Source of the DNA: Bryobacterales bacterium
GTDB lineage: Bacteria; Acidobacteriota; Terriglobia; Bryobacterales; Bryobacteraceae
Assembly (NCBI GenBank): GCA_947467185.1
Contig: CANIHR010000008.1
Span: 1-44,203, forward strand
DNA length: 44,203 bases
Reading direction: 5' to 3'
This document shows positions 1 to 44,203 of this stretch, in pieces (position 1 is the first letter of the stretch; each line of letters opens with the position of its first letter). Both the position numbers and the translations under genes were made by a program. The notes below the pieces were generated by a model. It had not been told where the DNA came from and ran no database searches. It saw nothing but the letters and a program-made list of their open reading frames with translations.

Positions 1-2
1 AA

Positions 3-218
3 GGCGCGCGCCGCGCCGAACTGCCCCTCGCCTGCGGTCTGGCTCTTTTCGCCGGCCTGGCGCACTCTTTGTTTGACTTCAATCTCAGCATCCCCGCCTG
101 CGCCATGGCCTTCTCGTGGCTGGCCGGCATGACTGCGGGACTTCGCTTCTCCCCGCCCCTTCCCACGCATCGCCCACAGGTGCTGGCTAACGAACTCCTC
201 GACCAGTTCCGCCGCTAA
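3..218 (+). CDS. C-terminal fragment of a membrane protein, probably O-antigen ligase/polymerase-like (5' truncated by window edge)
   Basis: Open frame from base 3 to TAA at 216-218: GARRAELPLACGLALFAGLAHSLFDFNLSIPACAMAFSWLAGM...; the HSLFDFNLSIPA hydrophobic motif is typical of O-antigen ligase-like C-termini. Confidence 0.55.
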   Translation, partial: GARRAELPLACGLALFAGLAHSLFDFNLSIPACAMAFSWLAGMTAGLRFSPPLPTHRPQVLANELLDQFRR

Positions 219-235
219 GAGCCGGACGGGATAGA

Positions 236-1482
236 ATGCGTCTGACCCACATGCGCGCACTTTTTCTCTCTGCCGTCCTCCTCCTGCCAGCTCTGGCGCC
301 CGCCGCCCAGGACTACTTTCCGCCGCCCGACGCGAAGGGTGGGTGGCGCGAAGCCAAAGATGCCGTTGCCGCCCGCAAGGTCGCCGGCATGGATACCAAA
401 CGCCTGGATCAGGCGTTCGAGTATGCCTCCCGCTCCAGCCAGCACGGTGGTCTTCTCGTCGTTCGCCACGGCTATCTGGTCTACGAGCGCTACTACGGAA
501 AAGGCAACCGCAACGCAAATCCCACTATGGCGTCGGTCGGCAAGGCGTTCGTTTCCATTGCCTGTGGCATCATGCTGGAGGACCGTAAAGCCGATTTCCC
601 GGACGGCCTCGACCAGAAGGTTTTCACCCAAAAGTACCTCCCACAAGCCTTCCCGCTCGATGATCCGGCCAAAGCGGAGATCCGCCTCGGCCACCTCCTC
701 AGCATGGCCGCCGGTTTTCGCGGAGAAGGTGCGAATCCTGGCTTGTGAACGGTGTCCCCAGCCCCCTGCCAGCTCTTGCAAAGCCTCTGGAAACGGGCCT
801 CGATCAGGATATGACGGCCCTCCGCACCCCCCTTTGGATGGCCCCCGGCGGCGGCTACTCCTACGCGTCCAGTTCCCCGCACGTTGCCTCCATCGTGGTG
901 CGCAACATTACGGGTAAAGAAGTTCGGGATTACCTGGACGAGAAGATGGGGCAGCCACTCGGCTTCGGGCAGTGGGGCTGGCAGAACCGCGCAGGCCAGA
1001 ATGCTCTGCCGCATAATCCCGGAGGTGGCGGCGTCGCTGTCCACTCAACCGACGCCCTCCGCTTCGGTTATCTCCTGCTGCACAAAGGCGCCTGGGCGGG
1101 CAAACAGATCGTCCCGGCCAGCTACGTGGACAAAGCCTCGCACCCTTCGCCATACCAGAAACATGCACCCTACAGCCTGGCGCTGGAAGTCAATGAGGAC
1201 GGCCATGTAACGGGCGCTCCGAAAGACGCCTACTTCAAGTCGGGAGGGGGCGGCTTCGGCATCTACGTCATTCCCTCGCTCGACATGGTGATCTACAAAA
1301 TGGCGGGCAATGACAGCCAGTACGACCCCGCAGCCACCGGTCTGAAGCAGGATTACCCCTACGACGGCTCCCGCGATAAGTGGAAGCCGGAACCCCACAC
1401 CCAGTTCTCCGACGGCCCCATTGGCGTGGACGACGGTGTTCGTCGCGTCCTGGAAATGGTTGTTGCTGCGGTAACCCCCTAA
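236..1482 (+). pseudogene. Serine hydrolase (class C beta-lactamase family), split by a frameshift into ORFs 236..748 and 745..1482
   Basis: First ORF has signal peptide and SxxK (ASVGKAFVSIACG) and ends ...LLSMAAGFRGEGANPGL*. Second ORF continues the same family: VNGVPSPLP...TPLWMAPGGGYSYASSSPHVASIVVR...; junction at ~742-748. Confidence 0.8.
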
Positions 1483-2258
1483 ACGGTCTTCGTCGCTCCG
1501 CCGTCTGCGTCAATCAGCGACCCGTGCATGTAACGGCCATGCTTCGACAGCAGGAACGCCACCAGCCCGGCGATATCTTCCGGTTCGCCCACCTGCGTCA
1601 TTCGCTCCTGCTTCACAAAGATGCCGAGCGCGGTTTCCCGGTCCACGCCGTGCTCGGCAGCCGTCTGCGCCAGACGCTTCTCAAACCGCTCCGTGCGAAC
1701 CGGTCCCGGATTGATGCAGTTCACCTGCACCCCATCCTGGAGACCCAGATCGGCCAGCGCTTTGGTGAACGACAGTAGCGCCGCATTCACTGACCCGCCA
1801 ATGGTGAACTGTGCCCCTGGCGTCCGTCCGCCGGACCCCGAGATATTCACGACCGCGCCACCTGAAGCCCTCAGATGCGGCCACGCCGCACGGGTCACCC
1901 GCACGGCTCCGAACATCTTCAGGGCATAACCATCGGCCCAGTCGTCGTCCGACAGCTCAAGAAAATCGCCGCGCCTGGTTGCCCCGGCGTTATTCACCAC
2001 AATGTCCAGAGACCCAAACGCCGCAATCGCCGCGTCCACCGCCTGCTGCGCGGCCTCCGGCACCCGGAGATCCAGAGCGATCGCCACCGCTTCGCCTCCC
2101 GCCACACGAATCTCATCTACCGCCTGGTGCAGCAGCGCCTCGTCGCGGGCACACAGCACCACCCGCGCCCCATCCTGCACCAGTCGCCCCGCGATGGCGC
2201 GTCCAATGCCGCGGTTGGAACCCGTAATCAGGGCCGTCTTGCCGGTAAGTTCGCTCAT
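1479..2258 (-). CDS. SDR family NAD(P)-dependent oxidoreductase
   Basis: TGSNRGIGRAIA, NNAG motifs; C-terminal DGGATKTV. Confidence 0.9.
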   Translation of the reverse strand: MSELTGKTALITGSNRGIGRAIAGRLVQDGARVVLCARDEALLHQAVDEIRVAGGEAVAIALDLRVPEAAQQAVDAAIAAFGSLDIVVNNAGATRRGDFLELSDDDWADGYALKMFGAVRVTRAAWPHLRASGGAVVNISGSGGRTPGAQFTIGGSVNAALLSFTKALADLGLQDGVQVNCINPGPVRTERFEKRLAQTAAEHGVDRETALGIFVKQERMTQVGEPEDIAGLVAFLLSKHGRYMHGSLIDADGGATKTV

Positions 2259-2881
2259 TCCTTAGCAGGATATCTGGTGCGCAGCACTGTGCGGTCCGCA
2301 TCCGAAATCCCCGAGTGCTCCGCGATCTCTGCTCGTTTCTTCAACAACCGTCGGTAGCGCCCGAAATACTCCGTGATGTCCCCGCCATACCGGAAGCTGT
2401 ACATGATGTCGGCAAACGCCGCCGTATGCTCGAAACCAATGCCGTGCCCCGACTCGTGCAGGCACGTCAGATACACAATCGCGTCCCGCAGCATCTCGTC
2501 GGTCCGTGTTGCAATCGCGATATCCCGCCCCAGCATTCGCGTGTCCGGCAGCACATAAATGCTGCTGCCCCGCTTGCCCTCGAAGCGAAATGGCACCGCC
2601 TCGCCATACAGATTCCCCTGGCCACTCGCCCAGTGGATTCGCAGTCGGGCATGGGCCTCGGAATCAGCCGGCTTGAACGTGATTGCTCCGTTGCTCTCCC
2701 GTGACCATGCCTCCAGCGCCCACTTGCCCAGTTCCGGATCGCCGGGTCGGCACGCGGTCGCCTTCTCGGCCTCTGCAGTACAGGGTTCGATCCAGTAGGT
2801 CCACTCTTCGGCCTGTACCACGCCCGCAGCCAACAGCAGCAACCAGGCAAACCGCGAAATCGTCATGCCGGAATTGTACAA
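2255..2881 (-). CDS. Secreted matrixin-like zinc metalloprotease
   Basis: Signal peptide, HESGHGIGFEH (HExxHxxGxxH) and downstream Met-turn ADIMYSF. Confidence 0.8.
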   Translation of the reverse strand: MYNSGMTISRFAWLLLLAAGVVQAEEWTYWIEPCTAEAEKATACRPGDPELGKWALEAWSRESNGAITFKPADSEAHARLRIHWASGQGNLYGEAVPFRFEGKRGSSIYVLPDTRMLGRDIAIATRTDEMLRDAIVYLTCLHESGHGIGFEHTAAFADIMYSFRYGGDITEYFGRYRRLLKKRAEIAEHSGISDADRTVLRTRYPAKE

Positions 2882-2908
2882 TCAAGCGCAGACTTCCGTC
2901 TCCCCAAC

Positions 2909-4408
2909 ATGGCGCTCCCCCGTAAAATTCTGATCGCAAACCGTGGGGAAATCGCCCTCCGGATCCTTCGCACGATCCGCGAAATGGGCCTCCGCTCGGT
3001 AGCCGTCTACTCCGATGCCGACCGCGCCGCTCTCCACGTCCGCAAAGCCGACGAAGCCGCGTATCTCGGCCCGTCCCCCTCCGCCGAGAGCTACCTGAAC
3101 ATTGAAAAGATCCTCGACGCCGCCCGCCGTCACGGTGCCGATGCCATCCACCCCGGCTACGGCTTCCTGAGCGAAAATGCCGCCTTCGCGAAGGCCTGCG
3201 AAGACGCCGGCATCACCTTTATCGGTCCGTCGTCGAAGTCCATCTCTCTGATGGGCTCCAAAACCAGTGCCCGCCGCGTCGCCAAAGCAGGCGGAGCGCC
3301 CATCGTCCCCGGCACTGAAGAAGGTGTGACTGATTTTGCCGATGCCGAAGCTGTCGCGCTCGAAACCGGCTTCCCCATCATGCTCAAAGCCGTCGCCGGT
3401 GGTGGTGGCAAGGGCATGCGTCGTGTCGATCACCCGGCCGACCTCCGTTCCGCCTTTGAATCCGCCTCCAGCGAAGCTCTCCGTTCCTTCTCCGATGGCC
3501 GGATCTACATCGAGAAGCTGATAGAAAACGCCCGCCACGTCGAAATCCAGATCTTGGGCGACCACCACGGTAATCTCGTCCACCTGGGCGAACGCGAATG
3601 CTCCGTGCAGCGCCGACACCAGAAGGTGATCGAAGAATCGCCGTCACCCCTGATGGCCCGCCACCCCGGCCTGCGCGACCGGATGGGCGAGGCCGCCGTC
3701 AAAGCCGCCCGCGCTGCCGGCTATTTCAACGCAGGGACGGTCGAATTCCTCGCCACCGACTCCGGCGAGTTCTACTTCCTCGAAATGAACACCCGCCTCC
3801 AGGTGGAACACCCGGTCACCGAACTCGTCACCGGCCTCGACCTGGTTCGCCTGCAACTGGAAGTCGCCGGCGGAGCAGAACTCCCCTTCAGCCAGGCCGA
3901 TGTCGCTCTCCGGGGTGCCGCCATCGAGTGCCGCATCTACGCCGAAGATCCCGCCAATAACTTTTTCCCGTCCCCCGGCCGCATCGCCACGCTCGCTGAA
4001 CCCTCCGGCCCCGGCGTTCGCCTCGATTCCGGCGTCTACCCCGGCTGGACCGTCCCCCTCGAATACGACCCCATGCTCTCCAAGCTCATCGTCTGGGCCG
4101 ATACCCGTGAGCACGCCATCGCCCGAATGCTGCGGGCGCTCTCGGAATACCATATTGGCGGCATCGAATCGAATCTGTCCCTCTTCCGCCTCATCCTGAA
4201 TGAACCGAATTTCGTCGCTGGCGACCTCCACACGGGCTACCTCGATGCCCTGCTGAAGACCCAGCCAAACTTCCATCCGGAACCCGCCTCGCACATCCCG
4301 GCCATCGCTGCCGCTGCCGTCGCGCACCGGCCGGTTCGCAAAAACGAACCCAATGCACCACCCCAGCCCTCCCGCTGGAGAGCCGCCGGTCTGGAGTTTG
4401 GGAAATGA
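2909..4408 (+). CDS. accC: Biotin carboxylase (acetyl/acyl-CoA carboxylase biotin carboxylase subunit)
   Basis: KILIANRGEIALRILRTIREMG, GGGGKGMR, FLEMNTRLQVEHPVTE. Confidence 0.93.
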   Translation: MALPRKILIANRGEIALRILRTIREMGLRSVAVYSDADRAALHVRKADEAAYLGPSPSAESYLNIEKILDAARRHGADAIHPGYGFLSENAAFAKACEDAGITFIGPSSKSISLMGSKTSARRVAKAGGAPIVPGTEEGVTDFADAEAVALETGFPIMLKAVAGGGGKGMRRVDHPADLRSAFESASSEALRSFSDGRIYIEKLIENARHVEIQILGDHHGNLVHLGERECSVQRRHQKVIEESPSPLMARHPGLRDRMGEAAVKAARAAGYFNAGTVEFLATDSGEFYFLEMNTRLQVEHPVTELVTGLDLVRLQLEVAGGAELPFSQADVALRGAAIECRIYAEDPANNFFPSPGRIATLAEPSGPGVRLDSGVYPGWTVPLEYDPMLSKLIVWADTREHAIARMLRALSEYHIGGIESNLSLFRLILNEPNFVAGDLHTGYLDALLKTQPNFHPEPASHIPAIAAAAVAHRPVRKNEPNAPPQPSRWRAAGLEFGK

Positions 4409-4863
4409 GCGCGCGCATCCTCATTAACGGCAAACCCGTCGATCCCGCCACCGAAACCAGCATCATCGAGTGCGAGCCGGGCGTCTACTCGGTCCTCCAC
4501 GGAGGCGCATCTTACGAAATCCGCCTCACCCCCGACCGCCTCGAAATCGACGGCCACCCCGTCCGATACGCAGTCGAAGACCCTCGCCAGTGGAAGCGCA
4601 CCTCGGCCCTCGCCGGAGCCGGCGGTCGTGCCAGCATCACCGCGCCCATGCCCGGAAAAGTGGTCCGCATCCTGGTCGCCGTGGGGGACATCGTTACAGC
4701 AGGGCAGGGAATTGTCGTCGTCGAAGCCATGAAGATGCAGAACGAACTGAAGTCGCCCGTAGCCGGTGTCGTCGCCAAACTAGCCGTCGCGGAGAACGCA
4801 GGCGTGGCTGCCGGTGCCGTTCTTGCCATCATCGAAGCCGCCATGACTGAGCAGGCGGGATAA
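4405..4863 (+). CDS. Biotin carboxyl carrier domain protein
   Basis: C-terminal VVEAMKMQNELKSP biotinylation motif; ATGA overlap with the biotin carboxylase gene. Confidence 0.88.
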   Translation: MSARILINGKPVDPATETSIIECEPGVYSVLHGGASYEIRLTPDRLEIDGHPVRYAVEDPRQWKRTSALAGAGGRASITAPMPGKVVRILVAVGDIVTAGQGIVVVEAMKMQNELKSPVAGVVAKLAVAENAGVAAGAVLAIIEAAMTEQAG

Positions 4864-4873
4864 TCGAACTGGT

Positions 4874-5635
4874 ATGACTCCTGCTTTATGCCCCGACTGT
4901 GGGGGGACCGGATGGAAGATCGTCGAGCGCGAGGAACTCTCCGGCGCCCAGCGTTGCCACTGCGTTTCCACCGAGCGCGCCACGCGCGTGGTCGGCGAAG
5001 CGGCCATCCCGCCGCTCTATACCAACGCGTCGTTTGAGAACTTCCTGCTGCCCCGCGACAATGCGATCGCCTACCGCGAACTAACCGAAGTCTACCTGCA
5101 GGTTCGTGGCTACGCCCGTGAGTTCCCCAACACCAAACGGCCCGGCCTTCTTCTGATGGGTTCGCCCGGTACGGGCAAAACCCACCTCGCCGTCGCTGCT
5201 TTCCGGTCCCTGCTCAACAAGGGCTTTGAAGGCCTCTTCTTCGACTACCAGAACCTGCTCGACCGCATTCGCTCCGGGTACGACAAAGAATCCAACCTGG
5301 GCGACAAAGAGGCCTACCGCGTTGCTCTCGACCGCGAAGTGCTCCTCCTCGACGATCTAGGCGCTCACCGCGTCACCGACTGGGTCGAAGACACTGTCAC
5401 CTCGATCATCACCCACCGCTGCAACAACAGCAAACCGCTCATCGCCACCACCAACCTCATTGACGCCGACGCCGGTTTCGCCACTTATGAGAAATCCGGT
5501 ACCGGCATGGTGGATCACCGCACCACTCTGACGGAACGCATCGGCCCTCGCGCACGTTCCAGACTCTTTGAGATGTGTACCGTCATCAAAATGCCCCTCA
5601 TCGAGGACTACCGCATCAGGAAACAGAGGACCTGA
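4874..5635 (+). CDS. DnaC/IstB-like ATP-binding protein (AAA+), N-terminal Zn-binding cysteines
   Basis: CPDCGGTGW zinc-knuckle-like N-terminus, Walker A GSPGTGKTH, Walker B VLLLDDLG. Confidence 0.8.
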   Translation: MTPALCPDCGGTGWKIVEREELSGAQRCHCVSTERATRVVGEAAIPPLYTNASFENFLLPRDNAIAYRELTEVYLQVRGYAREFPNTKRPGLLLMGSPGTGKTHLAVAAFRSLLNKGFEGLFFDYQNLLDRIRSGYDKESNLGDKEAYRVALDREVLLLDDLGAHRVTDWVEDTVTSIITHRCNNSKPLIATTNLIDADAGFATYEKSGTGMVDHRTTLTERIGPRARSRLFEMCTVIKMPLIEDYRIRKQRT

Positions 5636-5636
5636 G

Positions 5637-7592
5637 TTGAAGCGGGCGCTTCTGCTGCTCTGTCTCTCCGCCGTTCCGTGCCTCGCCGCGTCCGGCTGGG
5701 TGGAAGCCGTGGAATTCCCCTGGGCGGGTATCCCGCAACACCTTCGCGAGCGCAATCTGCTCTGGCTGAAAGCTGCGGGCATCACTCACGTCAGCCTGCC
5801 GCCCGCGCCTGACCCTGCAGACCTGCTCCCCCTCATCCGTACTATCCAGCGCCTCGATATGGAGGTGGACCTGGAAGGGCCCGCCCCCGCCTCGATGGCG
5901 GCGCTCACCCGTGAGCACGAAGGCCCGCTCACGGGCCCGCTCCCTGGCCCCCCGGTTCGCATTTCTGCGCTTTCTTCCGATGCGCTGACCCGCGCCAGCA
6001 CTCTCTTCCTGACGTCATCGAAAGCCGTCCTGTGGACCGACGTCTTTGATACTCTGACCGGGTCCGTCTATCGCCCCGGAGCCATCGCTTTTGATGGAAC
6101 CGAACGCCCCGCCGCCCTCGCCCTGCGCCGCAGTGCGCAGTTCACCCGCTACTGGGGCCACCTCGGTACCGGCCTCCGCACCACGCCCGGAGCCCAGCCC
6201 AGCCTCCCCGCCGCCACTCTCTCGGTCCGCCAGTACACCACCCCCGCCGGAGCTTCTTTCGCCTCCGCCGTCAACACCTCACATTCCCCCTGGACCGGCG
6301 ACCTTCGCGTCGCTTACTCGCCCTCCCACCGCTTCATCGCCGTGCCCGCCGTCACCGTTCCCCCGTCGGGAACCGTCCGTCTTCCCGTCAATATCCCCCT
6401 GATGGCCGGTCCGCTCTGTCACGACTGCACCGGCTTCGCCACTCCGGACCACCTCATCTATGCCACCGCCGAACTCACAGCCATGGAGTATGAAAACGGT
6501 ATTCTGGCAATGGAATTCTATTCGCCGGCAGCCGGGGAAGCCATGCTGCAACTCTCCCGCGAGCCCTCCGGTCCCCTCGTCGCCGGAGGCAAACTCGCCG
6601 CTTTCACCTGGGACGACAGCGCAAAGCGTCTTCGTCTGACAATCCCCGCCGGTCCAGCCCCCTCGCGCCGCATTCGTATCGCCATCGCCATCGAGCCGCC
6701 CGATTCCACCGCGTTTTTCCCCAGCGCCAAAGTCCTGCTCATCGGTGAAGAAAACCGTCTCACCGCTCAGTATTCATCCGAAGCAATCTCCCAGCGCTCT
6801 CGCCTCCTCCCGCGCCCCGGCCTCGACGTCACACGCGACGCTTCCGACCCCAAATCTCCCCTCGAATCTCTCTATCACGTGACGCCAACCGCCACCGCGG
6901 TCGATGGCGATACTGTGGACCTTTCGCTCGAAGCCGACGGCACCCGCCTCAGCCACGCCCAGCCCTGGCTCCGTAAGCCCGCCACCCTGTCGTTTCCAGA
7001 TGCCGTTGCCGTCCGCCTCGCCACCAACTCAAGCCTGGCTCTGTATCCCGCCACTTTGCCCGTCAGCCAGAGGGCTGGCCGCGATCTCGCCGTCGCCCTC
7101 CGCAACAATGCCCCGGAAATCCGCACTTTCCAGTTGGAAATGGCAGTGGATGGCCTCGAATTCTCCCCCCGTGTCGTCACAGTGACGGTCGGCGCCTCTG
7201 CCTCCCGGATCGTGCCCTTTCGGGTCTATGCCGCCCAGGCGAAACCCGGCCTGTTCACGGGAACCGCCCGCCTCTCGGGCCCTGCCACGGCCGCCGAGCC
7301 CATCCGCCTGGTTGTCCTCCCCCAAACCGGTGCTGTTGGCTGGTCCGCTGAAGGCTTCCACTTTCTGGAGAGTCTCCACCAGCGAGCCACTTTCCTGCCG
7401 GGTCGCTGGCTGGAGTTCATCGGCAAAGAGAACGGCCGTGACCAGCTGCCGGCGGGTGGTATCCCGTTCCAGGGTGGCATTTTGCGTACCTCCGGTGAGG
7501 AACTCCTGGTCGGCCCGCCGGTCAACAGGAACCTCCGCTTACCCGATCTCCCCGCCCTGCTTCCCCCGGCGTCCCCAAGGCGACCCGAGTAA
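5637..7592 (+). CDS. Secreted hypothetical protein, possibly a degenerate GH35-like/beta-sandwich protein
   Basis: Likely TTG start at 5637 just after the preceding stop; signal peptide LKRALLLLCLSAVPCLAASG; N-terminal EFPWAGIPQHLRERNLLWLKAAGITHVSLP resembles the start of a TIM-barrel glycosidase. Confidence 0.55.
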   Translation: MKRALLLLCLSAVPCLAASGWVEAVEFPWAGIPQHLRERNLLWLKAAGITHVSLPPAPDPADLLPLIRTIQRLDMEVDLEGPAPASMAALTREHEGPLTGPLPGPPVRISALSSDALTRASTLFLTSSKAVLWTDVFDTLTGSVYRPGAIAFDGTERPAALALRRSAQFTRYWGHLGTGLRTTPGAQPSLPAATLSVRQYTTPAGASFASAVNTSHSPWTGDLRVAYSPSHRFIAVPAVTVPPSGTVRLPVNIPLMAGPLCHDCTGFATPDHLIYATAELTAMEYENGILAMEFYSPAAGEAMLQLSREPSGPLVAGGKLAAFTWDDSAKRLRLTIPAGPAPSRRIRIAIAIEPPDSTAFFPSAKVLLIGEENRLTAQYSSEAISQRSRLLPRPGLDVTRDASDPKSPLESLYHVTPTATAVDGDTVDLSLEADGTRLSHAQPWLRKPATLSFPDAVAVRLATNSSLALYPATLPVSQRAGRDLAVALRNNAPEIRTFQLEMAVDGLEFSPRVVTVTVGASASRIVPFRVYAAQAKPGLFTGTARLSGPATAAEPIRLVVLPQTGAVGWSAEGFHFLESLHQRATFLPGRWLEFIGKENGRDQLPAGGIPFQGGILRTSGEELLVGPPVNRNLRLPDLPALLPPASPRRPE

Positions 7593-7741
7593 GATTTTCA
7601 GTCGTTACAACTCCGCAACATGATGGCAACACATCGGGCGCGGAATTCTGGTAGCCTCGTACGGGTCGCATCCGATTCCAAATCGTGGCGGCGGCAGGGT
7701 CCATGTTGTTCACACGTCCACGCAAGAGAGGAATATTCTGA

Positions 7742-9817
7742 ATGAGAAAATTGAAATTTGCACTTCCGCTGGTGTTTCTGGCGAGCCTTTCGGCCCAGAC
7801 ATCCGAGACTTTGGTTTACCGCGCATTACTGTCCAACAACAATGAAGTCCCGGCCGTAGCGGCGGCCGCCACGGGTACGGCCAACGTCTGGCTGCACGTC
7901 GTCCGCGACGCCTCCGGCGCCATCACCTCCGGCAGCGTCGATGCCAACGTCCGCTATCAGTTTGGTGCGGCGTCCACGATCACTGCCATGCATATCCACA
8001 CCGGCGGCCCCACCGTCTCCGGCGGCGTCGTGGTCCCGTTTGCCATCGCCCGCACCGATACTGAGACGACCGCAGCCAATCTGCCCCCTATTCAGACCCA
8101 GTTCCCCACCACGGCCACCACGCTCGACACCATCAAGGCCATTGTGGCCAACCCTGGTGCCTTCTACTTCAACGTTCACACGACGGCCAACGGCGGCGGC
8201 GCCATGCGCGGTCAGCTGCAGCCCGCTCAGGTTTATGTCCGCATGGCTCTCCTGAAGCCCGAAAATGAAGTTCCCGCCATCACCGGTGCCCCATGGTCCG
8301 GCGTCGGCTCCTACATCGCGCTGGTGACCCGCAACCCCCAGGGTGCCATCACCTCCGCTTACTCCATCTTTGAAGCGAAGTACACCGGCTTCCCCGATGA
8401 CACCGCCTTCACCGGCATGCACATCCACCTCGGCAAGGCCGGCGCCAACGGTTCCGTCACCATCAACAGCGGCCTGACCGGCCAGGTTCCGGTTGTGCCC
8501 GGTGGCACCGGTACCCTCCGCCTCGAGAATGAAGTGAACCTCGCCACCGCCGGCGCCCTCGCCAGCCTGGACGCCATCGCCGGTGACACCAGCCTCGTTT
8601 ACTTCAACGTCCACACGGTTGCCCGTGGCGGCGGCGCCATGCGCGGTCAGGTCCTGAACACCGACCAGACCAGCTTCCAGGTTCAGCCCTCCGGCGCCCA
8701 GGAAAATCCGGCCGTCAACGTCAACCCGGCCATCGGCAACATCCAGATCTTTACCGTTCGCAACGCTGATTCCAGTGTCGCCGCGGGTGTTGTGGTCTTC
8801 GATGGCAACGTTCGTTTCGCCACCGGTACCAATCTCGCTTCCACCCACATCCATGATGCGCTCGCCGGCACCAACGGCCCCGTCACCATTGACGCCGCTC
8901 TGTCCGCAACGCCGGTCCTGATCGCTGACGGCACGGGCAACTTCTTCCGCATCGCGACCGTGTCCGGTGGCCAGGCGCTCACCTCGCTGAACGACCTCCT
9001 CATCAACCCGGAAAAGCATTACTGGAACATCCACACCAACCTGAATCCTGGCGGCGCGGTTCGCGGCCAGCTCGGCACGGCGGTCACCACGGCTCCGGCC
9101 ATCGGCACCATCCAGTCCGCAGCTCTGTCCAACGGTCAGGTTGCGGTCGCCCCCGGCGGTCTGGTCTCCATCTTCGGTACCAGCTTCGCCAAGGTCGCGG
9201 GTAACACGGCTGGCTTCAACAGCGCCGTGCTGCCGAAGTCCCTCAATGGTGTCAGCGTCACGGTTGGCGGCAATGCGGTTCCGCTGCTCTACGTTTCGCC
9301 CACTCAGGTCAATGCCCAGATCCCGGCAGAAGCTCTGTCTTCCGGTCAGCCGGTCATCGTGACCTCCGCCAGCGGCGTTTCCACCGCCGTCAACACCCCC
9401 GTGTCCGCCTACGCTCCGGCCATCTTCAGCACCACTGCCGGTGGCCCGTTTGTCTTCAAGGCCAACGGCAGCCTCGTCACGGCTGACAATCCCGCCGTCG
9501 CCGGCGACAAGCTGACCATCATTGCCACCGGCCTCGGCCAGACCAGCCCGGCGCTCGCCACCGGTCAGGTCACCCCGGCCGAGCAGCCTTACATCACGGC
9601 TCCCGTCTCCGCCAAAATCGGTGGCATCTCGGCCGCGGTCAACTCCTCGGTCGCCATCGCTGGCCTCGCCGGCGTCTACCAGGTCTCCGTTACGGTGCCT
9701 GCGGGCGTCACTGCCGGTACCGCAAAACTGCAGTTCCAGATGCCGTCCTCGGGTCTGGCCCTGTTCGGTGGTCCGAACTACTCCGCTTCGAATTCTGTTG
9801 ATCTCGCAGTGAAGTAG
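7742..9817 (+). CDS. Secreted protein with three tandem CHRD domains and a C-terminal TIGR03437 (Solibacter-type) domain
   Basis: Signal peptide; three repeats ending in xxYFNVHT...GGGAMRGQ / YWNIHTNLNPGGAVRGQ; C-terminal VAPGGLVSIFGTSFA...VSVTVGGNAVPLLYVSPTQVNAQIP. Confidence 0.88.
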   Translation: MRKLKFALPLVFLASLSAQTSETLVYRALLSNNNEVPAVAAAATGTANVWLHVVRDASGAITSGSVDANVRYQFGAASTITAMHIHTGGPTVSGGVVVPFAIARTDTETTAANLPPIQTQFPTTATTLDTIKAIVANPGAFYFNVHTTANGGGAMRGQLQPAQVYVRMALLKPENEVPAITGAPWSGVGSYIALVTRNPQGAITSAYSIFEAKYTGFPDDTAFTGMHIHLGKAGANGSVTINSGLTGQVPVVPGGTGTLRLENEVNLATAGALASLDAIAGDTSLVYFNVHTVARGGGAMRGQVLNTDQTSFQVQPSGAQENPAVNVNPAIGNIQIFTVRNADSSVAAGVVVFDGNVRFATGTNLASTHIHDALAGTNGPVTIDAALSATPVLIADGTGNFFRIATVSGGQALTSLNDLLINPEKHYWNIHTNLNPGGAVRGQLGTAVTTAPAIGTIQSAALSNGQVAVAPGGLVSIFGTSFAKVAGNTAGFNSAVLPKSLNGVSVTVGGNAVPLLYVSPTQVNAQIPAEALSSGQPVIVTSASGVSTAVNTPVSAYAPAIFSTTAGGPFVFKANGSLVTADNPAVAGDKLTIIATGLGQTSPALATGQVTPAEQPYITAPVSAKIGGISAAVNSSVAIAGLAGVYQVSVTVPAGVTAGTAKLQFQMPSSGLALFGGPNYSASNSVDLAVK

Positions 9818-9837
9818 TCGTCAACTCTGTCATAACG

Positions 9838-9875
9838 GAAGGGCGCGGGCGAAAGCTCGCGCCCTTCTTTTTTTC
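9838..9875 (+). terminator. Rho-independent terminator
   Basis: gaagggcgcggg-cgaaag-ctcgcgcccttc followed by a run of T. Confidence 0.9.
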
Positions 9876-9919
9876 TATGCCCGTTTACACTTGAGTCATC
9901 GGTCTTACCCAGACTCGCC

Positions 9920-11173
9920 TTGTCTAACCTTTTCGATACGCCAACGCTTCGCGCGCTCCGGCATCGCAACTTCCGCCTCTTCTTCAGCGGCCAGATCATC
10001 TCGCTCATCGGGACCTGGATGGAATCGGTCGCACAATCCTGGCTTGTCTACCGCCTCACCGGATCCTCCGCCCTCCTCGGCCTCGTCGCGTTCGCCGGCC
10101 AGATCCCGGTCCTCCTCCTCGGCCCCGTCGCCGGTCACCTCGCCGACCGCCTGAACCGTCGCACTATCATCATCGCCACCCAGGCCACCTTCATGTTGCT
10201 GGCCCTCCTGCTCGCCGCCCTCACACTCAGTGGTCACGTGCAGATCTGGCACATCTTCGTGATGGCCACCCTGATGGGCATCGTGAACGCCTTCGATGTC
10301 CCAGCGCGCCAGTCTTTCCTGGTCGAAATGGTGGGCCGTGAGGACATGATGAACGGCATTGCGCTCAACTCCACCATGTTCAACTTCGCGCGTGTCGCCG
10401 GACCCGCCATCGCCGGCCTCATCGTGGCGCAGATCGGTGAAGGCTGGTGTTTTCTGTTGAATGGGATATCCTACATCGCGGTCATTACCGGCCTGGTCAT
10501 GATGCGCCTCGGCCCGCCCGCGCCGCGTCCCGAATCTGAAGCCTCCCCCTGGCAGAACATCCGCGATGGCTACATCTTCATCGGTCAAAGCCGTCCTGTT
10601 CGCAACCTGCTCGCTATGATCGCGCTGCTCAGCTTTGCCGGCCTGCCCTTCATCGTCCTGTTGCCGATCTTCGCCGAAGAAATCCTCCACAGCGGTGCCA
10701 AAGGCCTCGGCCTGCTGATGTCCTCATCGGGCGTAGGAGCCACCGCCGGAGCTCTCCTCCTCGCCTCCCGTCGTAACGTTGTCGGCCTGAGTCGCTGGCT
10801 GTCGATGGCCGCCGTGACCTTCGCGGTCGCCCTCGCCACCTTCGCCTGGTCAACGAACCTCTGGCTCTCCGCCGCCCTGCTCCTCCTCACCGGCTTCGCC
10901 ATGATGGTCCAGATCGGCTCCTGCAACACCCTGATCCAGTCGATGGTCCCGGACCACTACCGCGGCCGCGTCATGGCCGTCTACTCGATGATGCTGATCG
11001 GCATGAACCCTCTCGGCGCCATGGCCTCCGGCTTCGCCGCCGCCAAATGGGGAGCCCCGCTCACCATCGCCGCCGGAGCCGGCTTGTGCCTCGCCGCAGC
11101 GCTGACCTTCGTCGCCCTGCTCCCCTCGTTCCACAAAGAAGCAAAGGTCCTCCTCGACCGCCACCACGGGTGA
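9920..11173 (+). CDS. MFS transporter (EntS/DUF894-like)
   Basis: RNFRLFFSGQIISLIGTWMESVAQSWLVYRLTGSS and ~12 hydrophobic segments. Confidence 0.88.
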   Translation: MSNLFDTPTLRALRHRNFRLFFSGQIISLIGTWMESVAQSWLVYRLTGSSALLGLVAFAGQIPVLLLGPVAGHLADRLNRRTIIIATQATFMLLALLLAALTLSGHVQIWHIFVMATLMGIVNAFDVPARQSFLVEMVGREDMMNGIALNSTMFNFARVAGPAIAGLIVAQIGEGWCFLLNGISYIAVITGLVMMRLGPPAPRPESEASPWQNIRDGYIFIGQSRPVRNLLAMIALLSFAGLPFIVLLPIFAEEILHSGAKGLGLLMSSSGVGATAGALLLASRRNVVGLSRWLSMAAVTFAVALATFAWSTNLWLSAALLLLTGFAMMVQIGSCNTLIQSMVPDHYRGRVMAVYSMMLIGMNPLGAMASGFAAAKWGAPLTIAAGAGLCLAAALTFVALLPSFHKEAKVLLDRHHG

Positions 11174-11260
11174 GACGGCGATGATCCTGGCAATTGGCCA
11201 AGCCAATCCGGCATGAGGACTCCCGCATCGTGATCGAACGTCAAGTAAGATTAAGGAGCG

Positions 11261-12577
11261 GTGATGCTGACTATTGACAATCCGGAATCACTGGCCGATT
11301 TGCCCTTCCACGATACGGGTAAGTATTCCGAGTTCGTCGTGGAATTGCGTTCTGCACTCGAGAACTTGGAGGGGGCTGACGTGACATCACTGCTTGACGG
11401 CAGGGCGGGTCAACGATGCTTGGAACTCGTGTCACGGCAGACAATTCGGGAATTGGGCTCCCATTTCACGTCATCTGCGTTGGCCGAACAGGTTGTGAGA
11501 GAGTTGCCGATCGAATCATGGGACCTGCATCGGGCATTTGATCCGGCATGTGGTGCGGGCGATCTGCTTTTGCCAATTGCGCGGCGGTTGAGCGTTAGGA
11601 ATACAATGTCGGAAACCCTGCGATTCTGGAATAGTCGCCTCGCAGGCTGTGATTTAAGTGGTGAGTTTATCGAAGCTGCCAGGCTTCGGCTTGTCTTGCT
11701 TGCAGCGAGCCGAGGTGTGACTGTGGATGACAATCCAAGCAATCTGGCGTCGCTCTTGACAAATGTTGCGGTGGGCGATGGCCTTTCGATACTTACGGAA
11801 TATGGAAACAGTTCAGTTATTTTGATGAACCCACCGTACGGCAAAATATCTGGTGCAAAGAGTAAATGGAGGAGCGGTTCTGCGACAGCAGCGGCGCTGT
11901 TCGTTGAGCGTGCAGTTATGCTTGGTGGTGCCAATACTTATATAGCGGCCATCTTGCCAGAAGTCTTGCGCACTGGAACAAGCTACGCCCGCTGGCGGAG
12001 CTTTGTAAGCAATTACGCGGTTACCACACGGTGCAAATCAGTCGGATTGTTTTCGAACCACGCAGACGTCGATGTTTTTGTCTGCCACTATCATCGGCGA
12101 GAGGTGCTAGTCAAGAATAGACCCGAAAGCGAAATCCTGTATGCCAAGACGGTAGGGGATCAGTTTGATGTTTCAGTTGGTACGGTAGTCCCGCATAGGC
12201 ACGCACAGGAAGGGCCTCGCTATGCCTATCTGCATGCAAAGAATGCCAAACCGCGCAAAGAGATTCGCCGCATTTCCGAATCGCGCCAATTTATGGGTCG
12301 GACTTTTGAACCACCAGTTGTGCTGATCCGTCGAACGTCAAGACCCGGCGATAGAAATCGCGCGATCGCGACCTTGGTGCTGGGTCACCGAAGAGTAGCA
12401 GTTGAAAATCATCTAATCGTTGCTCAGCCAAGAGATGGTTCAGTTGAAACTTGCCGATTCTTAATGCGCATTCTTGACTCATCGGAAACTGATGCCTATT
12501 TGGACGAGATTATTCGTTGTCGACATCTCACAACGCTGAGTGTCTGTTCGATACCTTTTTCACAGACACCCGCTTAG
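11261..12577 (+). CDS. N6-adenine-specific DNA methyltransferase with C-terminal TRD-like region (start GTG 11261 or ATG 11264)
   Basis: LGSHFTSSALAEQVV..., motif I FDPACGAGDLLLPIA, motif IV VILMNPPYGK; C-terminal PPVVLIRRTSRPGDRNR...HLIVAQP... resembles TaqI/Eco57I-type specificity regions; aaggag RBS. Confidence 0.8.
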   Translation: MMLTIDNPESLADLPFHDTGKYSEFVVELRSALENLEGADVTSLLDGRAGQRCLELVSRQTIRELGSHFTSSALAEQVVRELPIESWDLHRAFDPACGAGDLLLPIARRLSVRNTMSETLRFWNSRLAGCDLSGEFIEAARLRLVLLAASRGVTVDDNPSNLASLLTNVAVGDGLSILTEYGNSSVILMNPPYGKISGAKSKWRSGSATAAALFVERAVMLGGANTYIAAILPEVLRTGTSYARWRSFVSNYAVTTRCKSVGLFSNHADVDVFVCHYHRREVLVKNRPESEILYAKTVGDQFDVSVGTVVPHRHAQEGPRYAYLHAKNAKPRKEIRRISESRQFMGRTFEPPVVLIRRTSRPGDRNRAIATLVLGHRRVAVENHLIVAQPRDGSVETCRFLMRILDSSETDAYLDEIIRCRHLTTLSVCSIPFSQTPA

Positions 12578-13178
12578 TGTCCGAGTCCTGATAGGGTCTG
12601 CTTGTTATCACCTTCGTCTGGACTTGAAGCATAGCGTACATTAATTTAACTAGCTCGCGTTCCTCGGATTTCGTCATTATGTCTGCGGTATGGGTAAGCC
12701 ATTCGAGGATGTCTTGAGACGCTCGCAACGTGTGATCTAAGCGTCGCTCGAGAATCAGCTGGAAACGGTTGAGGAGAATTCGCTCCACCAGATACTTGCC
12801 GGCTGTTGTGTTTGACTCCAACTCGTACGAATGAGGGTTCACAGAGAATAGCGAGTTGTAGTCGGTCATTGTTGGATCTGGGTATCCAGGCGCGCTGTGG
12901 TCAGGCATCGGGTCCGCAGGCCAGTCGTCACACTTGAGGACATTACAGATCGAACAGGCAAGATACAGGTTACTGATGTCGTTTTCGAACTGCGGATACT
13001 TTACCTTTGGGCGAAAGTGCTCAATGTGGAAGTTGCGAATCCCGCCAAACCTGCCTTCTGGGATCGCGCAATAGATACAGCAGCCGTCGCAATGGTCAGC
13101 AATAAGTTTCTTCCATGACTGCCAATGTCCTTGGAGGGGCTGGCTCCGAGGTTTTCCGATGAGACGTGGCCACTTCAC
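12528..13178 (-). CDS. HNH endonuclease, PtuB-like
   Basis: CCIYCAIPE...FHIEHFRPKVKYPQFENDISNLYLACSICNVLK: Cys pair, IEHFRPK and NLxLxCxxCNxxK core; GTG start abuts the upstream stop (TAAGTG). Confidence 0.85.
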   Translation of the reverse strand: MKWPRLIGKPRSQPLQGHWQSWKKLIADHCDGCCIYCAIPEGRFGGIRNFHIEHFRPKVKYPQFENDISNLYLACSICNVLKCDDWPADPMPDHSAPGYPDPTMTDYNSLFSVNPHSYELESNTTAGKYLVERILLNRFQLILERRLDHTLRASQDILEWLTHTADIMTKSEERELVKLMYAMLQVQTKVITSRPYQDSDTKRVSVKKVSNRHSAL

Positions 13179-13844
13179 TTACGTCCGTCTCCGAGTTGGC
13201 TTATCTAAGCGTGCTTGGATCTTCTTCCGCAATGCATCTGCTCGCCGTTGCAGCGATTCGAACTCAGAAAGGACACCGTCGAGATTTATGATTGTGGGCA
13301 AGTCGGTCTGGAAGTAGCCCTGTAGCCCCTGTAGCCTCTCGCGTTCGTCGACGGTCGCCTCGCCGGATGCAACACTGCGTGCGAGCGTCTCCAACTTGCT
13401 TAGTAGTAATCGCTGCTCGTCATATCTGCGTTGCCCTGCACGAAGCATTTGAGGGAGAATGGTGTCAACGGTCGTCGTGAAATCATTCCGGCTAAAGAGT
13501 CCCTCAACATGGCTAAGATGGGGGTGCGCCATCTCCTTGAAGCCGGTGACTACAAAGATAGGGAAGGCCGGCCTCTTGTTACGAATCTCCCGGATGAGGC
13601 GATCCGCCTGATAATTAACCGCGCGCCTGCCACTAGCACCCTCGTTTAATTTCCAATCGGTGATGAGTACGGTTGCGTCGCACTCGTCGAGCCACTGCAG
13701 GACATCCTCTTCATCCGAAGGTGGCGCGTCTCCTATTACGGTCCACTGGTCATCTCTCTTAAGTTTTCTAAGAGTGGACTTAATCAAGCGACAGAGCGTC
13801 TCGCGTTGCGGCTTACGGTCGTCAATTACCGCGATAGTCGGCAT
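13179..13844 (-). CDS. Receiver (response-regulator-like) domain protein with a C-terminal helical region and no DNA-binding domain
   Basis: From M at 13844: MPTIAVIDDRKPQRETLCRLI...CDATVLITDWKLNE...FPIFVVTGFKE; helical C-terminus; start 2 nt after the kinase stop. Confidence 0.72.
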   Translation of the reverse strand: MPTIAVIDDRKPQRETLCRLIKSTLRKLKRDDQWTVIGDAPPSDEEDVLQWLDECDATVLITDWKLNEGASGRRAVNYQADRLIREIRNKRPAFPIFVVTGFKEMAHPHLSHVEGLFSRNDFTTTVDTILPQMLRAGQRRYDEQRLLLSKLETLARSVASGEATVDERERLQGLQGYFQTDLPTIINLDGVLSEFESLQRRADALRKKIQARLDKPTRRRT

Positions 13845-13846
13845 GA

Positions 13847-16114
13847 TCAGGAACCAAACTCTGGGAGCCATATAGTGAATCTGGCCCCGCCTAAGGTCGG
13901 ATCGGCATCTATCGTTCGCATCCCTTTCGCGTCCATTACCACCGCGTTGACAAGTGCCAAGCCCAAGCCCGTCCCCACTTCTTTCCCCTCCTCGTTAGTC
14001 TTAGTTGTGAAAAGTGGATTCCAAATACGCTCTCGATTTCCCACTTCAACGCCGGGCCCAGAGTCTCCAACCACCAGTTCGAATCCACTCCTGCCAAGCA
14101 CTTCCTTTGAACGTACGGCAATTGCAATGCGTCGAAGGTTCGAGGAGTGCATCGAAAAATAATACGCGTTCGTCAATAAATTTATCACAACGCATTCTAT
14201 GTCCATAGCAAAGACTCGGGCCTTGACAGGAGAAAGCTTAGATATTATTTCGATGGTGCTGGCGTCGAGGGCGGGTTTCATCTCGCTGAGAATTTCTTCA
14301 ATCAAGGCCGCAATGTCAGTGTTTCTCCTGACCCGTCGGTCTCTGCGAACGCGACCCAAGGCAAAGCCGCCCCATGCCGCTACTTTTTCGGCTTCCCGAA
14401 TTGCTTTGTCCAGCTCACTTAAGACTTCGTCGATTGGATCCTCATTATTTAATAAAATTTTGACCGTGCCGAGTATCGCTTTGACGCTGTCGAGGCCACT
14501 TTGGGTTTCGTGACCAAATGTGGCAGCTGCGATACCGATTGTCGCCAAAGTTCTGCTGACGCCGGACTGCGTGATCAGTTCTTCGAATGCTTTTTCAGCA
14601 TTGTTTAGACTTAGCGTGGTTGAGGCCAGTTGTTCGATCACATCTTGTGATCGATTAATACCGAGGCCCGGAAGCGTTTCCTCTGCGCGTTTTATAGTTG
14701 AGGCAAGGTCAAACAGACGAATTCGGAGCTCGTCAACTGTACCCCGTGGGCTTAGTTGTTGGATTTCAGGTTCCGTTGTTCGCGCTAGGAAATCTTCATG
14801 GTACTGCGATTCTAGTCTGTTAAGACAACCTAATAGGAAGCTCCGCATCATCCCAAATGCTGCTCCGGACACGAGCCCTTCACGTCCGGATGTATCGATG
14901 AGTTCCGGATTCGAATCTCTCCCAATGAAGATCGCACCTGCCAGTTGGTAAGGCGATACCCGGAAGTCCGGCCTGCCCGGACCCGCCGGATTCCGGGCTT
15001 TTCGGTCGCCGAGGCCCAGCCAGTCTCCTTCAGGGCGGCCCTGGTCCCCGTATGGGGGGACCCTAATGCCGTCGCGGTAAACACGTATTCCCGCATTCAT
15101 TCTGAGAAACTCTCTGAGTTCGGATAACTGTAGAGATTGGGTTCCCGAGGTGTCCGTTCTTTGAGGGTAAAATAAGAGCTTAACTGACAGTGGCCCTAGG
15201 CAGCTAACGGAATTGATTGATGCCGATGGCGATACGCCCCTGGGTTTCGGATGAACAAGTTGGCCGAACGGTATAGAAACCGCAGTTGTGACCCTTTCGC
15301 CCGCGTCTTGTCGCCAATGCTTGACGGACCCAACGACCATGCCGTCGCTCCTCAGCTCAAACTCGCCCTCGATGGCGGGATGAGTCCAGAGGGGAGACGG
15401 GACCACTCCGTTGTACTCTATCGCGACGTCGTTCTCGATACGGATTTGAAAATCCTTTACCGTATCAAAAGGAGAAGTGAGGAGCGCAAGCATTCGTTGC
15501 AATTCAGCCACATCCCGGGATTCCCAGTTTTGCCTAAGCTCCTTAATAATTAGCTCGGTACCGGTTTTCTCCGACGAATTGGGGATGGGCGCGGGGGGCG
15601 GATCGTACGTCTGCTGCTTTTCATTCCAGATTGAGGGTCGCGGTACCAGAAAACCTGATGAAGAAAGCTCTTGAACGCTGACGCTTTCCAGGTCGCGCCC
15701 AGGATGCTCGAAGTCGCGCCAATCTACAGCTAGCCCAACCGTGTTCTGGCTGTCTGATTGGGATCTCATCTCGAGCACGCAGCCCAGTCGATCAGCAGAA
15801 ATCCGACCGACTCCCTTTTCTCCGGTCTTTCGCCGCCCCGTGCGCGTGAATGTCTCCTTTCGCTTGGCGCTGTAGCCCAATCGAAGCCAATGTTCTTCCA
15901 CATCGATCCACGACATCCCCGCACCATCATCGCTGATAGTAATTGACGCATTGTGCGTCGCCGACCCGCTCGCACGAATGCCAACCACCACAATGGTAGC
16001 CCCGGCATCGTAGCTGTTCTTGACGAGTTCGAGGACCGCAGTTGTATGGTCCTTTATGCTCTCGCGGCCCCATGTCAGCATTGCGCGCGCATCGACGGAG
16101 AAATGTTTTGGCAT
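13847..16114 (-). CDS. Dual GHKL ATPase: N-terminal Hsp90/MORC-like module plus C-terminal histidine-kinase-like module
   Basis: N-terminal: TAVLELVKNSYDAGA, ISDDGAGMSWIDVEEHWLRLGYSAK, GRRKTGEKGVGRISADRLG. C-terminal: TFGHETQSGLDSV H-box-like, VVINLLTNAYYFS (N box), VVGDSGPGV (G1), IWNPLFTTK (F), GTGLGLALVNAVV (G2). Confidence 0.88.
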   Translation of the reverse strand: MPKHFSVDARAMLTWGRESIKDHTTAVLELVKNSYDAGATIVVVGIRASGSATHNASITISDDGAGMSWIDVEEHWLRLGYSAKRKETFTRTGRRKTGEKGVGRISADRLGCVLEMRSQSDSQNTVGLAVDWRDFEHPGRDLESVSVQELSSSGFLVPRPSIWNEKQQTYDPPPAPIPNSSEKTGTELIIKELRQNWESRDVAELQRMLALLTSPFDTVKDFQIRIENDVAIEYNGVVPSPLWTHPAIEGEFELRSDGMVVGSVKHWRQDAGERVTTAVSIPFGQLVHPKPRGVSPSASINSVSCLGPLSVKLLFYPQRTDTSGTQSLQLSELREFLRMNAGIRVYRDGIRVPPYGDQGRPEGDWLGLGDRKARNPAGPGRPDFRVSPYQLAGAIFIGRDSNPELIDTSGREGLVSGAAFGMMRSFLLGCLNRLESQYHEDFLARTTEPEIQQLSPRGTVDELRIRLFDLASTIKRAEETLPGLGINRSQDVIEQLASTTLSLNNAEKAFEELITQSGVSRTLATIGIAAATFGHETQSGLDSVKAILGTVKILLNNEDPIDEVLSELDKAIREAEKVAAWGGFALGRVRRDRRVRRNTDIAALIEEILSEMKPALDASTIEIISKLSPVKARVFAMDIECVVINLLTNAYYFSMHSSNLRRIAIAVRSKEVLGRSGFELVVGDSGPGVEVGNRERIWNPLFTTKTNEEGKEVGTGLGLALVNAVVMDAKGMRTIDADPTLGGARFTIWLPEFGS

Positions 16115-16325
16115 TTGTGAAGAGTTTACCGAACGTCACCGTGCGACCCGCTTGAACCGTGAATTCTTCATCAACCATCGTCGCAAAAATTGTCAGCATT
16201 TAAGCGAAGCTGACGACGAGTTCAAATCAGGGGTTGGCGGATGATGATATGGGTAATAAGGTACTGCCGTAAGGTCATCGGCTCGCGACGCATCGAGGGA
16301 TTTGCAGCGTTTTACGCCCCCGCCC

Positions 16326-17372
16326 TCACAACTCCCCCACGGAATAACTCAGCACCCCCTTCCGAGGTAACTGCCCCCCGCGCGCCGCGATGAACGCCCC
16401 CTGCCTCACTCCTGCCAACTCCATCCACCGCCGCAATCGCGCCACGTCACCCGGATTCGGCTCCTCCGAAATTCCTGCCGGCATTACGGGCGCGGTCTCC
16501 GTCTGAATCACCAGGGGAATCTCCAGCCCGTTCGAGTCCCGCCAATAACTTAACTCCGGCACCATCCCCGAATGCCGGGCATTTCGGTAGATCTCCCACA
16601 CCGCCTGGCTCTCCAGACTCGCACTCTCCGCAAAGTGCAGTTTCGGACTCCGCGTCAGCCGCCGCCCAAAATCCAGGTCAGACGCAGGCAGTCGCAGCAC
16701 TTGAAAGCACGTCTCCAGCACCTCCAGCCACCGCACTACCGTTCGATGCGATACCCCGCACTCCTTCGCCAGCGCCTGCTGATCCAGCACCTCGCCACTA
16801 CGCGACTTCGCCAACTCGACGAATTCCTCAAACCGGTCCAGATCGTGAACATTTACCAGGGCTCGCACATCCCGGTCGAGCCATGTCCGCCCTGCCGTCC
16901 AGGCAACGCCCGTTTGTCGACGAGCCTCCGCCCGCACCGGCTCAAATCGCCCCAGCATCTCCAGCGGCAGCGGCGCACGCCCCTCCAGCTCCGCCCGCGT
17001 CGGCGAATGCAACTCAAACGTTTCGAACGGCGTCCGAAGCCGAAGCGAACTCGCCAGAATCAGAGGCCGCGGCCCTTCGAGTTCCTCAATAAGAGAGGGC
17101 ACCCGGTGGATATCGTCAACAATCGTGGGCGCGCGCAATCGGCCCCAAAACGCCCGTGCATCCCGTCGAGCCATCGCCCGCGCAGCCGGATCTTCCAGCG
17201 ATATATATGCATGGGCGGGGAACGCATTTCGCAGCAACGTGGTCTTTCCGCCGCCTCGCGGACCCTGTACTAACACCGGGTGTCCCACCAGGGCCGCGCG
17301 ACGCAACGGGATCGACATTGTCCTGTAGATCATGAAATATCCGTCTGGAAAAATGATATTGCATACGCTCAT
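16326..17372 (-). CDS. AAA_14/DUF4143-type ATP-binding protein
   Basis: VLVQGPRGGGKTTLLRNAFP Walker A, PTIVDDIHRVPSLIEEL; C-terminal wHTH-like KECGVSHRTVVRWLEVLE and DUF4143-like tail. Confidence 0.72.
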   Translation of the reverse strand: MSVCNIIFPDGYFMIYRTMSIPLRRAALVGHPVLVQGPRGGGKTTLLRNAFPAHAYISLEDPAARAMARRDARAFWGRLRAPTIVDDIHRVPSLIEELEGPRPLILASSLRLRTPFETFELHSPTRAELEGRAPLPLEMLGRFEPVRAEARRQTGVAWTAGRTWLDRDVRALVNVHDLDRFEEFVELAKSRSGEVLDQQALAKECGVSHRTVVRWLEVLETCFQVLRLPASDLDFGRRLTRSPKLHFAESASLESQAVWEIYRNARHSGMVPELSYWRDSNGLEIPLVIQTETAPVMPAGISEEPNPGDVARLRRWMELAGVRQGAFIAARGGQLPRKGVLSYSVGEL

Positions 17373-17449
17373 CCAGCGAGATGCCCCGAATCCGCGGCCA
17401 GCGCCTTGCCCCCTCTCCCCACCCGCCGATACCGTGGAAAGTGCCCCTC

Positions 17450-18769
17450 ATGTCTGACAAAATCACCCAGAAAATCGCCCCCGCCAAAGGCAAACTCGGC
17501 ATCCTGATGCCCGGCCTCGGCTCCGTCTCCACCACCTTCATGGCCGGTGTCATGGCTGTCCGCAAAGGCCTCGGCCAACCCATCGGTTCGCTCACCCAAC
17601 TCGGTACCATCCGCCTCGGAAAGCGCACCGATAATCGCACCCCGAAAATTAAGGAATTCGTCCCGCTCGCCGGCCTCGACCAACTCGTCTTCGGTGGCTG
17701 GGACATCTTCGAAGACAACGCCTACGAAGCCGCCGTCAACGCCGCCGTCCTTGACCCCGCCCTGCTAAAACAGGTCAAGCCCCAACTCCAAAAGATCAAG
17801 CCCATGAAGGCTGTCTTCGACCGAAAATACGTCACCCGCATCGACGGCCCCAACGTCAAAACCAACGGCACGCTCCTCGACAAAGCCCACGCCCTCATGG
17901 AAGACATCGCCAACTTCGGCAAGGTCAACAAGTGCGACCGCATGGTCATGATCTGGACCGGCTCCACCGAAGTGTTCCACCGCCCCTCGAAGGTTCACCA
18001 GACGATCGAAGCCTTCGAAAAAGGCCTCGCGAAGAACGACCCCGATATCGCGCCCAGCCAGGTTTACGCCTATGCCGCCATCATGTCCGGCGTCCCCTTC
18101 GCCAACGGAGCCCCGAACCTCACCCACGACATCCCCGCGCTCCTCGCCCTCGCGCGTGACAAGAACGTGCCTGTCTGCGGCAAGGATTTCAAAACCGGCC
18201 AGACGTACATGAAGACCCTCATTGCGCCTGGCCTGAAAGCTCGTATGCTCGGCTGCAACGGCTGGTTCTCCACCAACATCCTCGGCAACCGCGATGGCGA
18301 AGTCCTCGAAGATCCCGGCTCCTTCCAGAGCAAGGAGCAAACCAAGCTCAGCGTCCTCGACTCCATCCTGCAACCCGCCCTCTACCCCGAGCTCTACAAG
18401 GACCTCTACCACGCCGTCCGCATCAACTACTACCCCCCGCGCGGCGACTCCAAAGAAGGCTGGGACAACATCGACATCTTTGGCTGGCTCGGCTACCCGA
18501 TGCAGATCAAGATCGACTTCCTCTGCCGCGACTCCATCCTCGCCGCGCCCCTCGTCCTCGATCTGGTCCTCTTTCTCGACCTCGCCAACCGTGCAGGCAT
18601 GAAGGGCATCCAGGAATGGCTCAGCTTCTACTTCAAAGGCCCCATGACCGCCCCCGGTCTCTACCCCGAACACGACATCTTCATCCAGCTGATGAAGCTC
18701 AAGAACACCCTCCGCTGGATGCGCGGCGAGGACCTGATCACCCACCTCGGCCTCGAATACTACGACTAA
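17450..18769 (+). CDS. ino1: Inositol-1(3)-phosphate synthase
   Basis: LGILMPGLGSVSTTFMAGVMAVRKGL, RTDNRTPKIKEFVPLAGLDQLVFGGWDIFEDNAYEAA; Met at 17450. Confidence 0.85.
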   Translation: MSDKITQKIAPAKGKLGILMPGLGSVSTTFMAGVMAVRKGLGQPIGSLTQLGTIRLGKRTDNRTPKIKEFVPLAGLDQLVFGGWDIFEDNAYEAAVNAAVLDPALLKQVKPQLQKIKPMKAVFDRKYVTRIDGPNVKTNGTLLDKAHALMEDIANFGKVNKCDRMVMIWTGSTEVFHRPSKVHQTIEAFEKGLAKNDPDIAPSQVYAYAAIMSGVPFANGAPNLTHDIPALLALARDKNVPVCGKDFKTGQTYMKTLIAPGLKARMLGCNGWFSTNILGNRDGEVLEDPGSFQSKEQTKLSVLDSILQPALYPELYKDLYHAVRINYYPPRGDSKEGWDNIDIFGWLGYPMQIKIDFLCRDSILAAPLVLDLVLFLDLANRAGMKGIQEWLSFYFKGPMTAPGLYPEHDIFIQLMKLKNTLRWMRGEDLITHLGLEYYD

Positions 18770-19488
18770 TTCTCCGAAGGCCGACCCACCGAATCAATCA
18801 CCAGCACCTCCATCGGCCCCTGCTTCGGTTCCAGCCGCAGGCCCAGTTGCTGCCGGACCGCCGTGAACAACGACGGTCTGGTCGCTTCCGGGCCAGGGTC
18901 CGGATCCCAGACCAGATCCCAGTCCCAGCCGCCCGTCAGCCCCGTCTGGTCCAGCACGAACCGCCCCAACTGGTTCCCCAGATTGCTGGCCAGCGCGGCC
19001 ACCTGCTCGTTTGTGCCCTTCATCCGAGCCTCCCCCGGACCCTTCCGGGTATTGACGCCGGGCTTTGTCGCCGCGTCGCCCGCGACCAGCTTCGCGCCCT
19101 CCGGTGCAATCACCAGGGCATACACCGTACCCGTCCGCCTCTCCCGGTGGACTTTCAAACCAAACCGATCCGCCAGCAACGTCTGAAGCAACACCCGCAT
19201 CTGTTCCTGCGTGATCTCCTCGCTCGAACCCGTCGTCGCGGACACGTCAAACATCTCCGAATCCAGCCACCGGGGCTCATTCACCAGCTGAAAGCTGAGG
19301 ATGCCGTAGGCGTTGCGGATCAGCGTCTTCACCGAGGCGTTAACAATGGTCAGCCGCCCGCCCGAGACCCGTATGTTCGTATTGCTGCTGACCCCGGGAT
19401 GGCGCCGGATCGCAGCCGCTTCAAATTCCTGGGCGATTCCGGTCATACGGAAAAGGCCAAGGGTCAGGAGCAGGGAGTAGATTTTCAT
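18766..19488 (-). CDS. TIGR03435 family secreted protein
   Basis: EFEAAAIRRHPG...GGRLTIVNASVKTLIRNAYGI...EQMRVLLQTLLADRFGLKVHRERR...VLDQTGLTGGWDWDL. Confidence 0.88.
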   Translation of the reverse strand: MKIYSLLLTLGLFRMTGIAQEFEAAAIRRHPGVSSNTNIRVSGGRLTIVNASVKTLIRNAYGILSFQLVNEPRWLDSEMFDVSATTGSSEEITQEQMRVLLQTLLADRFGLKVHRERRTGTVYALVIAPEGAKLVAGDAATKPGVNTRKGPGEARMKGTNEQVAALASNLGNQLGRFVLDQTGLTGGWDWDLVWDPDPGPEATRPSLFTAVRQQLGLRLEPKQGPMEVLVIDSVGRPSEN

Positions 19489-19686
19489 GTCTGTTTGAAG
19501 GTAAACTCGCCCAGGTACGGTTCGTTACAGGAAATCGCGACAAGTAGGTTTCACAGCCGAATTATTGTAGGTAAAATAGGTCAGTTGGTTCGGGTGGAAC
19601 GCCTACAAATAAAAATACCGAAATTCGACCGGATATATCCGCGTTAATCGGGGAAATCGCTCAGTAAGCTCTATACTGATAACGGT

Positions 19687-22600
19687 ATGAATACCGACAG
19701 TTGGGGGGCTTCCCTTGCCGCTGTTCGCAATGTCCCCTGCGGTGAGAAATCGCTGATTTCGTGCGTTGTGTGCGCAGTTCTCAGTGTCTCAGTGGCAGTG
19801 GGGCTCCGCCACTTGCTCGGTCCGGTACTCGGGACCCAGTTTCCGTTTGCCACTATATTCCTCGCCATCCTCTTCACGGCCTGGTACGGGGGCCTTCGCC
19901 CCGCAATCCTCGCTGTTGTCCTCGGCGGCATAGGCTCACGAATCTTTCTCTCACCGGTTCCATGGCCGCTGCTGCCTTCAGCCGAGATGCAGGTTGGCCT
20001 GGTTCTCTACCTTTCTACGGGCCTCGGTATCGCCTTTCTCGCCGGCTCGATGCACAATGCCCGTCGCCAGGCCGAGGCAAGCGCCATGCTCATCAGCCGT
20101 CATGCAGCTCTGATCGAGCAGGTTCATGACGCCGTTCTCGTCTGGAACTGGGATGGCCGTATTGTTTCGTGGAATTGCGCAGCGGAACGTCTCTACGGTT
20201 GTTCGCGCGAGGTTGCCCTCGGTTCGAATCGCCACCAGTTGCTGGGAGTGTCCCCCGCGATCACGGCCGAAATCCTCGGGGCTCTCAGCCGGCAAGCGGA
20301 ATGGGAAGGTGAATTCGTCCACAGCGCGAAAGGTGGAGTTCTCGTCAATGTAAAGTCGCGGATGGTCGTCGTTCGCGAGGACGACAGCCTCTGTGTTGTC
20401 GAGTGCAATCGCAACATCACAGCACGCAAACGTGCTGAGCAGGAACTAAGCGAGCTCAATGCCTCACTCCAGACCCTCGTTGAAGCCCGAACTGCGGAAC
20501 TCCGGCAGTCCCACGATGAAGTCAGAACCGCCGAAGAACGCAGCCGGATCATCCTCGAAGGTGTCCGCAGCCATGCCATTATCATGGTGGACCTCGATGG
20601 CCGCGTCGCGACGTGGAATCCCGGTGCCGAACGCCTCGGCGGATATTCTGCAGCAGAAGCGATCGGCTCCCATATCGGCCGTTTCTATCCTCCGGAAGAA
20701 GTCGCGGCAGGGAAACCGGAATTTGCCATTGAGACGGCGCGGACCCAGGGTTACTTCGAGGAAGAGTGCACGTTCCTTCGGCGGGACGGTTCTCCCTTCT
20801 GGGCGATCGTCTCCGTAACCTTGCTGCGCAGTAACACCGGCGACCCCGTCGGCTTCGTCGCCGTAGTTCGTGACATCAGTGAGCGACGGCGCATCCAGGT
20901 TGCCCTCCGAGCCTCCGAAGAACGCTTCCGTCTCCTCGTTGATGGCGTCAAGGACTACGCCATCCTCATGCTCGATCCAGCCGGCACCATTCTCACCTGG
21001 AATCGCGGTGCGGAGAACCTGGAAGGTTACTCGTCGGGCGAGATGATCGGGCACCATTATTCCAGCCTCTTCCCCCCCGAAGCCATCGCTCTCGACTTGC
21101 CCAACGCCGAACTCCGTCGGGCCGCCGCAGAAGGCAAAGCCGAGGTCGAAGGCTGGCGCGTCCGCAGTAACGGCACCCGGTTCTGGGTGAACGGCACCAT
21201 TGCCGCGCTCTATGAGGAGAACGGCTCCGTTTATGGCTTCGCTAAAGTCACCCGCGATTTCACCGCCAAGCGCCGCAACGACGAGCTTCTGACCTCCGTC
21301 CTCGACCACACCATCGATGGCATCGTCGCCACCGATGAGCACGGTGTCATTTCCATGATCAACCGTGCCGGCGAAGACATTTTTGGTCACACCTCCGCCC
21401 AACTGGTCGGCCAACACGTCTGCTTTCTCATGCCCGAGCCGCACGACTCGGAACCCCACAGCTACCTCGCCAACTACCTGCGCACAAGCCAGGCCAATAA
21501 CAGCGGCATCGGCCGCGAGGTGAACGGCCTCCGCCGTGACGGTACCACCTTCCCCATGGAACTGGCAGTCACAGAATTTCAGCTCGACAATCAACGCAAC
21601 TTCGTTGGTATCGTCCGCGACCTCTCCGAAAGGAAGAAACTCGAAGCCCAGCTCCACCAGGCCCAGAAAATGGACGCCTTCGGCCAGCTTGCCGGAGGCG
21701 TGGCCCACGATTTCAACAATCTCCTCACCGTGATCTCCGGTTACAGCGCCATGCTCCTCGCCGACCTGCCGCTCAATGACCCCACGCGGGTCATGCTCGA
21801 ACAGGTTGCCCGGGCCGGGGATCGCGCCGCGTCGTTAACCCGCCAGCTTCTCGCCTTCAGTCGCCAGCAAATCCTCGAACCGAAAGTTCTCGATCTCAAC
21901 GCCGTTATTGCCGACACCGAAAAGATGCTGCGCCGTCTGATCGGCGAAGATATCGAATTCACTACCGTCCTTGACCCCACCATCAGCATGGTGAAGTTCG
22001 ACCAGGGCCAGATCGAACAGGTAATCATGAACCTGGCCGTCAATTCCCGCGACGCAATGCCCCAGGGCGGCGGCCTCACCATCGAAACCAGCGAGACCCA
22101 ACTCGACGAGGCGTACCAGCGATCCCACCCCGACGCCGCTGTCGGCCGGTTTGTAATGCTCGCTGTCAGCGATACGGGTTGTGGCATCCCGCCGGATGTG
22201 AAGGCACGCATCTTCGAACCCTTCTTTTCCACCAAAGGGACCAGGGGCACTGGCCTCGGCCTCGCCGTCGTTCACGGTATCGTCAAACAAAGTGGCGGCA
22301 ATATCGACGTCTACAGCGAGGTCGGTATCGGCACCATGTTCAAGATTTACCTGCCAGCTGTGCCGCGTGAACAGGAGGTCTCGGCTGAACCCGCGACAGC
22401 AGCCGCTACCGGTGGTTCCGAGACCATCCTGCTGGTGGAAGACGATACCGGCGTCCGCGAGTTCTCCCGCGCGGTGCTGGAGAGTTTCGGCTATACGGTC
22501 ATCACGGCCCCGGAGGGCAACTCCGCGCTGCAACTCTTGGCGAGCCACAGCGGCCGAGTTGACCTGCTGGTCACCGATGTCGTCATGCCCGAAATGAGTG

Positions 22601-22779
22601 GCCGGAAACTGGCGGAAATCCTGATGGGGAAATACCCCGGCCTGCCGGTACTCTACCTCAGCGGCTACACCGACGACGCCGTTGTGCGCCACGGCCTGCT
22701 CCACTCCCATGTGTCCTTCCTGCAGAAACCCTTCACCCCGGACGCCCTGGGTGCGAAGGTCCGTGAGACCCTGCGCTGA
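19687..22779 (+). CDS. Hybrid sensor histidine kinase: KdpD-like DUF4118 membrane region, ~4 PAS domains, HisKA, HATPase, C-terminal receiver
   Basis: N-terminal TM region; repeated PAS ([21 protein letters not shown] etc.); [40 protein letters not shown]-type G2; [12 protein letters not shown]...[14 protein letters not shown]. Confidence 0.9.
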
Positions 22780-23467
22780 TCCGGTCCACTTCCTGCCGCA
22801 GTGCCGCGACATTTGCTGCGGTCCCCGCAGTCTCCCCCTGAAACAGGCGTACTCGGATCACCCCATCGGTTTCCAGTTCGGCGGAAATCAGAAAGACCGG
22901 AATGTCCATCCGTTCCGCGAGCTGAAACATAGCCGTCCGGATCGGTCCGCCCGGCCAGCCATCCACCAGCGCCAACACGGCCTTTCCCTCGCGCAGCAGC
23001 GACCGTGCGCGCACCAGCACGGTTGGGCCGGTACGCAGCGCGGGCAATCTTTCCTTCAGGCCCCAGACCGACATCGAATCGCCCGTTGCCGGATCCGCCG
23101 CCAGTGCTCCCGCCACATTGATGCCGGACTCGATCAGTGCCCGGCAAGCTACTTTAATCAGCGGTAAGTGGGAAGAACACAGCACAACGCCACCTCTTGC
23201 GGCAGCCCGTTGGAGCGCCTCGCCCCCCTCCACTTTCCAGGCTATAGAAAACGGCTTCTGGCTGCGCGTGAGCATCGTCAGAATGTAATTCAAAAATATC
23301 GCCTGGGATAGCGGCCCGTTCCACTGTTTACGGCGCAGATAGCAGAGCAGGGGACCCACCGGGCGGCTGGCTGCGAAGGCTGCGGCGTACCAATGCTCGC
23401 GAGGCACCAGGATCCGAATCACCCAGGCAATGACGAAGGTGACCTTTAATTCCAGAAGCCGGAGCAT
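22733..23467 (-). CDS. LpxL/HtrB-like lysophospholipid (lipid A) acyltransferase family protein
   Basis: From MLRLLELKVTFVIAWVIRILVPREHW; VVLCSSHLPL acyltransferase-like motif; C-terminal VFLISAELETDGVIRVRLF. Confidence 0.6.
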   Translation of the reverse strand: MLRLLELKVTFVIAWVIRILVPREHWYAAAFAASRPVGPLLCYLRRKQWNGPLSQAIFLNYILTMLTRSQKPFSIAWKVEGGEALQRAAARGGVVLCSSHLPLIKVACRALIESGINVAGALAADPATGDSMSVWGLKERLPALRTGPTVLVRARSLLREGKAVLALVDGWPGGPIRTAMFQLAERMDIPVFLISAELETDGVIRVRLFQGETAGTAANVAALRQEVDRISAGSHGPSHPGRPG

Positions 23468-23472
23468 TGCGT

Positions 23473-23856
23473 TTATTCCGCGATCCGCAGCTTCGTGAAG
23501 TACCCTTCCGTCCCCAGCCCAATCCACAACGCTACACCAACGAAACCGCGGGCGTCGGGGGCTGCCCCGGGCCGCGGCTTCCCGGCAACTGCCACTTCAA
23601 TCGAGCCGTCATGGAATGATGCCCTCGTAACGCCCGCGATCCCCCCGCCTTCGTCGTTTTTCGGGTTGACCTGTTCCGCGGAAGCAGACAAAGAAGGCAA
23701 AATCCGAACCGCACGCCGCCCCTGATAGGTAACCGCTTCCACCGTGACGTCATGCGCCGCCAGCCCTTTGGTGGAATCCAGGGCGAATGTCTGCCCCGCC
23801 CACGAACAGGCCGCCGACAAAAAAACACCCACCAGGAAATGCCCCGTTGATCTCAT
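23473..23856 (-). CDS. Short secreted LamG/DUF1080-like protein (apparently internally shortened)
   Basis: Signal peptide MRSTGHFLVGVFLSAACSWAGQ; C-terminal ARGFVGVALWIGLGTEGYFTKLRIAE. Confidence 0.6.
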   Translation of the reverse strand: MRSTGHFLVGVFLSAACSWAGQTFALDSTKGLAAHDVTVEAVTYQGRRAVRILPSLSASAEQVNPKNDEGGGIAGVTRASFHDGSIEVAVAGKPRPGAAPDARGFVGVALWIGLGTEGYFTKLRIAE

Positions 23857-23905
23857 GGAGCCATGTTAAGCCAATGGCATGCCGGCCTGATAATTTATAG
23901 GGCGT

Positions 23906-25237
23906 ATGCGTGGCTTCCGGAATAAGGGGAGGATGACGTGGCCGAGTGCCGCTGTCTTGCTGGCTTGTTCTATCCTGCCCGTGGCTGCGCAGCCGGGGAG
24001 TTCCATCGCGATTACGGGTGCAACCGTCATCGACGTGGCAACCGGAGCGCACCGCCCCGGCGTCAATGTCCTGATTCAGGGCAATACCCTTGCCGCGCTT
24101 GGCCCGTCAATCCGGATCCCGCGCACCGCCACTCGGGTGAACGGGAAAGGGAAGTTTCTCATTCCCGGACTTTGGGACATGCACTCCCACCATCAGGGAA
24201 CCGGTGCCGGAGCCACTGACCTGTTCGTCGCCAAAGGCGTCGTTGGTACCCGTGACATGGGGGCCGACGCCGAATTCATCTTCCCTCTCCGTAACCGCAT
24301 CCGCTCCGAGGAATTGCTCGGCCCCGAAATTGCGGTTTCCGGACCCATGCTCGACGATGCGCCCGCCGGTTTCCCGTACCGCCGGGCAACAAAGAACGCA
24401 GATGAAGCCAAAATTGCGGTCCACGACCTGAAGAAACTCGGAGTGGACTTCATCAAGGTTCACGACCACACGCCCCGCGTCGTTTTCTTTGCCATCGCTA
24501 AGGAAGCGCCCACGGTGGGACTGACCTTTTCTGGCCACGTCCCCGGCGCGGTAACCGTCGAAGAGGCAGCCGATTCCGGGATGCGCAGCATCGAACATCT
24601 GGCCAACTACCGCGTCTTCGGCGATTGCGGCAAAGGCGAAACCGCGGAGACTTTTGACCTCTCCCCCTGCGCGCGGCTCTTCGACAAACTCGCTGCCAGG
24701 GGCGTCTGGCAAACGCCAACTCTGGAGTTCTTCCAGACTCTGCCCGCAGTCTTTACCGGCACGCCGCTCGACCACGCCGAATACGCCAGCGACTCCCTCC
24801 GCAAGCTCACCCGCGACAACGTGGAACTATCGAACCTGGACGAAAAAACGCTGGAGCGATTCCGTCAGGCCAATATCGTCACCCTGCGGGCCGTCCAGGA
24901 ACTCCACGCCCACGGCAATCGATTTCTGGCGGGCTGCGACGGCCAGGTCCCCGGCTTCTGCCTCCACGAGGAGTTGCGCTGGTTCACCAAAGCTGGCCTC
25001 TCCCCCCTCGAAGCCCTGCAAACAGCAACCATCAACCCGGCACGCTTCCTGGGACGGGAGACCTCACAGGGAACCATCGAGGCAGGGAAGATGGCGGACG
25101 TCTTGCTTCTGGACGCCGACCCGCTCAAGGACATCCGCAACACCACGCAGATCGCGGCTGTCGTCATCAACGGCAAATTACTGGATCGAGCCACCATCGA
25201 CCGGATCATAGCCAGCCACCGTCGTCCGGCTCGGTAG
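23906..25237 (+). CDS. Amidohydrolase family protein (imidazolonepropionase-like)
   Basis: GATVIDVATGAHRPGVNVLIQGNTLAALG, LIPGLWDMHSHHQ, GCDGQ..., EAGKMADVLLLDADPL. Confidence 0.9.
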   Translation: MRGFRNKGRMTWPSAAVLLACSILPVAAQPGSSIAITGATVIDVATGAHRPGVNVLIQGNTLAALGPSIRIPRTATRVNGKGKFLIPGLWDMHSHHQGTGAGATDLFVAKGVVGTRDMGADAEFIFPLRNRIRSEELLGPEIAVSGPMLDDAPAGFPYRRATKNADEAKIAVHDLKKLGVDFIKVHDHTPRVVFFAIAKEAPTVGLTFSGHVPGAVTVEEAADSGMRSIEHLANYRVFGDCGKGETAETFDLSPCARLFDKLAARGVWQTPTLEFFQTLPAVFTGTPLDHAEYASDSLRKLTRDNVELSNLDEKTLERFRQANIVTLRAVQELHAHGNRFLAGCDGQVPGFCLHEELRWFTKAGLSPLEALQTATINPARFLGRETSQGTIEAGKMADVLLLDADPLKDIRNTTQIAAVVINGKLLDRATIDRIIASHRRPAR

Positions 25238-25567
25238 CGCGATCACGCACGCTCAAAATATCGCCAACTTAAGTTCGCTGAATTACTTACAGGGGACCAA
25301 GGCCCGCACCAACCCCGACCCTGATAGGCGCCCATGCTCCACTGGAATCGGAAACCCATGGAGACGCCAGGACACAACCCGAAGCAGTCACTCGCGGCAC
25401 CTGCGCGCTCTCCGCAATCCGCAAAAATAAGAAATATTGATCGAACCCAGCCCATCTCCAACAAAACACAGGCCAACTACCCAAACCACCACCGGGTTTC
25501 TCCACCGGTTTCGACCCGTTTCGCCGGGGTTTCCCCCGCAAATCCCGGGTCTTTCCGGCACCCGGTC

Positions 25568-26440
25568 CTAGCCGGTAACCAGCTTCAAAAACGCCTCGGC
25601 CGCATAGCTCAGTGCCCGTCGCGACGGCCGCACCAGGTAAATCTTCCGCTCCACCTGGAACTCCGGCACCCGCACCGCAAGCAGCCGCCCCTCGGCAATC
25701 TCCTGCTCCACGCACATCCGCGGCAAAAACGCCACGCCGATGTTCTGCTCCACCATCCAGCGAATCGTCTCCACCGTCGGCATTTCCACGTCCATGTTCA
25801 GCCGGATCCCGCGCTCATGGAACGCCCGGATCACATACTCGCGATACGGCGAAAGCACGTTGTGCGCAATGAAAACTTCATTCCCCAGTTCCGCGATCGG
25901 CACATCCTGCCGCGTCGAAAAGCGGTGCTTGGGCGACACCACAAACGCCAGGGAATCCTCGTAAATCACATTGCACAGAATTCGCTCGTCATGGGGCTGG
26001 TAGCTGATCACGCCCAGCTCCAGATTCCCGTCAATCAGCTCACTCGGAATGCGGCTCGAAAAGCTGCGCCGGATCTGGACTTTTACCTTTGGATACACCC
26101 GCCGGTAGCGCTCAATATGCTTCAGCAGATACAGCGACGTCGATTCATTAGCGCCAATCACCAGCCGTCCAGACGAGTGATCCCGCAGCTCGGCCAGCGC
26201 GTTCGAAAGTTCGCTCTCCAGGTTCTGGAAACGTCGCGCATACTCCAGCACGCTGCGCCCGGCGTCCGTCAGCATCACATCCTTGGCCGACCGGTCCAGC
26301 AGCTTCTCCCCCAGTTCGGCTTCCAGCCGCTGCAGCGAGAGCGAAACCGCTGGTTGCGTGCGCCCAAGCTTCTCCGCCGCGCGCGAAAAGCTGCGCTCGT
26401 TAACGACGGTCATGAATACGCGGAGTGTACTGAGTTCCAC
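25568..26440 (-). CDS. LysR family transcriptional regulator
   Basis: MELSTLRVFMTVVNERSFSRAAEKLGRTQPAVSLSLQRLEAELGEKLLDR. Confidence 0.93.
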   Translation of the reverse strand: MELSTLRVFMTVVNERSFSRAAEKLGRTQPAVSLSLQRLEAELGEKLLDRSAKDVMLTDAGRSVLEYARRFQNLESELSNALAELRDHSSGRLVIGANESTSLYLLKHIERYRRVYPKVKVQIRRSFSSRIPSELIDGNLELGVISYQPHDERILCNVIYEDSLAFVVSPKHRFSTRQDVPIAELGNEVFIAHNVLSPYREYVIRAFHERGIRLNMDVEMPTVETIRWMVEQNIGVAFLPRMCVEQEIAEGRLLAVRVPEFQVERKIYLVRPSRRALSYAAEAFLKLVTG

Positions 26441-26489
26441 GTTTCAATGATAACTGACAATTATCGAACTTGCGAGAAAGATAAGCGAG

Positions 26490-27410
26490 CTAAATACCCC
26501 AGCCGAACGGATCGCCCTCATGAATAATCAGATCCGCCTCCGCCGTCACGTACGCCGATCCCCGGATGTGCGGGTGAATCACGCCGTTTTCCACCGTCAC
26601 CCAGCCCTCAAACCAGCTGCCAATCACGCTTTCCTGGCGCCACACCTGCCCTGGCTGCAGCTTCCCATCGGCATACAGACACGCCAGCTTCGCCGAAGTC
26701 CCCGTGCCGCACGGCGACCGGTCGTACGCCTTCCCTGGACACAGCACGAAGTTGCGCGAATCCGACCCCGCGGCCACGGGCGGCCCGTACAGTTCGATGT
26801 GATCGACCTCCGGGTACCCCTGCGCGTTCACCGCCCGGCGGATCGCCCACGAGTACTCGGTCAGTTCCTCCAGATGCGTCAAATGCAGGCCGATCGGCGA
26901 ATCGTACACCAGGAAGAACCAGTTGCCGCCCCACGCCACATCGCCTGTCACCGGACCGAACCCTGGCACCTCAATCGTCACGCCCGCCGCCGCCCGGTAC
27001 GCCGGAACGTTATTCACGGTCACGTGCGCGTCGTCATGGAGTTCCGCCTCCACAATGCCCACAGGCGTCTCAATCCGGTGCAGCCCGGGTGCAATGCGCC
27101 CCAGGTAAGCCAGCGTTACGGCCAGGCCAATCGTCCCGTGCCCGCACATGTGCAAATACCCGACGTTGTTGAAGAAGATCACCCCCGCCGAGCAGGTCGG
27201 GTCGGTCGGCTCCACCAGCAGTGCCCCCACCACGGCATCGGATGCCCTCGGTTCATTGCAGACCGCCGTGCGGTACCGGTCAAACTCATCCCGGAACCGA
27301 TTCAGCCGCTCCGCCAGCGGACCTTCGCCCAGCGGCGGCCCGCCCGAAACCACCAGGCGAGTCGGCTCGCCCCCGGTATGCGAATCGATCACGTGAATTC
27401 TGTCAGGCAT
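26490..27410 (-). CDS. 4-hydroxyproline 2-epimerase (proline racemase family)
   Basis: [25 protein letters not shown]; both catalytic Cys motifs present: [11 protein letters not shown] and [12 protein letters not shown]. The longer listed ORF (to 28820) is an upstream antisense extension. Confidence 0.88.
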
Positions 27411-27425
27411 CAGTACAATATTGCA

Positions 27426-28508
27426 TTGTCCAGTTGCAAATATGACGCCATCGTGGTCGGAGCCGGAATCGTCGGCGCCGCCTGCGCCCGCGAACTGAAA
27501 CTCGCTGGCCTGAACGTGGCTGTTTTTGAGGCTTCCGGCACCATTGGCGGTGGCGCGACAGCCGCCGGCATGGGCCATCTGGCCGTGATGGACGACTCCG
27601 ACGCCCAGTTCGCCCTCACCAGCTTTTCCCAGCGACTCTGGTCCGAACTTGCCCCCGAACTCCCGGCCGACGCCGAACTCCTCCCCTGCGGCTCCCTCTG
27701 GGTCGCAGCGGATGACGAGGAGATGGCTGAAGTCCATCGCAAATACGCCTTCTACACGGCGCGCGGTATCCCGGTAGAAGTTCTCGACGAGCACCAACTT
27801 GCCCAGGCTGAACCCGCACTGCGTCCCGGCCTGGCCGGTGGTCTCCGGATGCCTGCCGACAGCGTCTGCTACCCGCCCTGTGCCGCACGCTACCTGCTCG
27901 AAGGCATCCCGGTCTTCCTGAACCACCGTGTTACCCGCCTCGAAGACATCGATGCGGGTCTTACGATCCTCGCCACCGGGACTGCCGTCACGCAGTTCGT
28001 CCCCTGGGCGCCCGTCGCCCCCCGCAAGGGCCATCTCCTCATCACCGACCGTTATCCGGGCTACCTGACCCACCAGCTCATCGAACTCGGCTACCTGAAA
28101 AGTGCGCACGCGGTCGCGACGGACTCCGTCGCCTTCAACGCGCAGCCCCGGGCCACCGGCCAGATCCTCATCGGCTCTTCCCGCCAGTTCGGCACCGAAG
28201 ACCCTGTCATTGAACAGCACATGCTCACCCGCATGCTCGCCCGCGCCCTCGAATACATGCCCGGCCTCGCCAATCTGCAGGGCATCCGCACCTGGACCGG
28301 CTTCCGCGCCGCCACCCCCGATAAGGTTCCCCTCATCGGTCTCTGCCCCGGTTTTGATAACCTCTATCTCGCCACCGGCCACGAAGGCCTCGGCATCTCG
28401 ACTTCTCTTGCGACCGGACGCCTGATCTCCGACGAGATCCTCGGCCGCACCTCGGAAATCCCCCGCGAATGGTATGCCCCCGGAAGGGAGTTCGCGCACC
28501 ATGAATAG
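27426..28508 (+). CDS. FAD-dependent oxidoreductase (D-hydroxyproline/D-amino acid dehydrogenase beta-type subunit)
   Basis: [48 protein letters not shown]...[15 protein letters not shown]; candidate TTG start at 27426 (start uncertain). Confidence 0.82.
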
Positions 28509-29772
28509 CCGTCGCTCCGTCACCGGAGAACTTCGAGCCCCCCTCTGCGGCATGGGCATTTGCTTCGAGTGCCGCGATGAAAACCAGCAGCGAACCTGCC
28601 AGCTCCCGTTCGCGCCCCAGGTCCGTTCACCCCGCTCTCCCGGCATCATCATAGTCGGAGCCGGACCCGCCGGTCTCGCCGCAGCCACTAAACTCCGGGA
28701 CCTCGGCCTTTCATTTACCGTCCTTGACGACAACCCCACCGCCGGAGGCCAGATCTGGCGCGGCGACCTGGCCCGCACCCAAACCCTTGGGTCTGACCTG
28801 ATAACCGGAACCCGCGTCATCTCTATCGATGCCGAAGCCCGAACCCTGCTCCTTGAAGATGCGGAGCGCGCGTACCAGCTTCCTTACACCAAACTCATCC
28901 TCGCCACCGGTTCCCGCGAACTCTTCCTCCCGTTCCCCGGCTGGACCCTCCCCGGTGTCTTCGGAGCCGGAGGCCTCCAGGCCCTCGTCAAATCCGGCCT
29001 CGACGTTCAGGGCAAGCGAGTCATCATCGGCGGAACCGGCCCGCTCCTCCTCGCTGTCGCCGCCCTTCTGCGGAAGAAAGGCGCTGACGTCCGCCTCATT
29101 GCGGAACAGGCCCCGCTGGCATCGCTCTCGACCTTCGCTAAAGCGCTCCTCCGCCGCCCCGCCAAGCTCCTCCAGGGAGCAGGCCTCGGCTGGACCCTCG
29201 CCGGAATCCCTTACCGCACCAGCACCTGGGTCACTCAGGCCCACGGCGACGAAAGCCTCGAAGCCGTCACACTCAATACCGGGCATACCGAACCCTGCGA
29301 CTACGCAGCAATCGGCTGCGGCCTGGTCCCCAACGACGAACTGGCCCAACTCGCCGGTACCTCCCCGCACATCCTCACCGCCCAAACCGGAGACGTCGAT
29401 CTCGCCACCCTCGCCGGAACCGCCGCCGCCTGCCGGGCCGCCGGCCACCCTTTCAACGAAGCTCCCCTCACCGACGCCCGAGCTTTCGACGCAGCCCTCC
29501 GCCAGGCCTTCACGCTCCGCCCCGAACTCCGCAATCTCGCCGCCCCCGACACCTTTGTCTGCCGCTGCGAAGATGTCGCCTACTCCCGTCTCACCCCCTG
29601 GACCTCCTTCCGCGCCGCCAAACTCCAGACCCGCTGCGGCATGGGGCCCTGCCAGGGCCGCGTTTGTGGTCCGGCCGTTCGTTTCCTCTTCGGCTGGACC
29701 GATACCTCCGTCCGCCCCCCCGCATTCCCCGCACGTATTGCAACACTTGCTAAAACAGAAGGTGACCTATGA
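28501..29772 (+). CDS. Fused (2Fe-2S) plus FAD/NAD(P) oxidoreductase (D-hydroxyproline dehydrogenase gamma-alpha fusion)
   Basis: [34 protein letters not shown] (four Cys of a 2Fe-2S site), then [23 protein letters not shown]-terminal [10 protein letters not shown]...[15 protein letters not shown]-like site. Confidence 0.85.
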
Positions 29773-30668
29773 AGCCAATGAAATGGGCCGGAGTCATTCC
29801 CGCCATCACGACGCCCTTCAACGAAGACATGTCCGTCGACCACGCCTTCCTCGCGAAGCACTGCCAGTGGCTGATCGATAACGGTTGCACCGGCGTCGTC
29901 GCTCTCGGTTCGCTCGGCGAGGGCGCAACCCTGACCATGGCCGAAAAGCGTGCCGTGCTCGACACCTGCATCGCCGCCATTGGCGACCGCGCCACCGTCG
30001 TGGCGGGCGTTTCCGCCCTCTCCACCGACGAAGCCGTCGCCATCGCGAAAATGGCTGCCGAAGCTGGTTGCAACGGCCTCATGGTCCTGCCGCCCTACGT
30101 TTACGTGGGCGACTGGCGCGAAATGAAGGCTCACGTCGCAGCGGTCCTGGCCGCCACCGACGTTTCCGCGATGCTCTACAACAACCCCATCGCCTACAAG
30201 GTCGATTTTCTGCCGCATCAGGTCGCCGAACTGATGGACGAATGCCCCACGCTCCACGCCATCAAGGAATCCAGCGCCGACGTCCGCCGCATCGCTGAAC
30301 TCCGCCGCCTGCTGGGCAACCGCCTCCGCATCCTCTGCGGCGTCGATGACCTCATCGTCGAAGCCGTGCTTGCCGGAGCCGAAGGCTGGATCGCTGGTCT
30401 CGTCAATGCCTTCCCGAAGGAATCGGTCGACGTCTTCAATTACGCGCAGAACGGCAACATCACGAAGGCTTTTGAACTGTACCTCTGGTTCCTGCCGCTG
30501 CTCCGTCTCGACGTGGTCCCCAAGTTCGTGCAGCTCATTAAGTGGGTTCAGCAGGAAGTCGGTATGGGTAATGAACGTGTCCGTGCCCCGCGCCTCACCC
30601 TGGTCGGTGCCGAGCGTGACGCCGTCGCCGAAATTCTGCGAGTCGCCCTCGCCAACAAAATTCAGTAG
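29769..30668 (+). CDS. Dihydrodipicolinate synthase family protein, likely 1-pyrroline-4-hydroxy-2-carboxylate deaminase
   Basis: WAGVIPAITTPFNEDMSVD, GSLGEGATLT, LHAIKESSADVRR (Schiff-base Lys); position in hydroxyproline cluster. Confidence 0.85.
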   Translation: MKPMKWAGVIPAITTPFNEDMSVDHAFLAKHCQWLIDNGCTGVVALGSLGEGATLTMAEKRAVLDTCIAAIGDRATVVAGVSALSTDEAVAIAKMAAEAGCNGLMVLPPYVYVGDWREMKAHVAAVLAATDVSAMLYNNPIAYKVDFLPHQVAELMDECPTLHAIKESSADVRRIAELRRLLGNRLRILCGVDDLIVEAVLAGAEGWIAGLVNAFPKESVDVFNYAQNGNITKAFELYLWFLPLLRLDVVPKFVQLIKWVQQEVGMGNERVRAPRLTLVGAERDAVAEILRVALANKIQ

Positions 30669-30682
30669 TGATGGAGATCAAT

Positions 30683-31675
30683 ATGAAACTCGCAATCGTT
30701 TTCGCCGTGGCCTCCATGGCCTTCGGCGCCGAAATGACCAATATCAAGCAGCTGACTTCCGGCGGAGAAAACGCCGAAGCCTATTGGTCGCCCGACGGCA
30801 AGCGTCTCGTCTTCCAGTCCACCCGCGGTGGCTCAAAGTGTGACCAGATCTATGTCATGAACGCCGATGGCTCCGACCAGCACATGGTCTCCAACGGCCA
30901 GGGCCGCACCACCTGCGGCTACTTCCTGCCCGATGGTGACCACATCATCTACGGCTCCACTCACGCCGCCGGTACCGGCTGCCCGCCGGACGCCGACAAG
31001 AGCAAGGGCTACGTCTGGGCCGTCTACCCCAGCTACGACCTTTACATCTCGAAGGCCGATGGCACCGAAGCAAAGCGCATGACCACCGTGGATGGCTACG
31101 ACGCCGAAGCGACCGTCAACTTCAAGACAAAGAAGATCATCTACACCTCCAAAGAATCGGGCGACCTCGATCTCTACACCATGAACCTGGACGGTTCCGG
31201 CAAGAAGCAGATCACGAAGGGCTTCGGTTACGACGGCGGAGCCGTGTTCTCCCGTGACGGCAAGAAGATCGCTTGGCGCGCCGGCCACCCCACCACTCCG
31301 GAGACGAAGGCAAAGTATTCGGCCCTGCTCAAAGAGGACCTCACCAGCCCCATGAAGATGGAACTCTTCGTCGCCGATTCCGACGGCAAGAACGCAAAGC
31401 AGATCACGAATTTCGGTTGTGCCTCCTTCGCCCCGACCTTCACCCCGGACGGCAAGGAGATCCTCTTCTCCTCCAACAAGCACAACTGCGACGGCCGCAA
31501 ATTCGAGCTGTTCATGATCAACATCGACGGCACCAACCTCCGTCAGGTGACCAGCTACGACGGCTTCACGTCCTTCCCGGAATTCTCCCCGGACGGCAAG
31601 AAACTCGTCTTCGTCACCGACTGGAAAGCCGCCGCCCGCTACGAATTCAACGTCTTCACTGCCGACTGGAAGTAA
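30683..31675 (+). CDS. Secreted TolB-like/PD40 beta-propeller protein
   Basis: Signal peptide MKLAIVFAVASMAFGA; repeated xxSPDGKxLxF motifs; ggag RBS before ATG 30683. Confidence 0.87.
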   Translation: MKLAIVFAVASMAFGAEMTNIKQLTSGGENAEAYWSPDGKRLVFQSTRGGSKCDQIYVMNADGSDQHMVSNGQGRTTCGYFLPDGDHIIYGSTHAAGTGCPPDADKSKGYVWAVYPSYDLYISKADGTEAKRMTTVDGYDAEATVNFKTKKIIYTSKESGDLDLYTMNLDGSGKKQITKGFGYDGGAVFSRDGKKIAWRAGHPTTPETKAKYSALLKEDLTSPMKMELFVADSDGKNAKQITNFGCASFAPTFTPDGKEILFSSNKHNCDGRKFELFMINIDGTNLRQVTSYDGFTSFPEFSPDGKKLVFVTDWKAAARYEFNVFTADWK

Positions 31676-31715
31676 GTGCCCGGGCGAGGGCGGGATTCAG
31701 CGCGTAAAGTTCAGT

Positions 31716-31957
31716 ATGCAGGCTATGGCAGTTGAAGGCGATTGGGGCGATCTGCCATCCACAATCCTCGATGCCTCATTAAGGGTCAGGGCTGTCAGTT
31801 TGGACGGCGCGTTGATCTCGTCTCCGCAGTTCCAGTCGGCCCAACATGGCTGGAACTGACACTGGCCGATGACGCAAGAGTCGTGTTTGTAACGGGGTGC
31901 GACCTGTCGGTCGAGGCGATAGGCGATTACACTTTTCTGGAACTGACGCCCTTCTGA
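31716..31957 (+). pseudogene. Small hypothetical ORF, possibly frameshifted
   Basis: Frame from ATG 31716: MQAMAVEGDWGDLPSTILDASLRVRAVSLDGALISSPQ... stops at 31859; adjacent frame continues PTWLELTLADDARVVFVTGCDLSVEAIGDYTFLELTPF*. Confidence 0.35.
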
Positions 31958-31966
31958 TGGCCCTGT

Positions 31967-34090
31967 TTACGGGAGTTTCGGCGTAACTCCCAGATTGTAC
32001 ATCGTAAACGCGTAGACATCCGCGCGGATTTCGATGGCTTTTTGCGTATTGCTGGCTCCGTGGCCGGAGTTGGTCTCGATACGGATCAGCGCCGGCCTTT
32101 CGGGGCTTACGCCTTCCTGCATGGCGGCGGCGTACTTGAATGAATGCGCGGGGACGACCCGGTCATCGTGATCGGCCGTAGTAATCAGGACCGCCGGGTA
32201 CTTCTTGCCCTTCTGAACGTTGTGCACTGGCGAGTAGGCAAACTGGGCTTTGAACTCAGCCGCGTTGTCGCTCAGGCCGTAGTCCGGGGCCCAGTTCCAT
32301 CCGATGGTGAATTTCTGGTAACGCAGCATATCCATCACGCCAGCCTGGGGGATGGCGACGCGGAACAGATCAGGGCGCTGGTTGATGACGGCTCCGATGA
32401 GCAGGCCGCCATTGGAGGTCCCATTGGCGGCGAAGTGGTCGGGTGAGGTGTACTTATTCGCCACCAGCCATTCGGCGCAGGCGATGAAGTCATCGAATAC
32501 GTTCTGTTTTTGGAGCTTGGTGCCTGCGTCGTGCCACTTCTCGCCGTACTCGCCGCCCCCACGCATGTTGGCGGAAGCGAACACGAAGCCCTGTTCCAGC
32601 AGCGCAAGACGCAGGGGATCGAACCCGGGGGCTTCCACGATATTGAAGCCGCCGTAACCGGTGATCCACGCGGGATTGGTGCCGTCCAGCTTCAGACCAC
32701 GCTTGTGGACAATGAACATCGGGACGCGCGTGCCGTCCTTGCTGGTGACGAAGACTTCTTTCGATTCGTAGTTACCGGAATCGAAGCCGGGGATCTGCGG
32801 GACATAGAATGGCGTGCTCTTCTTCGTGGCGATGTCGTAGCGGAAGATGGACGGTGCGTAGTTGAGCGACGTGAATGAGTAGAAGACGGACTTATCGTCA
32901 TGCAGGCCGAAGAAGCCGCCGGAAGTGCCGGGGCCGGGCAGAGCGATTTCACTCTCCAGCTTGCCGTCTAGCGAGTGGACGTAAACATGGGTGGCCACGT
33001 CCTTGATGTACCGGGCGAAGAGCTTGCCACCAGCTGTGGACGCAGATTGCAGCGGCTCGGGCTTCTCCGCGATAACGGTCTTCCACTCGCCATTGGCGAT
33101 GTTGAAGAACGCCACACGGCTGTTCGGTGCCTTGTTGTTGGTTTCGACTAAGAACCCGCCAGGGACGTTGTCGATGACGGACCACTCGTCATTGGTGATC
33201 TCCGCGACGATGGGCTTGAATACGCTCTTCGGGTCCTTCAGGTCGCGGTAGTAGATCGAATTGCCCTTCTTGCCGGAACCACGGTCGGAGGTATCCAGAA
33301 TGGCGTAGCGTTCGTCTTCCGTGGTGCCAACGCGGTGGAATCGCTGCGCGTGGGAGGTATCCTCGAAGACCTTCTGGTCCTGTGCCTGATCGGTACCGAG
33401 CTTGTGGAACCAAACGGTCTGGAATTCGTTCTTCGCCGACATTTCCTTACCCGGTTCCGGTGCCGGGTAGCGCGAGTAGAAGAATCCGTCGCCCGCCCAG
33501 GAGATTCCTGTGGCCTTGAGCCATTTCAGGGTGTCGGGCAGGACCTTGCGTGTAGCGATTTCCATCACGTGGGCTTCCTGCCAGTCGGAACCACCCTGGG
33601 AGATGCCGTAGGCGAAGTACTTGCCGTCGCGGGAGAACGCGGAGGCACTGAGGACCGCGGTGCCGTCTTTCGAGAGCTTGTTGGGGTCGAGCAACAGCTC
33701 GGGTTTGCCGTCGAGGCCCTCCTGCATGTAGAGCAGCGACTGGTTCTGCAGGCCGTCGTTGCGGCGGAAGAAGTAGGTGTTGCCGCGGCGCGTGGGCGCA
33801 GTGACGCGCGCGTAGTTGTAGAACTTCGTCATGCGTTCCCGAAGTTCCTGGCGGAACGGGATCTGCGCGAAGTAGGCCTGCGTGACCTTGTTTTGTTCGG
33901 TTACCCAGGCGGTGGTTTCCGGCGCATGGTCGTCTTCCAGCCAGCGGTACGGGTCCGCCACTTTGGTGCCGTGATAGTTATCGACCGTGTCGGCCTTGCG
34001 TGTGGTGGGGTATTGGAAAGGAGGGGCGGCGGTCATCAGAAAGGTGAGGCCGAGAAGGCCGAAGGCTGCATAAATAGGGGCACGCAACAT
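31967..34090 (-). CDS. Prolyl oligopeptidase family (S9) serine peptidase
   Basis: PYRWLEDDHAPETTAWVTEQN, FAANGTSNGGLLIGAVINQRPDLF (GxSxGG), DHDDRVVPAHSFKYAA, SGHG. Confidence 0.93.
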   Translation of the reverse strand: MLRAPIYAAFGLLGLTFLMTAAPPFQYPTTRKADTVDNYHGTKVADPYRWLEDDHAPETTAWVTEQNKVTQAYFAQIPFRQELRERMTKFYNYARVTAPTRRGNTYFFRRNDGLQNQSLLYMQEGLDGKPELLLDPNKLSKDGTAVLSASAFSRDGKYFAYGISQGGSDWQEAHVMEIATRKVLPDTLKWLKATGISWAGDGFFYSRYPAPEPGKEMSAKNEFQTVWFHKLGTDQAQDQKVFEDTSHAQRFHRVGTTEDERYAILDTSDRGSGKKGNSIYYRDLKDPKSVFKPIVAEITNDEWSVIDNVPGGFLVETNNKAPNSRVAFFNIANGEWKTVIAEKPEPLQSASTAGGKLFARYIKDVATHVYVHSLDGKLESEIALPGPGTSGGFFGLHDDKSVFYSFTSLNYAPSIFRYDIATKKSTPFYVPQIPGFDSGNYESKEVFVTSKDGTRVPMFIVHKRGLKLDGTNPAWITGYGGFNIVEAPGFDPLRLALLEQGFVFASANMRGGGEYGEKWHDAGTKLQKQNVFDDFIACAEWLVANKYTSPDHFAANGTSNGGLLIGAVINQRPDLFRVAIPQAGVMDMLRYQKFTIGWNWAPDYGLSDNAAEFKAQFAYSPVHNVQKGKKYPAVLITTADHDDRVVPAHSFKYAAAMQEGVSPERPALIRIETNSGHGASNTQKAIEIRADVYAFTMYNLGVTPKLP

Positions 34091-34131
34091 TAGGTTCAGA
34101 ATAACAGGATCAGGACATAATGGTTCCTGTC

Positions 34132-35226
34132 ATGACGGACGCGAAACTAAAGGCCTGGTGGAGCCACCGGCAGGGCTTGGATGGCAGCCTCGCGGGGCTG
34201 AATCCTCCTAAGGTGTTGGAGAAGGTCGGTTGGGCGCGGTCGGTCGGTGGCGCGGCTCCGTACCTAACGCTGTTCTCGCGGGCGGGGCTGCGGCGGGCAG
34301 AAGTGGACGCGGCGCTGGCTGCGGCGGAGATTCAGGAACTGCCCAGCGCGCGTGGCTGCACCTATGTCCTGCCGGCGATGGACTATTCCTTGGGGTTGGC
34401 GGTAGGCCGGCAGTTCGCCGAGGCGGAGGCGAAGGTGGCTCGGAAGCTGGGCGTCACCGATGACGAGATTGCGCGCCTGTCCGAAGCGATTCGTGTCGCG
34501 CTGCGGGGCGGGCCGATGGCTCCGGATGCAATTCGCGCTGCTGTGGGCGATGCCGCGCGGAGTTTGGGGCCCGAGGGCGTGAAGAAGGGCGTCACCACGA
34601 CTATCCCGGTGGCATTGGGGCTGATGCAGTCGGCGGGTGATATCCGGCGGGTTCCCGTGAACGGCCGCCTCGACCAGCAGCGGTACAAGTACGCGCTGTG
34701 GGAGCCGAATCCTCTGTCTGGATATGAACGGCGCGACGCAGAGAGTTTTGTGGAACTGGCGCGGCTGTTCTTTGGCTGGATGGGGTGTGCGACTGCGGCC
34801 GGGTTTCAGGCATTTTCGGGCCTGGGCGTGAAGGCCTCGCAGGCGGCAATGGCTCCGCTGGGACTGGAGTCGGTAACGGGTGATTATCTCGCGTTGCCCG
34901 ACGATCGGGCCGCGTTTGAGGCGTTTGAGGTTCCGAAGGTGCCGCAGTATGCGCTGGTCAGCAATCTCGACGCGATTCTGGCGGAATTGCCGGTGCATTC
35001 CATTGTGGATCGGGGGCAGGCCGTCGGGAAGTGGCTGTTCGATCCGGCGTCGGGTGAGATTGTCTGGACTGCGTCCGTGAAGGTGACGGGAGCCCTGCGG
35101 GAAGCCGTGGCAGTAACAGAAGCATACATTCGCGAGGATCTGGAGGATTTCCGCAGCTTCAGTCTGGACAGCCCGAAATCACGGGCCCCCCGAATTCAGG
35201 CGCTGCGGGCGGAGGCTTCGGCATGA
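34132..35226 (+). CDS. Winged-helix DNA-binding domain protein, AlkZ/YcaQ-like (HTH_42)
   Basis: SLAGLNPPKVLEKVGWARSVGGAAPYLTLFSRAGL, VNGRLDQQRYKYALWEPNP. Confidence 0.62.
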   Translation: MTDAKLKAWWSHRQGLDGSLAGLNPPKVLEKVGWARSVGGAAPYLTLFSRAGLRRAEVDAALAAAEIQELPSARGCTYVLPAMDYSLGLAVGRQFAEAEAKVARKLGVTDDEIARLSEAIRVALRGGPMAPDAIRAAVGDAARSLGPEGVKKGVTTTIPVALGLMQSAGDIRRVPVNGRLDQQRYKYALWEPNPLSGYERRDAESFVELARLFFGWMGCATAAGFQAFSGLGVKASQAAMAPLGLESVTGDYLALPDDRAAFEAFEVPKVPQYALVSNLDAILAELPVHSIVDRGQAVGKWLFDPASGEIVWTASVKVTGALREAVAVTEAYIREDLEDFRSFSLDSPKSRAPRIQALRAEASA

Positions 35227-36149
35227 GTGCGATCTTTCTGGCTGAGGACATAGCCAGACAGCACGATCCAGGGCCAGGGCATCCGGAACAGGTCGCTCGC
35301 TGGGATGCGGCAGTAGCTGGGGTGGGGTTGGAGAAGCTTTCGGTGGTTACCCCGCGGACTGCGACCGAGGATGAACTGGCGCTGGTGCACTCCCGAGCCT
35401 AGATCCGGATCGCGACGCATGACGTGGAGAGCGGTGCGGATGGGTTGAGCACCGGGGACACGAGCATTTGCACAAATTCGCTGCATGTGGCGAAACGGGC
35501 GGCGGGTCTGGTCTTGACAGCCGTTGACGAGGTCTTCGCGAAGCGAGCATCCCGCGCCTTCTGCGTGGTGCGGCCGCCGGGGCACCATGCGACGAAGGAT
35601 GTGGGGATGGGTTTCTGCCTGTTCAACAACATAGCGGTGGCGACCCGCTATGCCCAGAAGAAGCACGGTGTGGAGCGCGTGGCGATTGTCGATTGGGACG
35701 TCCACCACGGCAATGGAACGCAGGATATCTTCTATCGCGATGGCTCGGTGTTCTTCTTCAGCACCCACCAGTCACCGTGGTACCCCGGGACGGGTGATCG
35801 CGATGAGACCGGGGACGGAGCGGGGGAGGGAACGACGCTGAATGCCCCCTTTCGGGCGGGTGCCGGCCGGGCTGAGATTGTCGGTGCATTCCGGGATTTG
35901 TTGATGCCCGCACTGGACGATTTCCGTCCCGACCTGGTGATGATTTCTGCCGGGTTTGATTCGCGGGTTGGCGATCCGCTGGGGCACTTCCGGTTAACGG
36001 ATGCCGATTTCGCGGATTTGACAAACGTGATGCGGGAGGTCGCCGAGAAACACGCCGGAGGACGGTTGATCTCGGTTCTGGAGGGTGGTTATAACCTGGG
36101 TGGCCTGACGTCGGCCGTCTCGGCACACACGGGAGCGATGGAAAAGTAG
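35223..36149 (+). pseudogene. Histone deacetylase family protein interrupted by an in-frame TAG at 35400-35402
   Basis: From ATG 35223: MSAIFLAEDIARQHDPGPGHPEQVARWDAA...LALVHSRA*IRIATHDVESGADGLSTGDTSI...VRPPGHHATKDVGMGFCLFNNIAVA...VDWDVHHGNGTQDIF...ISAGFDSRVGDPLG; same frame on both sides of the TAG. Confidence 0.85.
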
Positions 36150-36301
36150 ACAGGCGGTTCGGCATCCCAGTTGTCGCCGAAGAGTTCAGCGGGGTGCATG
36201 GCTCGGGTCTCGCGGCACTCCAGGGCGGTGACCGAACAGAGCTTCTCACAGCCCCAGCAGATCCGCTCCGGGTGTTTCGGGTGGTTCATGTTGGTGGCCA
36301 T
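36089..36301 (-). CDS. DUF3079-like small cysteine-rich protein
   Basis: HPKHPERICWGCEKLCSVTALECRETRAMHPAELFGDNWDAE. Confidence 0.7.
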   Translation of the reverse strand: MATNMNHPKHPERICWGCEKLCSVTALECRETRAMHPAELFGDNWDAEPPVYFSIAPVCAETADVRPPRL

Positions 36302-36345
36302 GACTTGAGCTTAGGCCGAATCAGCGTGCACTGCAGTGACTAACG

Positions 36346-37407
36346 TCACGCCTTGATCTGGCGGAGGGCGTTGGCGGGGATATCGACCCAGACTTCGTCC
36401 GGGCGCCCAATCCACTGGTCGCGGGGAACATCGACGATCAGGCCATCGTTGAAATCAACGCGAACGGCCTGGGGGCGCTCGGTTATACGGAGAGGGCTGC
36501 GGCGGAGACGGTTGTCACCTGGTTTATCGACGATTCGCAGCTCCTCGGGACGAGCGCAGAGCGTGACGCGGTCACCCCGGAAGCAGCCTCGCAGATGGGG
36601 CCCGTTGAACTCCTGGCCCAGCATTTTCAGGGTGCTGGTTTGTCGGGAAGGATCGAGGGTGAGGACTTCGGCCTGGAAGAGCGTGAAGTCCCCGAGCAGC
36701 GTCGCGACGTCTGCAGTGCCGGGGTTGCGCAGCAATTCGAGAGGCGATCCCCGGTGGACGATGCGGCCAGTCTGGTAGATCAGGACGTTGTCGGCGAGCG
36801 CGAAGCACTCCTCAGTGTCGTGCGTGACCAGGAGGATCGGGATCTTCGCGAACGTCTTCAGGTCGAGGAGCGTGGTGTAGAGTTCGGCGCGAAGTTGCCC
36901 ATCCAGGCCACGGCCCGGTTCATCCAGCAAGAGCGCCTTTGGTTGCGTGATCAGCGCGCGGGCGATGGAGGCGCGCTGCTTCTGACCGCCGGAAAGTTCG
37001 CGGGGTTTGCGCCCGGCGAGGTCGGTTAGGTGGAAACGTTCCAGCAGTTCGGCGATGGTTCGGTGGCGTTCCAGTCGCGGCAGGTTGTTGGCGGCGAACG
37101 CAAGGTTCTGCCTTACGGTCATGTGCGGGAACAGCGCATAGTTCTGGAAGACATACCCGCAGGCGCGGTTGCGGGGCGGAATGGATACGGAGGTGCCGGC
37201 ATCGAACAGGATCTGGCCGTTCAGTTGGATGCGACCGGTCTGCGGGGGGATGAAACCGGCGATCGCGTCGAGGGTTAGGGTTTTACCGGAACCCGAAGGG
37301 CCGTAGAGCGCTGTGATACCGGGACCTGCCTGGAATTCGACGTTCAGCTCGAAACCGGCAGAGTCTTCGGCAGGCGGGAAGTTTTTGCCAATGGCCGCTT
37401 CGATCAT
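36346..37407 (-). CDS. modC: Molybdate ABC transporter ATP-binding protein
   Basis: GPSGSGKTLTLDAIAG, ELSGGQKQRASIARAL, LLLDEPGRGLD; C-terminal TOBE-like region; coupled to a ModB-like permease. Confidence 0.83.
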   Translation of the reverse strand: MIEAAIGKNFPPAEDSAGFELNVEFQAGPGITALYGPSGSGKTLTLDAIAGFIPPQTGRIQLNGQILFDAGTSVSIPPRNRACGYVFQNYALFPHMTVRQNLAFAANNLPRLERHRTIAELLERFHLTDLAGRKPRELSGGQKQRASIARALITQPKALLLDEPGRGLDGQLRAELYTTLLDLKTFAKIPILLVTHDTEECFALADNVLIYQTGRIVHRGSPLELLRNPGTADVATLLGDFTLFQAEVLTLDPSRQTSTLKMLGQEFNGPHLRGCFRGDRVTLCARPEELRIVDKPGDNRLRRSPLRITERPQAVRVDFNDGLIVDVPRDQWIGRPDEVWVDIPANALRQIKA

Positions 37408-38072
37408 GCCGTTCGTCTCCGTTCGAGGCGGTTCGAGAGGAACACGAGCAGGATCGTGATGGCGGAGATCGCGAGCACCAACCAGCGGGCGGTGGCGGTA
37501 TTGCCGGACTCCACCGCGTCATAGACAGCGACTGCGACAGTCTGGGTGCGACCGGGGATATCGCCCGCGATCATGAGCGTGGCACCGAAGTCTCCCAGGC
37601 AGCGGGCGAATGCGAGGGCGGTGGCGGCGGCGACAGGGCGCTTCGCAAGCGGCAGACTGATCCACCAGAAAATCCGCCATTCGCTGGCTCCGAGGCTGCG
37701 TCCGGCGCGTTCAAAATCATGGTCGATGGATTCGAGGGCGGCCCGGGTCGATTTGACCAGCAGCGGTATGGCATGGAGCATCGCCGCGATGACGGCGGCT
37801 GAGGGCGTGAACACGAGAGGGCTGCCGGTGACCGCTTCCCACGTGTGGCCGATGATGCTGTTGCGTCCAATGACTGTGAGCAGGTAGTAGCCAAGGACGG
37901 TCGGTGGCAGTGCGAGGGGCAGGGCAGTGAGGGCATCGACGATGTCCTTGCCGGGAAACGTACGGTTGGCGAGGACCCAGGCGAGCCAGATTCCGGCGAA
38001 CGCAGACAATATCGTAGCGATGGTTGCGACTTCCAGGCTAAGCCAGAGGGGGAACCAATCGAGGTGCGGCAT
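37404..38072 (-). CDS. modB: Molybdate ABC transporter permease
   Basis: ALPLALPPTVLGYYLL...HAIPLLVKSTRAALESIDHDFERAGRSLGASEWRIFWWISLPLAKRP...FARCLGDFGATLMIAGDIPGRTQT. Confidence 0.85.
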   Translation of the reverse strand: MPHLDWFPLWLSLEVATIATILSAFAGIWLAWVLANRTFPGKDIVDALTALPLALPPTVLGYYLLTVIGRNSIIGHTWEAVTGSPLVFTPSAAVIAAMLHAIPLLVKSTRAALESIDHDFERAGRSLGASEWRIFWWISLPLAKRPVAAATALAFARCLGDFGATLMIAGDIPGRTQTVAVAVYDAVESGNTATARWLVLAISAITILLVFLSNRLERRRTA

Positions 38073-38082
38073 GGGGAGACGC

Positions 38083-38492
38083 TTAGTCGAGGCTTTCGGG
38101 CTTCAGTTCGATGTTGGTTTCGCCGGCCTGCTTCTTTTCCCAGTATTTCTTCAGCCAGGCTTCCCAGGTTTTTCCGGCGGCGGTGTCGCGTCCAGTAAAG
38201 GCGAGGCCCGCGATGTCGGACCACACGATTGTCCGCTTCACCGGCTCGGTTTTCGGGAACATGCGGATCTTCGAACTGGCGAGGGTGGTGCCGGTCTGGC
38301 GGTCGAAGATATATCCCTCGACACTGGAGCCGTCCTTCAGCGTGATCGTGACGTCGCCGCGGTAGTCGAAGGCCTTTTCGAGAGCTTCACGGAGTTCCTC
38401 GGGGTTGGCGGCAGCAAAAACCTGGCCCTGTAGAAAATCGTGTTCAAAACCGGGCGCTACTTCGAGTTCGTCCGGGTTGAGGACGGCGTCAC

Positions 38493-38496
<4 letters not shown>
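38083..38496 (-). CDS. Hypothetical protein between hpnH and modB
   Basis: 137-aa ORF; 4-nt overlap with the upstream hpnH stop. Confidence 0.7.
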
Positions 38497-39617
<1,121 letters not shown>

Positions 39618-39676
39618 TCCTGTATTGTCTCATTTGAAGGGCTGAGTTTGGAGTGGGCCTGATAACCTAGCGGTAT

Positions 39677-40957
39677 ATGCATGATTTGGGGACGTTTCGC
39701 GCCAATCTGGATGCGTTTGCGGCTCGCCTCGCGACTCGCGGGCTAACGCTGCCACTCGATGAGTTTCGCGCGCTGGATTCACGTCGCAGGGCTGCGATTA
39801 CGGAGGCGGAATCGCTCCGGGCGGCCCAGAATAATCTGTCGAAGGAAATCGGCAAACTGCGCAAAGAAGGCGCCAATACTGACGCGCTTCAGGTGCAGTC
39901 GCGCGAAATGTCGGACCGTGTTGCGGCACTGAATGGGTCGGTGGAAGAGGTTGATGCCCAGTTCAAAGAGGTGCTGGCGGGGATTCCGAATTTGCCGCAT
40001 GAGTCCGTGCCGGTGGGGAAATCGGCCGATGACAATGTGGTGGTGAACAGCTTCGGGGAAGCGCCGAAGTTCGATTTTGAACCGCAGGCGCACTGGGATC
40101 TGGGGCCGTCGCTCGGCATTCTGGATTTCGACCGGGCGGCGAAGATCACAGGCGCGCGGTTCGCGATCTACATGGGGCTGGGCGCCAAGCTGGAGCGTGC
40201 GCTCATCAACTTCATGTTGGATACGCACACTCGTGAGCATGGGTACACGGAAATTCTGCCGCCGTTTATGGTGAACTCGGCCAGCATGTATGGCACCGGG
40301 CAGCTGCCGAAGTTCGCCGAAGACCTGTTCAAGCTGGAAAAGACGGATTACTGGCTGATTCCGACGGCGGAAGTTCCGGTGACGAATCTGTACCGGGATG
40401 AAGTGCTGGATCCCGAACGGCTGCCGATCTGTTTCGCATCGTATACGCCCTGTTTCCGCAGTGAAGCGGGTTCGTACGGCCGCGATGTGCGTGGCATCAT
40501 CCGACAGCATCAGTTCCAGAAGGTGGAACTGGTGAAGTTCGCGCACCCCGAGACGAGCTATGCGGAACTGGACAAGCTGACGGCGGACGCGGAAGACATT
40601 CTGCGACGGCTGGGGCTGACGTTCCGAACCGTTGTACTCTGCACCGGCGACATGGGCTTCAGTTCGGCCAAGACGTACGACATCGAAGTCTGGCTGCCGG
40701 GGCAGAATAACTTCAAAGAGATCTCGTCGTGCTCGAATTTTGAGGCGTTCCAGGCTCGCCGGGCGAATATCCGATTCCGGGGCGGGAAGAAGACGGAGCT
40801 GGTCCACACCATCAATGGCAGCGGTCTGGCGGTTGGCCGTACGTGGGTGGCGGTGATGGAGAACTACCAGCAGGCGGATGGCAGCGTGATCGTGCCGGAA
40901 GCGCTGCGGCCCTATCTGAATGCTGAGGTAATTACGACATCGGCTCAGTTGAAATAA
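39677..40957 (+). CDS. serS: Seryl-tRNA synthetase
   Basis: N-terminal coiled coil; [76 protein letters not shown]. Confidence 0.96.
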
Positions 40958-41487
40958 AACTCCGGGCGGCTACGGTTGCCGATGTCCCCGCGATGGAAGC
41001 GCTCATCGCGGTGTCAGTGGCGCGTCTGCAGAAGGAGGATTACACCGAGGCGCAGCGGGCAGCCGCGCTGGGCGTGATCTTCGGCGTGGACAATCAGTTG
41101 GTGCGTGACGGCACGTATCTTCTGGCCGAAGTAGACGGGTTGCTGGTGGGGTGTGGGGCCTGGAGCCAGCGGAACAACCGGTTTGGCAGCGATAACGTGC
41201 CGGGCAAGGATGACGGCATGCTCAACCCGGCTAACGATGCGGCGCGGATCCGCGGTTTCTTCATTCATCCGGACTGGTCGCGGCGCGGGATTGGCAGCGC
41301 GATTCTGCGGGAGTGCGAGGTGCGGGCCGTGGCTGCAGGTTACCGGCGCGCAGAGTTGACGGCCACGCTGACGGGGATCGCTTTATACCTCGCGCACAAT
41401 TACACGATTGACTCCCGGTATGAGATTCCGATGGCTGGCGGCGTTCCGCTGCCGGTGGCACCCATGTCGAAGAGCCTGATTCCATGA
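40954..41487 (+). CDS. GNAT family N-acetyltransferase (possible ATA start at 40954; annotated-style ATG at 40993)
   Basis: [40 protein letters not shown]...[20 protein letters not shown]. Confidence 0.75.
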
Positions 41488-42230
41488 GTTTCGTGCGTAC
41501 GATTCGAAATCTCCTCCGCACGCTGGCCGCGCACTGGCCATTTCCGGTGAAAGCGACGCTGGCGACTGGACAAACGTGTTACGTCGACCTGCGGTCTGCT
41601 GTAGGGCGCGGATTATTTGCCACAGGCGCGAATGACCCGGCCATTGGAAATCTGATCGAGAACTGCCTTCGGGGCCAGAACGGTATATTCATTGACGGCG
41701 GGGCTCACCTGGGCAGCTTTTCCTTGCTGGCGCTGCACGCAATGCGGGATGGCGAGGCCCATGCGTTCGAGATCGGAGAACGGGTGTTGCCCTGTCTGCG
41801 GCTCAATCGGGAAGTAACCGGTTCCCGTCTGGTGGTTCACGAGGTGGCGCTGGGGGCGGAAGCCGCTACGCTTCGCCTGAGCGAAAGTGCCGACCCTGGG
41901 CATACGCACATTTCGCGCGGGGAGGGTGGCAAAGAGCGAGAAATCCCCGTACGGCCGCTGGACAGTTTTCTGCCCGAATTTGGCACGCGGCGGGTCCGGA
42001 TGATCAAGCTGGACGTGGAAGGTTTTGAGTCCCAGGTGCTGCAGGGAGCGCGGGAGTTGTTGTCAGTGCATCGCCCCACGGTAGTCTGCGAAGTGGTGCC
42101 TGCCCTGATGGCGAGCTACGGCGCGTCCGACAGCGCGATGGTGCAATACATGGAGTCTCTGGGTTACACCTGCCACGAACTGGAAGGCGCCTGGGACCGC
42201 AATTTCGTCTTCACGCCCCGGGCGGGGTAA
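41484..42230 (+). CDS. FkbM family methyltransferase
   Basis: FIDGGAHLGSFSLLALHAM, RVRMIKLDVEGFESQVLQGARELL. Confidence 0.87.
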   Translation: MSFVRTIRNLLRTLAAHWPFPVKATLATGQTCYVDLRSAVGRGLFATGANDPAIGNLIENCLRGQNGIFIDGGAHLGSFSLLALHAMRDGEAHAFEIGERVLPCLRLNREVTGSRLVVHEVALGAEAATLRLSESADPGHTHISRGEGGKEREIPVRPLDSFLPEFGTRRVRMIKLDVEGFESQVLQGARELLSVHRPTVVCEVVPALMASYGASDSAMVQYMESLGYTCHELEGAWDRNFVFTPRAG

Positions 42231-42268
42231 CCGTTGCGGGGGCGACTCCGATAGAATGGCTTTTCGAC

Positions 42269-43300
42269 ATGAACGCCCTACTTCTCACCGAATACATGAA
42301 GCTGGAAATGGTGGACTTTCCGGTTCCCGAGATTGGACCTGAAGAGGTCCTGGTTCGCGTCCGCGCCTGCGGCATTTGCGGGTCGGATGTGCATGGCCTC
42401 GACGGCTCGTCGGGACGCCGGCATCCTCCCCTGATCATGGGCCATGAAGCGGCCGGTGAAGTGGCGAAGATTGGCGCGAACGTGAAGGATCTGGTCATCG
42501 GCGACCGTGTCACGTTCGATTCGACGGTGTACTGCGGGAAGTGCCATTTCTGCGTCCGTGGCGACGTGAATCTGTGTGATGACCGCGAAGTGGTGGGCGT
42601 GGCACCGAAGGAATTCAAACGCCACGGGGCGTTCGCCGAGTACGTCTCGGTGCCCCGCCGCATCATGTACAAGCTTCCGGACAGCTTCCCCTATGAACAG
42701 GCGGCACTGATCGAAGCGGTTTCGATTGGCGTGCACGCAGTTTCCATCACTCCGATTCATCTGGGCGATGTGGTTGTGGTGGTGGGCGCGGGTATGATCG
42801 GCGCGGTCACGCTGCAGGCGGCGAAAGCGGCGGGTTGCTCGCGGATTATCGCGGTGGATATTGAGGATTCGAAGCTGGATCGTGCGCTGAAGATTGGTGC
42901 GACTGATGTCCTGAATCCGAACAAGGTCAATGTTCCGGATACCGTGCGGGCGATGACCGGCGGACGCGGTGCGGATGTGGCGTTCGAATGCGTCGGTTAC
43001 ACGGACCCCGTGGCAACCGCGATTTACTCGGTGCGCAAGGGTGGCATGGTGACGCTGGTGGGCAATCTGGCTCCGAATATCGACATGCCTTTGCAGTACG
43101 TTGTGACTCGTCAGATTCGGCTGCAGGGTTCTTGTGCGTCGAACGGCGAGTATCCGCAGTGCATCGATTTGATGGCACGCGGAATTATCAACGTGATGCC
43201 CCTGATTTCGGCGATTGCCCCCCTGGCTGAGGGCGCGTCGTGGTTCAACCGCCTGTATCACCACGAGCCGGGCCTCGGAAAGGTTGTTCTGTGTCCGTAG
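42269..43300 (+). CDS. Zinc-dependent alcohol/polyol dehydrogenase (MDR family)
   Basis: RACGICGSDVHGLDG, GHEAAGEV, VVVVGAGMIGAVTLQAAKAAG. Confidence 0.9.
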   Translation: MNALLLTEYMKLEMVDFPVPEIGPEEVLVRVRACGICGSDVHGLDGSSGRRHPPLIMGHEAAGEVAKIGANVKDLVIGDRVTFDSTVYCGKCHFCVRGDVNLCDDREVVGVAPKEFKRHGAFAEYVSVPRRIMYKLPDSFPYEQAALIEAVSIGVHAVSITPIHLGDVVVVVGAGMIGAVTLQAAKAAGCSRIIAVDIEDSKLDRALKIGATDVLNPNKVNVPDTVRAMTGGRGADVAFECVGYTDPVATAIYSVRKGGMVTLVGNLAPNIDMPLQYVVTRQIRLQGSCASNGEYPQCIDLMARGIINVMPLISAIAPLAEGASWFNRLYHHEPGLGKVVLCP

Positions 43301-44094
43301 TTCATAACTTCTTTGATTTGACCGGCAAGGTGGCGATGGTCACCGGGACGAGCCGGGGACTGGGGCAGTACATGGGGCGGGCGCTGGCCCGCGCCGGGGC
43401 TGACCTGATCATCACCAGCCGGAAGACAGAAGATCTGGCACCGTTTCAGGCCGAAGTGGAAGCGCTGGGGCGCAAGGCATTCCCGGTGGCTCTGGATGTG
43501 CGGAATTACGACAGCATTCAGGCGGGTGTGGCGGCGGGGCTGGCGCACTACGGGAAGATCGACATCCTGGTGAATAACGCCGGTTTGAATGTGCGGAAGC
43601 CTGCTGTTGAGATCTCCTGGGACGAATGGAATCTCGTGCTGGAGACAAATCTTCGGGGCACGTTCTTTGTGGCTCAGGCGGTGGCTCGGGATTGCATGAT
43701 TCCTCGCGGGTATGGCCGGATCATTAACATTGGGTCGGTGACCAGCGTGTTCGGGTATGCGGGTTTGACGCCGTATTGCGCGAGTCGCGGCGGCGTGAAG
43801 CAGATGACGATGAGTCTGGCTGATGACTGGGGCAAGAACGGGATTACCGTGAACTGCCTGGCTCCGGGATGGTTTAAGACGGCGCAGAATTCAGTGCTGT
43901 ACGAGAACAAGGAGTGGCTGGATTACCTGGTGGACCGTATTCCGATGCGTCGGCCGGGCGCTCCGCAGGATCTGGATGGCGCTGTCGTGTTCCTGGCTTC
44001 GGATGCGAGTGAGTACTTCACAGGGCAGACGATGCTGGTGGATGGCGGGATTTCGACAGGCGCAACACGAGCCACGGTGGCACCGAAGGCATGA
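43291..44094 (+). CDS. SDR family oxidoreductase
   Basis: GTG start overlapping the ADH stop; FDLTGKVAMVTGTSRGLGQYMG, NNAGLN. Confidence 0.9.
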   Translation: MSVVHNFFDLTGKVAMVTGTSRGLGQYMGRALARAGADLIITSRKTEDLAPFQAEVEALGRKAFPVALDVRNYDSIQAGVAAGLAHYGKIDILVNNAGLNVRKPAVEISWDEWNLVLETNLRGTFFVAQAVARDCMIPRGYGRIINIGSVTSVFGYAGLTPYCASRGGVKQMTMSLADDWGKNGITVNCLAPGWFKTAQNSVLYENKEWLDYLVDRIPMRRPGAPQDLDGAVVFLASDASEYFTGQTMLVDGGISTGATRATVAPKA

Positions 44095-44203
44095 TCCGGT
44101 CCGCTTTTGTTTCATTGGTGCTGGCGGGTTCGCTGGCGGCGCAGATTCATGTTGGCGCCGTCAAGGGAACCCTGTTGGATTCGCACAATTGCTACCCGTA
44201 TCA
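44091..44203 (+). CDS. N-terminal fragment of a secreted protein (3' truncated by window edge)
   Basis: ATG 44091 overlaps the SDR stop; MIRSAFVSLVLAGSLAAQIHVGAVKGTLLDSHNCYPY with signal peptide. Confidence 0.55.
   Translation, partial: MIRSAFVSLVLAGSLAAQIHVGAVKGTLLDSHNCYPY

Follow-up and report, generated by a model that had tools for sequence, protein, structure and literature searches.

Two-component logic in defence is known from Detocs, and PtuB-type HNH nucleases act as effectors in Septu, retron I-A and Ec78. GHKL ATPases also stand beside restriction genes, as MORC and paraMORC ATPases are found with methylase and nuclease neighbours in restriction-modification (R-M) operons (Iyer, Abhiman and Aravind, 2008; PMC2292703). 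In VcSduA, a Shedu protein with a GHKL N-terminus, the GHKL ATPase domain controls the defence nuclease, both activities are needed, and an ATPase-site mutant abolishes protection (PMC12137116). Pairs of a double-GHKL kinase and a receiver near R-M genes were described in silico as TCS-like HEF_HK/Response_reg_2 elements (Bellieny-Rabelo et al., 2021; PMC8011034); in these, a soluble kinase (HATPase_c_3, DHp, HATPase_c) is adjacent to a receiver-only protein, and the loci hold mostly C5 methylases with Vsr or HNH_2. Here, we have followed up a sequence-only reading of a 44,203-nucleotide stretch of DNA from a Bryobacterales bacterium (the window), which had put forward an undescribed defence system made of a double-GHKL kinase, a receiver, an HNH nuclease and an N6-adenine methyltransferase (MTase; Table 1).

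Our comparison leaves the word "undescribed" only partly right, because kinase-receiver pairs beside R-M genes had been reported in 2021 (PMC8011034). Nevertheless, the window proteins fail both Pfam models of that work: HEF_HK (PF19191) was unmatched in the window kinase and in G000 at E<=0.01, and among the 29 genomes and records screened only one, L017 from the wider group, reached its cut-off. Response_reg_2 (PF19192) stayed unmatched at the window locus with a threshold as lax as E<=10 and gave zero matches in the 29 genomes and records, where the controls gave none either. Unlike the TCS-like elements, the window cassette has an N6 methylase of Eco57I type and, in a fixed order, a PtuB-like HNH nuclease, for which an MBL-fold (metallo-beta-lactamase-fold) protein is the alternative. 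With MORC and paraMORC it shares an N-terminal GHKL module bearing all ATP-binding motifs, but the window kinase has a full histidine-kinase half and a receiver partner, and the cassette has no SF2 helicase. Although the HNH core is common to the Septu and retron effectors, there is neither a PtuA ABC ATPase nor a retron RT here, and kinase and receiver are the partners instead; no ABC ATPase was found among the scanned flanking genes and none recurs in the relatives' operons, so that Septu was rejected. Detocs was rejected likewise, as neither the PADLOC DtcA/Dtc model nor a purine-nucleoside-phosphorylase (PNP) domain matched at the window locus, where a nuclease effector and a methylase take the place of the PNP effector. 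VcSduA, for its part, is a single protein with a DUF4263 nuclease, no kinase relay and no methylase (PMC12137116). Searches of PADLOC, NCBIfam, Pfam and full texts gave no name for the exact four-gene set. A newer name is possible because the PADLOC-DB searched was the 2023 version, and since the abbreviations HATPase and REC stand in the legend of Fig. 6F of DefensePredictor (PMC13092281), that work may count some of these genes, or those of a related set, among its predictions.

The gene order recurs in 28 diverse loci, a pooled set that includes 20 loci reached through the kinase query alone. In all 28, the receiver directly follows the kinase; the next gene encodes a PtuB-like HNH nuclease in 22 and an MBL-fold protein in 6, and an N6-type methylase adjoins the cassette in 26. 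The subset found via the kinase gave the same picture (receiver 20/20, HNH 14, MBL 6, methylase 18, with one exception at a contig edge). The cassette is present in two other genomes of the window's phylum, in Pseudomonadota, Deinococcus and Bacteroides, on rhizobial and enterobacterial plasmids, and in prophages. Chance adjacency is ruled out by the same order in 28 diverse loci, and on this comparative evidence the set is a genuine module. Of the composition first proposed, the kinase-receiver core has held, whereas the nuclease is not fixed, being replaced by the MBL-fold protein in a sister group, and the methylase is exchangeable. A single-sequence kinase scan of genome contigs returned just one generic kinase fragment, and in viral contigs the window kinase as lone query found no relative, whereas an alignment query did. 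Complete E. coli genomes, searched with two enterobacterial-type forms as DNA queries, gave no match.

Table 1. Features of the window locus (positions in the window; residue numbers of the encoded proteins).
Feature	Position	Strand	Basis
Acquired low-GC island	11131..16341	.	Stretch missing from closest congener; GC; no homologue in 24 other family genomes
N6-adenine-type DNA methyltransferase, 438 aa, start GTG 11261 or ATG 11264	11261..12577	+	ORF, domain matches, orthologues
MTase motif I DPACGAG, SAM binding	11540..11560	+	D94, P95, G98, G100 invariant in 8 orthologues
MTase motif IV NPPYG, catalytic	11828..11842	+	N190, P191, P192 invariant
PtuB-like HNH nuclease, 216 aa, GTG start	12528..13178	-	PF01844 1.2e-6; PADLOC PtuB1 6e-18; alignment with 5 relatives
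HNH core, residues 34-82 (C34, C37, H54, N70, C75, C78, N79, K82)	12933..13079	-	Conservation in 22 loci
Response-regulator-like receiver, helical C-terminus, ~221 aa	13179..13844	-	AlphaFold2 model; PDB receiver matches; 28/28 loci
Predicted phospho-acceptor Asp72 (230-aa ORF numbering)	13656..13658	-	D in 28/28 loci
Double-GHKL protein, 755 aa: MutL/MORC-type ATPase at the N-terminus, then middle domain and DHp helices, histidine-kinase ATPase at the C-terminus	13847..16114	-	Domain, profile and fold matches
C-terminal GHKL, HATPase_c, residues 640-752	13859..14197	-	PF02518 2.3e-19
Predicted phospho-acceptor His535, DHp helix (GHET)	14510..14512	-	H in 28/28 loci
N-terminal GHKL, HATPase_c_3, residues 25-145	15680..16042	-	PF13589 1.1e-17

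The N-terminal half of the 755-residue protein matches MutL by profile and the MORC2 and MORC3 ATPases by fold. The fold alignment, which bears on the S5-fold domain that follows the GHKL domain in paraMORC, covers ~510 columns but has a TM-score of 0.31-0.33 and comes from a model of moderate quality (mean pLDDT 69.7, DHp region <50). Its kinase half aligns by profile with ZraS through DHp and CA (E 2.6e-29), and HK853 was matched too. The ATP sites of both GHKL modules are intact across the 28 loci: in the N-terminal one, E29 and N33 are kept in 27/28 and D62, G64, G66, K100, G101 and G103 in all, and in the C-terminal one N645, N649, D684, G688, G714, T715, G716 and G718 never vary. The pair thus has the make-up of a two-component system, with a DHp histidine and N, G1 and G2 boxes in the kinase and a phospho-acceptor aspartate in a receiver fold, and catalytic residues for every step that had been proposed are kept across loci.

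The receiver is assigned by structure, because its AlphaFold2 model (pLDDT 84) matches solved receivers in Foldseek, despite a weak Pfam Response_reg match (0.008). Its ORF as listed starts at 13871, overlapping the kinase, while the relatives' start corresponds to the ATG at 13844 (MPTIAVIDD), which fits the 2-nt gap noted earlier between the two genes. Arg occupies the beta-5 Lys position in the window (Lys in 19/28 loci, Arg in 4/28), and phospho-signalling may therefore be weakened. This substitution is in keeping with an ATP-dependent restriction enzyme operating without a phosphorelay, in which the double-GHKL protein would be a MORC-like DNA clamp or translocase, its kinase half a second dimerising ATPase, and the receiver a structural adaptor for the nuclease; so are the match of the kinase N-terminus to the restriction enzymes BbrUII/HgiDII (1.8e-20) and the GHKL proteins and GHKL-nuclease fusions known in R-M loci (PMC2292703). 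We nonetheless consider such an enzyme rather unlikely, as every one of the 28 loci retains both the phospho-acceptor His and the Asp, though the relatives' receivers are only 12-27% identical to the window's, and D17 (27/28) and T/S109 (28/28), required for phosphorylation chemistry, are kept as well. We lean slightly towards His-Asp phosphotransfer as the switch.

No DNA-binding domain was found in the receiver among Pfam domains or in the AlphaFold2 model, and an ordinary transcriptional two-component system was rejected for want of an output domain. The absence of such a domain also bears on the possibility that kinase and receiver, which do adjoin R-M genes, regulate R-M expression, as speculated for the 2021 elements in proposing signalling cascades that govern R-M systems (PMC8011034). 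With the nuclease immediately downstream in the same operon, and swapped while kinase and receiver remain, expression control appears improbable. Rather, the receiver probably gates the nuclease directly, although it could also act without binding the nuclease.

Likeness of the window nuclease to PtuB is confined to the HNH core: PtuB1 is its best match in PADLOC and Ec78 PtuB its best PDB profile match (1.6e-4), and the NCBIfam PtuB model, whose cut-off is 150 bits, scored 27 bits. Within that core, C34, H54, N70, C75, N79 and K82 are kept in 22/22 loci and C37 and C78 in 21/22. When viral contigs were scanned with the HNH protein only, 6/6 strong matches lay directly after a receiver. In the window, it likewise begins directly after the receiver stop (GTG at 13178), in agreement with the 0-nt gap first noted, and its last ~14 residues, by alignment with five relatives, are longer than theirs and overlap the 3' end of the MTase gene. 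The convergence of these two genes, also part of the sequence-only reading, stands with the amendment that the two share 50 bp at their 3' ends (12528-12577).

As in a type II-like R-M system, the window has an N6 methylase with SAM-binding and catalytic motifs, matched weakly by Eco57I/N6_Mtase (Pfam) and by MTase_II at 4e-17 (PADLOC). Full-length orthologues (33-41% identity) lie directly upstream of the kinase at other loci, and by this relationship the window MTase is the orthologue of the kinase-upstream methylase of many loci, here re-attached convergently. It is unlike the methylase of the closest relatives of the window kinase, which is why we regard the methylase as exchangeable. A methylase-only scan placed 13/27 loci beside kinase, receiver and nuclease; five other Pfam-typed loci had HEPN (5/5) and, in 3/5, a GmrSD_N gene too, neighbours whose domains mark another restriction-type module. 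Self-protection is the likely task of the methylase. In the window it is convergent and not co-transcribed with the minus-strand operon, which counts against the restriction-like system proposed below.

All four ORFs are present as first read, and so is the contrast in composition: the block has a GC of 52.7% against 62.1 +/- 1.4% for same-size windows within the 44 kb (range of the others 60.1-64.4%), and GC3 of its genes is 0.50-0.61 against 0.70-0.84 for neighbours. Synteny with the closest congener (G801) ends at 11130 and restarts at 16342 on another contig; with the flanks on two contigs, this is no clean empty site. The cassette was not found in any of the 24 other genomes of the family searched. 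An AAA/DUF4143 neighbour (16326-17372) was dismissed as a member, its PADLOC match being only to the broad family PDC-S01.

By composition and distribution, the cassette is horizontally acquired and mobile. Several copies sit in P2-like prophages. In L153 and L144 the neighbours are portal and terminase genes of P2 type, and in L155 and two near-copies the cassette lies between a CI-like repressor and an integrase; such places have been described as hotspots for antiviral systems (PMC9122126). Residence on plasmids and prophages would also suit a selfish addiction module, killing post-segregationally and of no real antiviral benefit. A methylase and a nuclease can work as an addiction pair. 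We hold this to be very improbable, however, since the prophage copies occupy hotspots otherwise filled by antiviral systems and addiction makes an elaborate kinase unnecessary; an antiviral or restriction role is highly likely from the genomic evidence.

Taken as a whole, we regard as evenly balanced the proposal that the cassette is a mobile restriction-like antiviral system in which an intracellular two-component relay controls the nuclease. The methylase would mark host DNA, and the soluble double-GHKL protein would engage foreign DNA, probably unmethylated or structurally abnormal, via its MutL/MORC-type N-terminal ATPase and a clamp-like middle domain. ATP-driven closure could then shift the DHp helices so that the C-terminal kinase module phosphorylates His535, from which the phosphate would be handed to Asp72 of the receiver. 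The receiver, having no DNA-binding output domain, would bind and license the nuclease encoded with it (the HNH protein in the window, the MBL-fold protein in the sister group). This nuclease would cut the DNA of phages or, were control to fail, any DNA. That a GHKL domain may control a nuclease is plausible because VcSduA offers an experimental precedent (PMC12137116).

The 2021 report of kinase-receiver pairs beside restriction genes proposed no direct output (PMC8011034), and in the HNH and MBL forms that gap is filled by a gene whose place does not vary. This fixed position, with a receiver free of DNA-binding domains, makes the idea that phosphorylation licenses a DNA nuclease directly testable with four point mutants, and the P2-like prophage copies offer forms that are possibly tractable in laboratory enterobacteria. 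Tentatively, this could be the first restriction-type immunity in which a DNA nuclease is toggled post-translationally by a His-Asp phosphorelay; a MORC-type ATPase that senses DNA and is fused to a histidine kinase would drive the relay, and both nucleases (HNH or MBL) and methylases would be swappable on it. If true, restriction would be signal-gated, no longer decided by site methylation alone, and the cassette would provide a bacterial system in which DNA sensing by MORC-family ATPases can readily be studied.

The sequence-only reading had described four reading frames in a lower-GC block between host genes, namely a plus-strand methylase and a minus-strand operon encoding a double-GHKL kinase, a receiver and an HNH nuclease, and all four are present where it had placed them (see table). 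Direct reading of the sequence also confirmed both of the tight junctions that it had reported: the kinase stop codon (TGA, 13849-13847) lies 2 bases before the receiver ATG, whose product begins MPTIAVIDD and aligns with the starts of related receivers, and 0 nt separate the receiver stop from the HNH start codon. The 3' ends of the HNH and methylase genes overlap by 50 bp. The GC content of the block is 52.7%, whereas windows of equal size elsewhere in the stretch have 62.1 ± 1.4%; GC at third codon positions is likewise lower (0.50-0.61 in block genes vs 0.70-0.84 in neighbours). The flanks are ordinary host genes (myo-inositol-1-phosphate synthase, an MFS transporter, CHRD and DUF3738 proteins), the last two of which suggest an acidobacteriotal (Acidobacteriota) host.

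Genes of the window cassette
Feature	Position	Strand	Basis
DNA methyltransferase	11261-12577	+	ORF reading
Double-GHKL protein, 755 aa	16114-13847	-	ORF reading
Receiver-like protein	ATG 13844, stop TAA 13181-13179	-	Direct sequence reading
HNH protein	13178-12528	-	ORF reading; GTG start

The closest congener found (genome G801) encodes flanking-gene proteins 91% and 83% identical to those of the window; DNA synteny with it ends at 11130 and picks up at 16342 on a different G801 contig, and DNA comparison, with the two flanks on different contigs, found not a trace of the operon in G801. Among 24 further genomes from the family, 18 belonging to the same genus, none encoded a homologous double-GHKL protein; in larger samples, a closely related form turned up in 3 of 396 genomes from the phylum and in 2 of 399 from Pseudomonadota. 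This rare and patchy distribution is as expected of a mobile cassette. An AAA_14/DUF4143 ATPase gene (16326-17372; PADLOC PDC-S01 match, 7e-37) immediately adjoins the island, and seems to be a resident gene outside it because DNA similarity to G801 begins at 16342.

The nearest kinase relatives, in genomes G291 (45%) and G251 (40%), each belong to a single methylase-kinase-receiver-HNH operon. The same set occurs on plasmids of Deinococcus gobiensis, Salipiger profundus, Bacteroides finegoldii and Ensifer adhaerens and in two Pseudomonadota genomes, the methylase standing before or after the block. It is also present on Klebsiella variicola plasmid pBM374-1 (locus L013), with a kinase broken by frameshifts and stops. 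In L013 and L146 the kinase is split into several ORFs and neighbouring cassette genes remain (methylase, receiver and HNH in L013); both look like decayed copies. Across 28 de-duplicated intact loci, the receiver directly follows the kinase in every one and a methylase adjoins 26 (the exceptions being L137, at a contig edge, and L015, with none nearby), while the gene after the receiver encodes an HNH protein in 22, the HNH or methylase being there by construction in loci found via that gene. The 20 loci found via the kinase alone gave 20 receivers, 14 HNH and 6 MBL-fold (metallo-beta-lactamase) proteins and 18 methylases. Searching IMG/VR independently with the kinase alignment gave 13 loci; 12 belong to the close form, and in each of these the receiver follows the kinase. 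With the HNH alignment only, six of six strong matches lay directly after a receiver; the weaker ones were generic phage HNH genes. The proposed gene set thus recurs in diverse loci, but its nuclease is not a fixed partner, since an MBL-fold protein takes the place of HNH in 6 of the 28.

This protein, of ~340 aa in L011, L139, L141, L143 and L144, was typed by Pfam Lactamase_B in L011, L139 and L144, by annotation in L015, and by position, length and tree group only in L141 and L143. That of L139 has PADLOC likeness to RTasMBL and LmuA. In the kinase tree, the window groups with L048 and L049 (100/100) and the MBL form makes a separate group (100/100); deep branches are poorly supported, and we therefore make no claim on which nuclease came first.

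The set had been proposed as undescribed. Searches of PADLOC, NCBIfam, Pfam and open-access papers yielded no name for it, and to that extent the proposal stands, but kinase-receiver pairs of the same architecture beside R-M genes, mostly C5 methylases with Vsr, were reported in 2021 as TCS-like elements (PMC8011034). Kinase architecture and R-M neighbourhood are common to both, and window-type proteins did not match the PF19191 and PF19192 models; together with the lack of a name, this places the present set, judged by sequence, as a variant of an already known kind of predicted function. In the wider double-GHKL kinase group (e.g. L094-L125), which may include or border the 2021 elements, the kinase adjoins C5, N6 or other methylases. 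Its partners there are longer (300-640 aa) and, in those read, begin with a receiver-like region, to which differing C-terminal regions are fused; several share a PxCDL-like motif, and the ones scanned had no informative Pfam or PADLOC match in these C-terminal regions. At L149, the partner (9467-10297) of a C5-methylase-linked kinase has a weak DUF4145/HepT-like HEPN match, a hint that the proposed relay may have RNase effectors as well.

Methylases of 420-450 aa that are full-length orthologues of the window methylase (33-41%) stand immediately upstream of the kinase in loci of both the HNH form (L093, L013, L150, L151, L153-L155, L169) and the MBL form (L011, L139, L141, L143, L144); the methylases of L048 and L049, the closest kinase relatives, are not orthologous to that of the window (561-576 aa). 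We assign the convergent methylase to the cassette on these comparisons. A scan with window-type methylase returned 27 viral loci, 13 of which adjoin kinase-receiver-nuclease. Five of the remainder, in prophages (L152, L157, L158, L164, L167), were typed: a HEPN gene is convergent to the methylase in all five, with a GmrSD_N gene in 3 of 3 examined further. From their like layout, L160, L165, L166, L168 and L172 are presumed to carry a HEPN gene too. The HEPN partner is of the RiboL-PSP/MAE_28990 type, and in the loci examined for it the GmrSD_N (DUF262, NsnA-like) gene lies behind this partner; HEPN MAE_28990 with a ParB nuclease and a DNA methylase was noted earlier (PMC3710099). These prophage loci are a predicted alternative restriction module sharing the window-type methylase. 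As the methylase adjoins kinase-receiver-nuclease in some loci and HEPN in others, it is an exchangeable module shared by two or more restriction-type systems. The window locus reads as a recombinant. The window HNH C-terminus, ~14 residues longer than in relatives, runs into the methylase end, which suggests that it marks the recombination junction.

The kinase profile matches ZraS (2.6e-29) and HK853 (7e-26) over DHp and CA, and MutL (7e-8) at the N-terminus; in the structural model, one half matches HK853/CpxA and the other MORC2/MORC3, the DHp region being of low confidence. Invariant or nearly so in the 28 loci are the N-terminal GHKL residues (E29, N33, D62, G64, G66, K100, G101, G103), DHp His535 and the C-terminal ATPase boxes (N645, N649, D684, G688, G714-G718). 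The receiver keeps Asp72 (28/28), Asp17 (27/28) and Thr/Ser109 (28/28), with a beta-5 Lys in most and Arg in the window; its model is good, with helices at its end, and neither the model nor its matches revealed a helix-turn-helix output domain. The HNH core (C34, H54, N70, C75, N79) is kept in 22/22. The main rival to a phosphorelay is a DNA clamp driven by ATP, in which the receiver would not signal; it is the less likely reading, as both predicted phospho-acceptors, His and Asp, are retained in 28 of 28 loci. For control of a defence nuclease by a GHKL ATPase, VcSduA is an experimentally supported example (PMC12137116).

Of the contextual evidence, placement in prophages points most strongly to a defence role. 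Portal and terminase genes of P2 type adjoin L153 (HNH form) and L144 (MBL form), and L155 and two near-copies have a CI-like repressor on one side and an integrase on the other; both positions have been described as hotspots for antiviral genes in P2-like and K139-like prophages (PMC9122126). Sequence evidence establishes the gene set, the conserved residues, the folds and the mobility of the cassette. Our favoured reading, to which we give even chances, is a probable defence of the restriction type under the control of a His-Asp relay, in which the kinase would respond to a cue, phosphotransfer would pass to the receiver, the receiver would contact the nuclease, and the methylase would protect self DNA.
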